The position numbers were made by a program, and so were the translations under genes. 64,000 nt of DNA from Chloroflexota bacterium (GTDB lineage: Bacteria > Chloroflexota > Anaerolineae > Anaerolineales > Villigracilaceae). The notes under the pieces are model-generated. The model did not search any database. It was given only the letters and a program-made list of their open reading frames with translations, and was not told the DNA's origin. The first letter of the stretch is position 1. Each line of letters begins with the position of its first letter. The stretch covers positions 1-64,000 of the forward strand of contig JACRPQ010000005.1 of the NCBI GenBank assembly GCA_016223135.1. Reading direction: 5' to 3'. Shown one piece after another: positions 1 through 64,000 of the stretch.

Positions 1-2
1 TG

Positions 3-65
3 GCCTTCGACTTGGACGACTTGACGGTTGAGGCGATCACAGGTTTACAGCCATCTATGATATGA
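3..65 (+). CDS. possible 3' end of an upstream gene
   Basis: Frame 3 is open from the window edge to a TGA and encodes 20 residues ending in LQPSMI. The other two plus frames close earlier. The composition is acidic and protein-like but too short to identify. It may be the C-terminus of a gene starting outside the window, or chance. Confidence 0.2.
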   Translation, partial: AFDLDDLTVEAITGLQPSMI

Positions 66-138
66 ATTGTTAAAGTTCCGACAGGTACAACTTTTCTGGT
101 TTTTCTTATGGGTACGAGTTTACCGTGACTTACAACAG

Positions 139-192
139 GTAAACAGGTAGACAGGTAAACAGTGAAACTTGTGTACGTGTCTACCTGTTTAC
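139..192. repeat. short-tandem-repeat hairpin downstream of lepA
   Basis: Octamer-like units of the form AGGTAAAC/AGGTAGAC form a perfect 15-bp inverted repeat (139-153 with 178-192) and a 24-nt loop. It lies just beyond the lepA stop codon and could end or stabilise that transcript, although there is no T-tract. The same unit recurs at 43.4-43.6 kb. Confidence 0.7.
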
Positions 193-197
193 ATTCA

Positions 198-1997
<1,800 letters not shown>

Positions 1998-2036
1998 AGG
2001 TTTTGCGTGCGGAAGTATAACCGATTCCTATTAATC

Positions 2037-2207
2037 ACTCACCTTACGCAGTGCGTCGCACCATACGGGCAGACATGCCCACCCTAACAGTCAAAACGCC
2101 GCTTGGGACTTTCTTTGGCAGCGAAGGTGCGACGCACCCTCTGCGTAACATGAGTTAATCATGTCGCCTGAAAATGCGAGATAAATCTCGCGCTACCGCG
2201 TAAGGTA
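2037..2207. repeat. composite copy of dispersed palindromic repeat A
   Basis: Outer arms CACCTTACGC and GCGTAA (2040-2049 / 2143-2148) enclose a second perfect 12-bp inverted repeat, GTGCGTCGCACC / GGTGCGACGCAC (2051-2062 / 2126-2137). It is followed by an inverted half copy of the repeat A core (2159-2207). Other copies are at 22.1, 31.6, 34.5 and 54.3 kb. No coding sequence is apparent in 1998-2339. Confidence 0.75.
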
Positions 2208-2214
2208 AATTATC

Positions 2215-2270
2215 AAAAAAAAAAAAAAAAAAAAAAAAACAAAACAACAGCGCACAAGGAGTACGCTGTT
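2215..2270 (-). terminator. hairpin plus very long T-tract
   Basis: On the minus strand AACAGCG / CGCTGTT (2264-2270 / 2246-2252) forms a 7-bp stem. It is followed by GTTTTG and then 25 consecutive T (2215-2239 read as A on the plus strand). It lies downstream of the minus-strand unknown operon and reads as its intrinsic terminator. The U-tract is far longer than the usual 6-9. Confidence 0.7.
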
Positions 2271-2339
2271 AGGGCGGGTTGATACGTGACAAGACGCCGG
2301 AACGCAGCGCCTCATTGATGGTTTGAACGTTTTGCGTAT

Positions 2340-2993
2340 CTATTTGGCTGGTTTTCCCTTGGCGCTTTCTGCGGAAGGCGCGGCAGCGGGAGGACGAAGG
2401 AATTCAATCAATCTATTCGCCTCCTCGACAAACCGATCCGCCATTTGCGCTCCGATGAGATCAGGAATGGGCAGGAAAAGAAGCGTTTGAATCATGAATA
2501 TGGTCAACTCAAGAATCGAATCCGCATCTCCTTCGATGAAAGGCTCCTCGCCGTTGTACTTGGCAATGCGGACGCGGAGGTGGGAGCGTTTGTTGATGTA
2601 ATCGTAATAAACGTCCCGATAAAACATCTTCCAGTTGTTGGGAAGTTGATTGGAAATCAGAAAGGCATTGGCGAGTTCCGGTCCATAGAGCGAGATGATG
2701 GTGCGCAGGAAGTTCATCACATCATGCGGAGCGGCATCGCTGATGTCCTCCAGCCGTTTTGCCTGATCGGGCTGCGCCACGTTGAACAGGAGGTCGGTGC
2801 TTTCCTTTCCCAGATAATTATCCAGGCTTGCAAAAATGGCTCTCCAGGTGGTTCCGTCAATTTTATCGAGGCGCTTGTCGAGGATTTCGCGCACCTGGCG
2901 TTCGGCATCAGGATGGGATTTGAGAAATGCCTGCAAGGCTGTCACACTCACAGGCACCCATTCTGGCAACGTTGCAGCGGTAGCATTATCCAT
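2340..2993 (-). CDS. uncharacterised 217-aa protein, last gene of three-gene operon
   Basis: I do not recognise this protein. It is predicted to be largely helical and soluble. It has a Trp/Tyr-rich middle (NNWKMFYRDVYYDYINKR), a hydrophobic helix near residues 163-180 (LELTIFMIQTLLFLPIPDLI) and an Ala/Pro/Lys tail. There is no signal peptide. It follows the 376-aa gene by 29 bp and precedes a strong terminator, so it is the last gene of an operon with two genes that share a domain. The near-membrane helix could be a hydrophobic core rather than a transmembrane (TM) segment. Confidence 0.75.
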   Translation of the reverse strand: MDNATAATLPEWVPVSVTALQAFLKSHPDAERQVREILDKRLDKIDGTTWRAIFASLDNYLGKESTDLLFNVAQPDQAKRLEDISDAAPHDVMNFLRTIISLYGPELANAFLISNQLPNNWKMFYRDVYYDYINKRSHLRVRIAKYNGEEPFIEGDADSILELTIFMIQTLLFLPIPDLIGAQMADRFVEEANRLIEFLRPPAAAPSAESAKGKPAK

Positions 2994-3022
2994 GGTTCAT
3001 TCTCCTTATGCAGTGGGATTAT

Positions 3023-4153
3023 TCAACCGGACGCCCATCTGTTTTGCCCAGAGGGAGGGCTTTCCCGAAGTTCCACAGCAGGCATCGACTCTGTGGATGG
3101 CTGGCGGGGCGGGATGCTGGCTGACGTTGCCATTGATTCGGGAATGGTTTTGTTGTGTTTGAAGATTTCATCAATCAATTCGTCAATCTTCCCCAGGATG
3201 ACGCGGGCATTTTCTCTGCATTCCATTGCAATTACATCAGCCGCTGTGATTGCTTCGTCCATTTCGCTGAGCGCATTGTCAATCGCCCCCTCGATTTCTG
3301 CAGGGCGGAAACTGTCGGGAGATTTGGACATCTTTTCCACTTCCTCGAATGCCCTGACCAGCGACGCCTTGAAAATATCGTCCTGCTTGAATTCATCAGC
3401 CAGGGCGGAGGGGACAATTTCAGTCATCTTGATTTTGCCAAGCTGGCTCTTGATTTTGTTCCAATAATCGCGGCTGTAGATGTCCTGCCGCTTCTCTTTG
3501 CCTTCATACAATCTGGTTCTGGTCTCGTTGCATTGCACCCACTGCTCGCGCGACTTGATGTATCCGTTTACGTAAGCGTCCAACTTGCCCTGGTGTTTTC
3601 GTATCTTCTCCAACAAATCTCTGCCCACGCTGATGATGTCTTTTTCTACAGAGGCTGTCTCTCTGCGGGATTGTTGAACGGCAACTTCGTTATCTTTGCT
3701 TTGGGATCGAGTGACTGTTTCATCCCCTGCGCTCCTGCGGCGGGAATCCAGCGGATCGTCCGGCAGTATAGCCCTCAGGGAGGGGATCAGATCCGTGGCG
3801 TCTTCTTTTGTCAACAGGTGATTGTACAAGTTGCGTACGATGGGGAATAAATCGGTTTGACAGTAGGTCAACACGGACGAGGAATCCTGCAAATATTTGT
3901 ATTGCTCATTGGCAAGCGCAGGATTCGACCCAAATGTATCCCGTTCCTTCACACTCTCCAAACCAAAAATGCTGGCGCGCAATTTTGTCACATTTTCTTT
4001 GAGTGTGTTGCGGAATCTTTCCTGACGCGTAACATCCAACGGAGAAGGTAGACTAAAGGCGGATGTTACAAAAGCCGAATCGGAGGAAAAGAATTCCAGA
4101 AGCTTTTCCATTTTGCTTAGGTATTGCCTTCGCTCGTCATATTCGGGCGGCAT
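3023..4153 (-). CDS. uncharacterised 376-aa helical protein sharing a domain with the gene upstream
   Basis: No known family was recognised. Residues about 48-110 resemble the upstream 177-aa protein. Both have a helical stretch ending in FxxxPxLANxxYKxL, here SNPALANEQYKYL, followed by a second helix containing FPIVRNL. The rest is charged, coiled-coil-like (residues 160-340), with a Pro/Ser-rich tail. There is no TM segment or signal peptide. It begins 24 bp after the upstream stop. An internal Met (MEKLLEFF) at 4111 is an alternative start. It is probably a scaffold or interaction protein of a small complex; the function is unknown. Confidence 0.75.
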   Translation of the reverse strand: MPPEYDERRQYLSKMEKLLEFFSSDSAFVTSAFSLPSPLDVTRQERFRNTLKENVTKLRASIFGLESVKERDTFGSNPALANEQYKYLQDSSSVLTYCQTDLFPIVRNLYNHLLTKEDATDLIPSLRAILPDDPLDSRRRSAGDETVTRSQSKDNEVAVQQSRRETASVEKDIISVGRDLLEKIRKHQGKLDAYVNGYIKSREQWVQCNETRTRLYEGKEKRQDIYSRDYWNKIKSQLGKIKMTEIVPSALADEFKQDDIFKASLVRAFEEVEKMSKSPDSFRPAEIEGAIDNALSEMDEAITAADVIAMECRENARVILGKIDELIDEIFKHNKTIPESMATSASIPPRQPSTESMPAVELRESPPSGQNRWASG

Positions 4154-4177
4154 GACAGTCTCGCTTCTACCAATTGG

Positions 4178-4711
4178 TCAGGGTACGGGAATGCCCAATA
4201 TAAGCCCCAAGGCTTTTGCCAGCGTATATGCCTTGGTAAAAATCGCTCCGGCGCGCGCCGCCTGCTCGACAAATTGGCTGGCGGTATCCAGAACTTTTTG
4301 CACTGTCCACTTTTCACCGGCAGGCGGGGGAGGCAATGCCTGTTCGTCCACCTGCGCTGGAGGATTCTGTTTGCTGGCTTCGACGATTTGCTTGGTTAAT
4401 TTTTCAAAGGCGGGGATGATTTCGAATTCAAAATCAATCTTGGCGGTTTCGATGTTTTTGATGAGTTTGTATCGTTGGTTAGCCAGGGTCGGGTCTGTTT
4501 TGAAAGGGTCATCCTTTTCAAGATTCCCTAAAGCTTCAAGATCCGTTTTGACGTTTACCAACATCTTGCGTACGTTCTTTCGCAATTCTGCCGCATCCCC
4601 CTGGTAAAGTTGGTGGAGTTTTTCGCTTGCCAGCAGCGTATCCACCTGCTGAAGAGTCTTGGTGATCTCTTCGGCATCGCGTTGGGAAGATTCCAGGTAA
4701 TCGCTTGCCAC
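4178..4711 (-). CDS. uncharacterised 177-aa protein, first gene of three-gene operon
   Basis: A perfect AGGAGG (4718-4723 on the plus axis) lies 6 nt before a GTG at 4711, so this start is preferred over an ATG at 4753 that lacks an SD. The helical N-terminal half carries TDPTLANQRYKLI, matching SNPALANEQYKYL in the next gene, so the two proteins share a duplicated domain. A Pro-rich linker (ALPPPPAGE) leads to an Ala-rich C-terminal helix that ends hydrophobic (LGLILGIPVP). A TATAAT lies upstream at 4771-4776 on the minus strand. The function is unknown. Confidence 0.75.
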   Translation of the reverse strand: MASDYLESSQRDAEEITKTLQQVDTLLASEKLHQLYQGDAAELRKNVRKMLVNVKTDLEALGNLEKDDPFKTDPTLANQRYKLIKNIETAKIDFEFEIIPAFEKLTKQIVEASKQNPPAQVDEQALPPPPAGEKWTVQKVLDTASQFVEQAARAGAIFTKAYTLAKALGLILGIPVP

Positions 4712-4770
4712 TCTCCACCTCCTTGCCGCTAAAAACATAAAGCGCCGGCTCAAAATACGGGCGCAAAAGC

Positions 4771-4776
4771 ATTATA
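4771..4776 (-). promoter_or_regulatory. -10 box of the three-gene operon
   Basis: A perfect TATAAT on the minus strand, about 60 nt upstream of the GTG start at 4711. No good -35 is visible at the usual distance. Confidence 0.5.
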
Positions 4777-4865
4777 ACCCACAAGAACAGCTGCGCGACA
4801 ATGAAATTTCGAAAGTGATCTCACCTGAGCGGATGAGCGAAAGAGCGTCATGCCTCAGAAAACGC

Positions 4866-4905
4866 AGAGACCTCGGAAAATCTTCTCGAATTTTCCGAGG
4901 TCTCT
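4866..4905 (-). terminator. terminator of the phn-like operon
   Basis: A 16-bp perfect stem (4866-4881 / 4890-4905, AGAGACCTCGG...CCGAGGTCTCT) with an 8-nt loop. It lies 42 bp beyond the stop of the last permease gene. The inner A/T pairs make it usable in both directions. Confidence 0.8.
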
Positions 4906-4947
4906 GTACACCACTTCAGTGAAATCGTTTCTTGAAGCCGTGAGACC

Positions 4948-6081
4948 TTACGTCAGCCGCTTGCGGATGTCGGAACTGAGGAAATCCATCGCCCAGACGA
5001 CGATGACGATTGCCCAGATGGCGGTGCCAGCCTGATGCCATTTGAAGTCGTTGATGCTCAGGTTGAGGTAATAGCCGATGCCGCCGCCGCCGACAAACCC
5101 GATGATGGTGGAGATGCGCACGTTGATGTCCCAGTGGTAGATGATGTAGGAGATGAAATCGGGGACGACCTGCGGCACGACGCCATAGCGCACGGTGTGC
5201 AGGGGCGGCGCGCCGGTGGCTTGCAGCGCCTCCACCGGACCGGGGTCGATGTTTTCGACTGCTTCAGAGAAGAGTTTTCCCAGCGAAGCAATCGTCACCA
5301 CCGTGAGCGCCAGAAAGCCGGGGAAGGGACCAAAACTCAGCCAGAAGCCGAAGACAGTCGCCATCACCAGCGGGTCGTAGGAGCGCATCAGGTTGAAGAA
5401 AGAGCGGAAGAGGTAGTAAACGGTCGTGCCGAGGCAGCCTTTGCGGGTGATGTTGCTGGCGGCAAAGAAACTGAGCGGCGCGGCAATGACGGTGGCGAGC
5501 GTGGTGGAAAGCAGCGCCATGAAAATCGTGACGAACATGTTGTCCAGCACGTCTTTCAGCGCCTGGCTGGGCTTCAGCTCGCCGACCGGGGTGAGGGTAT
5601 CCACTTCGAGGCGGCTGGCGACGCCATCCACCGTGGATTGGATAGGACGCGCCTGCACTTCGTAGGTGAAGTAACCGTTCGCGTCGGTCTGCGTGCGGAT
5701 GGCGGTCATGGTGCGTCCGTCGGGCAGACGCCAGCGGATGACCACTTCGGAATTAGGCTGCAGGTCGTAGCCTTCGAGGGTGAACTTCTCGAGCGGTTCG
5801 GCGCACAAAACGCTGGGGACGAGACGCGGTCCCTCGGACGGAAGCGATTCCTCGGTCGGGGCGGAACCGCACGGAATGGGGAAGACGAGGGAGACGGTGC
5901 GTGTCTCCACCTCCCGCGTGAACACGTCGGGCGTCAAAAAGGCGGTCAGCAGTTCTTTGCCTTTGGGCAGGTCGAGGAACAGGCGCGGGAAGTCCGCTTC
6001 GGTGACGCGGTACGAAACGGCGAAGGCGGCAATCACCAGCGCCGTGATGAGGGTGTTGCGAAGGATGCGCGCGGTGGGCAT
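4948..6081 (-). CDS. phnE: phosphonate-type ABC transporter permease PhnE (second)
   Basis: This is the inner-membrane permease of a PhnCDE-type importer. The C-terminal half has the transport TM helices and the PhnE coupling-loop region (EALQATGAPPLHTVRYGVVPQ), ending in the characteristic VRISTIIGFVGGGGIGYYL. Between TM1 (about residues 7-25) and the transport core lies about 130 aa of extracytoplasmic sequence with a beta-sandwich look (YDLQPNSEVVIRWRLPDGR), unusual for PhnE. The ATG at 6081 follows the upstream stop by one base (TGACATG), so it is preferred over the ATG at 6117 inside the preceding gene. It is the paralogue of the permease upstream. Confidence 0.9.
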   Translation of the reverse strand: MPTARILRNTLITALVIAAFAVSYRVTEADFPRLFLDLPKGKELLTAFLTPDVFTREVETRTVSLVFPIPCGSAPTEESLPSEGPRLVPSVLCAEPLEKFTLEGYDLQPNSEVVIRWRLPDGRTMTAIRTQTDANGYFTYEVQARPIQSTVDGVASRLEVDTLTPVGELKPSQALKDVLDNMFVTIFMALLSTTLATVIAAPLSFFAASNITRKGCLGTTVYYLFRSFFNLMRSYDPLVMATVFGFWLSFGPFPGFLALTVVTIASLGKLFSEAVENIDPGPVEALQATGAPPLHTVRYGVVPQVVPDFISYIIYHWDINVRISTIIGFVGGGGIGYYLNLSINDFKWHQAGTAIWAIVIVVWAMDFLSSDIRKRLT

Positions 6082-6082
6082 G

Positions 6083-7471
6083 TCACACCAGCCTTTCGCG
6101 CAGTTTGGCGCTGACATAATCCAGCACGATGACGATGAACGCGATGGCGATGAAGACCGCGCTCACGCCGCGCATGTTGTTGACGCGGATGAGTTCGATG
6201 AGCAGAAAGCCGATGCCGCCGCCGCCCACCAAACCGATGACGGTGGCGGAACGCACGTTGATGTCCCAGCGGTAGATGGTGAAAGCAGTGAAGGGCGGGA
6301 TAATCTGCGGGATGACGGCATACCGCACCACTTGCAGCCAGTTTGCGCCGGTGGCGCGGATGGCTTCGATGGGACCGGGGTCTATGCCCTCGATAACTTC
6401 GGAATAGAGTTTACCCAACGCCGCCACCGAGTGCAGAGCCAGCGCCAACATGCCCGCAAACGGTCCCAAGCCCACGATGACGACGAAGATGATAGCGATG
6501 ATGAGCGACTCGATGGAGCGCAGGATGTTGAGCAGCGTGCGCACCGCCACATACACCGCGTAGGTGACGGGGTTGCCGCTCATCAGGTTGCGCGCCGCCA
6601 GAAACGAAAGCGGAATGGCAAAGAGCATTGCCAGCCCGGTTGCCATGAGCGCCATCGAGACGGTGGCAAGCGCGCCCTTCAACACTTCGTTACCAATGAA
6701 CGAGAGTTCGTAGCCGCCGGTCGGGCGGTATTGCTCAAAGTACACGCGGTGGAACTGCGGCAGGGTGGGGTCGGGCGCGGCAACCAGCGCGGTGGAAGGC
6801 ACGCGGATGGTGGTGGTGAGCGAGCCGTTTTCGTCGGTGGTCAACGTCAGCATGGTGATTTCGCCCTCGCCAAGCATGAGGGGGTTGCCGATGGGATTTT
6901 GCCAGAAGACGTTTGTTTCGGCATCCGCCCACATGCCCGTCACGTTGACGATGAGCGTCTCGCCCACGCCGCCGCAATCGGGGATGACCATCGCGGCGCG
7001 CCCGGCGTCTTCACGGCGGGCGGCGGGCGGCTGGCTGGAGCACGGCACTTGCACCGGCACCCACATCTGGTTCACCTCGCGGCGCGGTTGGACAAAATCG
7101 GGGCGCGTCATCGGACGCAGGATTGCCAGAGCGCGGTCCATGTTGGCTTTGCTGAAGTCAATTTCCACCACCTGCCAGCCGATTCCATACGCGGCGGCAA
7201 GCCCGAACAACAGCGGCAGGAGGATGGAACGCGCCCGCCCGTTTGCCAGGCTGATGGCGTCCCAAATGTTCCACAGCCAGATCAAAATCGGCGCGGCGTA
7301 CCAGAGCGGCTTGCCATACCAAACGGTTGTTCCCAGCATCACGACAAAGCCGAGCAGGATGCCGCCTCCGCGATAGCGCTCGCCCAGCAGGAACTGTCCC
7401 AGCCCGGGGAGAAAGAAGGATGCGATTCCGCTTCGCACGACGGGACGGCGGGTTGCTGTTTCGATGGACAT
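6083..7471 (-). CDS. phnE: phosphonate-type ABC transporter permease PhnE (first), with N-terminal membrane domain
   Basis: A 462-aa permease with GGAGG a few bases before the ATG at 7471, just after the phnC stop. The first about 85 residues form an extra hydrophobic module beginning RSGIASFFLPGLGQFLLG. The PGLGQ signature is typical of small TM2/DUF5683-like domains. A Cys-containing extracytoplasmic beta domain follows. The PhnE core has a coupling loop (EAIRATGANWLQVVRYAVIPQ) and ends VRSATVIGLVGGGGIGFLL. It probably forms a heterodimer with the second permease. Usual PhnE proteins are about 260-290 aa, so both extensions are notable. Confidence 0.9.
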   Translation of the reverse strand: MSIETATRRPVVRSGIASFFLPGLGQFLLGERYRGGGILLGFVVMLGTTVWYGKPLWYAAPILIWLWNIWDAISLANGRARSILLPLLFGLAAAYGIGWQVVEIDFSKANMDRALAILRPMTRPDFVQPRREVNQMWVPVQVPCSSQPPAARREDAGRAAMVIPDCGGVGETLIVNVTGMWADAETNVFWQNPIGNPLMLGEGEITMLTLTTDENGSLTTTIRVPSTALVAAPDPTLPQFHRVYFEQYRPTGGYELSFIGNEVLKGALATVSMALMATGLAMLFAIPLSFLAARNLMSGNPVTYAVYVAVRTLLNILRSIESLIIAIIFVVIVGLGPFAGMLALALHSVAALGKLYSEVIEGIDPGPIEAIRATGANWLQVVRYAVIPQIIPPFTAFTIYRWDINVRSATVIGLVGGGGIGFLLIELIRVNNMRGVSAVFIAIAFIVIVLDYVSAKLRERLV

Positions 7472-7482
7472 ATCCTCCGCCC

Positions 7483-8244
7483 TCACAGCGAAGCGGCGCG
7501 CACTTCCTGCGCCTCTTCCCCATAAATTTCCTTGAATTTGGCGCGGTCGATCTCTTTTGCCGAGCCTTCGAAGACTTTCACGCCGTCCTTGAGCGCCACC
7601 ACGCGCGTGGCGTAGCGATGAACGAGATCCAAAAAGTGCAGCGAGCAAATGACGGTAATCCCCTCTTTGTTGAGTTGCTCCAGATATTGCAAAATGGAAT
7701 GCGAGAGAACCGGGTCAAGGCTGGCGACCGGCTCGTCGGCGAGAATCAGTTTGGGGTCCTGCATGAGCGCCCGCGCAATTCCCACACGCTGCTGCTGTCC
7801 GCCGGAGAGGGCATCGGCGCGGCTGTGGGCTTTATCGGCGATGCCCACACGGTCGAGCGCCTGGATGGCGCGCTGTCTGTCTTCTTGCGACCAAATGCCC
7901 AATAAACTCGTCCACGGGTTGACGTATCCCAGCCGCCCCGAAAGCACGTTGGTCATCACGCTGGAGCGTTTGACCAGATTGAACTGCTGAAACACCATGC
8001 CGATTTTGCGGCGGATATGCCGCAGTTCGGCGGGCGGCGCGGCAGTGATGTCCACGTTGTCCCAAATGATTTTGCCTTCGGTCGGCTCAATCAGGCGATT
8101 GATGCAGCGCAGCAGGGTGGATTTGCCCGACCCCGAAAGACCGATGACAACCAGAAATTCGCCGTCTTGCACATCGAAAGAAACGTTCTTCAACGCCTGC
8201 GTGCCGTTGGGATAGGTTTTGGAGAGGTTTTGGATTTTCAGCAT
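7483..8244 (-). CDS. phnC: phosphonate-type ABC transporter ATP-binding protein
   Basis: The cytoplasmic ATPase of the PhnCDE-type importer, 253 aa. Walker A is GLSGSGKS, the Q-loop MVFQQFNLV, the signature LSGGQQQR, Walker B LILADEP and the switch His SLHFLD. The VFQQFNLVKRSSVMTNVLSGRLG segment is diagnostic of PhnC. It ends 11 bp before the first permease gene. A palindromic repeat and a terminator separate it from the binding-protein gene upstream, so that gene can be expressed at a higher level. The substrate may be phosphonate, phosphite or phosphate; no C-P lyase genes are present here to decide. Confidence 0.93.
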   Translation of the reverse strand: MLKIQNLSKTYPNGTQALKNVSFDVQDGEFLVVIGLSGSGKSTLLRCINRLIEPTEGKIIWDNVDITAAPPAELRHIRRKIGMVFQQFNLVKRSSVMTNVLSGRLGYVNPWTSLLGIWSQEDRQRAIQALDRVGIADKAHSRADALSGGQQQRVGIARALMQDPKLILADEPVASLDPVLSHSILQYLEQLNKEGITVICSLHFLDLVHRYATRVVALKDGVKVFEGSAKEIDRAKFKEIYGEEAQEVRAASL

Positions 8245-8256
8245 GGAGAGCCTCGT

Positions 8257-8326
8257 GCCCCCCTCCGGCTCCCCCCATCCCGCTTTTGGCGGGATGGGGG
8301 GAGTGGCGCGAAGCGTCGAGGGGGGT
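8257..8326. repeat. GC-rich palindromic repeat, D type
   Basis: A perfect 15-bp stem (8269-8283 / 8289-8303: CTCCCCCCATCCCGC and its complement) with flanking C- and G-runs. It is between phnC and phnD. Related C/G-rich palindromes are at 57.5 kb and inside coding sequence at 45.7 kb. Confidence 0.65.
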
Positions 8327-8358
8327 AAAAAAGAGGGAGGACATTTCGTCCTCCCTCT
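8327..8358 (-). terminator. terminator between phnD and phnC
   Basis: AGAGGGAGGAC / GTCCTCCCTCT (8332-8342 / 8348-8358) with a 5-nt loop. On the minus strand six T follow (8327-8332). It lies just after the phnD stop and probably attenuates transcription into phnC and the permeases. Confidence 0.85.
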
Positions 8359-8373
8359 CGTTTTAGAGATGGT

Positions 8374-9417
8374 TTACTTGAAGAGCGTGGTCGGGTCAAT
8401 GCCGGAGGCTTCGAGGTAGAGGCGATACTCATCATAGAAAGTATCGTCCACAACCTTGAGACCTTCGATGCTGTAACCGCCGCTCTTGAGCAGGGCGCGT
8501 CCTTCTTCGGTGCCAGCCAGGTCGAGCAGAGCCTGGGTCAGTTTCTCGCGCATGTCAGCGGGAACGTTGGCGGCGAAGGAGACGTTGTCGTTCGGGATGA
8601 ACGGTTCGGAGACCCAGATGATGACGACTTTGTCGTTCACATCGGGGAAGTCGTTGACGACGTTCGAGCGGGCGTCAATGAAGGTGGCGCCGAAATCGCA
8701 GATTTCACCCTTCGGGCTGAGGTAAACGGATTTGATGACGGTGGGGTGACCCTGCACGAAAGCGCCGGTCTTGACCTTGATGTTGTTGGCTTTGAGCAAA
8801 CCGAAGGGAAGCACGTAGCCGGAGGAAGAGAGCGGGTCGGTCCAGCAGGGTTTCTTGTCGGCGAACTGCGCCAGCGCGGTGGCGGCATCGGCGGTGGATT
8901 TGCCGGTGGCAGGGTCGTAGTAAGAGGTGAAACCCGCCTCAGCATTGGCAACAAACTGGAAGCCGTAGTGGTCCGAACCGAAGCGGATGGTGGCGAGCGC
9001 TACATCCGCATAGCCTTTACCGTGCGCAACCACATACTGCGTGGGAGCCAGCCAGCCGATGTGAGCCTGTCCGGCGCCCATGGCTTCGATCATGGCGGCG
9101 TAGTTGGTCGGCACAACGGTCTTGATGGTGTAACCGGTCAACTCGCTCAGTTTGGCGGCAATCGCCTCGCCGCCGGTCTGGAGTTCCTGGGTGGTGGCGG
9201 AGGGAGCCAGCGCCATAATCAGCGGATTGTCAGGGGTGCCGAGTTCGGGCGCGGGCGGCTCGGTGGGAACAGCGGTGGGTTCCGGGGCTTTGGTGGGTTC
9301 GGGCGCTGTGGTGGGGGCGGCGGGTTTCTCGGTGGGCGTGGCAGCAGGACCGCAAGCGGCGAGCGCCAGCGCGAGTACCGTCGTCACTGCGAAGAACAGG
9401 TAGAGTGACTTCTTCAT
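8374..9417 (-). CDS. phnD: phosphonate/phosphate-ester binding lipoprotein, PhnD family
   Basis: The extracytoplasmic substrate-binding protein of the importer. AAAAGGAG precedes the ATG at 9417, which starts a signal peptide with lipobox LALAAC. A Pro/Thr/Ala-rich tether (about residues 22-60) leads into the PhnD fold. The family features NPLIMALAPSAT, GWLAPTQYV, ADKKPCWTDPLSSSGYVLP and DFGATFIDAR are visible. It is the 5'-most gene of the transport operon, separated from phnC by a terminator. The exact ligand cannot be read from sequence. Confidence 0.92.
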   Translation of the reverse strand: MKKSLYLFFAVTTVLALALAACGPAATPTEKPAAPTTAPEPTKAPEPTAVPTEPPAPELGTPDNPLIMALAPSATTQELQTGGEAIAAKLSELTGYTIKTVVPTNYAAMIEAMGAGQAHIGWLAPTQYVVAHGKGYADVALATIRFGSDHYGFQFVANAEAGFTSYYDPATGKSTADAATALAQFADKKPCWTDPLSSSGYVLPFGLLKANNIKVKTGAFVQGHPTVIKSVYLSPKGEICDFGATFIDARSNVVNDFPDVNDKVVIIWVSEPFIPNDNVSFAANVPADMREKLTQALLDLAGTEEGRALLKSGGYSIEGLKVVDDTFYDEYRLYLEASGIDPTTLFK

Positions 9418-9471
9418 TTTTTCTTCTCCTTTTGAAAAGATTTGAACCGTGATGAGGTTCTCTGGGACGTG

Positions 9472-9516
9472 ATAATACAACCGATTCGTTGGAATGACAA
9501 GTGACATTCGTTTAAC
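9472..9516 (-). promoter_or_regulatory. phnD promoter with possible degenerate Pho-like repeats
   Basis: On the minus strand a TATTAT -10 box (9472-9477) is preceded by three 8-mers at 11-bp spacing: GTTAAACG (9509-9516), GTCACTTG (9498-9505) and TTCCAACG (9487-9494). Two of them are followed by AAT. The geometry resembles the better Pho-box-like arrays before the PHP and pstS genes, but only the first unit fits well. Confidence 0.35.
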
Positions 9517-9522
9517 AGAGCA

Positions 9523-10554
9523 TTATCGTCTGCGCAGAATCGCCGCGAGGTCCAGCCCAGCCTCCCGCATGAACGCATGAAAATCGCCGAAATCGCCGTC
9601 GTTCACGGCTTGAATTTCATCAAAACCATACGCCGTCTGAAAGGCAGTATAGCCCGTCTCGGTTTGGCGGATGGCGGGAATCAAATCACGGAAAAGAGTC
9701 CGCATCGGCGGCGGCATCCTCGTCGAAAATACCAGCACGTCATAAGGGATGATGTCCTCCGAGCGCCAGATCACCAGCACCTGTTCGACCAGATCCGGCA
9801 TGGCATCTTCGAGCGAGGGGAATTTGCGCGCGTCAATGTATGTCGCGCCGAAATCGCAGATTCCGCCCACATACAGCGACCGCACTACAGCGGCATGGTC
9901 TCCCGCAAAGGCGGCGCTTCGGGTCTGGACCTGAGCCTGATTCAACATCCCCAGCGGAACGATATACCCCGAAAGCGACGTCTCCTCGCTCCAGCACGGC
10001 TTCTTGCCTGCGAACTGCGCCAGCGCAACCGAGGCATCCGCTGTATTGTCTCCAATTTCCGCATTGAAATAGGATGTGAACCCATCCCGCCGCGGCGCAA
10101 GGAATTGTGTGCCGTAAGCGATTTTTTCGTCTCTGACCACCGCATACTGTGCGCGCACGAGGTCTTTTTGATAGGCAAGCGCATACGAAAGCGGATCGAG
10201 GAGGGCAATGTGAGCATTGCCTTTTTCGAGCGCGTCCATCAATGCGGCATACGAATCGGGAGCCACCACCACCACGAAATACCCCGTCCGTTCGGTAAAT
10301 TGGGCGGCGATTTCGCGCGCGGCATTGACCTGTTCCGGCTGGCTCTCGGCAGAGGGCGGCAGGGCGAGGATGATGGGGTTTTCCGCCAATCCCAATTCCG
10401 CCGCCGGCAGGAGCGGAGTCTCTTCCACCGCAGGTGCGGTCACAGGAATGGGAAGCACGGTCGGCGTTGGCTCCGCGAGGGGCGGCAGTGTGCAATTCCC
10501 CAGCACGAAGGCGGTGAGTACAAAAAGCGTTGGAACAAGAAAAGGTCGTTTCAC
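9523..10554 (-). CDS. second PhnD-family binding lipoprotein
   Basis: A paralogue of the preceding phnD with the same core features (NPIILALPPSAE, GKKPCWSEETSLSGYIVP, GICDFGATYIDAR). The lipobox FVLGNC fits a GTG start at 10554 (VKRPFLVPTL); an ATG at 10608 would run through the divergent promoter and past the neighbouring start. There is no SD; the transcript would have only a very short leader from the shared TATAAT at 10570-10577. It may deliver a different ligand to the same permeases. It differs from phnD1 in the ligand-pocket neighbourhood and lacks a long Pro/Thr linker. Confidence 0.85.
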   Translation of the reverse strand: MKRPFLVPTLFVLTAFVLGNCTLPPLAEPTPTVLPIPVTAPAVEETPLLPAAELGLAENPIILALPPSAESQPEQVNAAREIAAQFTERTGYFVVVVAPDSYAALMDALEKGNAHIALLDPLSYALAYQKDLVRAQYAVVRDEKIAYGTQFLAPRRDGFTSYFNAEIGDNTADASVALAQFAGKKPCWSEETSLSGYIVPLGMLNQAQVQTRSAAFAGDHAAVVRSLYVGGICDFGATYIDARKFPSLEDAMPDLVEQVLVIWRSEDIIPYDVLVFSTRMPPPMRTLFRDLIPAIRQTETGYTAFQTAYGFDEIQAVNDGDFGDFHAFMREAGLDLAAILRRR

Positions 10555-10569
10555 GTTGAAGTATCGGAG

Positions 10570-10577
10570 ATTATAAT
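10570..10577. promoter_or_regulatory. overlapping divergent -10 boxes
   Basis: TATAAT reads on the plus strand at 10572-10577 and on the minus strand at 10570-10575. Divergent genes start at 10584 (plus) and 10554 (minus). The plus gene starts 6 nt after the box, implying a leaderless mRNA. Confidence 0.55.
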
Positions 10578-10583
10578 ACGCGC

Positions 10584-11249
10584 ATGAAAAATAACAGCCT
10601 GTTCTCAATTTTGATTCTGATTGTGCTGGTGGCGGGCGTCTATTTTATCGTCCAGACTGTGCGCGAGGCATCGCAAGCCGCGGCGGAACCGTTCCAGCAG
10701 GTGAGCGAGGCGAATCGCTCCCTGCAAACGCAGGTGGCAAGCCTGCTCAACCCCACCCCAACCATCATCCCCGACCCGGTGACTTACATCAACGAAATCC
10801 GCGCGCTGGCGCGGCTGGAGACGATTCAATACAGCGTGGAAAAGGTCATTAGCGGGCAAACAGGCGGCGGGACGTTCGAAGCGTTGTTCGGCGATAGAAT
10901 TCTGTTTGTTGGGCATGGCAAAGTCATCGCCGGCATTGACATGGAGAAGCTTCGTCCCGAACATCTACGCTATGAGAACGGCGTGCTGACGGTCAACCTG
11001 CCGCCGGCTGAAATTTTCATCGCCACGCTCGATAATGAGAAGTCCTACGTCTATGACCGCGAGACGGGCTTGCTCACCAAACCCGACCCCAACCTCGAAA
11101 CGCTCGTCCGTCAGAAGGCGGAGGAGGAAATCCTCAAAGCCGCGCTGGAAGACGGCATTCTCGAACAGGCGCAAGTCAACGCGGAGGCATACCTGCTCAA
11201 GTTCTTTGCCGCGCTCGGTTTTCCGAATACGATTTTTGCCGAAAATTAG
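10584..11249 (+). CDS. DUF4230-family membrane-anchored protein
   Basis: A 221-aa protein with one N-terminal TM helix (about residues 7-25) and an exposed domain. It matches DUF4230 in layout: a short helical linker, the ARLETIQYSVEKVI strand-helix, GHGKVIAGIDM, NLPPAEIF and a C-terminal helix with repeated Glu/Ala. The function is unknown in the family. It is preceded by TATAAT 6 nt before the ATG and no SD. It stands alone, divergent from the second phnD. Confidence 0.85.
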   Translation: MKNNSLFSILILIVLVAGVYFIVQTVREASQAAAEPFQQVSEANRSLQTQVASLLNPTPTIIPDPVTYINEIRALARLETIQYSVEKVISGQTGGGTFEALFGDRILFVGHGKVIAGIDMEKLRPEHLRYENGVLTVNLPPAEIFIATLDNEKSYVYDRETGLLTKPDPNLETLVRQKAEEEILKAALEDGILEQAQVNAEAYLLKFFAALGFPNTIFAEN

Positions 11250-11502
11250 GGGCGCTTTTCTCCAATTCCAACCTTTGTACGATTTGAATCGAGCTGCATT
11301 ATCCCTATACTACTATGTATAAAGCCGCTCTCTCATGCAAATCTGGCATTCCGCATGTTTTCCCGCTCGCTGCGGGGACAATAGTGGCGGGTGACGTCAA
11401 GGGAGAACGCCAGAGATGCACTTTCATGAGGGCGGGTTTATATAGGCGTGAATGGGGGAGAACTTTCAAAAGAATATGTCTATGTACGTGGAGGCGATGA
11501 AC

Positions 11503-11602
11503 CAGTGACCCAGGATGGTCGCTGCCCTTCGATGTCAGTGTGTCGAAGCAAAGGGGAGGTTACTGGGAAGCCAATAGCGAAACCGGCCACGCAGGCCGGT
11601 TT
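11503..11602 (+). ncRNA. candidate structured leader RNA
   Basis: The 446-bp gap before the secreted-protein gene contains three consecutive hairpins. CAGTGACC/GGTCGCTG is at 11503-11510/11517-11524. TTCGA/TCGAA is at 11528-11532/11543-11547. AAACCGGCC/GGCCGGTTT is at 11580-11588/11594-11602. A purine-rich GGGGAGGTTACTGGGAAGCC lies between the second and third. The last hairpin is followed by GTATTT. It is reminiscent of a cis-regulatory RNA but matches none I can name. The rest of 11250-11502 shows no gene. Confidence 0.4.
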
Positions 11603-11695
11603 GTATTTAACCACCGGAGAAAGGAGAGCATTGAAATCGTGTGTCAACCAGAACGCTCAAAATCGTCAAACATGTATTTCAAAAAGGAGTATCAA

Positions 11696-12280
11696 ATGAA
11701 AAAGTACCTTGTCCCTTCACTCGTTGTGCTGACACTCGTGCTGATGACCTCCACAGTCAGCGCCGCGCCCGGCGGTTGTACCACCATCAGTGACGGCGTA
11801 CTGACCGACAGCCTGGGCAACCTGCTGGTCATGGGATACGACCAGTTCGGCTACAACTACCAGGCGCACATGTTTGTTGGCACCTACGACAGCGTTGATC
11901 GCAAACTGGACGGCAAATATTGGGGCAGCACCGGCGATTTCGTGGACGACATGCTCACCATGAAATGGTCGGAGGATTGGCTCTCGAATAAGGACTGCAA
12001 CGGGGATGGAAAACTGGATCGCGGCGCATCGGGCATCAGCCAGGGCTGGCTCACCAATCATGTAATCGGTGATTACGATTCCGATGGCGATGGTTCACAG
12101 GACGCCCATTATTCCTACTTTTCCAAGATCGTATGGGTGGGTCCGGGCGGTCCTTTATGGGGGCAATACGACGTTATCCAGGAAGTCTATAATGACCCGG
12201 CCGGTGGGTATCACGGCTTGCAGTTCAAGGTTGGGGCGCCGGGACTTGGCTTGAACGATCACTGGACAACCATACCGTAA
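11696..12280 (+). CDS. secreted protein with two Asp-rich Ca-binding-like loops
   Basis: AAAGGAG precedes the ATG at 11696. It encodes a 194-aa protein with a classical signal peptide (cleavage near residue 24, VSAA-P). The mature part has two Asp-rich loops, DCNGDGKLD (100-108) and DYDSDGDGSQD (126-136), like EF-hand/dockerin or thrombospondin type-3 calcium loops. A Trp/Gly-rich C-terminus follows. I do not recognise a full family. It is probably an extracellular or surface protein whose fold depends on Ca2+. It is a single gene with a very long leader. Confidence 0.8.
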   Translation: MKKYLVPSLVVLTLVLMTSTVSAAPGGCTTISDGVLTDSLGNLLVMGYDQFGYNYQAHMFVGTYDSVDRKLDGKYWGSTGDFVDDMLTMKWSEDWLSNKDCNGDGKLDRGASGISQGWLTNHVIGDYDSDGDGSQDAHYSYFSKIVWVGPGGPLWGQYDVIQEVYNDPAGGYHGLQFKVGAPGLGLNDHWTTIP

Positions 12281-12284
12281 CAGC

Positions 12285-13097
12285 CTATACCCTTTCCGTC
12301 CATGACGGATGATCGTATTTCTCGCGGATCAGTTCTTCGGTCCGCGAGATTTCTTTTTGGGATAACTCCCCCTTCAGCAGTTTGATTCCCAATTGCGCCT
12401 CAAACGCCTCGACGAAAGCCTGGGCGGCGGTCTCCCAACTGATCCTTCGCCCCAAAGCGGATTCAACCGTCGTCGCCCGTTCCAGCAGTCGTTTCGCCGC
12501 TTCTTCTCTCGCCGCTTCGTTCTCGAACACCAACGCCTGGGTGATGCGCGTCAGGTCGCCGGTCAATGGGAGCGAGCCGTGCTGAAGCACGCCTTCCTTT
12601 TTGCGAGCCTGCGCCGAACCGATGAGTTTTTTACCGTTGACGGTAATTTCGTAGGTGGACGGCGTTTCAAAACAGACGGGGTTGAATGTCCCATCCTGAT
12701 TTGCCTTTCCCTCTTTCATTTCAACAGGGATTTCCAAACTTTTCACCGCCCGCAATAGCGCCGCCGCGAGACGGTTGTAACTTTCAAGGACGCTTCCCTC
12801 CACACGAGGTTCATCGGCTGGAGCGATGACGGCATAGGTGAGTTCGTCGGTGTGCAGGATGGCGCGCCCGCCGGTGGGACGGCGAACGACTTCCCAACCT
12901 CGGGCTTGCAGGCGGGCGATGTCCACGTCGGCGAAGGGTTGGGCGTGTCCGAGCGAGAGGCAGGGCGGCATCCAAGCATAGAGGCGCAAGGTCGGGGGTG
13001 CTTCGCCGCGCCCGATATGTTCGAGGATGGCTTCATCCACAGCCATGTTCCATGCGCCGCGCGCGGGAGGGGTGAGGAGGAGCCGCCAGGTTGTCAT
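12285..13097 (-). CDS. lipoate-protein ligase A / octanoyltransferase LipM-like
   Basis: A 270-aa member of the BPL/LplA/LipB superfamily that acylates lipoyl domains. Visible features are the N-terminal NMAVDEAIL, the RRPTGGRAILH substrate-binding motif, the conserved Lys in KKLIGSAQARK, and a Cys in NPVCFETPSTYEI at the position of the catalytic Cys of LipM octanoyltransferases. The Cys favours LipM over a true ligase. Its ATG overlaps the upstream stop by 4 bp (ATGA), so it is translationally coupled to the DapA-like gene. Confidence 0.88.
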   Translation of the reverse strand: MTTWRLLLTPPARGAWNMAVDEAILEHIGRGEAPPTLRLYAWMPPCLSLGHAQPFADVDIARLQARGWEVVRRPTGGRAILHTDELTYAVIAPADEPRVEGSVLESYNRLAAALLRAVKSLEIPVEMKEGKANQDGTFNPVCFETPSTYEITVNGKKLIGSAQARKKEGVLQHGSLPLTGDLTRITQALVFENEAAREEAAKRLLERATTVESALGRRISWETAAQAFVEAFEAQLGIKLLKGELSQKEISRTEELIREKYDHPSWTERV

Positions 13098-14014
13098 GAG
13101 TTGACAGAGTGGGAGGTTTGCAAGTCTTGAAGAACCTGTTCTTCGAGCTCAGCGGGGAGCGTTTCCAGCGGCGGCTTGACGGACCAGCGCGGCAGTCCGT
13201 GCAGGCGATGGAGTAATGCCTTCAGCGTGGGGGGGAAGGGCGGGTATTTTTCGAGGATGTGGCGCTGCGCGGTGACGCGCTCCTGCGCTGCGGAGGGGTC
13301 TTTGCCAGCGTTCATCAAATCCCACACTTGGCGCAGGTCGGGAGAGATGAGGTTGGCAGGGGCGGTGATGCAGCCGCCGGCTTTGTTTTCCATTGCCAGT
13401 TGCAGGTAGGAGTCGGTGCCGGTCAGGACGAGCAGGTCTTCGCCGAATTTTTCGCCGAGGGTGCGGGCGAGGTTGGCGTCGTGAGAGGAGTCTTTGATGC
13501 CGGCAAACTGCACAGGGAAGGCGTCCTTCAGGCGCGCCAGCAGTTCAATGGAGAATCCGATTCCTGCCGCGCCGGGGAAGTGGTAGCCGAACAGGTAGCG
13601 GTCGCGCGGGACGGCTTTGTTGATGAGTTCGCTGAACCAGCGGAACAAGCCATCGTCTGTCGCTTTGCGGAAGTAGTACGGCGGCAGGACGACGACGGCG
13701 TCGTAGCCGAGTTCGAAGGCGAGTTTGGTCAGTTCGATGGTTTCGCTGAGGCTGGGGGTGCCGGTGCCAGCCAGCAGGCGAAAGCCCGGCACAAGGTTGC
13801 GGTAGGCGCGCACGGTGCGAAGCAGGGATTCGCGCTCGGCAGGGGAAAAGGAAGGTCCTTCACCGGTGGTGCCGAAGAAGAGCGCGCCGTGACAGCCTCG
13901 GGCGGCGAGAAAGGTCAGGAGGGCTGGCACAGACTCGAGGTCCAGATTGGAAGCGTGGTCGAGCGGGGTGACCGCCGCGGCGTACACGCCGGCGAGGGGA
14001 TGAGCAGATGTCAT
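13094..14014 (-). CDS. DapA/N-acetylneuraminate lyase-family aldolase
   Basis: A 306-aa TIM-barrel class I aldolase. FGTTGEG (about 47-53) is the carboxylate-binding motif, Tyr144 (FGYHFP) the catalytic Tyr and Lys174 (AGIKDSS) the Schiff-base Lys. The DapA-specific context (lysine pathway neighbours) is absent, so it may be dihydrodipicolinate synthase or another pyruvate/keto-acid lyase. It overlaps both neighbours by 4 bp (ATGA). Confidence 0.88.
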   Translation of the reverse strand: MTSAHPLAGVYAAAVTPLDHASNLDLESVPALLTFLAARGCHGALFFGTTGEGPSFSPAERESLLRTVRAYRNLVPGFRLLAGTGTPSLSETIELTKLAFELGYDAVVVLPPYYFRKATDDGLFRWFSELINKAVPRDRYLFGYHFPGAAGIGFSIELLARLKDAFPVQFAGIKDSSHDANLARTLGEKFGEDLLVLTGTDSYLQLAMENKAGGCITAPANLISPDLRQVWDLMNAGKDPSAAQERVTAQRHILEKYPPFPPTLKALLHRLHGLPRWSVKPPLETLPAELEEQVLQDLQTSHSVNS

Positions 14015-14910
14015 TTTTTCTCCGATTTATTTGTCCCGCGTTTTTTGCGGGCAGGTTTTTTGACGCCTTCTTCCACGAAGCTGCGCGCGGCGTCTGCGGG
14101 CGGCTGGAGGGGAATTCCCTCCTCTTCGGCGAGGTAGTGCTGATGGTCGAGCACCCACAGGTAGAGGTCGCCTTCGGTCTTGCCGGGAAATTCCTTGATG
14201 ATGTTGGTTTCGCGGATGACGTTGACGACGGGCAGATAGACCGTTTCATACCAGTGCCGCACGGCTTCTTCTTCGGAGATGTCGCGCTTTAAGTCCAGCC
14301 CCATGAAGTAGCGGTGGACGGCGATGTGTTCGAGCATGCGGTCGAAGCCGTCGGGGATGGTGAGTTTGATGTTGGCTTCGGGGATGAGGCGGTCAAGGGA
14401 GGTGCGCTCGAGGAAGTGGACTTTATCTTCGAGGATTTCGAGGTCTTCGGGTTTGATGTCGGGGGTGATGTTGACGCGGGTGGCGCATTCGCGCACTTCG
14501 GCTTCGATGAATTCCTGTCCTTTTTCGCGCGCCACCGAGACGCGGTGATGCCCGTCCACGACGAAATAGACATCGCCCACTTTGTAGAGGACGACGGGCG
14601 GGAGGCTGATGTCTTGGTAGAAGGCGCGGTTGACGCTCTGCCAGCGGTCGGCGAGTTTGTCGGAGGCGGGGAGGAAGATGCGATCGAATTCGTGGTAGCG
14701 GTTCAGACTCCCCGCAATTTGATCCACACGAACGGTCTGCACGCCCCGATAGATGGGACCGCCGATGTGGAGTTTCTCCTTGATGTCGTCGTAGGAGAGC
14801 AGGGTGGTACGTTGACCGGAGAGCGAATCCCAGACGCGGTGCAGGAACGCCTTGAAGAGGGCGCGCTGGAAGTCGTTGCGGGCTTGTTCGGAAAAGGTTG
14901 GGTCTGTCAT
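14011..14910 (-). CDS. ParB/sulfiredoxin-fold domain protein
   Basis: A 299-aa protein. A central ParB-N-like segment has a recognition-loop equivalent (LYKVGDVYFVVDGHHRVSVA, about 107-126); VDGHHR is the hallmark. The flanking regions are helical, and the tail is Lys-rich (KKPARKKRGTNK). Such proteins include putative regulators and nucleotide-binding or kinase-like enzymes; no HTH is obvious. It is coupled to the DapA-like gene by ATGA and follows the phosphoesterase gene by 2 bp. The function is uncertain. Confidence 0.8.
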   Translation of the reverse strand: MTDPTFSEQARNDFQRALFKAFLHRVWDSLSGQRTTLLSYDDIKEKLHIGGPIYRGVQTVRVDQIAGSLNRYHEFDRIFLPASDKLADRWQSVNRAFYQDISLPPVVLYKVGDVYFVVDGHHRVSVAREKGQEFIEAEVRECATRVNITPDIKPEDLEILEDKVHFLERTSLDRLIPEANIKLTIPDGFDRMLEHIAVHRYFMGLDLKRDISEEEAVRHWYETVYLPVVNVIRETNIIKEFPGKTEGDLYLWVLDHQHYLAEEEGIPLQPPADAARSFVEEGVKKPARKKRGTNKSEKK

Positions 14911-14912
14911 CG

Positions 14913-15539
14913 TTAGTGGTAAACGTCCAAGACTTTGTAAGGGTAAACGTTGATGATTTTTGTTTCTTTATAAAGGGTTTCGGCGTCGGCGAGGTTGCGG
15001 CGGTAGAAGTGGGTGTGTCCGTGCAGATGATAACGCGGTTTGGCGACGCGAATGAGCCAGTTGATGGCTTTCAGTCCCTGGTGGGCGTGGCTGTCGTCAT
15101 CGTGGATGCCGAAGGGAGGCGAGTGGGTGATGAGGATGTCGAGGGCGCGCCCATAGTGGAGACGATTGAGGAGCAGGGCAGGGAGCATACTGAAAGCGCG
15201 CAGGTAAGCGTCGGTTTGGGTGTATTGATTCGTTCCATTGGGGCGGTATTGGATGCACCCGCCCAAGCCGCCGATCAGGAAGGTTTTGTGGCGAATCACC
15301 CTACGGTCCAGGTTGGAGCCGCCTTCGACGAAGGATTTGTTGTCCTGTGGGGAGTAGTTGGGATCGTGGTTGCCTGGCACATAGAACAGAGGAATGTTCA
15401 GCAGGGTGATGAGGTTTTCGAGATAGGAATAGGGCAGGTCGCCGCAGCCGATGAGCAGTTCAACGCTGCTGAAGTGATCGCTGCGGGCAAGGCTGTAGAG
15501 ACGTTCGACAACTTCGTCGCTGACTGCAAGAATCTTCAC
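14913..15539 (-). CDS. calcineurin-like metallophosphoesterase
   Basis: A 208-aa cytosolic phosphoesterase. Metal-binding motifs are visible in order: SDE near the N-terminus, GCGDLP, GNHDPN, THSPPFG and HGHTHFY. The first metal motif is SDE rather than the usual DxH, so one metal site may be altered. It is the first gene of a four-gene minus-strand operon with the ParB-like, DapA-like and LipM-like genes. The start is one bp from the divergent kinase ORF. Confidence 0.88.
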   Translation of the reverse strand: MKILAVSDEVVERLYSLARSDHFSSVELLIGCGDLPYSYLENLITLLNIPLFYVPGNHDPNYSPQDNKSFVEGGSNLDRRVIRHKTFLIGGLGGCIQYRPNGTNQYTQTDAYLRAFSMLPALLLNRLHYGRALDILITHSPPFGIHDDDSHAHQGLKAINWLIRVAKPRYHLHGHTHFYRRNLADAETLYKETKIINVYPYKVLDVYH

Positions 15540-15594
15540 GGTGAAGGTATTTTGCCGTAGAAGGGATTTCCTTGCAAGGCTGACAGGCGGTCAG

Positions 15595-17562
15595 ATGAAA
15601 TCCCCCAAGTTTGCGGTTGTCAAACCTTCGAGGGCAAACTATAATCTATCGCAGTTAGGAGAGATTCCCCTGGAAACCCGATTATTCCCCGAACTTTCAG
15701 ACGACGAGAAGGGCGACGAAACCGCCGCTGCAAAAAGCCAGCTGCAGGCGGGGGTGATGCTTGCCAAGCGGTACCTGATTCAGGAGGTGGTGGGGCTGGG
15801 CGGCATGGGGTCGGTGTATCGCGCCCGCGATATGCACTTTCCGAATGTGAACAAACTGGTGGCGGTGAAGGAGATGATCAACAGCGCTCCGGATCCGCTG
15901 GTACGGCAGACGATTGTGCAAAATTTCGAGCGCGAAGCCAACCTGCTCGCCACACTGCATCACCCTTCCATTCCCAAAATCTACGATTATTTTTCGCTGG
16001 AAAGCCGCTCGTACCTGGTGCTGGAGTTCATTCACGGCAAGGACATGGAGGCGGTCATCAACGATACGAACGGTTTCCTGCCAGAGGAACAGGTGCTTGC
16101 CTGGGCAATTGAATTGTGCGATGTGCTGGATTATCTGCACAACCACAAGCCCGATCCAATCATCTTTCGGGATATGAAACCCTCGAATGTGATGATCAAC
16201 TCCAGCGGCGAGGTGGTGCTGGTGGATTTCGGCATCGCCAAGGCGTTTCAATCCGGCACAAAGGGAACCATGATCGGCACGGAGGGCTATTCGCCGCCGG
16301 AGCAATACCGCGGCGAAGCGACGCAGGCAGCGGATATTTATTCGCTGGGCGCCACGCTGCATCACGCCCTGACGCGCCGCGATCCGCGCCTGGAGCCGCC
16401 CTTTTCGTTTGCGGAGCGCCCCATCCGCCGCATCAATCCCCTCGTCTCGCCGGAATTGGAGGCGATTGTAAACCGGGCGCTGGAATATGACCCTGCCAGC
16501 CGTTTCAAGAGCGCTGCGGAAATGAAAGATGCGTTGACCGCCGTCGCCCGCAAAACAGGGCTGCTTGGGCGAATGAGACCGATTGCCAGCCCCATAAAGA
16601 GCGAGGGGTTCAAGCCGTTGTGGAAGTTTAAATGCGAAGATGAGGTGCGCGGCACGCCGGCGGTTCATCAAGGCACACTTTACATCGGTTCCTACGACAA
16701 CAATTTGTACGCCTTGGGCGCGGCGGACGGAAAATTTCAGTGGAAATATCCCACCGATGGCGGCATTGTCTCGCGTCCTCTTATTGTGGAAGGAAACATC
16801 ATTGTCGGTTCGGAAGACAAACGCCTGCATGTCATCTCTGCGCGCTCCGGCAAGGTGGTGTGGACGTATTACACCGACGGTCCCATCCGCTCCTCGCCAA
16901 CGATTGCCGAGGGACATCTCTTTTTCGGCTCGGACGATCATTACCTGCATGCGGTCAACATCAACACCGGGCGAATGGCGTGGCGCTTCGAATCAGCAGA
17001 CGCCATCCGCTCCACACCGTTCGTCATGAGCGAGATGATCTATTTTGGCGCGGAGAGCGGGGATTACTATGCCGTCAATTTTCGCGGAGAATTGAAATGG
17101 CGGTTCCGCTCGAAACGGGCGGTGACAGCCTCCACCGTTGGCACGGGGCAGGCAATCTATTTCACCTCTGTAGATGCGACCCTGTATGCGCTTGATCCGC
17201 ACAACGGCTGGGTCATCTGGCGATTCCGGCTGGGCAAGCCATCCATCAGCACTCCATGTATTGCCGACGACTTAATCATTGTCGGCGCGGCGGACGGCTT
17301 CATCTATGCAGTCGAAGCGCGAAACGCGAAAGAAGTCTGGCGGTTCCGCACAGAGCATCAGGTCAACGGTTCACCGGTGTTTTACAAGGATTCAATCTAC
17401 TGCGGTTCTGTGGATGGCAACCTTTACTGCCTCGAATACCGCACAGGGCGTCTGCGCTGGAAATTCGGCACGGAGGGAGCCATCACCGGTACGCCGCTGG
17501 TGTATGACGACGTAGTCTATTTTGGCTCCACCGATCATCATGTGTACGCACTACTCGCCTGA
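15595..17562 (+). CDS. Ser/Thr protein kinase with C-terminal PQQ-type beta-propeller
   Basis: A Hanks-type kinase (about residues 58-317) with Gly loop VGLGGMGSVY, catalytic Lys92 (VAVKEM), alpha-C Glu near 114, catalytic loop FRDMKPSN (His of HRD is Phe), DFG 211-213 and YSPPEQ. Residues about 341-655 hold eight PQQ/WD-like blades, each with xWxF and YIGSxDxxLYAL patterns. There is no TM helix between them, so it seems cytosolic. It is the first gene of a six-gene signalling operon. An ATG at 15541 is also in frame. A promoter at 15617-15645 could mean translation starts later (ATT/CTG near 15664-15670). Confidence 0.92.
   Translation: MKSPKFAVVKPSRANYNLSQLGEIPLETRLFPELSDDEKGDETAAAKSQLQAGVMLAKRYLIQEVVGLGGMGSVYRARDMHFPNVNKLVAVKEMINSAPDPLVRQTIVQNFEREANLLATLHHPSIPKIYDYFSLESRSYLVLEFIHGKDMEAVINDTNGFLPEEQVLAWAIELCDVLDYLHNHKPDPIIFRDMKPSNVMINSSGEVVLVDFGIAKAFQSGTKGTMIGTEGYSPPEQYRGEATQAADIYSLGATLHHALTRRDPRLEPPFSFAERPIRRINPLVSPELEAIVNRALEYDPASRFKSAAEMKDALTAVARKTGLLGRMRPIASPIKSEGFKPLWKFKCEDEVRGTPAVHQGTLYIGSYDNNLYALGAADGKFQWKYPTDGGIVSRPLIVEGNIIVGSEDKRLHVISARSGKVVWTYYTDGPIRSSPTIAEGHLFFGSDDHYLHAVNINTGRMAWRFESADAIRSTPFVMSEMIYFGAESGDYYAVNFRGELKWRFRSKRAVTASTVGTGQAIYFTSVDATLYALDPHNGWVIWRFRLGKPSISTPCIADDLIIVGAADGFIYAVEARNAKEVWRFRTEHQVNGSPVFYKDSIYCGSVDGNLYCLEYRTGRLRWKFGTEGAITGTPLVYDDVVYFGSTDHHVYALLA
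15617..15645 (+). promoter_or_regulatory. near-consensus promoter inside the kinase 5' reading frame
   Basis: TTGTCA (15617-15622), a 17-nt spacer and TATAAT (15640-15645). An SD-like AGGAGAGA follows at 15657-15664. It lies 45 nt after the annotated kinase start, so the operon transcript may begin here. Confidence 0.5.
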
Positions 17563-17587
17563 GCGCTTCGTGTGAGAAGGAGTTTTT

Positions 17588-18499
17588 GTGGAAAAATTAT
17601 TCCGCTGGTTATTTGGAAAACAACCCCAGCCGCCCGCTGAAAAAGCAACGGACATTGCCAGTACTGCCCCGCTGACGGAAGAGCAGTTAAAAGCCATTGT
17701 CAACAGCCAGAACCCGCAGTTCGACCTGCAACAATTGATTGCTGCGGCTGGTCAATCCGTTGGCAAGCAGCGCGAATTGAACGAAGACAGTTTGCTTGCT
17801 CTCACAACCACCATTGCCGGGCACTCCGGCAACCTGCCCTTTGGACTCTACATCGTGGCAGACGGCATGGGCGGGCATCAGTTTGGGGAAGTGGCAAGCA
17901 ACGCCGCCGTCCGCACAGTGGCGGGGTATGTGTTCAAAAAATTCCTTCCTTACTTCTTCCAGATCAAAGCGGATTTGATGGATGAGTCGTTTCAGGAGAT
18001 CATGGCGGCGGCGGTCAACGAGGCGCAGCGCGTCATCCAGCGCGATGCGCCCGGCAGCGGCACCACGCTGACAGCGGCGCTTATCGTCGGGCAGCAGGTG
18101 ACCATCGCTCACGTGGGCGACAGCCGCGCTTACTTCGTTTACCCCGATGGACGCATCGAAACGGTCACACGCGACCATTCGCTGGTTCAACGTTTGCAGG
18201 AGCTGGGTCACATCACTGCGGAAGAAGCGGAAAATTACCCGCATCGCAACGTGCTTTACAAGGCGCTCGGGCAGGGCGACATTCTCGACCCGGAGATCTT
18301 CACCCTCGCTTTTCCCCAAACAGCCACACTGCTGATTTGCAGCGACGGCTTGTGGGGTGTGGTTGCCGAACAGGATATTATCCGCGCCATCAATGAAGCG
18401 CCCAACCTGCAGCGCGCCTGCCAGAACCTTGTCACTGCCGCCAATGCCGCCGGCGGTCCCGACAATATTAGCGTTATCCTCGCTCAACTTATCGGATAG
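17588..18499 (+). CDS. PP2C-family Ser/Thr phosphatase
   Basis: A 303-aa protein starting with GTG behind AAGGAG. An approximately 55-aa N-terminal extension precedes the PP2C domain. The motifs are NEDSL, VADGMGGHQFG, GSGTTLTAAL, HVGDSRAYF, TRDHSLVQ, ICSDGLWGVV and GGPDNISV. All metal-binding Asp residues are visible. It presumably reverses phosphorylation by the kinase encoded 25 bp upstream. It is followed after 2 bp by the J-domain/VWA gene. It is cytosolic; no TM segment. Confidence 0.95.
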   Translation: MEKLFRWLFGKQPQPPAEKATDIASTAPLTEEQLKAIVNSQNPQFDLQQLIAAAGQSVGKQRELNEDSLLALTTTIAGHSGNLPFGLYIVADGMGGHQFGEVASNAAVRTVAGYVFKKFLPYFFQIKADLMDESFQEIMAAAVNEAQRVIQRDAPGSGTTLTAALIVGQQVTIAHVGDSRAYFVYPDGRIETVTRDHSLVQRLQELGHITAEEAENYPHRNVLYKALGQGDILDPEIFTLAFPQTATLLICSDGLWGVVAEQDIIRAINEAPNLQRACQNLVTAANAAGGPDNISVILAQLIG

Positions 18500-18501
18500 G
18501 G

Positions 18502-19989
18502 ATGTCTTCTCAAGAACGGGATTACTACTCGATTCTAGGCATAGCGCGGGAAGCCTCGGCAGAAGAGATCAAACGCGCTTACTTTGAAGCCGCCCAAAAA
18601 CTGCACCCCGACCGCAATAAAGCGGCGGGCGAGACCGAATTATTCCTGGAAGTGCAGCAGGCTTACGAGACGCTTTCCAACCCCAAGCGCCGCGCTCAAT
18701 ATGACGCCACGCTTCCGCCCGAAACCAAACCCAAACTTCCCTACGAATACAGAGTGTTGTACAGCCGCTCCACCCTGGCGCGCATGACAGAGCCCCAAAT
18801 GCTGTATGTCTTTTTGGAATTTCAGGCGCCGCCCGAGGTGCGCGGCTCCCCCGCGCCTCCCTTGAACGTCTGCATCGTCCTCGACCGCTCCACATCCATG
18901 AAGGGCGAAAAGATGGACGTGCTAAAATCCACCGCTATTCAGATTTTACGCAACCTGCGCCCGCAAGACATTCTAAGCGTGGTGGCATTCAGCGACCGGG
19001 CGGAAGTAATCATTCCTGCCTCCTATCACCAGGACCGCGCCCGTCTCGAAGCGCGGATTCAAATGATTCAACCCGGCGGGGGAACAGAAATCTTCCAAGG
19101 GCTCGAAGCCGGCGTCCAGGAAGTCAGGCGCAGTCTGGATTCAGGGCGCTTGAATCACATTATCCTCCTCACCGACGGGCAGACCTATGGCGACGAACAA
19201 CAATGTCTCGAACTGGCGGCGCGGCTGGCTGAACAGGGGATAGGCGTCAGCGCCATGGGAATCGGCGCAGACTGGAATGATATTTTTCTCGACACACTGG
19301 CAACCCGCACGGGGGGAAGCAGCGCCTTCATCGCCCAACCCCAGGACATCAAAAAACTGCTTCTCGAAAAATTCAATGCCCTGGCGCAGGTTTATGCTGA
19401 GGAAGTCAACCTGATGACAACACCCGTGGAAGGCGTTCAACTTTCCTATGCCTTCCGCCTCCAGCCAGACCCGGGTCTGATTCTGGTGGATACGCCTGCC
19501 CTGCGGCTGGGACCAATATTGCAAGATACTTCCACCCAGGTGATTTTCGAGTACATAATTCAGCCAACAGCGGTAAAATCAGAGTCGGTAACTGTTTTGG
19601 ATGGAGCGGTGAAAGTCACAATTCCGGTCGTTCCTCTGCCGGCATCCCCTTTTCGACTTCGCCTCCAGCGTCCCGTCATGGACGTAGCGGCGGCAGATAC
19701 GCCTCCGGCAGAAATCGTCAAAGCCCTGTCCCGTTTGATGTTGTATCGGATGCAGGAACGAGCGCGCCTGGAAATCGAAAAAGGGAATATAGAGGCTGGA
19801 ACCCGCCAGCTCCAAGCGCTTGCCGCCAATCTCATGTCACAAGGCGAGCGCAGCCTGGCAAGGACCGTTACACTCGAAGTGGAACGCATTCAGCAGCAAA
19901 GAGGTTTCTCCGCCGAAGGCGGAAAGAAGATAAAATATGGAACACGCGCTTTATTCCTTGCATCGCCTAAAAAGGAGACAATATCATGA
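18502..19989 (+). CDS. J-domain / von Willebrand A fusion protein
   Basis: Residues 1-70 form a DnaJ J-domain with the HPD motif at 35-37. Residues about 120-300 form a VWA domain with an intact MIDAS: DxSxS at 128-132, Thr195 in GGGTE, and TDG at 224-226. A beta-rich segment and C-terminal helices follow, as in other bacterial VWA proteins. There is no signal peptide. The J-domain implies recruitment of DnaK; the VWA domain implies metal-dependent partner binding. The stop overlaps the FHA gene (ATGA). The fusion within a kinase/phosphatase/FHA operon is unusual. Confidence 0.92.
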   Translation: MSSQERDYYSILGIAREASAEEIKRAYFEAAQKLHPDRNKAAGETELFLEVQQAYETLSNPKRRAQYDATLPPETKPKLPYEYRVLYSRSTLARMTEPQMLYVFLEFQAPPEVRGSPAPPLNVCIVLDRSTSMKGEKMDVLKSTAIQILRNLRPQDILSVVAFSDRAEVIIPASYHQDRARLEARIQMIQPGGGTEIFQGLEAGVQEVRRSLDSGRLNHIILLTDGQTYGDEQQCLELAARLAEQGIGVSAMGIGADWNDIFLDTLATRTGGSSAFIAQPQDIKKLLLEKFNALAQVYAEEVNLMTTPVEGVQLSYAFRLQPDPGLILVDTPALRLGPILQDTSTQVIFEYIIQPTAVKSESVTVLDGAVKVTIPVVPLPASPFRLRLQRPVMDVAAADTPPAEIVKALSRLMLYRMQERARLEIEKGNIEAGTRQLQALAANLMSQGERSLARTVTLEVERIQQQRGFSAEGGKKIKYGTRALFLASPKKETIS

Positions 19990-20495
19990 TTATTTGTTCC
20001 AATTGCCAGCACGAAAACGTACCAGGCACATTATTTTGCGTTGAATGCGGGGCGCAATTGAACGGAGGCGAGGCGCTTACCACCCAATCCATCACCCAGG
20101 ATCAAATCGTGGACGACCTCAAGAAAGCGCCTCCTGTTGTTGAGCCCCCCTCCTCCCCCGCCAATAGCTGGCTTTCCCTGCATCTGATGGACAGCGGCAA
20201 AATCCTGCCGCTTGCCAGCCGCAACGAATTTACCATGGGACGCCTCAGCGAAGGACAGCCCATTATGCCCGACATTGACCTGACGCCCTACCAGGCATAC
20301 GCCTCCGGCGTCTCACGCCTGCATGCCGTCGTCAAACGCGAAGCGGACCGCGTCATCATCATGGACCTGGGCTCATCCAACGGCACCTACCTGAACGGGC
20401 GCCGCCTCGCTCCCCATACCGAAGAAACGCTCAAACACGGCGACGTCATCGCCCTGGGCAAGCTCAAGATTCAAGTGCTGCTCCGCAACATTTAG
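19986..20495 (+). CDS. zinc-ribbon and FHA domain protein
   Basis: A 169-aa protein. An N-terminal zinc ribbon (Cys4, Cys7, Cys18, Cys21) joins through a Pro-rich linker to an FHA phosphothreonine-binding domain. The FHA domain has GR at 85-86, SRLH at 110-113 and SSNGTYLNG at 130-138, the canonical phosphopeptide-contact residues. It is probably the reader of threonines phosphorylated by the operon kinase. Translationally coupled to the J/VWA gene by a 4-bp overlap. Confidence 0.93.
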   Translation: MIICSNCQHENVPGTLFCVECGAQLNGGEALTTQSITQDQIVDDLKKAPPVVEPPSSPANSWLSLHLMDSGKILPLASRNEFTMGRLSEGQPIMPDIDLTPYQAYASGVSRLHAVVKREADRVIIMDLGSSNGTYLNGRRLAPHTEETLKHGDVIALGKLKIQVLLRNI

Positions 20496-20520
20496 ACGGT
20501 TCCACTCGAAAGGCGTCGTC

Positions 20521-20763
20521 ATGCCATACTCGGTCATTGTTCATATTGCGGGTGAACCCTCCGTAGTGGGAGAAATCGAAGACCTTCCCAAGAGTAACGA
20601 TACGATCATCATGCTCAGCAACCCGCGCTTGCGGGATGGCAAAGATGTCCACTATATCGAACCCAATGTGACCAAAGTGATTTGGCCCCTTTCCAAAGTA
20701 TCGTTGATCGAAATCCTTGAAAGCGAAGAAGAAGAAAGCCTGATTGGCTTTGTGAGAGAATAA
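20521..20763 (+). CDS. 80-aa uncharacterised protein in the signalling operon
   Basis: A small, probably beta-rich acidic protein, with strands such as SVIVHIAG and KVIWPLSKVSLIEIL and a Glu-rich stretch (ESEEEES). No motif was recognised. It lies 25 bp after the FHA gene and 6 bp before the response regulator, all co-oriented, so it is a real operon member by context and codon use. Confidence 0.75.
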   Translation: MPYSVIVHIAGEPSVVGEIEDLPKSNDTIIMLSNPRLRDGKDVHYIEPNVTKVIWPLSKVSLIEILESEEEESLIGFVRE

Positions 20764-20769
20764 CCTCCC

Positions 20770-21501
20770 ATGCCTGAAGAATTCGAAAGAAGACGCATTC
20801 TCGTCGTGGACGACGAAGAACGCATGGTGCGCTTCATCCGCATGAACCTGGAGCACGACGGCTTCCAGGTCGTTGAAGCGTTCAACGGCAGGCAGGCAAT
20901 CCAAAAACTGCGCGACACGACGCCGGACCTCGTCCTGCTCGACGTGATGATGCCCGATATTGACGGCTTCGAAGTGCTCGAGACCATCCGTGAAGGCAGT
21001 AACGTGCCCGTCATCATGCTCACAGCGAAGGGTGAAGAAGATGACCGCGTGCGCGGACTCGAACTGGGCGCGGATGATTACATCACCAAACCCTTCAGCC
21101 CGCGTGAAATGGTCAGCCGCGTCAAAGCCGTGCTGCGCCGCACGGAAAGCGCAAGCGGCTCCATGCACGACATCATCGAGGTGGACGACCGCCTCAAAAT
21201 TGACTTTGACCGCCGCGAGGTCTGGCTGGAAGGCAAACTGGTCAAACTGCGCCCCACCGAATACCGTCTGCTCTATCACCTCGTCCAAAATGCGGGCTGG
21301 GTGCTCACGCATGATCAGATACTTATCAAGGTGTGGGGCTATGAATACCGCGACGAACCGCACTACGTCCGCCTCTACATCAACTACTTGCGCCAAAAAC
21401 TCGAAAAGGACCCCGCCAACCCTCAATACATTCTCACCGAGCGCGGCGTGGGCTACCGCTTTGTAGATTTCAAGCGGAAGAAGGAAAAGGAAAAAGAATA
21501 G
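20770..21501 (+). CDS. OmpR/PhoB-family response regulator
   Basis: A 243-aa regulator. The receiver domain has the acidic pair Asp14-Asp15, phospho-acceptor Asp58 ([10 protein letters not shown]), the Thr in MLTAKG and the Lys in ITKPF. The C-terminal winged helix ends in the typical [14 protein letters not shown] and [10 protein letters not shown] charged KRKKEKEKE tail follows. No histidine kinase is nearby. Being last in an operon with a Ser/Thr kinase suggests cross-regulation by Ser/Thr phosphorylation or an orphan partner elsewhere. Confidence 0.95.
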
Positions 21502-21527
21502 TCCTCGTTTTCATACGAATTTTTGAC

Positions 21528-21560
21528 AAAAAGCCTGCGTTTTTCTAACGCAGGCTTTTT
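21528..21560 (+). terminator. terminator of the signalling operon
   Basis: AAAAAGCCTGCG (21528-21539) pairs with CGCAGGCTTTTT (21549-21560). It is a symmetric A/T-flanked hairpin with a T-tract. TATTAT at 21562-21567, immediately after, could be the -10 box of hsp20. Confidence 0.92.
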
Positions 21561-21608
21561 ATATTATGGGCGTAAAAAACCAAAATAATAGTCAAAAAGG
21601 AGGTCGCT

Positions 21609-22049
21609 ATGTCTAACCTGATTCGCTGGGAACCCATGCATGAGATCATGTCCCTGCGGGAAGCCGTGGACCGTCTTTTTGATGATGCCTTTACACGCCC
21701 CCTCTCCCTTAGCGGCGCCTGGTCTCTCCCCGCCGTGGATATGTACCAGACCGATGATGAGATCGTCGTGAAAGCCGCCCTGCCGGGCGTCAAATCCGAC
21801 GAGGTGCAGATCAGCGTCACAGGAGAGGTGCTGACCATCAAGGGCGAGATTAAGCAGGAAGAGGATAAGAAGGATCGGTCCTGGCACATCCGCGAACGCC
21901 GCTATGGTGCCTTCGAACGCTCCATCATTCTGCCTACCGATGTAGTCGCCGACAAGGCGAAGGCGGAGTTCGAAAACGGTATTCTGACCATCACCCTGCC
22001 GAAAGCAGAGGATGTCAAACCCCGCACCATTGCGGTCAAGGCGAAATAA
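21609..22049 (+). CDS. small heat-shock protein, Hsp20/alpha-crystallin family
   Basis: A 146-aa ATP-independent holdase chaperone. AAGGAGG lies 5 nt upstream of the ATG. The alpha-crystallin domain spans about 40-146, with the family signatures AALPGVKSDEVQISV, RRYGAFERSIILP and the C-terminal NGILTITLPKAE. The short IxI-like tail is RTIAVK. It is monocistronic between two terminators. No CIRCE element was seen upstream. Confidence 0.95.
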   Translation: MSNLIRWEPMHEIMSLREAVDRLFDDAFTRPLSLSGAWSLPAVDMYQTDDEIVVKAALPGVKSDEVQISVTGEVLTIKGEIKQEEDKKDRSWHIRERRYGAFERSIILPTDVVADKAKAEFENGILTITLPKAEDVKPRTIAVKAK

Positions 22050-22063
22050 TTCGCCGCATCTCC

Positions 22064-22094
22064 AGTCGGGGCGGAGAATCCCTCCGCCCCGACT
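22064..22094 (+). terminator. terminator of hsp20
   Basis: A 13-bp perfect stem, AGTCGGGGCGGAG / CTCCGCCCCGACT (22064-22076 / 22082-22094), followed by GCTTTTATT. Confidence 0.9.
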
Positions 22095-22103
22095 GCTTTT
22101 ATT

Positions 22104-22214
22104 ACTCATGTTACGCGGTAGCGCGAAATTCTTGTCCTGAGTCTGCCAAAGGGTATCTCGCGTTTTCAGGCGACATAAATGTCGCGCTACGAAGAAACTG
22201 CGTAAGGTGAGTTA
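22104..22214. repeat. dispersed palindromic repeat A
   Basis: Terminal arms ACTCATGTTACGC ... GCGTAAGGTGAGT enclose TAGCGCGA, an insert, then the conserved TCTCGCGTTTTCAGGCGACA and TAAATGTCGCGCTA. It is a longer version of the 80-bp form at 34.5 kb. Non-coding. Confidence 0.8.
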
Positions 22215-22344
22215 GGAGACAAAGATGGAGAGGGGAAGCCGCCCTGAGGCGCTAAGCCAGCCCAGAGGGGGGAAAGAACCGCCCAATCCGGTCAGGCAAA
22301 GTGTTTTTGCCGAAAACAGAGCGTTTTGGGGTAAAATCCGCTGT

Positions 22345-23016
22345 ATGCCAAAACAGCCTGCCAAACAACGTATCATCCTGGTGGACGATCATGAAGTCGT
22401 CCGTTTGGGGTTGAAATCCCTGCTGGAACGCCACCCGCAGTTCGACGTGGTGGGCGAGGCGGCGTCAGCACGCGAGGCGCTCGAGAAGACCGATGCCCTC
22501 AAACCCGATGTAGTGGTAATGGACATCCGCCTGCCCGGCACCTCAGGCATTGAAGCCTGCGAACAAATTGTGGAAAAACACCCGAACGTCAAGGTCATCA
22601 TGCTCACCTCCTACGCCGAGGATGAAATGCTGTTTTCCGCCATTCGCGCGGGCGCATCGGGATACATCCTCAAACAAATCGGCAGCGATGACCTGATCAA
22701 GGCGCTCGAAGCAGTTTCGCGCGGCGAAGCGCTGTTGGACCCCGCCGTCACTCAGCGGGTCTTCCAACAGGTGCGGCGCGCCGTAAAGGAGGAGGAAGCC
22801 TCCGCCTTCGCACATCTCAGCCAGCAGGAAAAGCACGTCCTCCTGCTCGTCTCCGAAGGCAAGACCAACCGTGAAATTGCCAAGCAGTTGTTCCTGGGCG
22901 AAGGTACGGTGCGGAACTACGTCTCCAGCATCCTCTCGAAACTGGGCGTGAACAACCGCGCCGAAGCCGCCGCCTACGCGGTGGAACATAATCTACGAGA
23001 ATATATCTCCTCCTGA
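22345..23016 (+). CDS. NarL/LuxR-family response regulator
   Basis: A 223-aa regulator starting MPKQPAKQR. The receiver domain has Asp14-Asp15, phospho-acceptor Asp60 ([10 protein letters not shown]) and Lys in YILKQIG. The C-terminal LuxR HTH (about 155-215) reads [21 protein letters not shown] and [16 protein letters not shown]. The ATG at 22345 follows TAAAAT by 7 nt without an SD, suggesting a leaderless mRNA. An upstream ATG at 22225 would add a non-conserved Pro/Arg-rich stretch. No kinase is adjacent. Confidence 0.93.
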
Positions 23017-23024
23017 CCAACAGG

Positions 23025-23055
23025 CAGAGCCGCAGCAAGCGGCTCTGTTTTTTTT
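23025..23055 (+). terminator. terminator of the NarL-type regulator
   Basis: CAGAGCCGC / GCGGCTCTG (23025-23033 / 23039-23047) followed by a run of eight T. Confidence 0.93.
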
Positions 23056-23058
23056 CTT

Positions 23059-23157
23059 TACCGTACACACAGAAACCCTAAAGGTCTGCTTTCCCTTCGT
23101 GAATTTGAGAACTTCCAAAAAGACCTTTAGGGTTTTTCACGAGAGAAATGTACGGTA
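23059..23157. repeat. dispersed repeat B, copy 1
   Basis: A 99-bp element with terminal inverted repeats TACCGTACA / TGTACGGTA. The internal 15-bp inverted repeat AAACCCTAAAGGTCT / AGACCTTTAGGGTTT is at 23073-23087 / 23121-23135. It is nearly identical to 61139-61236. Non-coding. Confidence 0.88.
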
Positions 23158-23183
23158 GAGAGTTTTTTTGAAAACGTTCCGTT

Positions 23184-24269
23184 TCAAGGCGTGGAGGTGG
23201 CTGTGGGCGGCTCGACGGTGGGAGTGGGCGTTTCGGTCGGTGTGGGGGAAGGCGTGATGGTGGGGGTGTTGCTGGGGGTGGGCGTAGGCGTGAGCGTGAC
23301 GAAGGGCAGTAAATCTATGGGGGTGTTTCTGTCGAGCAGGTCGCGGCGAATCCAGCCGCCCTCGAAAGGACGCAGACTTGCCTCCTTTTGGTTGGGGGCG
23401 ATGAGCAGCCAGGTGTCGCCGTCACTGGTGATCTGCGCCGAGAACCACGGGCAGACGTTCAAACGCACGCCGTTTTCATCACGCAGGTCGAGGATCTCTG
23501 CGCGGTAAGTTTGTCCGGGACCGGAGCGCACGTAAATATTGGGGGATTCAATGGTGATGCAAATACGGATTTCCACTTCAAAGATGGGCGTTGGGGAGGC
23601 GGTGAGGGTTGCGGTGGGCGTGGAAGTAAGAGTCAGGGTGGAGGTTGCGGTGGCGGTGGGGGTTGGGGAGGGTGTGGCTGAGGCGGGGAGGTCGGTGGGG
23701 GTGGGAGAGGCAGGCTGCGGCGGAGTCGGAGGCGGGGTGTTTGTCGGCGTGGGCTGGGGTGCAAGGAAGGTATTCCATCCGAAGGCAAGCAGGAGGATAA
23801 GTCCAATAATTCCCGGTATTCCAAATTTGAGCAGCGCCGGCGGCAATTGGGACACTGTTCTTTGGTAGGGCGTCACTGCGGGCGGCGTGCCTGTAAAGCC
23901 AAGCGGGGTGAGGAGCTTGGCGAAGTTGTCGGCATATTCCCCTTCGGAGAAGTTGACGAAGTTGATGGTGTTGAGCGCGAACGGCACCTCGCAGGCGGCG
24001 AGCATGATGGGGATGATTTTTTTGCGCAGAGAGAGCGCCTGGGTGTATTCCTTGCGCACCCATTCCGACTCGATGGAGTTGGGCGAGAGGACGACGATGA
24101 AATAGCGGCTGGTTTTGATGGCTTCGGGGATGTTGCGCACCCAGTCGTCGCCGCCGCGCAGGTCGGTAATGTCCCACCAGACATCGTAGCCAGCCGTTTC
24201 GAGGTCGCCAGCCAGTTTGCGGACGAAGTTCATGTCTTTGCGCGAGTAACTGATGAAGACCTTTTCCAT
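23184..24269 (-). CDS. TIR-domain membrane protein with SH3-like extracellular domain
   Basis: The start is the ATG at 24269, behind GGGAGAGT. The TIR domain (about 1-125) begins KVFISYSRKD; Glu74 in SEWVRKEYTQAL sits where TIR NADases have their catalytic Glu. Then come a TM helix (about 148-170), a long Pro/Thr-rich tether and a bacterial SH3-like domain (NIYVRSGPGQTYR, about 235-310), and a second Pro/Thr tail. The TIR side is cytosolic and the SH3 side outside. It could be a cell-envelope sensor with an NAD-consuming or scaffold TIR; there is no clear defence partner gene next to it. Confidence 0.88.
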   Translation of the reverse strand: MEKVFISYSRKDMNFVRKLAGDLETAGYDVWWDITDLRGGDDWVRNIPEAIKTSRYFIVVLSPNSIESEWVRKEYTQALSLRKKIIPIMLAACEVPFALNTINFVNFSEGEYADNFAKLLTPLGFTGTPPAVTPYQRTVSQLPPALLKFGIPGIIGLILLLAFGWNTFLAPQPTPTNTPPPTPPQPASPTPTDLPASATPSPTPTATATSTLTLTSTPTATLTASPTPIFEVEIRICITIESPNIYVRSGPGQTYRAEILDLRDENGVRLNVCPWFSAQITSDGDTWLLIAPNQKEASLRPFEGGWIRRDLLDRNTPIDLLPFVTLTPTPTPSNTPTITPSPTPTETPTPTVEPPTATSTP

Positions 24270-24392
24270 ACTCTCCCAACGTTTGGTTTTCTGATTGTGT
24301 TCCGTGCCTGCTCTGCATAATACCATTGCATGGGGGATTTTGGGGATGTTTTTGTTTTCTTGTTTTCTAACTCTCTTCTTACTTCTTGCCTC

Positions 24393-24434
24393 TTGACCAA
24401 AACTGCATTCAGATATAAATTTAAGCCCGCTTAA
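24393..24434 (+). promoter_or_regulatory. marR promoter with palindromic operator
   Basis: TTGACC (24393-24398) and TATAAA (24414-24419) form a promoter. It is followed at once by the perfect palindrome TTAAGCCCGCTTAA (24421-24434). A further half site GGCTTAA lies just before the start codon. The position fits autorepression by the MarR-type protein. Confidence 0.6.
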
Positions 24435-24453
24435 CTAACAAGAAGGCTTAACT

Positions 24454-24897
24454 ATGCCAAAAACGCTCCAAATTTCCCAAACCCTGCGCGAATGGATGGA
24501 CGCTTTCATGCACCGCTCAATGCGCGGCTGGGCGCGCTTTGCCAAATCCACCGGGCTTTCGATGGCGCAGTTCAGCGTGTTGATGCAGTTGTATCACAAG
24601 GGCGCCTGCGGCATGTCCCAAATCAGCGAGCGGTTCGACGTGACGCCCGCGGCGGCGAGCCAGTTGGTGGAAAAACTCGTCCAGGCGGGTTACATTGAAC
24701 GGGCGGAAGACCCGTCGGACCGCCGCGCCAAACTGCTGAAACTCTCCCCTGCCGGCACAAAACTTCTGGAAGAGGGCGTCAGCGAGCGTTACCGCTGGCT
24801 AGACGATCTGGTGCGAAGCCTCTCCGAAGAGGAGCAGGTCAAGGTCGGCGAAGCGCTCGAAATCCTGACCCGCGCCGCACAGAAGATGGAGTCATAG
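24454..24897 (+). CDS. MarR-family transcriptional regulator
   Basis: A 147-aa winged-helix dimer. The features are FSVLMQLYHKGACGMSQIS, recognition helix FDVTPAAASQLVEKLVQAG and the wing ERAEDPSDRRAKLLKLS with the conserved DxR. It lies 39 bp upstream of an ABC exporter pair and probably controls it in response to an exported compound. A palindrome overlapping its promoter suggests autoregulation. Confidence 0.93.
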   Translation: MPKTLQISQTLREWMDAFMHRSMRGWARFAKSTGLSMAQFSVLMQLYHKGACGMSQISERFDVTPAAASQLVEKLVQAGYIERAEDPSDRRAKLLKLSPAGTKLLEEGVSERYRWLDDLVRSLSEEEQVKVGEALEILTRAAQKMES

Positions 24898-24936
24898 CGC
24901 TGAACGCCGCCCACTGAATACTGTATTGGAGTTTCC

Positions 24937-27180
24937 ATGTCTCGAATCCTCAAATATCTCAAACCTTTCACCCTTTTACTCATTCTGGCGGTTGCCCTGC
25001 TCTTCCTGCAAGCCAACGCCGACCTGGCGCTGCCCGATTACATGTCGCGCATTGTCAACGTAGGCATTCAGCAGAGCGGAGTGGAAAGCCCGCTGCCGCA
25101 AGCCATGCGTCAGGTCACGCTGGAGCGGCTTGCCATGTTCATGACCGCCGAGGAGCAAGACGCCCTTCTGGCGCAATATCGGTTGATTGATTCTTCCTCG
25201 CCGGACTATGAAACCTATCTCAAGCAATATCCTGCTTTAGCCGACTCTCCCATCTACGTTTTACAGACGACAGACCCCGCCGCGCGCGCCGACCTGGAAG
25301 CGATTCTCGCCAAACCGCTGCTGGTTGTCTTTGGCATTGAGCAGGCGCTTCAAAACCCGGACCAGGCGGCGGTTCTGTTCGGAAGCGGCGGGTTCGACCT
25401 CTCGAAACTGCCGCCCGGCATGGACGTGTTCGATGCGCTCAAACGCATGCCTGCCGCCCAGCGCACGCAACTGTTGAGCGCGGTGGATGAACACTTTGCC
25501 GCCCTGGGCGGAGAAAAAGCCCTCCGTCAAGCCGCGGCACGTGCCGTCGTCGCAGAATACGAGGCGCTGGGGATGGACGTTCAAAAGTTACAGAACGCCT
25601 ATCTCTTCCGCATGGGCGGGCTGATGCTGCTCATCGCCCTCGTCTCGGCAGTTGCCACCATCCTGGTCGGTCTGCTTGGCTCGCGCATCGCGGCGGGACT
25701 TTCGCGCGACCTGCGCCGCTTCCTGTTCGAGAAGGTGATGCGCTTCTCCGGCGCGGAGTTCGAGCATTTCTCCACCGCCTCGCTCATCACCCGCGCCACC
25801 AACGACATCACTCAGGTGCAGTCGGTGATGGGCATTATGGTGCGCATGGTCTTCTATGCGCCCATTATCGGCATCGGCGGCATCATCCGCGCCGTGGATA
25901 AAAGCCCCTCCATGTGGTGGACGATTGCGCTGGCGGTGGGCATCCTGCTGGCGATGATCGTCACCGTGTTCTCGATTGCCCTGCCCAAGTTCCGCGTCAT
26001 TCAATCGCTGGTGGACAAACTAAACCTGGTGGCGCGCGAAAATTTGAGCGGCATGATGGTCGTCCGCTCCTTCGACCGTGAACGACACGAAGAAGCCCGC
26101 TTCGACCGCGCCAACCGCGACCTGACGGACACCAACCTGTTCGTCAACCGTTTGTTCGTCATCATGATGCCGTTCATGATGCTCATCATGAACGGCGCCA
26201 CCATGCTCATCCTGTGGGTCGGCTCGAACCAGGTGGCGCAGGCGCAAATGGAAGTGGGCGACATGATGGCGTTCATGCAATACGCCATGCAAATCGTCTT
26301 CGCCTTCCTCATGCTCTCGATGCTTTTCATCATGTTCCCGCGCGCCGACGTTTCCGCCCACCGCATCGCCGATGTGCTGGAAATGCCCATTACCGTGCTC
26401 GACCCTGCCCAGCCGAAACACTTCCCTGAAACCTTCCAGCCGACCATCGAATTTCGGGATGTCTCCTTCCGCTACCCCGGCGCCGATGACGACGTGCTGC
26501 ACAACCTGACCTTCCGCATCGAAGCGGGACAAACGGTCGGCATCATGGGGACGACGGGCTCGGGCAAATCCACTGTGGTCAATCTCATCCCGCGCTTCTT
26601 CGACGTGACCGGCGGCTCGGTTCTCGTCAGCGGCGTGGACATCCGCGACGTGCCGCTCAAGGAACTGCGCGACAAAATCGGCTACATTCCCCAGCGCAGC
26701 AACCTGTTCACCGGCACCATTGAAAGCAACCTGCGCTACGCCGATGAAGACGCCGACGAGGAAGCCTTGATGCTCGCCATCGAAATTGCCCAGGCGGCGG
26801 ATTTCGTTCGGGAGCGCAGCGAGGGCTTGCAGTCGGAGGTCTCGCAGGGAGGCGTGAACTACTCCGGCGGGCAGAAACAGCGTCTCAGCATTGCCCGCGC
26901 CCTGGTCAAGCGCGCCCCCATTTACATCTTCGACGATAGTTTCTCCGCCCTCGATTACCGCACCGACGCCCGTCTGCGCCGCGCCCTGCTCAAATCGCTC
27001 AAGGGCAGCACGGTGCTGATTGTCTCGCAGCGCATCGCCACCATCAAAAACGCCGATCAGATTTTCGTGTTGGACGAAGGGCGCTTGATCGGACAAGGCA
27101 CACACGAGGAACTCATGCAAACCAACGAAATTTACCGCGAGATTGCCCTCTCGCAGCTCAAACAGGAGGCGCTGGCATGA
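24937..27180 (+). CDS. heterodimeric ABC exporter subunit (degenerate ATPase site)
   Basis: 747 aa. An insertion of about 190 residues lies between TM1 and TM2 (extracellular), then the six-helix exporter domain and a nucleotide-binding domain (NBD). The NBD has Walker A GTTGSGKST, signature YSGGQKQR and Walker B YIFDDSFSALD. The catalytic Glu after Walker B is Asp (FDDS), as in the inactive half of heterodimeric exporters. The stop overlaps the next gene by ATGA. Probably exports drugs, lipids or peptides under MarR control. Confidence 0.93.
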   Translation: MSRILKYLKPFTLLLILAVALLFLQANADLALPDYMSRIVNVGIQQSGVESPLPQAMRQVTLERLAMFMTAEEQDALLAQYRLIDSSSPDYETYLKQYPALADSPIYVLQTTDPAARADLEAILAKPLLVVFGIEQALQNPDQAAVLFGSGGFDLSKLPPGMDVFDALKRMPAAQRTQLLSAVDEHFAALGGEKALRQAAARAVVAEYEALGMDVQKLQNAYLFRMGGLMLLIALVSAVATILVGLLGSRIAAGLSRDLRRFLFEKVMRFSGAEFEHFSTASLITRATNDITQVQSVMGIMVRMVFYAPIIGIGGIIRAVDKSPSMWWTIALAVGILLAMIVTVFSIALPKFRVIQSLVDKLNLVARENLSGMMVVRSFDRERHEEARFDRANRDLTDTNLFVNRLFVIMMPFMMLIMNGATMLILWVGSNQVAQAQMEVGDMMAFMQYAMQIVFAFLMLSMLFIMFPRADVSAHRIADVLEMPITVLDPAQPKHFPETFQPTIEFRDVSFRYPGADDDVLHNLTFRIEAGQTVGIMGTTGSGKSTVVNLIPRFFDVTGGSVLVSGVDIRDVPLKELRDKIGYIPQRSNLFTGTIESNLRYADEDADEEALMLAIEIAQAADFVRERSEGLQSEVSQGGVNYSGGQKQRLSIARALVKRAPIYIFDDSFSALDYRTDARLRRALLKSLKGSTVLIVSQRIATIKNADQIFVLDEGRLIGQGTHEELMQTNEIYREIALSQLKQEALA

Positions 27181-29072
27181 ACGGCTCGAACCACAAAGAA
27201 CCCAAACCCCAATCCACAGCGCTCCCGCGCGGACCGATGGGACCTAATCCACATGCCATGATGGGCGCTCCCGTTCAAAAAGCGCGCGATTTCAAGGGTA
27301 CGCTTCGCAAACTGACCTCGTACCTCGCCCCCTACCGCGCCAAAATCATCCTGGTCTTTGCGCTGGCAATTGGCTCCACCGCCTTCGCCATCGTAGGACC
27401 GAAAATCCTCGGCGACGCCACCACCGAACTGTTCAACGGCATTCTGGCAAAAATCGCCGGGACCGGCGACGTGCCCTTCGCTGTCATCGGGCGCATCCTG
27501 TTGACGGCTCTCGGCTTGTATGCCCTTTCCGCCGTTCTCAGTTACGCTCAGGGCTGGCTGATGACCGATGTCGCCATCGAGGTCACGTACAAACTGCGCC
27601 GCCAGATGATGGAAAAAATCAACCGCATGCCGTTCCGTTACTTCGACGGCACGCCGCACGGCGAGGCGCTTTCCCTGCTCACCAACGACGTGGACACCAT
27701 CAACCAAACCCTCAACCAGAGCCTGACGCAAATCATCACTTCGCTGGTGACGGTGGCTGGCATCCTGGCAATGATGGTTATCATCTCCTGGCAGATGACG
27801 CTGGTGGCGCTGACCATCGTGCCGGCTTCGATGTTGGTGGTGATGCTCATCATCCGCCAGTCGCAGCGCTTCTTCAAGGAACAGCAGGATTACCTCGGTC
27901 ACGTCAACGGACATGTGGAGGAAATGTTCGGCGGGCATCTCATCGTCAAAGCCTTCAACGGCGAGGAGAAGAGCATCGCCAAGTTCAACGAATATAACAA
28001 CACCCTCTACGGCTCGGCGTGGAAATCGCAGTTCTTCTCCAGCATCATGATGCCGGTCATGCGGCTGGTGAGCAACCTGGGCTATGTGGCGGTCGTCATC
28101 CTCGGCGGCTGGCTGACCATCCGTAAAGCCATCACCGTCGGCGATATTCAAGCCTTCATTCAGTACATCAACTCGTTCACCCAGCCCATCACCCAACTGG
28201 CGAACATCTCCAATGTGCTGCAAAGCACGGTGGCGGCGGCGGAGCGCGTCTTCGAGTTCCTCGAAAAAGAGGAAGAGACGCCCGAAACCGCCTCGCCCGT
28301 CAAATTGGAGCGCGTGCGCGGTCATGTTGAATTCCAGGACGTACAGTTCGGCTACGAGCCGGGCAAACCGGTCATCAAAGGGTTCTCGGCGGAGATTCAG
28401 CCCGGGCAGCGGGTGGCAATCGTCGGTCCGACCGGAGCCGGGAAGACCACCATCGTCAAACTGCTGATGCGCTTCTACGAGGTGGATGGCGGCGCCATCC
28501 GCATTGACGGTCACGACCTGCGCGAATTCACCCGCGCCGATGTGCGCGCCATGTTCGGCATGGTGCTGCAGGATACCTGGCTGTTCAACGGCACGATTCT
28601 CGACAACATCCGCTACGGGCGCGAGGACGCCACCGAAGAGGAAGTCATCGCCGCCGCGCAAGCCGCCCACGTGGATCATTTCATCCGCACCCTGCCGGAA
28701 GGGTATCGCTTCGTGCTGAACGAGGAAGTGACCAACATCTCGCAGGGACAAAAGCAGCTGCTCACCATCGCCCGCGCCTTCCTCGCCAACTCGCCCATGC
28801 TCATCCTCGACGAAGCCACCAGTTCGGTGGACACGCACACCGAAATTTTGATTCAGAAAGCCATGGAAAAACTGATGCGCGGGCGCACCAGTTTCATCAT
28901 CGCCCACCGCCTGTCCACCATCCAAAACGCCGACCTGATCCTGGTCATGCGCGACGGCAACATCGTGGAACAAGGCACGCACGCTGAACTGCTGGCAAAA
29001 GGCGGCTTCTACGCCGACCTGTATAACAGCCAGTTTGAAAGGGTAGAAGAACTTGAGGCAGTGAGTGTGTAG
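27177..29072 (+). CDS. heterodimeric ABC exporter subunit (catalytic)
   Basis: 631 aa. An N-terminal soluble tail of about 35 residues precedes six TM helices and the NBD. The NBD has Walker A GPTGAGKTT, Walker B LILDEATSSVD with the catalytic Glu, and switch His IAHRLST. The signature is ISQGQKQ instead of LSGGQ. This pairs with the Asp of the partner to make one degenerate and one active ATP site, the classical asymmetric exporter arrangement. It is translationally coupled to the partner gene. Confidence 0.94.
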   Translation: MNGSNHKEPKPQSTALPRGPMGPNPHAMMGAPVQKARDFKGTLRKLTSYLAPYRAKIILVFALAIGSTAFAIVGPKILGDATTELFNGILAKIAGTGDVPFAVIGRILLTALGLYALSAVLSYAQGWLMTDVAIEVTYKLRRQMMEKINRMPFRYFDGTPHGEALSLLTNDVDTINQTLNQSLTQIITSLVTVAGILAMMVIISWQMTLVALTIVPASMLVVMLIIRQSQRFFKEQQDYLGHVNGHVEEMFGGHLIVKAFNGEEKSIAKFNEYNNTLYGSAWKSQFFSSIMMPVMRLVSNLGYVAVVILGGWLTIRKAITVGDIQAFIQYINSFTQPITQLANISNVLQSTVAAAERVFEFLEKEEETPETASPVKLERVRGHVEFQDVQFGYEPGKPVIKGFSAEIQPGQRVAIVGPTGAGKTTIVKLLMRFYEVDGGAIRIDGHDLREFTRADVRAMFGMVLQDTWLFNGTILDNIRYGREDATEEEVIAAAQAAHVDHFIRTLPEGYRFVLNEEVTNISQGQKQLLTIARAFLANSPMLILDEATSSVDTHTEILIQKAMEKLMRGRTSFIIAHRLSTIQNADLILVMRDGNIVEQGTHAELLAKGGFYADLYNSQFERVEELEAVSV

Positions 29073-29078
29073 TTGGCG

Positions 29079-29119
29079 GTTGGTAATTGGTAATTGGTAA
29101 TTGGTAATCGGTAATTGGT
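29079..29119. repeat. heptamer tandem repeat (TTGGTAA units)
   Basis: About five units of TTGGTAA follow the exporter stop codon, without an adjacent inverted partner. They resemble the short tandemly repeated heptamers of cyanobacteria. Similar units are at 47.0 and 59.2 kb. Confidence 0.7.
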
Positions 29120-29146
29120 GAAACCCCTTTCCGTTTGGAGAGGGGC

Positions 29147-29199
29147 TTGACATTTTGCCGGCATCCCGTATAATTTGATATTGAAAATCAATTTCAATA
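29147..29199 (+). promoter_or_regulatory. promoter and palindromic operator of the Fur/Zur-like gene
   Basis: TTGACA (29147-29152), 16 nt, then TATAAT (29169-29174). Five nt further, TATTGAAA (29179-29186) and TTTCAATA (29192-29199) form a perfect 8+5+8 palindrome over the expected transcription start. The position fits metal-dependent repression by the encoded Fur-family protein. Confidence 0.75.
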
Positions 29200-29209
29200 A
29201 GCGATTATT

Positions 29210-29626
29210 ATGACTGCCATCCCGTGGCTCACCCAACTTCAAGAAAACGGTTATCGCCTGACCGGAGCGCGCCGCGCTGTGGTTGAAACGGTCCAGCAAG
29301 CCACCCATGCGCTCACCCCCCTGCAGGTGTTCGACTTGGCGCGTAAAAAATATCCTGCGCTTGGCTTGGTTTCGGTCTATCGCACGCTTGAAAAGCTCGA
29401 GGAACTGCATCTCATCCAGCGCGTGCACCAGCCGCAGGGCTGCCAGGCGTTCATCTCTGCCGGCAGCGGGCATCAACACCTCCTGCTTTGCCAAAACTGT
29501 GGGCAGGTGGAATTCTTCGAGGGCGATGACCTCGAGGCGTTGACCAGCGTCATCTCGCAGCGGACAGGTTACCAAATCAAGGAACATTGGCTTCAGTTAT
29601 TTGGTCTCTGTCGAAATTGCCAATAA
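29210..29626 (+). CDS. Fur-family metalloregulator (Zur-like)
   Basis: A 138-aa winged-helix repressor. The features are RLTGARRAVVETV, the Fur-family recognition region GLVSVYRTLEKLEELHLI, the metal-site region GSGHQHLLLCQNCG, and a second CxxC (LCRNCQ) at the C-terminus giving the structural zinc site. The neighbouring ZnuACB genes make Zur more likely than Fur or PerR. The promoter carries a perfect palindrome, so it probably represses itself and the importer. Confidence 0.9.
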   Translation: MTAIPWLTQLQENGYRLTGARRAVVETVQQATHALTPLQVFDLARKKYPALGLVSVYRTLEKLEELHLIQRVHQPQGCQAFISAGSGHQHLLLCQNCGQVEFFEGDDLEALTSVISQRTGYQIKEHWLQLFGLCRNCQ

Positions 29627-29680
29627 TGCTCAAACCATCCCTCATCGGATTCGGTGAGGGATAAAAAATCGAGGCTCTAA

Positions 29681-30586
29681 ATGAAAAAGATTATCAATTC
29701 CATTTTTGGACTTATCATCCTCTCGGCTCTTTTCCTGACCTCATGCGGCTCCACCTCCCCAAGCAGTGACCGCCGCCCGGTCATTCTCACATCCACCACC
29801 TTCCTGGCAGACATCGCCCGCAACATCGCCGGTGACCGCCTGACGGTGGAATCCCTGCTCCCCATCGGCGTGGACCCGCACGCCTATCAGCCCACCCCGC
29901 AGGATGCGGCAAAAGTGGCAGACAGTAAACTGCTCATCGTCAACGGCATGGGATATGAGCAGTTCATCGCGCCGTTGCTGGAAAATGCCGGGGGGGAGAG
30001 AAAGGTCATTGAGGCGTCAGCAGGCATAAGTCCAAGAGAAGATGCGGGGGGCGAACAGGGCGTCGATCCGCACATGTGGCTGGATCCGAACCTCGTCATC
30101 CGTTACGTGGAAAACATCCGCGACGGGTTGATTAAGTTCGACCCCGACGGCGAGGCAGTGTATCGGTCCAATGCGGAGGCGTATATCGCTCAACTCAAGG
30201 AACTCGATACGTGGATCGTCGAGCAAATTTCGCAAATCCCTGCCGAAAGAAAATTACTCATTACCAACCACGAAGCGCTGGGATACTTCGCCGAGCGATA
30301 TGGCTTTACAATTGCCGGCGCAGTGATCGAGAGTTTCAGTTCGGGCGCTTCGCCATCCGCCGGGCAAATGGCGGATCTAATCGCACAGATCAAAGCCAGC
30401 GGCGCGCCTGCCATTTTTCTGGACGCTTCGGATAACGAGGCGCTCGCCCGGCAAATCGCTGCAGAGACCAACGTAAGAGTGGTCACTGACCTGCATCTGG
30501 AATCGTTGACCGATGGCGCACCCGCCGCGACGTACATTGACATGATGAAGCATAACGTAACGCGGATCGTCGAGGCTCTTAAGTAG
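29681..30586 (+). CDS. znuA: zinc/manganese-binding lipoprotein, ZnuA/TroA family
   Basis: A 301-aa cluster A-I metal-binding protein. Lipobox LFLTSC (Cys22). Ligands are His67 (GVDPHAYQP), His131 (VDPHMWLDP), His197 (TNHEALGYF) and an Asp near 270 (VVTDLHLES). The His-rich loop of classical ZnuA is absent, so zinc versus manganese is open; the upstream Zur-like gene favours zinc. It is followed by the ATPase gene after a REP-like repeat. Confidence 0.92.
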   Translation: MKKIINSIFGLIILSALFLTSCGSTSPSSDRRPVILTSTTFLADIARNIAGDRLTVESLLPIGVDPHAYQPTPQDAAKVADSKLLIVNGMGYEQFIAPLLENAGGERKVIEASAGISPREDAGGEQGVDPHMWLDPNLVIRYVENIRDGLIKFDPDGEAVYRSNAEAYIAQLKELDTWIVEQISQIPAERKLLITNHEALGYFAERYGFTIAGAVIESFSSGASPSAGQMADLIAQIKASGAPAIFLDASDNEALARQIAAETNVRVVTDLHLESLTDGAPAATYIDMMKHNVTRIVEALK

Positions 30587-30588
30587 AT

Positions 30589-30678
30589 GTCATTGCGGGC
30601 GGCGCTTTGCGCCACGAAGCAATCCTCAACATTGGACTGGAGATTGCTTCGTTGGGCTGTGCCCTCCTCGCAACGACA
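30589..30678. repeat. REP-like palindromic repeat C, copy 1
   Basis: GTCATTGCG ... CGCAACGAC arms with an internal GAAGCAATC / GATTGCTTC inverted repeat. It sits between znuA and the ATPase gene. Further copies are at 34623-34688 and 51192-51217. Confidence 0.8.
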
Positions 30679-30688
30679 GAAGGATCTT

Positions 30689-31489
30689 ATGTACTCTCAC
30701 ACCCATCACCAATCCGACCAGCCCATTCTTGATGTGCAGCATCTCACCGTCCGCTACAACGGACGCGCCGCGCTGGAGAACGTCACCTTTCACCTGCACG
30801 TGGGAGAGCGCGTGGCGATTGTCGGACCGAACGGCGCAGGCAAAAGCACGCTCATCAAGGTAGTGGCGGGCGTGCTGCCGCCAACCGCCGGCGAGGTGAA
30901 AATCTTCGGCTCGACGCCGGGCAGGCATGTCTGCATCGGTTACATCCCTCAGCGCTCGCAAGTGGATTGGAATTTCCCGGTTACAGTTGCCGATGTGGTG
31001 ATGATGGGACGTTTCGCCAAACTGGGTCCCTTCAACTGGCCCCGCGCAAGGGACTGGGATGCGGTGCGCCGCGCGCTCGAAACCGTTGACCTCGCCGACC
31101 TCGCCTCGCGTCAGATCGGTCAACTTTCAGGCGGGCAGCAGCAGCGTATGTTCATCGCCCGCGCCCTCGCGCAGGAAGCCGAACTGATGTTGATGGACGA
31201 GCCGCTCACAGGACTCGATACGCCTTCGCAGGAGGGCATCCTTGACCTGCTCGACCGCCTCAAAAGAGAAAACGTCACCGTCATGGTTGCCACGCACGAC
31301 CTCGACCAGGCGGCGAGTCACTTCGACCGCATCATGCTCCTCAATCATCGGCTGGTAGCATTTGGCGAGCCAGGTTCCGTTTTGCATACGGACAATCTGC
31401 TGAAAGCCTACGGCGGCAGGCTCAAACCCGTTGACGGGCAAACCGTTTTGAGCGTGGATAGCTGCTGTGACGAGGGGGAACATGGTTGA
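30689..31489 (+). CDS. znuC: metal ABC transporter ATP-binding protein
   Basis: A 266-aa ATPase starting at the ATG at 30689 behind AAGGA; earlier in-frame starts would translate the repeat. The N-terminus MYSHTHHQSD is His-rich, which may bind metal. Walker A is GPNGAGKST, the Q-loop YIPQRSQVDWNFPVTV, the signature LSGGQQQR, Walker B LMLMDEP and the switch ATHDLD. IPQRSxVDWxFPVTVxDVVxMG is typical of Zn/Mn importers. It is separated from the permease gene by the 4HB element. Confidence 0.93.
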   Translation: MYSHTHHQSDQPILDVQHLTVRYNGRAALENVTFHLHVGERVAIVGPNGAGKSTLIKVVAGVLPPTAGEVKIFGSTPGRHVCIGYIPQRSQVDWNFPVTVADVVMMGRFAKLGPFNWPRARDWDAVRRALETVDLADLASRQIGQLSGGQQQRMFIARALAQEAELMLMDEPLTGLDTPSQEGILDLLDRLKRENVTVMVATHDLDQAASHFDRIMLLNHRLVAFGEPGSVLHTDNLLKAYGGRLKPVDGQTVLSVDSCCDEGEHG

Positions 31490-31547
31490 TTTACGATTTA
31501 TGAGTGACGATTTACGATTGGTAAAAGGTTATAGCAACTTACCAATT

Positions 31548-31665
31548 CACCTTACGCGGTGGCGCGAGATTCTTGCCCTGCCTGCCGAAGGGTATCTCGC
31601 GTTTTCAGGCGACATGAACCCTTTCGGGGACGATGGGTCGCGCTACGAAGAAACTGCGTAAGGTG
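31548..31665. repeat. dispersed palindromic repeat A (118-bp form)
   Basis: Arms CACCTTACGC (31548-31557) and GCGTAAGGTG (31656-31665) enclose GGCGCGAGAT and CGCGTTTTCAGGCGACAT. Non-coding; located inside the 4HB element. Confidence 0.82.
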
Positions 31666-31705
31666 AGTTACCAAGATAATCCGAATGAAAAAAAGAGGCG
31701 TCAGG

Positions 31706-32062
31706 ATGGATGAACAGACTTTCAAGATAAGGACAAAAAGGCTGGCGGTCGCCATCGTCAAACAAATGGACACACTTCCCAATTCACGCGCAGCGGATGT
31801 GATAGCCAGGCAGGTCATTCGTTCCGGAACCTCCATCGGGGCGAACTATCGTGCCGCCTGCCGCGCCAAATCCACTGCGGACATGGTCAACAAAATGAAA
31901 ATCGTCGAGGAGGAAGCAGACGAAACAGAGTACTGGCTTGAAATCCTTGTTGAAGCGGGGCTTGCTCCAAAAGAGCAGATCGCGGACATCCACAAAGAAA
32001 CCGACGAAATCCTTGCCATGACCGTCGCCTCCATCAAGACCCTCCGCAATCGAAAATCGTAA
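31706..32062 (+). CDS. four-helix-bundle protein (23S rRNA intervening-sequence family)
   Basis: A helical protein of about 118 aa with the family core QVIRSGTSIGANYRAA and helix KMKIVEEEADETEYWLEIL. AGAGG lies 7 nt before the ATG at 31706; an ATG at 31685 is the alternative start. This family was first met in intervening sequences of bacterial 23S rRNA and also resembles Avd proteins of diversity-generating retroelements; no reverse transcriptase is present here. It sits between the ATPase and permease genes of the zinc importer inside perfect 12-bp inverted repeats. Confidence 0.88.
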   Translation: MDEQTFKIRTKRLAVAIVKQMDTLPNSRAADVIARQVIRSGTSIGANYRAACRAKSTADMVNKMKIVEEEADETEYWLEILVEAGLAPKEQIADIHKETDEILAMTVASIKTLRNRKS

Positions 32063-32081
32063 ATCTGAAATCGCAAATTTT

Positions 32082-32909
32082 ATGTCAGTACTTCTCGAAC
32101 CTCTATCGTATGCCTTTATGGCGCGCGGCATGATTGCCGCAGTGCTGGTGGGCATTGTCTGCGCGGTGATTGGCAGTTATGTCGTCCTGCGCGGCATGGC
32201 GTTCTTTGGCGATGCGCTCGCCCACACCATCCTGCCGGGCATTGCGCTGGGCTATCTCATCAGCGGCGGCGCAAGGGATACGTTGTTCTGGTGGGCGCTG
32301 GGGACCGCCGTCCTCGCCGCGCTGGGCATTGGCGCGGTCAGCCGCAACGCCGAAATCAAGGAGGACACATCCATCGGCATCATCTTTGCCGGGATGTTTG
32401 CCCTCGGCATCGCGCTGATTTCCACCGTCAAGAGTTACGCCGTGGACTTGACCCACTTCCTCTTTGGCGACGTGCTCAGCGTCTCGACCCACAGCCTGTG
32501 GTTGATCCTGCTCTTCGGCGGACTCGTCCTCCTGACCGTCTTTGCTTTCTACAAGGAATTCATGACCCTGTCGTTTGACCCCATCCTCGCCGCCACCCTG
32601 CGACTCCCCGTTGGCTTCCTCAACAACCTTTTGCTTACTCTTATCGCTGTCACCGTAGCCGTCTCCCTTCAAACCGTCGGCGTGGCGCTGATGGTTGCCA
32701 TGCTCGTCACTCCCGCAGCGACGGCATACCTGCTCACAAATCGTTTGTCCACGATGATGATTCTAGCGGCGGTTTTCGCCTCGCTCGCGGGCGTCATCGG
32801 CTTGTACCTGTCCTTTTACCTGAGTATCGCCTCCGGCGCGGCGATTGTGCTGACAGCGACGGTGTTCTTTATGCTTGCGTTCGGGTGGAAGAAGGCAACG
32901 GGCAGATAA
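32082..32909 (+). CDS. znuB: metal ABC transporter permease, ABC-3 family
   Basis: A 275-aa permease with seven to eight TM helices. The family start LSYAFMARGMIAAVLVGI, the VLRGMAFFGDALAHTILPGIALGY motif region, the SYAVDLTHFLFGDVL loop and the C-terminal VGVALMVAMLVTPAATAYLL are all visible. It completes the ZnuACB importer. It starts 19 bp after the 4HB stop, within the right end of the repeat element. Confidence 0.94.
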   Translation: MSVLLEPLSYAFMARGMIAAVLVGIVCAVIGSYVVLRGMAFFGDALAHTILPGIALGYLISGGARDTLFWWALGTAVLAALGIGAVSRNAEIKEDTSIGIIFAGMFALGIALISTVKSYAVDLTHFLFGDVLSVSTHSLWLILLFGGLVLLTVFAFYKEFMTLSFDPILAATLRLPVGFLNNLLLTLIAVTVAVSLQTVGVALMVAMLVTPAATAYLLTNRLSTMMILAAVFASLAGVIGLYLSFYLSIASGAAIVLTATVFFMLAFGWKKATGR

Positions 32910-33038
32910 AAGTATGGCAGACCTTCTCCCTGCACTGTTCGCCTAGAAAAGCCTCACGTCCGCTGCATGTACTTGGAACCTTACCGCGCCTATTTGCGTC
33001 AGAAGGGGGAAGTTCTTCCTTTCGATTAGAATTCTCCC

Positions 33039-34532
33039 ATGCATAAGACCATCGCAACACTAGCGCTTCTTTCTTTTTTCTTTTTCCTTCTCGCTGCTTG
33101 CTCATCCCCCACTCCCGAATCGATTCCCCCACCCGAAACACCCGTTCTCCCAACCGAAACGGCTTTGCCTGCCGAATCCCCCACCGAACCGCCACCACTT
33201 CCTCAACCCACATTGGAACGTCCGCAATACACGATTGACCTGCAACTTAACTACTCCACCAAAGCCGCGATGGTCAATCAGACCATCACCTATCCCAACT
33301 GGACCGGCGAAACGCTGACCGAACTCGTCCTCTCCGTGCAGCCCAACCTGTGGAGCGGCGGCTTCAGCCTCAAATCCCTTCTGGTTGATAACCAACCAAT
33401 CACCAATTACCAATTACCCAATTTAAACCAGCGGCTCGAAATCCCCCTCCCCCAACCCCTTCCACCCGGCGGGACAGTCACCCTCACCATGACCTACGGA
33501 CTCATCCTGCCGCAAATGCCAGCCTACAGCAACCCGAATGAAGTCCGCCCGCAAATTTACGGCTACTCCGAACGCCAACTCAACCTCGTGGACTGGTATC
33601 CCTTCGTCGTGCCGTATCAGCCCGGCGAAGGTTGGATTTTGCACAACCCCTGGTACTACGGCGAGCATCTCATCTATGACACGGCAGATTTCGACGTGAC
33701 GGTCACGTTCACAGATGGGTCGAATCCGCAGGTTGCCTCGTCGGGGGCGGAGGTGGCTTCGGGGTCAGCCGGCAGCCGTCGGTTTAAGTTGGAGGCGGGG
33801 CGCACATTTGCGCTGTCCATCAGCACGCTGTATAAAGTCGCCCAGCGTCAGGTCGGCGATGTGACCGTCTATGCCTATTACTTCGCGTTCTACGATGCGC
33901 CCGGCGAAGCAATGCTGCAAACCACCGTCGAGGCGCTGCAAGTCTTTCAGGAAAAGTTCGGACCCTACCGCCACAAGACGATGACCGCCGTGCAGGGCGA
34001 CTTCAACGACGGCATGGAGTTTTCGGCGTTTTACTTCATCAGCCGCGACTACTTCAACCTGTACGACAACACGCCCAAGAATTACCTCGTCATCATCGCC
34101 GCGCACGAGACCGCCCATCAGTGGTGGTTCGACGCCGTCGCCAACGATCAGGCGCTCGAACCCTGGCTCGATGAAACGCTCTGCACGTACAGCGAGCGCA
34201 TCTATTATGAAACCGTGCATCCTGACCTGCTGGATTGGTGGTGGGGCTACCGCTATTTCGAATTTCAAAAGGCGGGCTTTGTGGATACGCCCATCTACGA
34301 GGGGGACGGTCAGCGTTCCTATTGGGACAAGACCTACCTGACCGGCGCGCGCTTCATGGAGGACCTCCGTCAGCGGGTGGGCGACGAAATCTTCTTCGCC
34401 TTTCTCAGGGATTACTACACCCAATTTGCCGGCAAACACGCCACGGCAGCCGATTTCTTCCGCGTCTTCCGCGAGAACTCCGCCGCCGACATTTCGGATT
34501 TGATGGCGAAGTATTTTCAGAAGACATATTAA
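33039..34532 (+). CDS. M1-family (aminopeptidase N-like) lipoprotein, copy 1
   Basis: 497 aa. Lipobox LLAACS near residues 18-23, then a Pro/Thr/Glu-rich tether. The N-terminal beta domain and the gluzincin catalytic domain follow, with HETAHQWW (His356, Glu357, His360) and the third ligand Glu in WLDETLCTYSE. It has the short M1 form without the large C-terminal domain and is presumably surface-exposed. A TAGAAT box 6 nt before the ATG and no SD suggest a leaderless mRNA. A stretch near residues 117-129 (DNQPITNYQLPN) is encoded by the heptamer repeat. It is paralogous to the next gene. Confidence 0.9.
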   Translation: MHKTIATLALLSFFFFLLAACSSPTPESIPPPETPVLPTETALPAESPTEPPPLPQPTLERPQYTIDLQLNYSTKAAMVNQTITYPNWTGETLTELVLSVQPNLWSGGFSLKSLLVDNQPITNYQLPNLNQRLEIPLPQPLPPGGTVTLTMTYGLILPQMPAYSNPNEVRPQIYGYSERQLNLVDWYPFVVPYQPGEGWILHNPWYYGEHLIYDTADFDVTVTFTDGSNPQVASSGAEVASGSAGSRRFKLEAGRTFALSISTLYKVAQRQVGDVTVYAYYFAFYDAPGEAMLQTTVEALQVFQEKFGPYRHKTMTAVQGDFNDGMEFSAFYFISRDYFNLYDNTPKNYLVIIAAHETAHQWWFDAVANDQALEPWLDETLCTYSERIYYETVHPDLLDWWWGYRYFEFQKAGFVDTPIYEGDGQRSYWDKTYLTGARFMEDLRQRVGDEIFFAFLRDYYTQFAGKHATAADFFRVFRENSAADISDLMAKYFQKTY

Positions 34533-34534
34533 TT

Positions 34535-34614
34535 CACCTTACGCAGTAGCGCGAGATTTATCTCGCGTTTTCAGGCGACATAAATGTCGCGCTACGAAGA
34601 AACCGCGTAAGGTA
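34535..34614. repeat. dispersed palindromic repeat A (80-bp form)
   Basis: The most compact copy. Arms ACCTTACGC / GCGTAAGGT (34536-34544 / 34605-34613) enclose two hairpins, GCGAGATTTATCTCGC and GCGACATAAATGTCGC, and an outer TAGCGCG / CGCGCTA pairing. Non-coding. Confidence 0.88.
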
Positions 34615-34622
34615 AGATATAA

Positions 34623-34688
34623 GTCATTGCGAGGAGCGATAGCAACAAAGCAATCTCCTGTATCATTGGAGATTGCTTCGCAACGACA
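34623..34688. repeat. REP-like palindromic repeat C, copy 2
   Basis: GTCATTGCG (34623-34631) and CGCAACGAC (34679-34687) surround GCAATCTCC / GGAGATTGC. It ends 3 bp before the next start codon, so it may shape the 5' end of that mRNA. Confidence 0.82.
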
Positions 34689-34690
34689 TC

Positions 34691-36253
34691 ATGAATATTA
34701 TGCGACTTCCTCTTCGACGCGCCTTCCTTTTCCTTTTGACTTTTCTCTCCTCCTGCACCTTCTCCACGCCTGTGCAGACGCATCCCCCCGCGCTGATACT
34801 TGTCACCTCAGCCCCCAACCCTTCTCCCACGCCGACGCCTTTTCGACCTGCCGACGCCAACTACATCCCCATCGAAGCGCCGACCCTCGTCTCCACCTTC
34901 ACGCCTCTCCCGCCCACCAACACCCCGCCACCGACCCTCGAATTTACCGCCACGCCTCTCCCATTGCCGAGCGCATCCCCGCCATCCGCGCGGACGCAAT
35001 ACACGCTTTACGCCCTGCTCGATTATTACGGTCATCAACTCGCTGTGGACGAGACCGTCGCCTACACCAACCAGAGCGGAGCGTCGTTGAACGAAATCGT
35101 CATGGCAGTCGAGCCGATGCACCGCGGCGGCTTCACCATGGAACACATCCTGCTCGAGGGGAGCGCGCTCGACTTCGACATCATCAGCCACCGCATGACG
35201 GTCTATCTGCCGCAGCCGCTTCAACCCAATGAGCAAATCACGCTGGCGATGCGCTTCCGCATCGACCTTCCCGCCAAGGTCAAGGACGATCCCTACGGCT
35301 ACGACGTGGACCAGCTCAACCTGACGGAGTGGTATCCGTTCATTGTGCCGTACATCGGCGGCTGGGTTCTGCACGATGAGTATGCCCTTGGCGAGCATCT
35401 CGTCTATGACGCGGCGGATTTCGAGGTGAACGTCAAAGTGACGGAGGGGAACATCGTCTTCGCCGCAAGCGGAGTGGAGGAACCGAACGGCGAATGGACC
35501 CGTTTCCGCCTCTCCGGCGCGCGGACGTTTGCGCTGTCAGCCAGCGACCAGCTGCGGGTGATGGATGCAGTTGCCGGCGGGGCGCAGATCCGTTCGTATT
35601 ATTACGCGGGCTATGAAACGCAGGCGCTTGCCATCCTGAATGCGGCAGTCCGCGCGGTGGATCTGTATTCCGTCAAATTTGCGCCTTTCCCGTATGGCAG
35701 TCTCAGCATCGTGCAGGCGGATTTGAACGACGGGCAGGAGTATGACGGGCTGGTGTTTCTCGCGACCAAGTTCTACAACGAGTACAACGGCTCGGCGCGC
35801 AGCAACCTCGTGACCATCGGCGTGCATGAGATCGCGCATCAATGGTGGTTTGGTCTGGTGGGCAGCGACCAGGCGCTCGAACCCTGGCTCGATGAGGCGC
35901 TGTGCGCGTACAGTGAGGCGATTTTTTACAAGTACATCTATCCCAACTCGCTCGATTGGTGGTGGCAGTTCCGCGTGAATTATTTCGGTCCGACGGGGTA
36001 TGTGGATGCCAGCGTGTACGAAGCGCCGACGTTCAGAGCCTACGTCAATGCGGTCTATCTCAACGGGGCAAACTTTCTGGAAGCCTTGAACTATCGCATG
36101 GGCGATGAAGCCTTCTTCGCCTTTTTGCAGGATTACGCCTCGCGTTATGGACGCGGTCACGCCACCGCCTACGACTTCTTCGCGGTCGCGCGGCAGAACA
36201 CAACGGCGGAAATTTCAGATTTGATTGCGGCGTATTTCAGGGGAGAGTATTGA
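34691..36253 (+). CDS. M1-family (aminopeptidase N-like) lipoprotein, copy 2
   Basis: About 520 aa. The signal peptide has lipobox FLSSC and a long Pro/Thr-rich tether. The catalytic domain has HEIAHQWW (near residue 379) and WLDEALCAYSE. It aligns with copy 1 throughout (LPQPL, LTEWYPFIVPY, DQALEPWLDE). Start candidates are ATG 34691 or 34700; an ATG at 34673 lies inside repeat C. No SD is visible. It is probably a tandem duplicate with altered substrate range. Confidence 0.9.
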   Translation: MNIMRLPLRRAFLFLLTFLSSCTFSTPVQTHPPALILVTSAPNPSPTPTPFRPADANYIPIEAPTLVSTFTPLPPTNTPPPTLEFTATPLPLPSASPPSARTQYTLYALLDYYGHQLAVDETVAYTNQSGASLNEIVMAVEPMHRGGFTMEHILLEGSALDFDIISHRMTVYLPQPLQPNEQITLAMRFRIDLPAKVKDDPYGYDVDQLNLTEWYPFIVPYIGGWVLHDEYALGEHLVYDAADFEVNVKVTEGNIVFAASGVEEPNGEWTRFRLSGARTFALSASDQLRVMDAVAGGAQIRSYYYAGYETQALAILNAAVRAVDLYSVKFAPFPYGSLSIVQADLNDGQEYDGLVFLATKFYNEYNGSARSNLVTIGVHEIAHQWWFGLVGSDQALEPWLDEALCAYSEAIFYKYIYPNSLDWWWQFRVNYFGPTGYVDASVYEAPTFRAYVNAVYLNGANFLEALNYRMGDEAFFAFLQDYASRYGRGHATAYDFFAVARQNTTAEISDLIAAYFRGEY

Positions 36254-36295
36254 TTTCTCTGGTACAATCCCGCCTCGCTTTGGAGACAATTCAAC

Positions 36296-37177
36296 ATGGA
36301 ACTCGAACATACGTACGTCGCGACCAACGGCATTCAATTGCACGTCGTTCAGGCGGGACCAAAAAGCGGCATCCCTGTCGTGTTACTGCACGGCTTTCCC
36401 GAATTTTGGTACGGCTGGCGGAAACAGATCCCGGCGTTGGTTGAGGCAGGCTGCCGCGTCATCGTCCCGGACCAGCGCGGCTACAATCTGAGCGACAAGC
36501 CCAAAGGCGTGAAGAACTATCGCCTCGAGACGCTGGTGAAAGACACCGTCGGTTTGATTGACGCGCTGGAGTATGAAAAGGTCAACCTGGTGGGGCATGA
36601 CTGGGGCGCAGTGGTGGCATGGACGCTGGCGATTCTTCACCCCGAACGCCTGCACCATTTGGGCATTTTGAACGTTCCGCATCCGGCTGTGATGCGCCGC
36701 TTCCTGACGCGCGACCTCGAGCAGATTCGCCGTTCGTGGTACGTCTTCTTCTTCCAACTGCCCTGGTTTCCTGAGCGCGCCCTGTCTGCGGATAACTGGC
36801 GCGGGGCGCTCAGCGCACTGCGCGGCAGCGGCAAGATTCATACCTTCACCAAAGAAGACATCGCAAAGTACAAGGAAGCCTGGTCGCAGCCCGGCGCAAT
36901 GACGGCGATGCTCAACTGGTACCGCGCGCTCTTCCGTCACATGCCCAAACTGCCGAAAGACCCGCGCGTCAAAGTGCAGACGCTGATGATGTGGGGCGTG
37001 AAAGATTTCGCGCTCAGCTACCGCATGGCGCGTCCCAGCATGGATTACGTGGACGACGGCAAACTGATTTTCTTCCCCGAAGCCACTCATTGGGTACAGC
37101 ACGACGAAGCCGAAGCGGTGAACGATTACCTGCTCGACTTCATTTTCGACAAGGCAAGCAAGGTGGTTATCAAATGA
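36296..37177 (+). CDS. alpha/beta hydrolase, epoxide hydrolase-like
   Basis: A 293-aa cytosolic hydrolase. Oxyanion motif HGFPEFWYGW (32-41), nucleophile Asp102 in VGHDWGAVVAW, acid Asp in MMWGVKDFAL and base His in EATHWVQHDE. An Asp nucleophile with HGFPE points to epoxide hydrolase; haloalkane dehalogenase is the alternative, and substrate cannot be decided. TACAAT (36263-36268) and GGAG before the ATG suggest its own promoter. Confidence 0.9.
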   Translation: MELEHTYVATNGIQLHVVQAGPKSGIPVVLLHGFPEFWYGWRKQIPALVEAGCRVIVPDQRGYNLSDKPKGVKNYRLETLVKDTVGLIDALEYEKVNLVGHDWGAVVAWTLAILHPERLHHLGILNVPHPAVMRRFLTRDLEQIRRSWYVFFFQLPWFPERALSADNWRGALSALRGSGKIHTFTKEDIAKYKEAWSQPGAMTAMLNWYRALFRHMPKLPKDPRVKVQTLMMWGVKDFALSYRMARPSMDYVDDGKLIFFPEATHWVQHDEAEAVNDYLLDFIFDKASKVVIK

Positions 37178-37206
37178 ACATAGCGAGGCAGGGCGGCTCG
37201 CAATGT

Positions 37207-39093
37207 TTAATTTGCTAGACGGCGAACCAACCTGCCCGCCCATCGGAAGAGGGTAAACAAGATCAAGCCTATTACAAAAACCACTCCTACGATGATGGCA
37301 ACAAGATTGAAAGTGATTTGTCCCTTGCCGGGATTGGGTTGCACTTCGATGGCGAGAAAGTCGGTGCGTTCGACGGGAGAGCCATCAGGGGCTGCGCCGG
37401 TGACAACAATGTCCACGGCATAGATGCCGGGTGTGGAGGGGACCCATTCGACGGCAGCACCTTGGCCAGCGGGGAAATTCAGCGTTTCGATATTTCCATT
37501 TGAATCTTTGATCACGGCGTGCGCCGATGTGATTTCCAACGGTTGATCAGCCAACAATAACTGCGCTTCAAACCGGACCCGTTCATTGATCTGCGGAACC
37601 AAAGTATTGGATGTCGCCACAAGTTTTGCCCCGCCGATAAAGTAGACCGAAATGGCGAAGTCTGTGCCGGAGGCTGGGGTTTTCTCTGTCGCCTCGACGC
37701 TGATCCTCCACGGGCCGGGTTTGGGATTCTGAAATCCGTAGCCAAGATAGAGCATGGAAGACGGGTCATCCACTTGAATGAAACCATTCGTTTCAGGACT
37801 CAACTCGATGACATTGCCGCTCGCGCCGCGCACAACGGTGTTGACGGAACGCGAGGCGTCGTACAACGCAAATGAGGCAACGCTCAAGCCTGGTTCGACA
37901 TTGATGGTGAGTTCTGTCAAGCCACCAAACTCCACACGACCCGTGTAGAGGCGGGTAAAGTCGAGGGGCGAGTCGGATTGGGGAGGTGAAGCAGCATCCG
38001 GGGCGGGAAGAAACGTCCCTGTCGGTTTGGTCAGCAGTGGTTTGACGAAGGCGTCAAATGCACTCTGAGAGAGGGTTAGATTGCTGTGAACTTCAGCAAG
38101 CTGTGACATTTGAAGCGGGATGGCGTTGACACTGTCCAGGGCAACCACCGTATCGTTCGGCACAGCGGTACAAGGAGACTTGACAGGCTCGCGGATTGCC
38201 GTGCCAGCCAGGTCGAAGAACTCGATGCCGCGGCGATGCGTGATCTGCCGGTTGAAGATTCCGCGCATGTAACTTTCGCGTATCTCGATGGAAGCAGGCA
38301 GGAAGAACCCCAGCGCGGCAGGTAGCACGGCGCAATCGGAGCCGCCCATCGGCGAACCGAGCATGATGAGCTGCGCCACATCGCGCTCCTGCATGACACG
38401 ATCAATGTAATAGCGCGAGATCATGCCTCCCATGCTATGGACAACCAGGTCCACCATCTGGGCGCCGGTCTTTTGTTTGACGCCAGCGATGTACTGACCG
38501 AGAATTTCCGCGTTCTCTCCGATGGTGTTGGTACGCCCGGTCGGTTCGAACATGTTCCCCGTGTTCAAGCGGCCGGGCGCCTGTCCGTCGCCAACGGCGA
38601 AGCCTTGCAGCCCCAGCGAGGCGAGGAAACCGTCCGAACCGACATACGATGCCCAAGTGTCGGGGTTGGAAAGGAAGCCATGCACCATCACGACCGGCCG
38701 CGGCTTGACCGTAACCGGTTCCGACTGCGCCACAATCTCCCCGCCGTTGGCAGTAGCATGAACGATGACTATATCCTGCGGTTCGCCATGGATGTTCCAG
38801 TACCAGCCGAGCGAAAGGAATGGATCGGTCTCGCACGCCGCATTTCCGCTTGGGACAATGCAGGAGGCGACGGTGGTGTCGTCCAAAAGGAAGTGTATCT
38901 CCTGCTGTTTCGTAACAACCTGAGGAAACACAATCTGTAGTCGAATGCTGTCCCCGTCGGTAATCTGTGTGGTTGGTTGACCGTTACGGTCAAGGAGAGT
39001 GACGATGGAGGCTGTATCCTGTTTTGCAGGGGCAAATCCTGTTGACGATAAAAAACTCAAAACGAAAATTAGTGTCAGAGCTAAGCGGCGCAT
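37207..39093 (-). CDS. secreted or membrane-anchored lipase/esterase, PGAP1-like
   Basis: 628 aa from the ATG at 39093, behind GAGG, with a signal peptide (MRRLALTLIFVLSFLSSTGF). The alpha/beta hydrolase domain (about 130-390) has VHGF at 137-140 and nucleophile Ser220 in VVHSMGGMISRYY. Beta-rich extracellular domains follow, then a C-terminal TM helix near 600 and a basic tail (RWAGRLVRRLAN). It probably faces outside, anchored at the C-terminus. The open frame extends 67 codons upstream but lacks a signal there. Confidence 0.87.
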   Translation of the reverse strand: MRRLALTLIFVLSFLSSTGFAPAKQDTASIVTLLDRNGQPTTQITDGDSIRLQIVFPQVVTKQQEIHFLLDDTTVASCIVPSGNAACETDPFLSLGWYWNIHGEPQDIVIVHATANGGEIVAQSEPVTVKPRPVVMVHGFLSNPDTWASYVGSDGFLASLGLQGFAVGDGQAPGRLNTGNMFEPTGRTNTIGENAEILGQYIAGVKQKTGAQMVDLVVHSMGGMISRYYIDRVMQERDVAQLIMLGSPMGGSDCAVLPAALGFFLPASIEIRESYMRGIFNRQITHRRGIEFFDLAGTAIREPVKSPCTAVPNDTVVALDSVNAIPLQMSQLAEVHSNLTLSQSAFDAFVKPLLTKPTGTFLPAPDAASPPQSDSPLDFTRLYTGRVEFGGLTELTINVEPGLSVASFALYDASRSVNTVVRGASGNVIELSPETNGFIQVDDPSSMLYLGYGFQNPKPGPWRISVEATEKTPASGTDFAISVYFIGGAKLVATSNTLVPQINERVRFEAQLLLADQPLEITSAHAVIKDSNGNIETLNFPAGQGAAVEWVPSTPGIYAVDIVVTGAAPDGSPVERTDFLAIEVQPNPGKGQITFNLVAIIVGVVFVIGLILFTLFRWAGRLVRRLAN

Positions 39094-39193
39094 GTTTCCT
39101 CGATAGAGTACGAATGAAGGGATTGATGAAAGTATAGTGGTTTTTGAAAGAAAATCAATCCGTTTTCTGGCAAATGAACGTACAATAAATGAT

Positions 39194-39883
39194 ATGAACC
39201 GTCCCTTCGTCTTCATCAACGTCGCCATGACCGCCGACGGCAAGATAGACACCTTCCAACGCAAGGGCGCAGCCATCTCCTCTCCGCGCGACAAGCAACG
39301 CGTGGATCAACTCCGTGCCGAAGCCGACGCGGTGATGGTCGGCGGGCGGACGCTGCTCGGCGAAGACCCCAAGTTGACGGTCAAGTCGGAAGCGCTGCAG
39401 GAGGAAAGGGTCAGGCGCGGACTGACGCCAAATCCCATCAAGGTGGGGGTCGTTTCACAAGCACAATTCAATTCTCATTCGAAATTCTTACGCGAGGGCG
39501 GCGGACGTGTCGTAATATTCACCACACAACGCACATCTAATGAGCAGTTCGCACTCCTGCGTTCGCTGGGCGTGGATGTCTTTCTCCACGACGGCGAACG
39601 GGTGGATTTGCGGGCAATGATGCAGACCCTTCATGAATTGGGAATCCGACGCCTGATGGTGGAAGGCGGAGCAACGCTCAACTTTGAATTGATACGGCTT
39701 GGGCTGGCAGACGAACTCTACGCCTATGTAGCGCCGATGATTTTCGGCGGAGAAACCGCCCCTACGCTGGCGGCAGGCTCAGGCTTGGAAAGAAGCGCAG
39801 CGGTCCGTTTGCAATTGATTCATGCGGAGAGTTGGGAGGATGGAGGCGTCCTGCTTCAATACAAAATCGAGCGAGCCGTATGA
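39194..39883 (+). CDS. RibD C-terminal-type pyrimidine reductase
   Basis: A 229-aa protein of the dihydrofolate-reductase-like RibD_C family, which reduces the ribosylamino-pyrimidine phosphate in riboflavin synthesis. The visible motifs are FVFINVAMTADGKI, the NADPH-site region ADAVMVGGRTLLGEDP, and MVEGGATLNFELI. There is no deaminase domain. TACAAT ends 7 nt before the ATG with no SD (likely leaderless). It is followed after 17 bp by ribA, which supports the pathway role. Confidence 0.9.
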   Translation: MNRPFVFINVAMTADGKIDTFQRKGAAISSPRDKQRVDQLRAEADAVMVGGRTLLGEDPKLTVKSEALQEERVRRGLTPNPIKVGVVSQAQFNSHSKFLREGGGRVVIFTTQRTSNEQFALLRSLGVDVFLHDGERVDLRAMMQTLHELGIRRLMVEGGATLNFELIRLGLADELYAYVAPMIFGGETAPTLAAGSGLERSAAVRLQLIHAESWEDGGVLLQYKIERAV

Positions 39884-39900
39884 GGCTTGCGGAGGAATCC

Positions 39901-40659
39901 ATGACAACATTGATGCACGAAAAAATACAGGTTTTATTGGAAGAGGATTGCTGTCACGAATGTGAAGGCTACGGCGAAGACCGCATCTGCGTTCACATCG
40001 AAGCGGTTGCCGAACTGCCCACGCGCTTTGGCGATTTTCACATTGTGGCGTTTTCCAACAACCGCGACGGCAAGGAACACGTCGCCATCATCAAAGGCGA
40101 CATCATCGGCGCGGAGGACGTGCCGGTGCGCCTGCATTCGGAATGTCTGACCGGCGACGCCATCGGCTCGCTGCGCTGCGATTGCCGCGACCAGCTTGAA
40201 GCCGCCCTGAAAAAGATCGGCGGCATGGAACGCGGCATGGTGCTGTATCTGCGTCAGGAAGGGCGCGGCATCGGGTTGACGAACAAAATCCGCGCCTACG
40301 CCTTGCAGGATCAGGGTCTCGACACGGTGGAAGCGAACCTCGCGCTTGGCTTCCGCGACGACGAACGCGATTACGCTGTCGCCGCGCACATGATCCACTC
40401 GCTCAAGGTCAAATCCATCCGCCTGATGACCAACAACCCGAGGAAGATTGCCCAACTCGAACAGCACGGCGTCAAAATCACCGAGCGCCTGCCGCACATT
40501 TTGCCGACCAACGATCACAACCTCTTCTATCTCCAAACCAAAGCCGCCAAGTCGGGGCATCTGATTGACTTTCGCGGCAAGCAGCGTCTGCCCGAGCAAA
40601 GCGACCCTGCCATCGTGGAGGGTATGACGGAAGATCAGATCAGGGCGTTGTATGAATAA
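39901..40659 (+). CDS. ribA: GTP cyclohydrolase II
   Basis: 252 aa from the ATG at 39901 behind GGAGG. It catalyses the first step of riboflavin synthesis from GTP. Zinc ligands Cys82, Cys93 and Cys95 are in CLTGDAIGSLRCDC. The GTP-site motif is LRQEGRGIGLTNK and the catalytic region DERDYAVAAHMI. It is the stand-alone RibA form without a DHBP synthase domain; about 30 extra N-terminal residues contain a CCHEC cluster. It overlaps the next gene by 8 bp. Confidence 0.95.
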   Translation: MTTLMHEKIQVLLEEDCCHECEGYGEDRICVHIEAVAELPTRFGDFHIVAFSNNRDGKEHVAIIKGDIIGAEDVPVRLHSECLTGDAIGSLRCDCRDQLEAALKKIGGMERGMVLYLRQEGRGIGLTNKIRAYALQDQGLDTVEANLALGFRDDERDYAVAAHMIHSLKVKSIRLMTNNPRKIAQLEQHGVKITERLPHILPTNDHNLFYLQTKAAKSGHLIDFRGKQRLPEQSDPAIVEGMTEDQIRALYE

Positions 40660-41356
40660 CCCTCAGTCTGCCCCTTTCCCTCATCGAGAGGGAAAAACAA
40701 TTGTCATCACCGGCGCAACAGGCGCACTTGGAAGAAAGGCCGCCTACGTTTTTGCGGAGATGGGTCACAATCTGGCATTGCTCGACAACGACGCAATGAA
40801 ATTGGACTCCCTGGTCAAGGAACTGAATCTTCCCCCGGACCGACTCTTCGCCTCCGTCGTTGACCTGCGCGACGGGCAGGCGGTTCAGGACTCCGCCGAG
40901 GCGGTTTCCGCCAAATTCGGCTTTGTCCACGCTCTGATTCACCTCGTCGGCGGCTGGGTGGGAGGCAAGTCCCTCCCCGAAACCAGCGCCGACGACCTGA
41001 CCTTCATGCTCAACCAGCACGTGTGGACGACATTCCATCTCTTTCGGGCGTTCGCGCCCAAACTTGCCGCCGCGGGCTGGGGACGGGTGATTGCAGTCTC
41101 TGCCTCGACGGTGGCAAACCCGCCCGGCAAGAGCGGCGCTTATACTGCCGCCAAAGCCGCGCAGGAGAATCTCGTCCTCACCCTCGCCGCCGAACTCAAA
41201 GAACACGGCGTCACGGCGAACATCATCCAAGTGAGGGCGATTGACGTGGAAAACAAAGGCGCCGGCACAACACCCGATGTGATTGTGGCGGCGATGCAGT
41301 ATTTGTTTTCCGAGCAGGCGGCAAAGGTCAACGGAGCGCGGATACCGCTGTATTAA
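40652..41356 (+). CDS. short-chain dehydrogenase/reductase
   Basis: A 234-aa Rossmann enzyme. NAD(P) site TGATGALGR, LVGG in the NNAG position, catalytic Ser in VSAST and YTAAK (YxxxK). The cofactor Asp in LLDND suggests NAD. Its first 18 codons include a palindrome (40675-40682 / 40688-40695) encoding PFPHREGK. The overlap with ribA indicates co-transcription, but a riboflavin role is not implied. Confidence 0.92.
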   Translation: MNNPQSAPFPHREGKTIVITGATGALGRKAAYVFAEMGHNLALLDNDAMKLDSLVKELNLPPDRLFASVVDLRDGQAVQDSAEAVSAKFGFVHALIHLVGGWVGGKSLPETSADDLTFMLNQHVWTTFHLFRAFAPKLAAAGWGRVIAVSASTVANPPGKSGAYTAAKAAQENLVLTLAAELKEHGVTANIIQVRAIDVENKGAGTTPDVIVAAMQYLFSEQAAKVNGARIPLY

Positions 41357-41377
41357 ACGCGCCTCGTAACACGCGTA

Positions 41378-41421
41378 GGGCGCGTCCTCTCACGCGCCCG
41401 TTGACGTTAGAGAACGTCAAC
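41378..41421. terminator. double hairpin between convergent genes
   Basis: GGGCGCGT / ACGCGCCC (41378-41385 / 41392-41399) is followed directly by GTTGACGTT / AACGTCAAC (41400-41408 / 41413-41421). They lie between the convergent reductase and glycosyltransferase genes. There is no T-tract, so termination is only inferred. Confidence 0.55.
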
Positions 41422-41425
41422 TACG

Positions 41426-42562
41426 CTACAACCCCAGCACTTCCCCAATCGTTCTTGCAATCGTGCGCGCCGCTTCGGGTCTGCCCGCGCGGCGGCAGTT
41501 TTCAATCACCGTTTGCCGCTCGGCAGGGCGCGCGATCCAGCGCGTCAGCGTCCGCACCACCTCCTGCGGCGTTGGCGCCCACACGCCGGCGCCTTCCTCC
41601 TGCACGAAGGTGACGTTGCCGTCCTCCTGCCCGGGCAGTTTGGCGTAGAGAATGATGGGCAATTCAGCATTAAGCGCTTCGGCAATCGTGCCGGGACCGG
41701 CTTTGGTGACGATGAAATCGGCGGCGCGCATGAAGTCGGGCATCTCGCGCGTGAAGCCGTAGATGTAGGCGGGATTTTCCCACGCGTGGTCCTCGAGAGT
41801 CGCTTTCAGTTTTTGATTCCGCCCGCACACGATGACCAGGTTCAGGTCCAGCCCCGAAGCGTCTATAGCGTAGGCAGTTTTCGCCAACGGACCCATCCCC
41901 TCGCCGCCGCCCACGAGGAGCACAGTCGGTTTGTCCGCCGTCCAGCCGAGTTTTTTGCGCAGGCTGCTCTTGCGTTTCTTCGGCTGGCAGTAACGGTCGG
42001 CAACGGGCAGCCCAACCACGCGCACTTTTTCGGGCGGCATTTTGTATTTGATGGCGCGTTCGCGCGCCTTTTCGGTGGGGACGAGGATGAGGTCGGCGCG
42101 GTTGTCGTACCACAGGGCGTGAGTGGTCACCATGTCGGTGACGACGGTGAGGAAGGGCGGGCGGTTCTTGCCGAGCGCTTTGAGTGCGAACGTGTTGGCG
42201 AAGGGGTGGACGGTGACGATGAGGTCGGCGGGATGGCTTTTGACGAGCGCTTTTGCCGCGCGGCGAGCGAGGGGCCACATGGTGGCGGTGATGGCACGCG
42301 CCTGCGCACGCCCATCGGTGACATGGAAACTAGCGCTCCACAATTGCGGGGCTTTGACCATGTGAGGGTACCAGTCGGGCATTTTGTTGAAGGGCAGCGG
42401 CGCGTAGTCTTTGAAGAAATCCACCATTTCAGTGGTGACGCGGTTCGGGTATTCGATGCCGATGGCTTCGATGATGGCTTCTGCAGCGGAGCGATGCCCG
42501 CCGCCGGTATCGGAAAAGTAGAAGACGATGTGGGGTTTTCTAGGCGTTGGGGTTGGGGTCAT
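41426..42562 (-). CDS. glycosyltransferase, MGDG synthase/MurG-like (GT28)
   Basis: About 378 aa. The N-terminal MGDG-synthase-like domain has FYFSDTGGGHRSAAEAI, and the C-terminal UDP-sugar domain has VLLVGGGEGMGPL, KAGPGTIAEAL and LPGQEDGNVTFV. The fold and the GGGH/GxGTxxEAL pattern match processive or monoglycosyl diacylglycerol synthases. Likely acts at the membrane in glycolipid synthesis. The ATG at 42562 overlaps the end of the DUF951 gene; an ATG at 42610 in the same frame is less likely. Confidence 0.9.
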   Translation of the reverse strand: MTPTPTPRKPHIVFYFSDTGGGHRSAAEAIIEAIGIEYPNRVTTEMVDFFKDYAPLPFNKMPDWYPHMVKAPQLWSASFHVTDGRAQARAITATMWPLARRAAKALVKSHPADLIVTVHPFANTFALKALGKNRPPFLTVVTDMVTTHALWYDNRADLILVPTEKARERAIKYKMPPEKVRVVGLPVADRYCQPKKRKSSLRKKLGWTADKPTVLLVGGGEGMGPLAKTAYAIDASGLDLNLVIVCGRNQKLKATLEDHAWENPAYIYGFTREMPDFMRAADFIVTKAGPGTIAEALNAELPIILYAKLPGQEDGNVTFVQEEGAGVWAPTPQEVVRTLTRWIARPAERQTVIENCRRAGRPEAARTIARTIGEVLGL

Positions 42563-42761
42563 TGGGTTCTGTCTCGCGGGGGGTGAGGTTGGCTTTGAGC
42601 CGCCGGGCAAGTTCGCGGCGGGTGAGCAGGACGCGCCGTCCGCATCCCAGGCATTCCAAGCCGATGTCGGCGCCCAGGCGGGTGACGGTCCATTCGTAGG
42701 AACCGCAGGGATGCGGTTTGCGCAGGCGCAGGCGGTCGTGGAGGCGAAGGTCGGTGAGCAT
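42540..42761 (-). CDS. DUF951 family protein
   Basis: A 73-aa conserved bacterial protein. KPHPCGSYEWTVTRLGADIGL and CLGCGRRVLLTRRELARRL match the DUF951 pattern with a likely CxxC zinc site. Function unknown in the family. It has a TATAAT on the minus strand at 42779-42784 and overlaps the glycosyltransferase start. Confidence 0.9.
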   Translation of the reverse strand: MLTDLRLHDRLRLRKPHPCGSYEWTVTRLGADIGLECLGCGRRVLLTRRELARRLKANLTPRETEPNDPNPNA

Positions 42762-42839
42762 ACTCAGAAACAGCCCGCATTATAAGATGAATTATGATAA
42801 ACTACGGGGCGAGAAATTCCAGCCAGCCAGGAAGAAGCC

Positions 42840-43391
42840 ATGTCGAAATACGAAACCTACAGCGTGGAAATCGCCGGTCTCAAACGCGACCTGCGTCTGT
42901 TCGAGGTCAAGCCCGGATTGAAGATCGCCATCCTGAACATTTTGGGAGATACGGAACTGGTTCAGGCGTGCGCGCGCGAACTGGCGCTCAAACTTAACGG
43001 CGTTGAATACGATGTGTTAGTGACAGCGGAAGCCAAGTCCATTCCGCTGGCACACGCCCTCTCGGTGGAAACCAAAAAGCCCTATGTGGTGCTTCGCAAG
43101 GTCTATAAGCCCTACATGGGCGCGGCGCTCATGGCAGAGACGCTCTCCATCACCACCGGTCAGCCGCAGGTGTTGATTTTGGATGAAAAGGACATCGAGA
43201 TGATGAAAGGCAAGCGGGTGGTGATTGTGGACGATGTCATCAGCACCGGCTCCACCCTGCAGGGGATGCGGATGATTCTCGACAAGGCTGGCTCCACCGT
43301 CGTCAAAGAGGCGGCAATTTTCACCGAAGGCGACCGCGCGCAGTGGATGCACATCATTTCGCTGGGGCATTTGCCGTTGTTTACGGATTGA
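42840..43391 (+). CDS. adenine/xanthine phosphoribosyltransferase-like protein
   Basis: A 183-aa type I PRTase. PRPP motif RVVIVDDVISTGSTL, hood and flexible-loop region KPYVVLRKVYKPYMG, and VTAEAKSIPLAHALS, which resembles Apt (VGIEARGF) and Xpt. Purine salvage is likely but the base is uncertain. SD-like AGGAAGAAG precedes the ATG. It is divergent from DUF951. Confidence 0.88.
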   Translation: MSKYETYSVEIAGLKRDLRLFEVKPGLKIAILNILGDTELVQACARELALKLNGVEYDVLVTAEAKSIPLAHALSVETKKPYVVLRKVYKPYMGAALMAETLSITTGQPQVLILDEKDIEMMKGKRVVIVDDVISTGSTLQGMRMILDKAGSTVVKEAAIFTEGDRAQWMHIISLGHLPLFTD

Positions 43392-43394
43392 AGA

Positions 43395-43607
43395 GGAAGG
43401 TACATAGGTATACAAGTACACAGGTATACAGGTACACAAGTACAGAGGTATACAGGTACACAGTTAGATGTATACAGGCGTACAAGTATAAACGGCTGGA
43501 GGCGTTTACACCTTCCAGCCGTTTGATTCTTAAGCGCCGATCTACCTCTCTACCTGTTTACTTGTCTACCTGTTTACTTGTCTACCTGTTTACCTGTGTA
43601 CTTAACC
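43395..43607. repeat. inverted pair of octamer tandem arrays
   Basis: Array 1 (43395-43470; AGGTATAC/AGGTACAC units) and array 2 (43541-43607; complementary CTACCTGTTTACTTGT units) face each other. AAGTACACAGGTA (43414-43426) is the exact complement of 43591-43603. Between them lies a terminator hairpin. Array 2 encodes the last codons of the GIY-YIG gene. It is not a CRISPR: units are too short and contiguous. Confidence 0.8.
43490..43524. terminator. terminator between convergent genes
   Basis: AAACGGCTGGA / TCCAGCCGTTT (43490-43500 / 43514-43524), an 11-bp stem with A/T ends, serving the phosphoribosyltransferase gene and possibly the minus-strand operon. Confidence 0.75.
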
Positions 43608-43852
43608 ACCTTCCCTGCCAACTTCATCTTTCCCTCCCGTCTCATCTTTTTGATGGCGCGTTCTCTTTTCATGGCTGTGACACGGTCCGGCTGTTCCTCC
43701 ACATAGATCAAACGCACCGGGCGGCGCGTGCGCGTGTACTTTGCGCCGCGCCCGGCGTTGTGCGCCTGCACCCGCTTTGCGGGGTCAACCGCCCAGCCGG
43801 TGTAATACGTCCCGTCGGCGCATTCGACGATGTAGCAAAAGCATTTGGTCAC
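43574..43852 (-). CDS. GIY-YIG nuclease-like protein (UPF0213 type)
   Basis: A 92-aa single-domain GIY-YIG protein. CFCYIVECADGTYYTGWAVDP is the GIY-YIG-like strand pair, then KRVQAHNAGRGAKYTRTRRP with the conserved Arg and His, and Glu in VTAMKRERAIKKM. The C-terminal residues KYTGKQVDK are encoded by the octamer array, so the original end was probably overwritten by the repeat. It overlaps the TyrA-like gene by 4 bp. Confidence 0.88.
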   Translation of the reverse strand: MTKCFCYIVECADGTYYTGWAVDPAKRVQAHNAGRGAKYTRTRRPVRLIYVEEQPDRVTAMKRERAIKKMRREGKMKLAGKVVKYTGKQVDK

Positions 43853-44844
43853 TTGCGTTTGGTGCGGTCGGAGAGGGCGGAGCCGAAAAGCATCTGGTTG
43901 AGGCGTTCGCCAAAGGAGGGCGTGTCAATCTTCTGCGCTCCCTTGTGCAACCACTCGGCTTCGGAACGTTCCTCGAACCAGCGGATGCGTCCGTTCCAGG
44001 CGTTTTCGAGGCGTTTGCCGAGCGCTTCGCGGTCGCCGTCTTCGAGTTCGTCGCGGAGGCGAATCAAGGAAGTGATGTAGGAATTGAGCAGGCGCACCAT
44101 GTTCTCGCGGTTTTCCAGCGCGGCTTCGCGCAGTGAAACGGCGTCATCGTGGTAGGCAAATGCCGATGTCATGGCGGCATAGGGACGGGCGGCGAGTTTC
44201 TTTGCATCCAGCCAGCCGGGTTGATCGAGTGTGGCATCCAGCAGGGCGGCAGCGGCAAGCTGCGGCAGGACTTGCACCTTGCCCAGCAAGCCGTCAGCTT
44301 CGGCGGTATCCATCACCAGCGGAAGCGAACCAAGCAGGGATGTGAAATCCATGACAAGGGTGAAGATGTTTTCCGGCGTGCCGGCAGGCGCAGTGATGAC
44401 CGTCACGCTCTTTTCAAACAGGTCGGCGCGCGCGGCGGCAATGCCATAGTCAATGCCGTGCAGATGGTCTGGGTGAATGGCGGGGAAGAGCCCCACGTAA
44501 AACCGTCCGCTTGGTAAAAGCTCGCGGGTCCAGCCGGCAACCGTCCCTTTGGCAAGAGCCGTATCCAGGACGAGAGTTCCTTCTTGGAGGTCGGGAGCAA
44601 TGACTTCCAGCGTCCCGCGCACTTCGGCAAAGGGCAGGGCAAGCACCACAATGCGGGCGTCGCGCACCGAGTCGGGCAGGTTGTACTTCCAAGTATCCAC
44701 AGCGCCGGCATCCTGGGCGGCTTTGGCGGCGCGAGGGTCTTTATCATGACCCACGATGGTCACCCCGGCGCCGCGCCCCTTCAGGGCAAGCCCAATGGAT
44801 GCGCCGATTTGTCCGAGACCGATGATGGTAATTTGAACTGGCAT
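43849..44844 (-). CDS. prephenate dehydrogenase-like NAD(P)-binding protein
   Basis: 331 aa. The Rossmann motif GLGQIGASIGLALKGRG leads; VGLFPAIHPDHLHGIDYGI replaces the usual PMAG/SGxxxA segment, and all-helical dimerisation follows. It resembles TyrA but the HPMAG motif is altered to AIHPDHL, so prephenate dehydrogenase activity is uncertain. It is the first gene of a two-gene operon with the GIY-YIG gene. Confidence 0.8.
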   Translation of the reverse strand: MPVQITIIGLGQIGASIGLALKGRGAGVTIVGHDKDPRAAKAAQDAGAVDTWKYNLPDSVRDARIVVLALPFAEVRGTLEVIAPDLQEGTLVLDTALAKGTVAGWTRELLPSGRFYVGLFPAIHPDHLHGIDYGIAAARADLFEKSVTVITAPAGTPENIFTLVMDFTSLLGSLPLVMDTAEADGLLGKVQVLPQLAAAALLDATLDQPGWLDAKKLAARPYAAMTSAFAYHDDAVSLREAALENRENMVRLLNSYITSLIRLRDELEDGDREALGKRLENAWNGRIRWFEERSEAEWLHKGAQKIDTPSFGERLNQMLFGSALSDRTKRK

Positions 44845-44902
44845 AGTAACCTCGCAGGTTTGAGTGTTTGCATTATACTGCCAACCCTGCTGTTAAATGC
44901 GA

Positions 44903-44927
44903 GAACCGCGGACGCCGACCGCGGTTC
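44903..44927. repeat. GC-rich hairpin upstream of the ABC-2 operon
   Basis: GAACCGCGG / CCGCGGTTC (44903-44911 / 44919-44927). No T-tract, so it may be a regulatory dyad between the divergent TyrA-like and ABC genes. The rest of 44845-45097 holds a TATAAT at 45063-45068 for the plus operon and no gene. Confidence 0.5.
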
Positions 44928-45097
44928 CCTTGCAAAAGGAGGAGAAGAGAAATCACCTTACGCCCCAAATTTATCATAAGGGTCTCCAGCCTGCTTGACG
45001 CAAAACCTACGATTCCCCTACGATTCTCCGACACTTTACACCGCTGCAAGGGGAAAAAAGTGTATAATAGAACAAATTTTCCAACTTCAGGAGAAAA

Positions 45098-46153
45098 ATG
45101 ACCCATTTTGCCATCGAAACGAAGGACTTGAGCCGCATTTACAAGATTCGCGGTAACAAAAAGGAAAAGCAGATTCGCAAGGAACTGGTTGCCCTCGAGA
45201 ATGTGAACCTGACGGTGGAACGCGGCGAACTGTTCGGACTCCTGGGACCGAACGGCGCCGGCAAAACGACCCTCATCAAAATCCTCACCACGCTTCTCGC
45301 CCCGACCTCAGGCTGGGCACGCGTCGCCGGCTATGACGTGACCCAACACCCGAACCTGGTCCGCCCGCGCATCAACATGGTTTCTGGCGGCGAGTCGTCG
45401 GGCTATGGTTTGCTGACCGTGCGCGAAAACCTGTGGATGTTCTCGCAGTTCTACGGGATGCCCTCGAAGGAAGCCAACCAGCGTATTGTGGAACTGCTCA
45501 AGATGGTGGGACTGGAAGACCGCATCCACACCAAATCATCCGACCTTTCGACGGGTCTGCGGCAGAAGATGAACATTGTGCGCGGCTTTCTGACCGACCC
45601 CGAGGTGCTGTTCCTCGACGAACCCACCCTGGGCTTGGACGTGGGCGCGGCGCGCGACGTGCGCAAGTTGATCCGCACTTGGGTGGATACGTCCCCTCTC
45701 CCCAGCGGAGAGGGCAAAGGTGAGGGTCGCCGCACGCTGCTGCTGACCACCCATTACATGGTCGAAGCCGAGGAGTTGTGCGACCGCGTGGCAATCATCA
45801 ACAAGGGGCGCGTGCTTGCCTGCGATACGCCCGCCAATCTCAAGCGCAACCTTCAGCGCGACGCCATCTTCGAGATCGAGACGAGTCCGCTCAACGGGTT
45901 GACGTCGCAAATTTTGCAGGACCAGCCCGAGGTCAAGAAAGCCGCGCTGACCGACATCGAAGGCGGCGCGAGGCTGGAGTTGATCCTGAAAGAGGAGGCG
46001 GCGCTGGCGAGCGTCATCAACATCCTGACCCAGAAGGAAATCAAAGTGAAACGCCTGACCAAACGCGAACCGACGCTCGAGGATGTGTTCATGGATTTGG
46101 TCGGGCAGAAGATGGAAGAGGTGGAGAAGGAGGAGGCGCCCCATGCAGGCTAA
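45098..46153 (+). CDS. ABC-2 type exporter ATP-binding protein (DrrA-like)
   Basis: A 351-aa ATPase behind TATAAT and CAGGAG. Walker A GPNGAGKTT, signature DLSTGLRQKM, Walker B VLFLDEPTLGLD, switch LLTTHYMVEAEELCD, and a C-terminal DrrA-type extension. The signature STGLRQK is a DrrA-like variant. An insertion of about 15 residues (SPLPSGEGKGEG) between Walker B and the switch strand is encoded by a palindromic repeat (45691-45726). It works with the two permeases downstream; the substrate is unknown. Confidence 0.93.
   Translation: MTHFAIETKDLSRIYKIRGNKKEKQIRKELVALENVNLTVERGELFGLLGPNGAGKTTLIKILTTLLAPTSGWARVAGYDVTQHPNLVRPRINMVSGGESSGYGLLTVRENLWMFSQFYGMPSKEANQRIVELLKMVGLEDRIHTKSSDLSTGLRQKMNIVRGFLTDPEVLFLDEPTLGLDVGAARDVRKLIRTWVDTSPLPSGEGKGEGRRTLLLTTHYMVEAEELCDRVAIINKGRVLACDTPANLKRNLQRDAIFEIETSPLNGLTSQILQDQPEVKKAALTDIEGGARLELILKEEAALASVINILTQKEIKVKRLTKREPTLEDVFMDLVGQKMEEVEKEEAPHAG
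45691..45726. repeat. palindromic repeat D inserted in frame in the ATPase gene
   Basis: CCCCTCTCCCC and GGAGAGGG palindrome with trailing GGTGAGGG, translated as SPLPSGEGKGEG. The same C/G-rich motif occurs as an intergenic element at 57547-57595. Confidence 0.75.
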
Positions 46154-47000
46154 TCCTTCGCTGGCGCTGAGCGCATCGCAAAAAGTGACGGGCTGGCGGC
46201 TGTTCCTGAAGACCATCGTCGCGCGCGCCTATCCGCGCGTCATCGGTCAGCAGCGCGAAAAATCGTGGATTTTCTTCGACATCTTCCTGCCGATGCTGGG
46301 GGTGGCGGCGTATGTGTACGTCTATCGCGCCATCGGCGCGCCGGAAGAATACGTGGGCTTTGTGGTGATGGGCGGCGCAATGACCTCGTTCTGGATGAAC
46401 GTGCTGTGGAGCATGTCCAGCCAGTTGTACTGGGAAAAGGAGCAAGGCAACCTGGCGCTCTACATCATCGCCCCCAACTCAATGATGGCGGTTTTGCTCG
46501 GCATGGCGGTGGGCGGGTTGTTCGCCACGACGCTGCGCGCGGCGGTGATCATCGTTGCCGGGTCGCTGATGTTCAACGTGACGTACGCCGTCGCCAGTTT
46601 CACGCAACTTCTGCTGGTCTTCTTCCTTGCCATGACCGCCCTCTACGGCATGGGGATGATGAGCGCATCATTGTTCCTCCTGCTCAGCCGTGAGGCGTGG
46701 CACATCTCGAACCTCGCGCAGGAACCTATCTATCTCGTTTCGGGCTTTTACTTCCCGATCAAGTCGCTCAATTTTTGGGTCGCTGCGGCGGCTTCGATCA
46801 TTCCGCTCACACTGGGGCTGGATGCGATGCGGCAACTCATCTTCCCTTCGGGCGCACTGCTCGGCTTCCTGAGCGTCAAGGTGGAAATCGCCGTGCTAAT
46901 CGTCCTGTGTGTGCTTTTCCTGACCGCCGCCAAGTTCCTGCTCGATTACATGGAGAAACTCGCCATTCGAGAGGGCAGGCTGACGGAAAGCCGACGCTAA
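46143..47000 (+). CDS. ABC-2 type transporter permease 1
   Basis: About 285 aa with six TM helices. Start at ATG 46143 behind GGAGG; it overlaps the ATPase gene by 11 bp. An amphipathic N-terminus leads into IVARAYPRVIGQQREKSW, the typical ABC-2 entry. YWEKEQGNLALYIIAP and AQEPIYLVSGFYFPIKSL are family patterns. It forms the membrane part together with permease 2. Confidence 0.9.
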   Translation: MQANPSLALSASQKVTGWRLFLKTIVARAYPRVIGQQREKSWIFFDIFLPMLGVAAYVYVYRAIGAPEEYVGFVVMGGAMTSFWMNVLWSMSSQLYWEKEQGNLALYIIAPNSMMAVLLGMAVGGLFATTLRAAVIIVAGSLMFNVTYAVASFTQLLLVFFLAMTALYGMGMMSASLFLLLSREAWHISNLAQEPIYLVSGFYFPIKSLNFWVAAAASIIPLTLGLDAMRQLIFPSGALLGFLSVKVEIAVLIVLCVLFLTAAKFLLDYMEKLAIREGRLTESRR

Positions 47001-47008
47001 ATTACCAG

Positions 47009-47061
47009 TTACCAGTTACCAATTACCAACCTTTAGCCCCTCAGTAATTGGTAACTGGTAA
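47009..47061. repeat. heptamer-array hairpin inside the ABC-2 operon
   Basis: A perfect 17-bp inverted repeat made of TTACCAG/TTACCAA units (47009-47025 / 47045-47061) with a 19-nt loop, between the two permease genes. It could attenuate permease 2 or protect the upstream mRNA. Confidence 0.8.
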
Positions 47062-47076
47062 ATACGTGGAGAATTC

Positions 47077-47931
47077 ATGAACCGTTCCGAAACCACCCGC
47101 TCTTTCACCATGGCAACCTGGCTGGGATGGCAGGTCGAGTCGAACTGGACCGACCCCTTCCTGTTTGCCATTTACGTCATCATCAAGCCGCTGGCGTCCG
47201 CCGCCATTCTGGTGGTCATGTATAGCATCATCACCGGCGGCGCATACGAGTCGCCGCTTTTCCCATACATTTACCTCGGCAATGCCTTTTATACTTACGT
47301 TGGCGCGGTGATGGCGGGAGTCTCGTGGGCGGTCATTGACGACCGCGAGCATTACAAGACGCTCAAGTACATGTACATCGCCCCCATCAACATTCCTTTC
47401 TACTGGCTGGGACGCGGCGTCTCGCGCTTCCTCATCGGGACGGTGGCGGTCATCGTCATCCTGACAGCAGGAGTACTCTTCCTCAACGTCCCGCTCGACC
47501 TGACACAGGTCAACTGGGGGCTTTTCATCGTCTCGCTCCTCCTCGGCGTGACCATGCTCGCCATGATGGGCTTGATCCTTGCCAGCATCACACTCATGGT
47601 GGCGCATCACTTTTTTCTCATCGGCGAAGCGGTGGCAGGCGCGCTCTATCTCTTCAGCGGCGCGATCTTCCCGCTGGAGGTGCTGCCCGCCTGGCTCAGA
47701 CCCATAGGGTATGCCATGCCCATCACCTACTGGCTCGAACTCATGCGCCGCTCGCTCATCGGCGACGTGGCGCAAGCCTTCCCCACCCTCGCGCAGTACA
47801 GCAACCTGCAATTGCTCGGCATCCTGCTCGGGCTGACGGTCATCTTTGCAGTCGCGTCCGTGTTCACCTTCCGCTGGTGTGATTATCGCGCCCGCGAACT
47901 TGGTCTCATTGACAGGGTGTCGAACTATTAG
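47077..47931 (+). CDS. ABC-2 type transporter permease 2
   Basis: A 284-aa permease with six TM helices. SD-like GGAG precedes the ATG. FAIYVIIKPLASAAILVVMYSI, DDREHYKTLKYMYIAPINI and YLFSGAIFPLEVLPAWLRPI are ABC-2 patterns. It is the heterodimer partner of permease 1. Confidence 0.9.
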   Translation: MNRSETTRSFTMATWLGWQVESNWTDPFLFAIYVIIKPLASAAILVVMYSIITGGAYESPLFPYIYLGNAFYTYVGAVMAGVSWAVIDDREHYKTLKYMYIAPINIPFYWLGRGVSRFLIGTVAVIVILTAGVLFLNVPLDLTQVNWGLFIVSLLLGVTMLAMMGLILASITLMVAHHFFLIGEAVAGALYLFSGAIFPLEVLPAWLRPIGYAMPITYWLELMRRSLIGDVAQAFPTLAQYSNLQLLGILLGLTVIFAVASVFTFRWCDYRARELGLIDRVSNY

Positions 47932-47985
47932 TCTGGAGTCTAATAGTCTGGAGTCTGATAGTCTCGAGGCTCATGGTCTGGAAGT
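47932..47985. repeat. short tandem array (AGTCTGG/TAGTCT units)
   Basis: Imperfect 8-9-bp units of the type TAGTCTGGAGTC repeated about four times after permease 2. Related in style to the array at 59268-59337. Confidence 0.6.
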
Positions 47986-48006
47986 CAAAAGAGGAAACGT
48001 ACTATA

Positions 48007-48043
48007 ATCGCCATCGAGGGATTTCCTCGGCGGCGATTTTTTT
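48007..48043 (+). terminator. hairpin and T-tract ending exactly at the ogt start codon
   Basis: ATCGCC-AT-CGAGG / CCTCG-GC-GGCGAT (48007-48019 / 48025-48037) followed by seven T, with the ogt ATG the next base. TATAAT (48003-48008) overlaps the left arm. It reads as the terminator of the ABC-2 operon and may also control ogt. Confidence 0.65.
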
Positions 48044-48574
48044 ATGAAGAAGACACCTGCCCCGCCTCCCATCTACATCGGCGAACTGAACGGGACACCG
48101 CTCGGAGACCTGCGCCTCGCCGCCTCGGACTTGGGCTTGGTCGCCGTTGAATGGGCGGATTCTCAACCCGCGCTGGATGCCTATCTCGCGCGGCTCAAAC
48201 GTCCCGTCCAGGCGGATGCGAGGAAGATCAAACCCTACGCAAAAGAACTCTCCGAATACCTGAACGGAAAACGCACCGCCTTCACCATCCCCATTGACTG
48301 GACGTTCTTCACCCCGTTCCAGCGCGAGGCATTGCAGGCGGTCTACCGCATCCCCTATGGCGAGACTCGCACCTACGCCGACATCGCCCGCGAGATTAAT
48401 CGTCCGCATGCATATCGCGCCGTGGGTCGCGCCAATGCCACAAACCCCATGCCGCTGGTCATCCCCTGTCACCGCGTCATCGGCGCGGACGGTAAACTCC
48501 ACGGCTACGGCGGCGGGCAGGGATTGCCCACCAAGGAATGGCTGTTGAGGTTGGAAGGCGCGGTGATGGCGTGA
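48044..48574 (+). CDS. ogt: methylated-DNA-protein cysteine methyltransferase
   Basis: A 176-aa suicide repair protein that removes O6-alkyl groups from guanine. Active Cys142 in PLVIPCHRVIGADG, with GRANATNPMP and the YADIAREINRPHAYRAVG DNA-binding helices. It has the short Ogt/AGT form with an N-terminal domain of about 85 residues. No SD is present: the start abuts a T-tract. Confidence 0.94.
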   Translation: MKKTPAPPPIYIGELNGTPLGDLRLAASDLGLVAVEWADSQPALDAYLARLKRPVQADARKIKPYAKELSEYLNGKRTAFTIPIDWTFFTPFQREALQAVYRIPYGETRTYADIAREINRPHAYRAVGRANATNPMPLVIPCHRVIGADGKLHGYGGGQGLPTKEWLLRLEGAVMA

Positions 48575-48582
48575 TAACATAA

Positions 48583-48616
48583 AGACCTCCCGGGAGAAAC
48601 AAATTTCCGGAGGTCT
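48583..48616 (+). terminator. terminator of ogt
   Basis: AGACCTCC / GGAGGTCT (48583-48590 / 48609-48616) followed by ATTTC. Confidence 0.75.
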
Positions 48617-48650
48617 ATTTCAAAACTGTCCCAATAGGCAGCAGCGACAC

Positions 48651-50278
48651 ATGGCAAAGAAAATACAAATCTTCCTCCAAAAATACGAATTTCTGCTCCC
48701 CCTTGGGCTGTTTTTGCTCTTCCTTGCCTTCACCCTGCCCGGCATCTCGTGGGGCGCGCCGGTCATCTGGCACCCTGATGAGATCGTCTTCCGCTCCATC
48801 AAGGCGCTGCATGGCGAGTGGCAGTTCAGCGAAATCAACTTCGACTACCCCGACCTGCCGCAATATGCCATGTTCTTTCTCGGCAAACTGCTCCTCGCTC
48901 TCGGCAAAACCGACGGCGACGTTCTCGTCGCTGCGCGCGTCCTTTCAGCGGTTCTCGCCGGGTTGACGGTCGTCGTCACCTACCTCATCGCCCGCCGCAT
49001 CGGCGGCAGCCTCGGCGTTGCCGGCTTGAGCGGACTCTTCCTCATTTGCGTCAGCCCAATGTCGCACAACGGACGCTTTGCCCACAACGATACCTATCTG
49101 CTCTTTTTCACGACCCTCTCCATCTTTTTCCTGCTCGAATACAGCCTGCGCGGAAACCGCCTCTTTCTCTACGCCTCCTTCCTGACCGTTGGCATGGCAG
49201 CATCCAGTAAATACATCGGCGGGAGTCTCCTCCTCGCCCCGCTGACGGTGTACCTCCTCGAGCAGTGGAGGGGCATCCGCAAAAACTGGCTCTCCGCGGC
49301 TGAGACACTGTTCATCGGCATTGTGCTTGCCTTTCTCGGCTTTGCCCTCGGCACCCCCAAAGCATTGACGTGGATGACGTTCTACTTCAAGCGGCTGTCC
49401 TCCACCCTGCAGTGGCAGGCAAACTACGGGCACCAGTCCGACAGCGTACGCGGCTTCATCGGTCAATACGGCATCATGGTAAACGGACTCGGTCTGCCAC
49501 TCAGCCTGCTGTTTGGCGTCGCATTGGTTTGGGCGGCTTGGCAGGTCGTCAGGGCGGGGCGGGGCGGCGAGTCCGCGCAGGAACCGCAGACAAAGCCCTT
49601 TGCCATCCTCCTGCTGGCGCTCCTCGTCCTTGACCTGCCGATGACGATTTCCTACAACTATCAACTGCGCTACTTCCTGACGTTGATGCCGTTTCTCGCC
49701 ATCCTCGCCGCGTTCTTCGTTGTAGAGATTCATGCAAGAGCCAAAGCGGCAGGCAAGCCTCTCTATCCGCTGGCAGTCAACCTGACAGCGGGGGGCATCG
49801 TCCTGTATTCCCTCGCCCGCCTGCTCAGCCTGATGCTGCTCGTCATGAACGATGCCCGCATTCCTGCCACCGCTTTCATGCAGACCCTGCCGGCGGGCAC
49901 ATCGCTGGAACACACCTACTATCCCCCCACCCTGCCGCCCGATCACTTTGCCCGCGAACACAACTATCCCATCTACTTTGTCAAAGGCAATGAAGCGGTG
50001 CCGTCGGGCGATAAACTCAAATTCAACGCTGGCGAGGCGGGGCTTGTGGAACGCCAGACGGATTATTTCGTGGTGGATAGTTTCACCTCCGAGCGCTTCA
50101 ACAACCCTCATTACTGTCAAGCCATGCCGGCTGAATGCGCTTTCTTCAAACAGTTGGAAACGGGTCAAAGCGCCCATTACAAACTTTTGAAGGAATTCAA
50201 ATACACCTTGCCGCCTTACCTGCCGCAAATTCGCTTCGACTTCATCAACCCCTCCATCCGCATCTACGAAAGGATTCC

Positions 50279-50282
<4 letters not shown>
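48651..50282 (+). CDS. membrane glycosyltransferase, PMT/GT39-like
   Basis: A 543-aa protein with about 10-12 TM helices. The first extracytoplasmic loop has the HPDE acidic motif, and NGRFAHNDTYLLFFTTLSIFFLLEY is typical of GT-C/ArnT-like enzymes. A soluble C-terminal domain of about 130 residues is outside. It transfers sugar from a polyprenyl-phosphate donor to protein, lipid or glycan; the acceptor is unknown. The stop overlaps the era start by ATGA, so it is co-transcribed with era. Confidence 0.9.
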
Positions 50283-51187
<905 letters not shown>

Positions 51188-51191
51188 TCGC

Positions 51192-51217
51192 GTCATTGCG
51201 AGCCCGCTCGCAGCGAC
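51192..51217. repeat. REP-like repeat C, short copy
   Basis: GTCATTGCG ... CGCAGCGAC arms only 8 nt apart, directly after era. Confidence 0.65.
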
Positions 51218-51238
51218 AAGGAACATCGGGAGGCACGC

Positions 51239-51904
51239 ATGAATCTCTGGCTTATCCTGGCGTTTGTTTTTGCCGTGTTGCAGATCATCGTCTTATGGAA
51301 GGAACTCGGCAAACTGGAATATGTGACCAAACCGGCAGTGATGATTTTTCTGTTTGCCTGGTTATATTCCAGTACAGGGCTGCAAGGATTGACGTTCTGG
51401 TTTGGGCTGGGGGTGTTGTTTTCGCTGGCGGGGGATGTGTTCCTGATGTTTTCGCATGAGCGCTGGTTCTTGTACGGATTGGCGGCTTTCCTGTTCGCAC
51501 ATTTTTCCTATCTGGCTGGTTTCCAGAACGAATTGAGGCAATTCGGTTTTTGGCAGGCTATCCTGCTCGCCATCCTGTCGGTTGGCGGGGTGCGGGTGAT
51601 GCGGCGGCTTATCCCCTCCATACGCGCCGGCGGACGAGACCGCCTGGTCGCGCCGGTTGTCCTGTATGCGGCGGTCATCACTGCCATGCTCTACGCCGCG
51701 CTGACCACACTTTCCAATCCCGCATGGAAGGCGGGCGCCTCGCTCCTGGTGGGGGTGGGGGCGTTCCTTTTTTACCTTTCAGACATCGTCCTGGCGTGGA
51801 ACAGGTTCGTCGCCCCCATCAAGAACGGACGCATCATCAATATCGCCCTGTACCACCTCGGTCAGATCAGTTTGATTGCGGGGGTGATCGGTCAGTTTGG
51901 ATAA
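51239..51904 (+). CDS. YhhN/TMEM86 family membrane protein
   Basis: A 221-aa protein with about eight TM helices, SD GGGAGG. The family pattern is LEYVTKPAVMIFLFAWLY and FSLAGDVFLMF, then SDIVLAWNRF with Asp/Asn residues inside TM helices. Eukaryotic relatives are lysoplasmalogenases; bacterial function is mostly untested. Probably lies in the inner membrane. Confidence 0.88.
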   Translation: MNLWLILAFVFAVLQIIVLWKELGKLEYVTKPAVMIFLFAWLYSSTGLQGLTFWFGLGVLFSLAGDVFLMFSHERWFLYGLAAFLFAHFSYLAGFQNELRQFGFWQAILLAILSVGGVRVMRRLIPSIRAGGRDRLVAPVVLYAAVITAMLYAALTTLSNPAWKAGASLLVGVGAFLFYLSDIVLAWNRFVAPIKNGRIINIALYHLGQISLIAGVIGQFG

Positions 51905-52008
51905 ACCTCCCTGCGCAGGGAAAGGGGACAATTGGATGCGGGCTTCCCGCTTGCCAAAGGTCTGAAACGGCTTTGCATAATTGTTTTGCATCGGCAAACC
52001 TCCTGTAA

Positions 52009-52032
52009 AGCACGGACTCTGGACTCCGTGCT
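52009..52032. repeat. hairpin in the gap after yhhN
   Basis: AGCACGGA / TCCGTGCT (52009-52016 / 52025-52032). No T-tract. It may end the yhhN transcript or sit in the leader of the small ORF at 52044. Confidence 0.5.
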
Positions 52033-52043
52033 ATCCTACGGGC

Positions 52044-52160
52044 GTGGTCGCTCTCCTCCTTGTGTTGGTTTTGGGTTTGCTTGTGGTCCTCGCCATGGAG
52101 GCGAGCCAGAAGCGGCACGTCTTCCTGTGCCAGCAGGAAGAGGCGCGAAAGCGCTTCTGA
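52044..52160 (+). CDS. possible 38-aa single-TM small protein
   Basis: A GTG-started ORF encodes a hydrophobic helix of about 17 residues (VVALLLVLVLGLLVVLA) and then a polar, Lys/Arg/Gln-rich tail. It is followed by a clear terminator (52196-52225). No strong SD is seen. The membrane-then-basic layout resembles real small membrane proteins, but chance is possible. Confidence 0.4.
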   Translation: MVALLLVLVLGLLVVLAMEASQKRHVFLCQQEEARKRF

Positions 52161-52195
52161 ACCACTCCAAAAAAGACCACATCTCTCCTCTACAC

Positions 52196-52230
52196 AGAGC
52201 CCGGTTCTCCTCCCGGGCTCTTGTGTTTTT
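52196..52230 (+). terminator. terminator upstream of the Pho-type promoter
   Basis: AGAGCCCGG / CCGGGCTCT (52196-52204 / 52213-52221) followed by TGTGTTTTT. Confidence 0.85.
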
Positions 52231-52234
52231 GAAC

Positions 52235-52289
52235 GTTAACCCGCTCTTAAACAATCCTTGAACGGCTCTTAAACGCCCTTTGCTACACT
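52235..52289 (+). promoter_or_regulatory. Pho-box-like tandem repeats and -10 box before the PHP gene
   Basis: Four 8-mers with 3-bp spacers: GTTAACCC (52235), CTTAAACA (52246), CTTGAACG (52257) and CTTAAACG (52268). The -10 box TACACT (52284-52289) starts 16 bp after the last unit. This matches the cyanobacterial Pho box layout (YTTAAYYW, 3-bp gaps). The same geometry occurs before pstS. Confidence 0.7.
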
Positions 52290-52312
52290 GATGGGGAAAA
52301 CAAAGGAGCAAT

Positions 52313-53020
52313 ATGGGACTTGCCGACCTGCACATTCACACTCTTTATAGTTACGACGGCACCGCCTCCGTACCTGCCGTTTTGAAGCGCGCCCGGCAGT
52401 CTGGCTTGGATGTCATCGCCATCACCGACCACGATGAAATCAGAGGCTCTCTCAAGGCGCTGGAACTTGCCTCCACCTATGGAATCGAAGTCATTCCCGG
52501 CATCGAGGTAACCACCGCTGAAGGCGACCTGCTGGCGCTCAACGTCACGGAGAAAATTCCGCCCGCCAAATCCTTAATCGAGACCATTTTCAAAGTTGGG
52601 GAGTTGGGCGGCTTTTGCATTGCCCCGCACCCCATGGCAGGCGGACTTGGCATGAAAAGTCTGAGCGCCTACTCAATTTTGAAAGCCCTCCGCCATGCGG
52701 ACGTGCCTCGTATTCTCATTGCCATCGAAACCTACAACGCCACGACCATAGACAGGATGAGCAATCACTACGCCCGCATCCTGGCGGAACGATTGAACAT
52801 TCCCCAAACCGCCAGCAGCGACGCCCACGTCATAGAAGCCATTGGGCTGGGCGCGACCGAGTTCGACGGTTATACCGCCTCTGACCTGATTGCCGCTCTG
52901 CAAAACGGAAACATCCGCATTCGCAAACAGCGCGAGTGGAACTCCGCCCGCATTCTCGGCAGTTGGGCAACAAACTACCTCGGCAGTGTTTTCCTCCGCC
53001 TGGCACAGATGCACGGATAG
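52313..53020 (+). CDS. PHP-domain phosphoesterase
   Basis: A 235-aa protein of the PHP superfamily (TrpH/YciV-like trinuclear metal phosphoesterases). The motifs are ADLHIHTLYSYDG, ITDHDEI, Glu in IPGIEVTT, APHPMAG, and SSDAHV. AAAGGAG precedes the ATG. The Pho-box-like promoter suggests phosphate-starvation induction, so it may release phosphate from nucleotides or sugar phosphates. Two small ORFs and surE follow in the same direction. Confidence 0.92.
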   Translation: MGLADLHIHTLYSYDGTASVPAVLKRARQSGLDVIAITDHDEIRGSLKALELASTYGIEVIPGIEVTTAEGDLLALNVTEKIPPAKSLIETIFKVGELGGFCIAPHPMAGGLGMKSLSAYSILKALRHADVPRILIAIETYNATTIDRMSNHYARILAERLNIPQTASSDAHVIEAIGLGATEFDGYTASDLIAALQNGNIRIRKQREWNSARILGSWATNYLGSVFLRLAQMHG

Positions 53021-53030
53021 GATGCTCTGC

Positions 53031-53093
53031 ATGGAAGCGCTTCTCATTATCACCGCTTTCCTGTTTCTTGTGGCAATTTTCAAGGAGAAATAA
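53031..53093 (+). CDS. 20-aa hydrophobic small ORF
   Basis: MEALLIITAFLFLVAIFKEK: one TM-length helix with a charged end. AGGA lies 7-8 nt before the ATG, 10 bp after the PHP stop. An ATG at 53022 would add three residues. The SD of the next small ORF is inside its last codons. Likely real by context, function unknown. Confidence 0.5.
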   Translation: MEALLIITAFLFLVAIFKEK

Positions 53094-53094
53094 C

Positions 53095-53202
53095 ATGGAA
53101 ATACTCTTTCTCTACGCCATGATCGTCAGCCTCATCGTTGTCTTTACCATAGACACGTTCCAAAAATGGCAGAATGATTTGAAAAGCAATCAACCAAAAT
53201 GA
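53095..53202 (+). CDS. 35-aa single-TM small protein coupled to surE
   Basis: AAGGAG stands 7 nt before the ATG at 53095. The product starts MEILFLYAMIVSLIVVFTID (one TM helix) and ends polar (FQKWQNDLKSNQPK). The stop overlaps the surE ATG (ATGA), a strong sign of genuine translation. It could anchor or regulate a neighbouring phosphatase; function unknown. Confidence 0.65.
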   Translation: MEILFLYAMIVSLIVVFTIDTFQKWQNDLKSNQPK

Positions 53203-54032
53203 CCAAACATATCCTTGTCACCAATGACGACGGCGTCTCCGCGCCGGGACTTTTGACGCTCGTGCAAGAAATGCGCCGGCTGGGAAAAGTATCGGTGCTT
53301 GCGCCCGACCGAAACTGGTCCGGAGGCGGACACGTCAAAACGCTCGACCGCGCCCTGCGCGTCAAGGAAGTGCGTCTTGCCGACGGCACACAGGCATTTG
53401 CCAGCGACGGCGCTCCATCCGATTGCGTTGCGCTTGCCATACTTGGATTCATCAAAGAGCCGATTGACCTGGTCGTCTCCGGCATCAACGCCGGCGCCAA
53501 CCTCGGACACGACGTGACCTACTCCGGCACCGTCACCGCCGCAATGGAAGCCGTCATCGCCGGCATCCCCGGCATCGCTGTCTCGCTCGAAACGATGGAA
53601 AATCACATCGGCGATGTAGACTACGGACCCGCCGCCCGCGCCGCAGCAAAGATCGTCCGCCAGGTCATCGAGAACGGTCTGACTCACGAAGTCCTGCTCA
53701 ACATCAATGTGCCTTTTTTCCCCGACGACCGGATTCGCGGCATTCGCATCACCCGCCAGGGACTGCGCGTTTACCACAGCCGCCTCGACGAACGCATTGA
53801 CCCGCGCGGCAAACCCTATTACTGGATCGGCGGCGACGCGCCCACCGGCGTCCCCGAACGCGGCACCGACGTGGGCGCTCTGGCGGAGGGCTTTGTCTCC
53901 GTCACCCCGCTTCAACTTGACCTGACCGCCTACCGCGCCATCACCGACCTCCACACCTGGCGCTGGGACGAAGCGTCTGATACTGCTGCGCTGCTTGAAG
54001 CCGAAAAATTAACCCTCTTTCGCAAAGATTGA
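53199..54032 (+). CDS. surE: 5'/3'-nucleotidase SurE
   Basis: A 277-aa metal-dependent nucleotidase/phosphatase. LVTNDDGVSAPGL holds the metal-binding Asp pair, then APDRNWSGGG with the Ser/Asn site, SDGAPSDCV and VSGINAGANLGHDVTYSGTVTAAMEA. Length and motifs are normal. With the PHP phosphoesterase upstream it fits phosphate scavenging. Confidence 0.96.
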   Translation: MTKHILVTNDDGVSAPGLLTLVQEMRRLGKVSVLAPDRNWSGGGHVKTLDRALRVKEVRLADGTQAFASDGAPSDCVALAILGFIKEPIDLVVSGINAGANLGHDVTYSGTVTAAMEAVIAGIPGIAVSLETMENHIGDVDYGPAARAAAKIVRQVIENGLTHEVLLNINVPFFPDDRIRGIRITRQGLRVYHSRLDERIDPRGKPYYWIGGDAPTGVPERGTDVGALAEGFVSVTPLQLDLTAYRAITDLHTWRWDEASDTAALLEAEKLTLFRKD

Positions 54033-54138
54033 GCGTTATCTTCGTAGTTCAACTCGTCTTCAGTTCAGACCTTCAGGGTGATGCCTGATCGAGCAATCAC
54101 ATCTTCTCCTCCTTGTGTCGTCTCCTGCGGGAGACAGG

Positions 54139-54172
54139 CTGTCCGCCGTGGCGCCGGCGGACAGTTTATTTA
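54139..54172 (+). terminator. terminator of the PHP-surE operon
   Basis: CTGTCCGCCG / CGGCGGACAG (54139-54148 / 54155-54164) followed by TTTATTTA. Confidence 0.85.
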
Positions 54173-54182
54173 ACCACCTGAA

Positions 54183-54269
54183 TTCGGGATAACGCTTTTG
54201 AATCGTCCCGAAGGCTTTTGACGCAGCGGGTTCGAGAGCAGAATCAGCCTTCGGGACGCTTATCCCGAA
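54183..54269. repeat. nested double palindrome
   Basis: Outer arms TTCGGGATAA / TTATCCCGAA (54183-54192 / 54260-54269) and inner arms GTCCCGAAGGCT / AGCCTTCGGGAC (54205-54216 / 54246-54257) form an 87-bp long-range stem. Single copy in the window. Confidence 0.75.
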
Positions 54270-54280
54270 CTGACATTATT

Positions 54281-54368
54281 AACTCATCTTACGCGGTAGC
54301 GCGAGATTTATCTCGCGTTTTCGGGCGACATAAATGTCGCCCTACGAAGGAACTGCGTAAGGTGAGTT
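54281..54368. repeat. dispersed palindromic repeat A (88-bp form)
   Basis: Arms AACTCATCTTACGC and GCGTAAGGTGAGTT; the core GCGAGATTTATCTCGCG and GCGACATAAATGTCGC is almost the same as at 34535-34614. Non-coding; 54369-54434 shows nothing else. Confidence 0.88.
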
Positions 54369-54434
54369 ATTAACTCCGCTCCAGCCCAAACAACGCCAAA
54401 GAAGCGATATGAATGCCGCCCTGCCTGCAAATCT

Positions 54435-54489
54435 CTTAACAAGACGTTAACCCATCCTTCCATTGCCATTAAAAGGCGATTGTTATCAT
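54435..54489 (+). promoter_or_regulatory. Pho-box-like tandem repeats and -10 box before pstS
   Basis: 8-mers CTTAACAA (54435), GTTAACCC (54446), CTTCCATT (54457) and ATTAAAAG (54468) with 3-bp spacers. The first two are strong. TATCAT (54484-54489) begins 16 bp after the last unit start, the same offset as before the PHP gene. Confidence 0.68.
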
Positions 54490-54520
54490 CACGTTGTTAC
54501 AAAATCAAAGGAGAAAAGAA

Positions 54521-55603
54521 ATGACCAAAACTGTTCGTTCCTTATTGTTCGTGTTCGTCCTGGCAAGCATCGTGCTTGCCGCGTGTGACGCCCCCGCCAC
54601 ACCTGAAACGGTGACCGTCGTTGAAACGAAGGTTGTCGAAAAGATCGTCGAAGTGACCGCCCAGGCGCCTGCCGGTCCCGTGGAAGGCACCATCCTCGTG
54701 GACGGCTCCAGCACGGTCGCGCCCATCACCGCTGCCGTTGCGGAAGAATTCCAGGCGGAGTTCCCCGAAGTGCGCGTCCCGGTCGGCATTTCCGGCACGG
54801 GCGGCGGCTTCAAGAAGTTCTGCGTTGGCGAGACCGATATTTCCGACGCATCCCGCCCCATCAAAGAATCCGAAACCGAACTGTGCAAGCAGAACGGCGT
54901 TGAATACGTTGAATTGCCCGTTGCGTTCGACGGTCTGGCTGTGTTGGTCAACCCCGCCAACGACTTCGTTTCCTGCCTGACAAAAGAAGAACTCAAGAAG
55001 ATTTGGTCGCCCGAAGCGGAAGGCGTCATCACCAATTGGAGCCAAGTGCGTGAAGGCTTCCCCGATCAGCCGCTTGCTCTCTACGGTCCAGGCGTCGACT
55101 CCGGCACCTATGACTACTTCACCGAAGCCATCGTCGGCAAGGAAGGTTCGAGCCGCGGCGACTTCCTCCCCAGCGAAGACGACAACGTCCTCGTGCAGGG
55201 CATCGCCGGCGACGTGAACGCCCTTGGCTTCTTCGGTCTCGCGTACTACGAAGAGAACAAGGATAAACTCAAACTGGTGGCGATTGACAACGGCGACGGC
55301 AACTGCGTCGAACCGAATGCCGAAACGGTCGCCAGCGGAACCTACCAGCCGCTCTCCCGCCCGCTGTTCATCTACGTCAACCGCGCCCGCATTGACCAGA
55401 AGGACGAAATCAGCGCCTTCATCCAGTTCTACCTCCAAAACGCCGGCGCGCTCTCTGCCGAAGTCGGCTACATCCCGCTGACCGATGAAATCTACGCCCT
55501 GGCGCAGAAACGCTACGACGCCCGCGTGACCGGCTCCATTTTCGAAGGTCTCGGCTCCACCGTCGGCGTCTCGCTTGCGGACCTGCTGGCGAAGGAAAAG
55601 TAA
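54521..55603 (+). CDS. pstS: phosphate-binding lipoprotein PstS (first)
   Basis: 360 aa from the ATG at 54521 (AAAGGAG upstream). Lipobox VLAAC, a short Thr/Val-rich tether, then the PstS fold. Phosphate-site segments [30 protein letters not shown] and [12 protein letters not shown] are visible. It is the first gene of the high-affinity phosphate importer; two hairpins follow it, giving higher levels of the binding protein. A Pho-box-like array precedes it. Confidence 0.95.
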
Positions 55604-55612
55604 GACCCGTAA

Positions 55613-55690
55613 AGACCCTAAAGTTTCCAAAAACCTTTAGGGTCTATGTATCAGACTTCGGAAGTCTAGAAGACTTCCGAAGTCTGATTT
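55613..55690 (+). terminator. two hairpins between pstS and pstC
   Basis: AGACCCTAAAG / CTTTAGGGTCT (55613-55623 / 55635-55645), then an 18-bp perfect stem with a 3-nt loop (55650-55667 / 55671-55688) followed by TT. They probably cause partial termination or 3' protection of pstS mRNA. The first shares its core with repeat B. Confidence 0.8.
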
Positions 55691-55727
55691 ACCCTGTCAC
55701 CCCTTACCGCCTGTCTAAAGGAGTCGT

Positions 55728-56657
55728 ATGCAAGAAAGTAAACTTGTAACCGACGTTGTCTTCTTGCGCGCCCGCGCCGATCACGACCGCCGCGAAGGAA
55801 TCATCCGCGCGGTTCTGCTGTTATTCTCCATTGTCTCCGTCTTCACCACGCTGGGCATCATTGCCGTCCTGCTTCAGGAAACCATCCTGTTCTTTCAGGA
55901 AGTTTCCATCGTAGAGTTTTTCACAGATACCGTCTGGACGCCGCTGTTTGCCTCCAAAAAGTTTGGCGTCCTGCCGCTGGTGAACGGCACCCTCCTCGTG
56001 GCGGCGGGCGCCATGCTCATCGCCCTGCCGCTCGGTCTGCTTGCCGCCATCTACCTTAGCGAATACGCCAGCGACCGCGCCCGCAAAATCCTCAAGCCCA
56101 TGCTCGAAATATTGGCAGGCGTGCCGACCGTCGTCTATGGTTATTTCGCGCTGACCTTCATCACGCCCTTGCTTCAAAAAATCTGGTCCGAAACCCAAGC
56201 CTTCAACGCCCTCAGCGCCAGCATCGTCATGGGCTTCATGATCCTACCCCTCGTCGCCTCACTCTCCGAAGACGCCATGTCGGCGGTGCCGCAGTCGCTT
56301 CGGCAGGCGGCGTATGCGCTTGGCGCGACCCGCCTCGAGGTCACGCTGCGAACCGTCCTTCCCGCCGCGCTTTCGGGCATCTCCGCCGCGTTCATCCTCG
56401 CCGTCTCCCGCGCCATCGGCGAGACCATGATCGTCGCCATTGCCGCCGGGCAGCAGCCCAAACTCACCCTCAATCCGCTCCAATCCATCGAAACCATGAC
56501 CGCCTACATCGTCCAGGTCAGCCTCGGCGACACGCCGCAGCAAAGCATCGCTTACAAAACCATCTTTGCCGTCGGCATGTTACTCTTCACAATGACGCTG
56601 ACGATGAATTTGATCAGCAACTGGCTGACGCGCCGCTATCGGGAGGTGTACGAATGA
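55728..56657 (+). CDS. pstC: phosphate ABC transporter permease PstC (first)
   Basis: A 309-aa permease with six TM helices. [20 protein letters not shown] is the PstC pattern. The EAA-like loop is [28 protein letters not shown] and [15 protein letters not shown] is diagnostic. SD AAGGAG precedes the ATG. The stop overlaps pstA (ATGA). Confidence 0.95.
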
Positions 56658-57541
56658 ACGGACTCTTCGCCAACGAAAACGGACGCTTCGCACCCCGCCT
56701 CAGCCTGCGTCTGCGCTTCGGACGCGTTTTCCAATTCCTCAGCCTCGCCGCCGTGACCCTCGGCTTGATCATGCTCTCCGTCCTGCTGATTGACATCATC
56801 CTCGACGGCTACAAATGGCTGCGCCCCGAATTCTTCACCGAGTTCCCCTCGCGTTTCCCCGAAAAATCGGGGCTGCGCTCCGCCCTGCAAGGTTCGCTGT
56901 GGATGATCAGCCTGACCGCGCTGATGGCGTTCCCGGTCGGCGTGGGCGCGGCAATCTATCTCGAAGAATACGCCAGCGACAACTGGTTCACACGCCTTAT
57001 TGAAATCAACATCGCCAACCTGGCGGGCGTGCCGTCCATCATTTACGGCTTGCTCGGCTTGGGCTTGTTCGTGCGCGGGCTGGAACTGGGACGCAGCGTG
57101 CTGGCTGGCTCGATGACCATGGCTTTATTGGTCTTGCCCATCATCATCGTCTCGGGGCGCGAGGCGATCCGCGCCGTGCCGCAGTCGGTGCGTCATGCCT
57201 CGCTGGCATTGGGCGCGACCCAATGGCAGACCATCCAAAACCACGTCCTGCCCTACGCCATGCCCGGCATCCTCACGGGAACCATCCTTGCCATGTCGCG
57301 CGCCATCGGCGAAACCGCTCCGCTCATCACCATCGGCGCCCTCACCTACATCCGCTTCGACCTCAAAGGTCCGCTGGATTTGTTCACCGTCCTGCCGATT
57401 CAGATTTTCAACTGGGTCTCGCTGCCCAAAGCGGAATTTCAGCAGCTGGCGGCGGCGGGCATTATCGTCCTGCTGGCGGTTCTGCTCAGCCTGAACGCGC
57501 TGGCGATTGTGCTGAGGAATAAATTGCAAATCAGGTGGTAA
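56654..57541 (+). CDS. pstA: phosphate ABC transporter permease PstA (first)
   Basis: A 295-aa permease with six TM helices, coupled to pst[39 protein letters not shown] is the PstA signature region, and [22 protein letters not shown] the coupling loop, with [15 protein letters not shown]. It pairs with PstC in the membrane. Confidence 0.95.
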
Positions 57542-57546
57542 ATTCC

Positions 57547-57595
57547 CCCTCACCCCTGTCCCCTCTCCCACATGGGAGAGGGGCAGGGGTGAGGG
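57547..57595. repeat. palindromic repeat D, intergenic copy
   Basis: CCCTCACCCCTG (57547-57558) pairs with CAGGGGTGAGGG (57584-57595), and CCCTCTCCCA with TGGGAGAGGG inside. It fills the gap between pstA and pstB. The same motif is translated inside the ATPase gene at 45.7 kb. Confidence 0.82.
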
Positions 57596-57609
57596 TCAAC
57601 AGGTGACTT

Positions 57610-58392
57610 ATGCTCGAACAACACGAAATCGCTCTCTCTGTCAAAAATCTCAACGTCTATTACGGCGGCTTTCACGCCCTGGATAACATCTCGCTGGAGA
57701 TACCGGCGCGGCAAATCACCGCCATCATCGGACCCTCGGGCTGCGGCAAATCCACGTTCCTGCGCTGTTTCAACCGCATGAACGACCTCGTTCCCACCGC
57801 CCGCGTGGAAGGCACAGCGCTGTTCTACGGACAAAACATCTACGACCCAAAAATCAACCCGGTGGAAGTGCGCCGTCACATCGGCATGGTGTTTCAGAAG
57901 CCGAATCCGTTTCCCAAATCCATTTACGAGAACGTGGCATACGGCGCGCGCATCAACGGCTACAAAGGCGACATGGACGAACTGGTGGAGCGCAGTCTGC
58001 GCGCCGCCGCGCTGTGGGACGAAGTGAAGGACAACCTGAAAAAGTCCGCGCTGGCGCTTTCGGGCGGACAGCAGCAGCGGTTGTGCATCGCCCGCGCCAT
58101 CGCGGTCGAGCCGCAGGTCATTCTCATGGACGAACCCGCCTCCGCCCTCGACCCGATTGCCACGCTCAAAATCGAAGAGTTGATGCAGGAACTCAAGAAG
58201 TTCTACACCATCGTCATCGTCACCCACAACATGCAGCAAGCCGCGCGCGTCTCCGATTACACCGCCATGATGATGCTGTCCAAAGAAGGCTCGCGCGCCG
58301 GCACGGTCATCGAGTTCGGTCCCACCTCTCAAATCTTCACCAAACCCAAAGACAAACGCACCGAAGATTACGTCACCGGGCGGTTTGGCTGA
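57610..58392 (+). CDS. pstB: phosphate ABC transporter ATP-binding protein PstB (first)
   Basis: A 260-aa ATPase. Walker [11 protein letters not shown]-loop [17 protein letters not shown], signature LSGGQQQR, Walker [14 protein letters not shown] and switch [14 protein letters not shown]. All PstB hallmarks are canonical. It energises PstC/PstA. Confidence 0.96.
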
Positions 58393-58435
58393 TATTTGGC
58401 GATATAATACGCACAACAATTAAAGTCGAGGATAT

Positions 58436-59125
58436 ATGCTGAGAAAAACTTTTGAAACCGAAATTCAACAGGTGAAGGACGAAGTTCTCGTGTTGGGCAG
58501 CATGGTCGAACAGGCAATCCTCAACACGGTGGAAGCCCTGAAGAAGCGGGACATCAAGGCATCTGAGGAAATTCTCAAGGCGGACAAACTTATCAACCAG
58601 AAGCGTTTCGACATCGAAAACAAACTGATGATTTTGATCGCCACGCAGCAGCCGATGGCGCGCGACCTGCGTCTGCTCGCTTCGTGCATGGAAATCATCT
58701 CCGAACTCGAGCGCATGGGCGATTACGCCAAAGGCATCGCCAACATCAACATCCGCATGGGAGACGACCCCCTGCTCAAGCCGCTCATTGACATCCCCCG
58801 CATGGCGCAAAAAGACGTGGACATGCTGCACCGCGCCCTGACGGCTTTTGTCAACGAAGACGCCGAAACGGCAAAGGCGATTCCCGTCGAAGACGATGAA
58901 GTAGATGCTCTCTACAATCAAATTTACCGCGAACTGATGACCTTTATCATTCAGGACCCCAAGACCATCGAACGCGCCAACTGGCTGTTATGGGTGGCGC
59001 ACAACCTTGAGCGCGTCGCCGACCGTGTGACCAACATCTGCGAGCGGACCGTTTTCATCGTCACCGGTGAAATGGCTGAGATCAAAGCCACCGACGATGA
59101 GTTTTGGAAGAGCCAGAAGAAGTGA
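58436..59125 (+). CDS. phoU: phosphate transport regulator PhoU
   Basis: A 229-aa protein of two three-helix bundles, each with a metal-binding E(D)xxxD-like patch (ELERMGDYAKGIANINI and NLERVADRVTNICERT). It links Pst activity to the Pho two-component sensor. A TATAAT at 58403-58408 and GAGG before the ATG suggest an extra internal promoter. Confidence 0.95.
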   Translation: MLRKTFETEIQQVKDEVLVLGSMVEQAILNTVEALKKRDIKASEEILKADKLINQKRFDIENKLMILIATQQPMARDLRLLASCMEIISELERMGDYAKGIANINIRMGDDPLLKPLIDIPRMAQKDVDMLHRALTAFVNEDAETAKAIPVEDDEVDALYNQIYRELMTFIIQDPKTIERANWLLWVAHNLERVADRVTNICERTVFIVTGEMAEIKATDDEFWKSQKK

Positions 59126-59138
59126 GGGGTGGGAGAGT

Positions 59139-59214
59139 AAACAGTAATCAGTGAGCAGTGAACAGTAATCAGTGAACAGTAAACAGTAATTGGTAATTGG
59201 TAATTGGTAATGAA
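59139..59214. repeat. heptamer tandem array (CAGTGAA/CAGTAAT then TTGGTAA units)
   Basis: About seven CAGTRAN heptamers followed by three TTGGTAA units, between phoU and pstB2. Two array types are joined here. Confidence 0.72.
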
Positions 59215-59250
59215 AAACGAGTGAATGAGAAACATCTCATCCACTCGTTT
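59215..59250. terminator. terminator between phoU and pstB2
   Basis: AAACGAGTG / CACTCGTTT (59215-59223 / 59242-59250) with inner ATGAG / CTCAT pairing. It lies between convergent genes and is usable in either direction. Confidence 0.8.
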
Positions 59251-59267
59251 ACTTTAAGCGCTCACCC

Positions 59268-59337
59268 AACCATTCGACCATTAGACTATCCGACTATTGG
59301 ACTATCAGACTATCCGACTATCCAACTATCCGACTCA
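59268..59337. repeat. short tandem array (GACTATCC/GACTATTGG units)
   Basis: About seven imperfect 8-9-bp units of GACTATCC type, ending three bp before the pstB2 stop codon on the opposite strand. Confidence 0.7.
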
Positions 59338-59339
59338 AA

Positions 59340-60101
59340 TTACCCCATCCTCCCCGTGATATACGCTTCGGTCAATTCCTGCCTGGGATTGGTAAACATG
59401 GCGTTCGTCTCGGAAAATTCCACCAGTTCTCCCAGCCAGAAGAAACCCGTGTAATCCGATACGCGCGCCGCCTGCTGCATGTTGTGCGTGACGATGACAA
59501 TCGTGTATTCCTGCTTCAGTTCGGCGATTAATTCCTCGATGCGCAGGGTGGCGATTGGGTCGAGCGCGGAAGTGGACTCGTCCATCAAAATGACTTCCGG
59601 CTGGACGGCAATCACCCGCGCGATGCACAGCCTCTGCTGCTGCCCCAGCGACAACCCCAGCGCGTCCTTCTTCAGGTCGTCTTTCACTTCATCCCACAAT
59701 GCGGCGGCGCGCAACGACTTTTCCACCACTTCGTCCAAGTTCACCTTCAACCCCATCACGCGCGGACCAAACGCCACATTATCGTAAATGGACTGCGGAA
59801 ACGGATTCGGCTTCTGGAACACCATTCCCACGCGCTGCCGCAAGGTGACCACATCCATGTCTTCGGCGTGGATGTCTTTTCCGTGCAATAGAATTTTCCC
59901 CTCCACGCGTGTGCCGGGGATGGTGTCGTTCATGCGATTCAGACAGCGCAAAAAGGTGGACTTGCCGCATCCCGAAGGACCGATGAGCGCAGTCACTTTG
60001 CGCGGCGCAATCTCAAGGTTGATGTTCGAGAGCGCCTTCTTGGCGTTGTCATAGTAGAAGTCAAGGCTTTGGACGGAGAAAACAGGTTGCAGGTCGGGCA
60101 T
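59340..60101 (-). CDS. pstB: phosphate ABC transporter ATP-binding protein PstB (second)
   Basis: A 253-aa ATPase, divergent from the second pstS. Walker [10 protein letters not shown] and Q-loop VFQKPNPFP are canonical, but the signature is LSLGQQQR (Gly to Leu) and the post-Walker-B segment is [10 protein letters not shown] (Pro to Ser). Its upstream region is shared with pstS2 over 52 bp. It may serve the second PstS-C-A set. Confidence 0.93.
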
Positions 60102-60153
60102 GAAGCGATTTTATCATGTTAGCGCCGAATACTTTCGACTATAATTCCTGTCA

Positions 60154-61062
60154 ATGAATCGCATCATCAAACTCATTCTTCTTTTCTTGTTCCTCGCGTC
60201 TTTTCCTCTTGCCTCGTGTAGTTCTACCTCTTCTGCGCAAGCCGCTCCCCCTCCGCCCGCGGCGTACATTGAAAACAAAGGCTCCGATACGATGGTCAAC
60301 CTGGCGCTGGCTTGGGCGGAGGCGTATCAGGATGCGCACCCGGATGTCCGAATCTCAGTGACGGGCGGAGGGTCGGGAACGGGCATCGCTGCGCTCATCA
60401 ACGGCACAGTGGATATTGCCAACGCCTCGCGACAGATTAAGAAAGAAGAAATCGAGGAAGCGCAAGCCAACGGCGGCAACCCGGTGGAGTTCATTGTGGC
60501 GCGCGATGCGATTGCCGTCATCGTCAACCCCGCCAATCCCGTCAGCGAACTGACTCTTCAACAGATCTCCGATATTTACAGCGGCAACATCAACAACTGG
60601 AAGGAAGTCGGCGGGGAAGACCGCCCGATTGTGCGCCTTTCGCGCGAGACCAACTCCGGCACGCATGTATATTTCCTCGAAACGGTTTTGCGGCTGGGAC
60701 AAAAAGAGAACAAGACTCTTTTTTCGATGGATACGCTCCTGCTGCCCTCCTCCGAGGGCATCATCACGGAGGTACGTCAAAACCCCAATGCCATCGGCTA
60801 TGACGGTTTGGGTTATGTGCCTCCCGATTTGAAGGTCATCGCCATTGCCAAAGAGCCGGGCAGCGCCTACGTCCTGCCATCCATAGCGACTGTGAACGAT
60901 AAGAGTTATCCCATCGCGCGCGACCTGTATATGTACACCAACGGAGAACCTGCGGGCATCATCAAGGAATATCTCGATTGGATCCTCTCCAACGAGGCGC
61001 AGGAAATCGTCGCCGAACTGGGGTTTGTGCCTGTTGCCTTCACCGCCGCCCCATCGCCCTGA
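60154..61062 (+). CDS. pstS: phosphate-binding lipoprotein PstS (second)
   Basis: 302 aa. Lipobox FPLASC, then a PstS-family binding domain with NKGSDTMVNL, TGGGSGTGIAALINGTVDIANASR and SRETNSGTHVYFLETVL. Distinct from PstS1 in length and pocket sequence. TATAAT (60140-60145) lies 8 nt before the ATG with no SD, suggesting a leaderless mRNA. No Pho-like repeat was seen. Confidence 0.93.
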   Translation: MNRIIKLILLFLFLASFPLASCSSTSSAQAAPPPPAAYIENKGSDTMVNLALAWAEAYQDAHPDVRISVTGGGSGTGIAALINGTVDIANASRQIKKEEIEEAQANGGNPVEFIVARDAIAVIVNPANPVSELTLQQISDIYSGNINNWKEVGGEDRPIVRLSRETNSGTHVYFLETVLRLGQKENKTLFSMDTLLLPSSEGIITEVRQNPNAIGYDGLGYVPPDLKVIAIAKEPGSAYVLPSIATVNDKSYPIARDLYMYTNGEPAGIIKEYLDWILSNEAQEIVAELGFVPVAFTAAPSP

Positions 61063-61138
61063 GAGCGTGTTCTGCGTAAGAGTGTTCTAAAAGAGCGGCT
61101 GAAAACTCAAATCAACCGCAGATAAAAAAAGGATTCTT

Positions 61139-61236
61139 TACCGTACACAGAAACCCTAAAGGTCTGCTTTCCCGTCGTGAATTTGAGAATTTCCAAAAAA
61201 GACCTTTAGGGTTTTTCACGAGAGAAATGTACGGTA
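61139..61236. repeat. dispersed repeat B, copy 2
   Basis: A 98-bp element with terminal TACCGTACA / TGTACGGTA and internal AAACCCTAAAGGTCT / AGACCTTTAGGGTTT (61151-61165 / 61200-61214). Nearly identical to 23059-23157. The remainder of 61063-61377 has only a TATAAA box near 61341 for pstC2. Confidence 0.88.
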
Positions 61237-61377
61237 GAGAGAAAAAGGATTTCGGCGACCAAAAGCGACAGTTCATCTCAAAATTGGTGTTCATCTGTGG
61301 CTATCTGTGGTTTCCAAAGACTTTCTAACGCTCTGCGCGCTATAAAACAAACGAGGAACTGAGGATAAAGGAGACAA

Positions 61378-62274
61378 ATGGAAAAATCTCTCAACTGGCG
61401 TGAATTTGTCATCACCCGCCTTATCAAAGCCGCGGGGTATTCAGCCATCCTCTTTGTGCTGCTCATTTTCATCTTCCTCCTGCGCGAAGGGCTGCCCACC
61501 TTCGGCGAGGTCAGCCTTGACTCGCTCTTCAGCGTCCGCTGGTATCCCATCGAGGAACACTTCGGCATTTTGCCGCTCATCACCGGCTCGCTCATCGTCA
61601 CCATTGGCGCGGCGCTGATTGCCGTCCCGTTTGGCATTGGCACAGCCATTTTTATTTCCGAAATTGCCCCCCGCTGGGTGCGCGAAATCCTTAAACCGCT
61701 CGTCGAACTGCTTGGCGGATTGCCCTCCGTGGTGCTGGGCTTCCTCGGCATCCTCGTCCTCTCTCCCTTCCTGCGCGTCTTTCTGGACCTGCCGACGGGA
61801 CTGACTGCCTTTACAGGTTCCCTCCTCCTTGGAGGCATTGCCGTCCCGACGGTCGTTTCGGTGGCGGAAGATGCGCTCGATGCCGTGCCGCGCGCCTACC
61901 GCGAGGGCGCTTGGGCGCTGGGCGCCACCCAGTGGCAAACCATCTGGCGTGTGACCCTGCCCGCCGCCAGGTCCGGCGTGCTGACCGCCGTCATGCTCGG
62001 CATTGGGCGCGCCATCGGCGAGACGATGACTGTGATGATGGTGACCGGCAATGCGCCCGTCCTTGCGTTAAAACTTGGCAGTCTCTTTTCTCCCGTCCGC
62101 ACGATGACCGCCACCATCGCCGCCGAAATGGGCGAGGTTGCCAACGGCAGCACGCACTACCATGTGTTGTTTTTCATCGGCATGGTTCTCTTCCTCATCT
62201 CGCTGGGTGTGAACATCGCCGCTTCCTCCGTCGTCTTTCGCGCCAAGAAGCGCGCGGAGAGGATCCTTTCGTGA
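61378..62274 (+). CDS. pstC: phosphate ABC transporter permease PstC (second)
   Basis: A 298-aa permease, six TM helices, SD AAAGGAG. LKPLVELLGGLPSVVLGFLGI and [28 protein letters not shown] are PstC patterns, plus GRAIGETMTVMMVTGN. It is the partner of the PstA 4 bp downstream. Confidence 0.94.
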   Translation: MEKSLNWREFVITRLIKAAGYSAILFVLLIFIFLLREGLPTFGEVSLDSLFSVRWYPIEEHFGILPLITGSLIVTIGAALIAVPFGIGTAIFISEIAPRWVREILKPLVELLGGLPSVVLGFLGILVLSPFLRVFLDLPTGLTAFTGSLLLGGIAVPTVVSVAEDALDAVPRAYREGAWALGATQWQTIWRVTLPAARSGVLTAVMLGIGRAIGETMTVMMVTGNAPVLALKLGSLFSPVRTMTATIAAEMGEVANGSTHYHVLFFIGMVLFLISLGVNIAASSVVFRAKKRAERILS

Positions 62275-62278
62275 ACGT

Positions 62279-63154
62279 ATGCCCCGCCTTATGAAACATA
62301 TCTTCCCCCTCAACCGCCACCTCATCCAGCGTCTCGGCTTTGCCGGTCTTACCGTGATGGCGTTCCTCACCGTCCTGCCGATTGTGGCTGTGGTCATCTA
62401 TATTATCGTGCAGGGCGCGCCTGCCATTTCGCTGGAATTTCTCAGCGATTTTCCGCGCGGCGGCATGCGCGAAGGCGGCATCCTGCCCGCCATCATCGGC
62501 ACGATTTATCTGACAATCGGCACAGCCGTCTTTTCGGTGCCGCTCGGCATCGCGGCAGCCATCTATCTCTCGGAATATGCCGCGGATACGCCCCTCACCC
62601 GTACCATCCGCATTGCCATCATCAACCTGGCGGGCATCCCTTCGGTGGTGTATGGCTTGTTCGGGCTTGGTCTCTTCGTGCTTTTCCTGCGATTTGGCAC
62701 ATCCATCCTTGCCGCCTCGCTGACGCTTTCGATTATGACTCTGCCCGTCATCATCAGCACAGCGGAAGAGGCGCTGCGCTCCGTGCCGCAGGCGTTTCGC
62801 ACGGTCAGCATCTCGCTGGGAGCCACCCGTTGGCAGACCATCCGCCGCATCGTCCTGAAGGAGGCGCTGCCGGGCATTATCACCGGCGTTATCCTTGGGC
62901 TGGAACGCGCCGCCGGTGAAACCGCGCCGATTCTCTTCACTGGAGCGGCATTCTTCCTGCCGCGTCTGCCGCATTCACCCTTCGATGCGACCATGGCGCT
63001 TCCGTATCATCTTTTCGTCATCTCCACCCAGGTTCCCGAAATGCCCATCAAAATCCAATACGGCACGGCGCTGGTTTTGCTCGTCTTCGTCTTGGCAATG
63101 AACGTGACCGCCACCTTCATCCGCTCGCGGGCGAGGGCAAAGCGGCAGTGGTAA
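62279..63154 (+). CDS. pstA: phosphate ABC transporter permease PstA (second)
   Basis: A 291-aa permease with six TM helices. YLSEYAADTPLTRTIRIAIINLAGIPSVVYGLFGLGLF and FRTVSISLGATRWQTIRRIVL are PstA signatures, with ERAAGETAPILFTGA. An ATG at 62291 is an alternative start. It is followed by a 4HB element, then a third pstB. Confidence 0.94.
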   Translation: MPRLMKHIFPLNRHLIQRLGFAGLTVMAFLTVLPIVAVVIYIIVQGAPAISLEFLSDFPRGGMREGGILPAIIGTIYLTIGTAVFSVPLGIAAAIYLSEYAADTPLTRTIRIAIINLAGIPSVVYGLFGLGLFVLFLRFGTSILAASLTLSIMTLPVIISTAEEALRSVPQAFRTVSISLGATRWQTIRRIVLKEALPGIITGVILGLERAAGETAPILFTGAAFFLPRLPHSPFDATMALPYHLFVISTQVPEMPIKIQYGTALVLLVFVLAMNVTATFIRSRARAKRQW

Positions 63155-63157
63155 ACT

Positions 63158-63673
63158 GACGATGGACAATGGACGATGGACCATTGACCATTGACCATTG
63201 ACCATTGACCATTGACTATGGACGCGCATCATGCCATATAAATTTGAGCAATTGGATGTATGGAAATTATCGCTGGAATATATTGACTCGATCTATGAGT
63301 TGGCAGAAAAATTACCGAAGAGCGAAGAGTACAACTTGAAATCACAAATTGTTCGGGCGGCAACATCCATTTCGCTGAACATTGCAGAAGGCTCAACAGG
63401 GCAATCAGATGCGGAACAGGCAAGATTTTTGGGCATGGCGATTCGCTCCCTCGTCGAAACCGTCGCCTGTCATCACATCATCCAGCGCAGAGGATATATT
63501 CGCGACGAACCCCTGCTCGCTAAAATCTATGAAGACTCCCAAGTTCTTGCCAGAAAATTACAAGCGTTTCGCAAAATTATTTCTCCCTACCAGGTTAGGG
63601 AAGAACAACTACGATATGGAGAAGACGATTTGCCCTAGGGTTTCCATCGTCCACGGTCTATCGTCCATCGTCA
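63158..63673. mobile_element. inverted-repeat-bounded element carrying a four-helix-bundle gene (copy 2)
   Basis: Outer arms GACGATGGAC (63158-63167) and GTCCATCGTC (63664-63673) and inner arms TGGACGATGGA (63170-63180) and TCCATCGTCCA (63644-63654) are exact complements. They are parts of heptamer arrays (CCATTGA / GTCCATC units). Between them is one 4HB gene. The element separates pstA2 from pstB3. Confidence 0.62.
63231..63638 (+). CDS. four-helix-bundle protein (23S rRNA intervening-sequence family)
   Basis: A 135-aa helical protein. FEQLDVWKLSLEYIDSIYEL, QIVRAATSISLNIAEGS and MAIRSLVETVACHHII are typical of the family (the TSISxNIAEG core is diagnostic). It is only distantly similar to the copy at 31.7 kb, so it was acquired separately. 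It lies inside a phosphate-transport operon between inverted repeats. Confidence 0.93.
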   Translation: MPYKFEQLDVWKLSLEYIDSIYELAEKLPKSEEYNLKSQIVRAATSISLNIAEGSTGQSDAEQARFLGMAIRSLVETVACHHIIQRRGYIRDEPLLAKIYEDSQVLARKLQAFRKIISPYQVREEQLRYGEDDLP

Positions 63674-63686
63674 ATATGGCTCACCC

Positions 63687-64000
63687 ATGAACAAAATCCT
63701 GATCGAATCCCTCTCCCTTCAATACTCCGACGGCACCGAGTCGCTGCGAAACGTCAGCATGGAAATTCCTGCCAACGCCATAACGGTACTATTCGGACCC
63801 GCCGGCGGCGGCAAGTCCACGCTTTTGCGCTGTCTCAACCGCCTCAACGACCTGGCGGATGTACAGGTTGTGGAGGGAAAAGTGCTTATTGACGGCGAAA
63901 ACATCCTCGCCCCCCAAACAGATGTCATTGCCCTGCGCCGCAAAGTGGGAATGGTGTTCGCGCGCCCGGTCGTCCTGCCGATGAGCATCCGCGCCAATTT
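63687..64000 (+). CDS. PstB-like ATP-binding protein, 5' part only
   Basis: The first 104 codons before the window edge. MNKILIESLSLQYSDG leads to Walker A GPAGGGKST (canonical PstB has GPSGCGKST), followed by LLRCLNRLNDLADVQVVEG. The Q-loop reads VFARPVVLPMSI where PstB has VFQKPNPFP, so the Q-loop Gln is Ala. It is the third PstB-like protein here and is probably the partner of PstC2/PstA2. The rest lies outside. Confidence 0.85.
   Translation, partial: MNKILIESLSLQYSDGTESLRNVSMEIPANAITVLFGPAGGGKSTLLRCLNRLNDLADVQVVEGKVLIDGENILAPQTDVIALRRKVGMVFARPVVLPMSIRAN

Follow-up and report, generated by a model that had tools for sequence, protein, structure and literature searches.

Effector-associated domains (EADs) are small terminal domains, mostly helical, that recur on adjacent gene products and are also found joined to enzymes, peptidases among them (PMC7159879, PMC8195603). 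Twelve have been described, alongside bacterial death-like domains, and domains of this type couple peptidases and other effectors to the core proteins of conflict systems. A CHAT (caspase/separase-like) protein has been noted beside trypco2 (PMC10907252), and the accessory proteins Csx30 and Csx31 are tied to the CHAT protease of Craspase (PMC9729208). Here we compare with these systems a locus of three small genes from a Chloroflexota bacterium.

A three-gene unit between phnE and lepA

Throughout, the window denotes the whole 64,000-nucleotide stretch of DNA that we analysed. On the minus strand, the interval from phnE to lepA holds three genes, A, B and C, separated by gaps of 24 (A/B) and 29 (B/C) bases and forming an operon-like unit; the names lepA and phnE were assigned by reading the translations and not from any library result. 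The features of the locus are as follows:

4948-6117: phnE, named from its translation
4865..4906, minus strand: hairpin dividing phnE from the operon (18 pairs, -29.1 kcal/mol)
4771..4776, minus strand: TATAAT, a -10-like box 60 bases before A
4716..4724, minus strand: AAGGAGGTG, ribosome-binding site just before the GTG of A
4178..4711, minus strand: gene A (GTG start, 177 aa)
3023..4153, minus strand: gene B (376 aa)
3143..3697, minus strand: part of B coding for its C-terminal domain (residues about 153-337)
2340..2993, minus strand: gene C (217 aa)
2245..2271, minus strand: intrinsic terminator stem-loop after C (11 pairs, -15.7 kcal/mol)
198-1997: lepA, named from its translation

The three-gene operon proposed by the first-pass annotation is confirmed, with all three genes present in a sister genome (G008), where they occur in the same order and adjoin lepA. 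Identical residues among those aligned between the two species number 157/177 for A, 315/374 for B and 202/217 for C. Ratios of nonsynonymous to synonymous change between the two operons (dN/dS) were 0.10, 0.13 and 0.07 for A, B and C by NG86, 0.18, 0.18 and 0.11 by YN00, and 0.13, 0.17 and 0.09 by LWL85. The underlying NG86 distances (dN/dS) were 0.052/0.536 for A, 0.087/0.688 for B, 0.033/0.444 for C and 0.009/0.323 for lepA, whose synonymous distance between the two species is ~0.3-0.4. With ratios of 0.07-0.18 over three methods, the operon evolves faster than lepA yet is constrained, and A, B and C are real genes under purifying selection.

The same comparison bears on the expression signals, since the first-pass annotation had credited the unit with its own TATAAT, a strong ribosome-binding site and a striking terminator. 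The TATAAT, the AAGGAGGTG site and the terminator stem are all kept in the sister genome, the stem with sequence changes and, in the window, with a T-rich tract following it. At the TATAAT, a consensus scan detected no pair of sigma-70 hexamers, and the counts of promoter-like and terminator-like sites that it returned within 2000-5000 were no higher than in shuffles, so that the case for these signals rests on their conservation in the sister genome.

Apart from a stretch beyond the terminator that bears a repeat, the window and the sister genome are similar from lepA up to and including the promoter of A, after which they diverge and the window runs into phn genes. Conservation of the gene neighbourhood, which the first-pass annotation had named as a check, therefore holds for lepA, which is kept, and not for the phn genes. 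By reading, neither lepA nor the phn neighbours are defence genes.

Several other elements were observed in the window. Directly after the terminator stem lies a 25-base A run (2215-2239; a T run on the minus strand) that is absent from the sister genome. A palindromic dispersed repeat around GCGCGAGATTTATCTCG occurs at 2177-2193, 22171-22187, 34549-34592 and 54299-54315, with 5 matches at up to 2 mismatches against 0.02 expected, and in the sister genome a related copy separates B from C. At 11481-11597 on the plus strand, a c-di-GMP-II-GAG riboswitch scores 40.2 bits against a gathering score of 40, and the open reading frame 3' of it reads, from an internal ATG, like a secreted protein.

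Distribution and genomic site

The operon is rare. In a sample of relatives, A, B and C were each found in 2 of 101 genomes (E up to 0.001), including 2 of the 18 genomes of the genus, and in a phylum sample A and C were each found in 2 of 400. For B, 6 of the 400 gave a match (E up to 0.01), comprising the two operon genomes, one genome from another family of the class (G272, discussed below) and three chance matches, of which one lies inside an acyltransferase (E2) gene (G119, E 6.4e-4) and one inside a GAF-histidine kinase gene (G125, E 0.009), both by ORF reading, while the third was set aside for an internal stop (G400, E 0.003). The C-terminal domain of B occurred in 3 of 298 genomes of the class and, among 89 relatives of G272, in G272 itself, always the same three genomes. 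A scan of genome contigs with C returned only the sister contig DYID01000010.1 (Anaerolinea sp. isolate TT109_57_62).

As lepA is present in all 18 genomes of the genus, its upstream side could be inspected in 15 of the 16 that are without the operon (G004 was omitted, its contig starting 290 bases away), and the operon was absent from all 15 stretches. Thirteen of these sites were readable, the contigs of G006 and G002 ending within 175 bases. In the sister genome, the operon is flanked by lepA and by a zinc-ribbon gene (Pfam Zn_ribbon_8) that we take to be fmdB-like. These two genes adjoin one another without the operon in 4 of the 13 readable congeners, at a distance of ~150-330 bases in three (G005, G003 and G016) and ~890 in the fourth (G009). 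In a BLAST comparison of G008 with G005, the match breaks off 27 bases short of lepA and picks up again 18 bases ahead of the zinc-ribbon gene; the site that holds the operon is thus empty in congeners. In G009 (L049), a different ORF appears to intervene between the two genes, and the spot may thus collect cargo.

The operon is also the lowest-GC part of the window, at 50.4%, whereas stretches of equal length average 57.1% (sd 2.2); GC was as low in 7 of 617 such stretches, all of them overlapping the operon. Its restriction within the genus, variable site and low GC fit the proposal that the operon is accessory, and the distribution is consistent both with gain by transfer and with repeated loss. 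Low GC, a patchy distribution and a variable insertion site would also be expected of decaying or selfish cargo, such as a remnant of a mobile element or prophage that is useless to its host. We regard this explanation as very improbable, given the low dN/dS ratios and the promoter-like box, ribosome-binding site and terminator stem conserved in two species. Searches for mobile relatives likewise speak against it: viral contigs scanned by pattern for B, C and a three-row alignment of the B domain, an approach that reaches mainly close relatives, yielded none, and there was no match in a phage search with B or C or in a plasmid search with A, C or the C-terminal domain of B.

Domain architecture and a module common to A and B

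The first-pass annotation had recognised no known family in the three proteins, and profile searches bore this out, placing A, B and C in no characterised family and giving no convincing Pfam, PHROGs, NCBIfam, PADLOC or PDB match. PHROGs yielded a best E of 0.034 for the operon proteins, PADLOC had no match to any of the three (threshold E 1), and sequence searches of the PDB, run with C itself and with profiles of A, B, C and the B domain, stayed at E 0.18 or above. Candidates that we rejected were Pfam Syntaxin_2 for A (E 0.0045), DHC_N2 for B (E 0.0094) and TAN for C (E 0.045), each below its curated cut-off and at chance level, as well as EntA for A (E 1.4e-4, yet its 21 bits fall far short of the 560 required). 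Pfam contains models for EADs and for bacterial death-like domains, and at E up to 10 no named family of either kind was found for A, B, C or the three members of alignment A4; at the same threshold, the CHAT model PF12770 was matched by none of A, B and C.

In A, a helical module (residues ~44-110) is followed by a proline-rich linker and by amphipathic and hydrophobic C-terminal segments. B carries an N-terminal module (~48-114), a linker and a C-terminal helical domain (~153-336). Its AlphaFold model, weak as a whole (pLDDT 53), consists of helical regions joined by a linker with pLDDT below 50 at 133-170. C is mostly helical in a poor model (pLDDT 42) and has one hydrophobic stretch (159-181; Kyte-Doolittle mean 1.71 over 163-181) that is borderline as a membrane segment.

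The first-pass annotation had described a duplicated domain, and A and the N-terminus of B do have a module in common. Aligned by hhalign, A 53-109 and B 57-113 match at E 2.2e-4, with a probability of just 45%. Of 1000 shuffles made in each of three ways, none attained the Smith-Waterman score of A 44-110 against B 48-114 in either species (z 6.8-9.8), though the best full shuffle for the window pair scored 68 against a real score of 69. Thus the same small non-catalytic domain is found on neighbouring gene products, weakly by hhalign and above 1000/1000 shuffles. The motif xxPxLANxxYKxL, said to end this module, is present in B of the window and, save for the last residue, in A (PTLANQRYKLI), but not in B of the sister genome (PVLATERDKHL). 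C showed no detectable similarity to A or B by hhalign or Smith-Waterman, and so no third copy of the module, and by Smith-Waterman the two halves of B are not copies of one another.

A possible link to CHAT proteases

The lead to function comes from the C-terminal domain of B. Residues 151-355 matched a protein of G272 in a profile search at E 1.6e-13, and hhalign aligned the two domains at E 3.8e-9 with a probability of 96%. Identity is 26% and includes conserved W, GY, MD and EC positions, and the Smith-Waterman score of 157 compares with shuffle maxima of 60-75 (0/1000 in each of three shuffle kinds). Since shuffles that preserve position modulo 7 never reached the score, the match is specific and not a generic heptad pattern.

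The G272 protein is encoded on the minus strand of L010 (1-1515) in a frame that is open at the contig end, and a GGAGGAG preceding codon 79 points to this codon as the probable actual start, which would make the domain N-terminal. The last 166 residues of the frame match a protein annotated as CHAT from a Nostoc plasmid (WP_179077053.1) by tblastn at E 3e-11, with 32% identity and 98% coverage. The matched part of the Nostoc protein, about residues 3-176, overlaps the start of its Pfam CHAT domain (93-405), which is followed by NACHT, and a trypco2 gene lies just before it. These last residues of the G272 frame also match the window genome's own CHAT protein (BLASTP E 3e-5 over 60 residues) and show a weak similarity to HetF (E 0.01). 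No CHAT domain was called by Pfam on this contig-end-cut frame, even at E up to 1, and PADLOC gave no match for it; the catalytic part is unseen because this sole fusion, the one copy of the B domain found joined to an enzyme-like region, is cut by the contig end. A single plasmid match of the G272 leader domain (E 0.5) was ignored. On sequence comparison, then, the C-terminal domain of B is homologous to a predicted N-terminal domain in a protein that continues into the beginning of a CHAT region.

In the window genome, we found no second copy of the B domain and one CHAT gene, on another contig, followed by an NTPase-like region (AAA_16 and NACHT below cut-offs). Each of the two operon genomes has one CHAT match, but with such matches in 7 of the 18 genomes of the genus this co-occurrence of 2/2 is not significant (p 0.14). 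In both, the CHAT gene (L064 6197-9750 and L065 5793-9197) comes after a small ORF and lies, in opposite orientation, close to a conserved gene that the two genomes share (88.5% DNA identity); the arrangement of the CHAT genes nevertheless differs between them. The surrounding ORFs gave weak matches only (B at E 0.035, C at E 0.093 and 0.34), which we rejected.

Combining the module common to A and B with the CHAT-linked domain of B, which together suggest an adaptor complex, we tentatively propose, as a reading with somewhat less than an even chance of being right, that A-B-C is a lineage-restricted accessory operon producing a scaffold or adaptor complex for CHAT protease signalling of the conflict or regulated-death type. 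A small complex of the three proteins, as the first-pass annotation had imagined, is plausible; its alternative of a stress system found no support, the only functional lead being CHAT (caspase-like) conflict signalling. A and B would bind one another via their shared module, the C-terminal domain of B would regulate or recruit a caspase-like enzyme, as the leader domain of the CHAT protein presumably does, and the hydrophobic segments of A and C might tether the complex to the membrane or act on it.

Such an operon would work like an EAD system. As in the NTP-dependent conflict systems of this kind, its small helical domains are without enzymatic features, one module is common to A and B, and the terminal domain of B occurs on a CHAT-type protein in a relative. 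Unlike EADs, the C-terminal domain of B is ~185 aa long and matched no Pfam model that names an EAD; a single copy of it was found in the genome, and the operon consists of A, B and C only, with no peptidase, NTPase or vWA/MoxR gene and no Pfam match of the three to such a component. The G272 homologue resembles the CHAT-NACHT protein in matching its N-terminal ~175 residues, but B has no CHAT and the G272 leader domain lies outside the matched part.

The main specific rival is a Craspase-like role in which B is a substrate, its long linker being cut by a CHAT protease encoded elsewhere to free a domain, much as TPR-CHAT cleaves Csx30 (PMC9729208). The helical regions and poorly predicted linker of the weak B model would suit such a role, as would the CHAT match in both operon genomes; a homologous domain at the head of a CHAT-type protein, however, suits a regulator better than a substrate, no CHAT gene lies within the operon, and no PDB chain convincingly matches B. 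We therefore consider it improbable. A, B and C would resemble Csx30 and Csx31 as accessories of a CHAT protease, and appear set apart from them in that PDB searches gave no convincing hit for any of the three and the operon lacks type III-E genes.

The main dull rival holds that the domain is a general helical oligomerisation module, that the operon is an accessory scaffold of a cell-envelope or cytoskeleton-like kind with no link to defence, and that CHAT in G272 is one of its many uses. This is rather unlikely but deserves weight: the weak Pfam matches fall mostly in helical or coiled-coil families (DHC_N2 being the commonest, in 2 of the 3 members of alignment A4, best E 0.0023), and A and C carry hydrophobic segments. 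The specificity of the G272 match under modulo-7-preserving shuffles, and CHAT being the only other domain context found in the searches made, argue against this rival.

Among the matches listed in a search of the CHAT-domain literature, which was by text and not by protein sequence, no paper named an A-B-C operon. A more speculative extension, to which we give roughly one chance in four of holding, is that the C-terminal domain of B founds a new family of adaptor domains, with A-B-C a new protease-free scaffold operon that couples in trans to CHAT proteases and is a minimal bacterial equivalent of death-domain scaffolds. Bacterial caspase-like systems have been found partly via known adaptor domains, and an unlisted adaptor family would conceal not only its own operons but also the CHAT proteins relying on it. 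If the adaptor reading is true, the operon would be a seed for finding more of them and a small three-protein complex for direct tests of coupling to CHAT.
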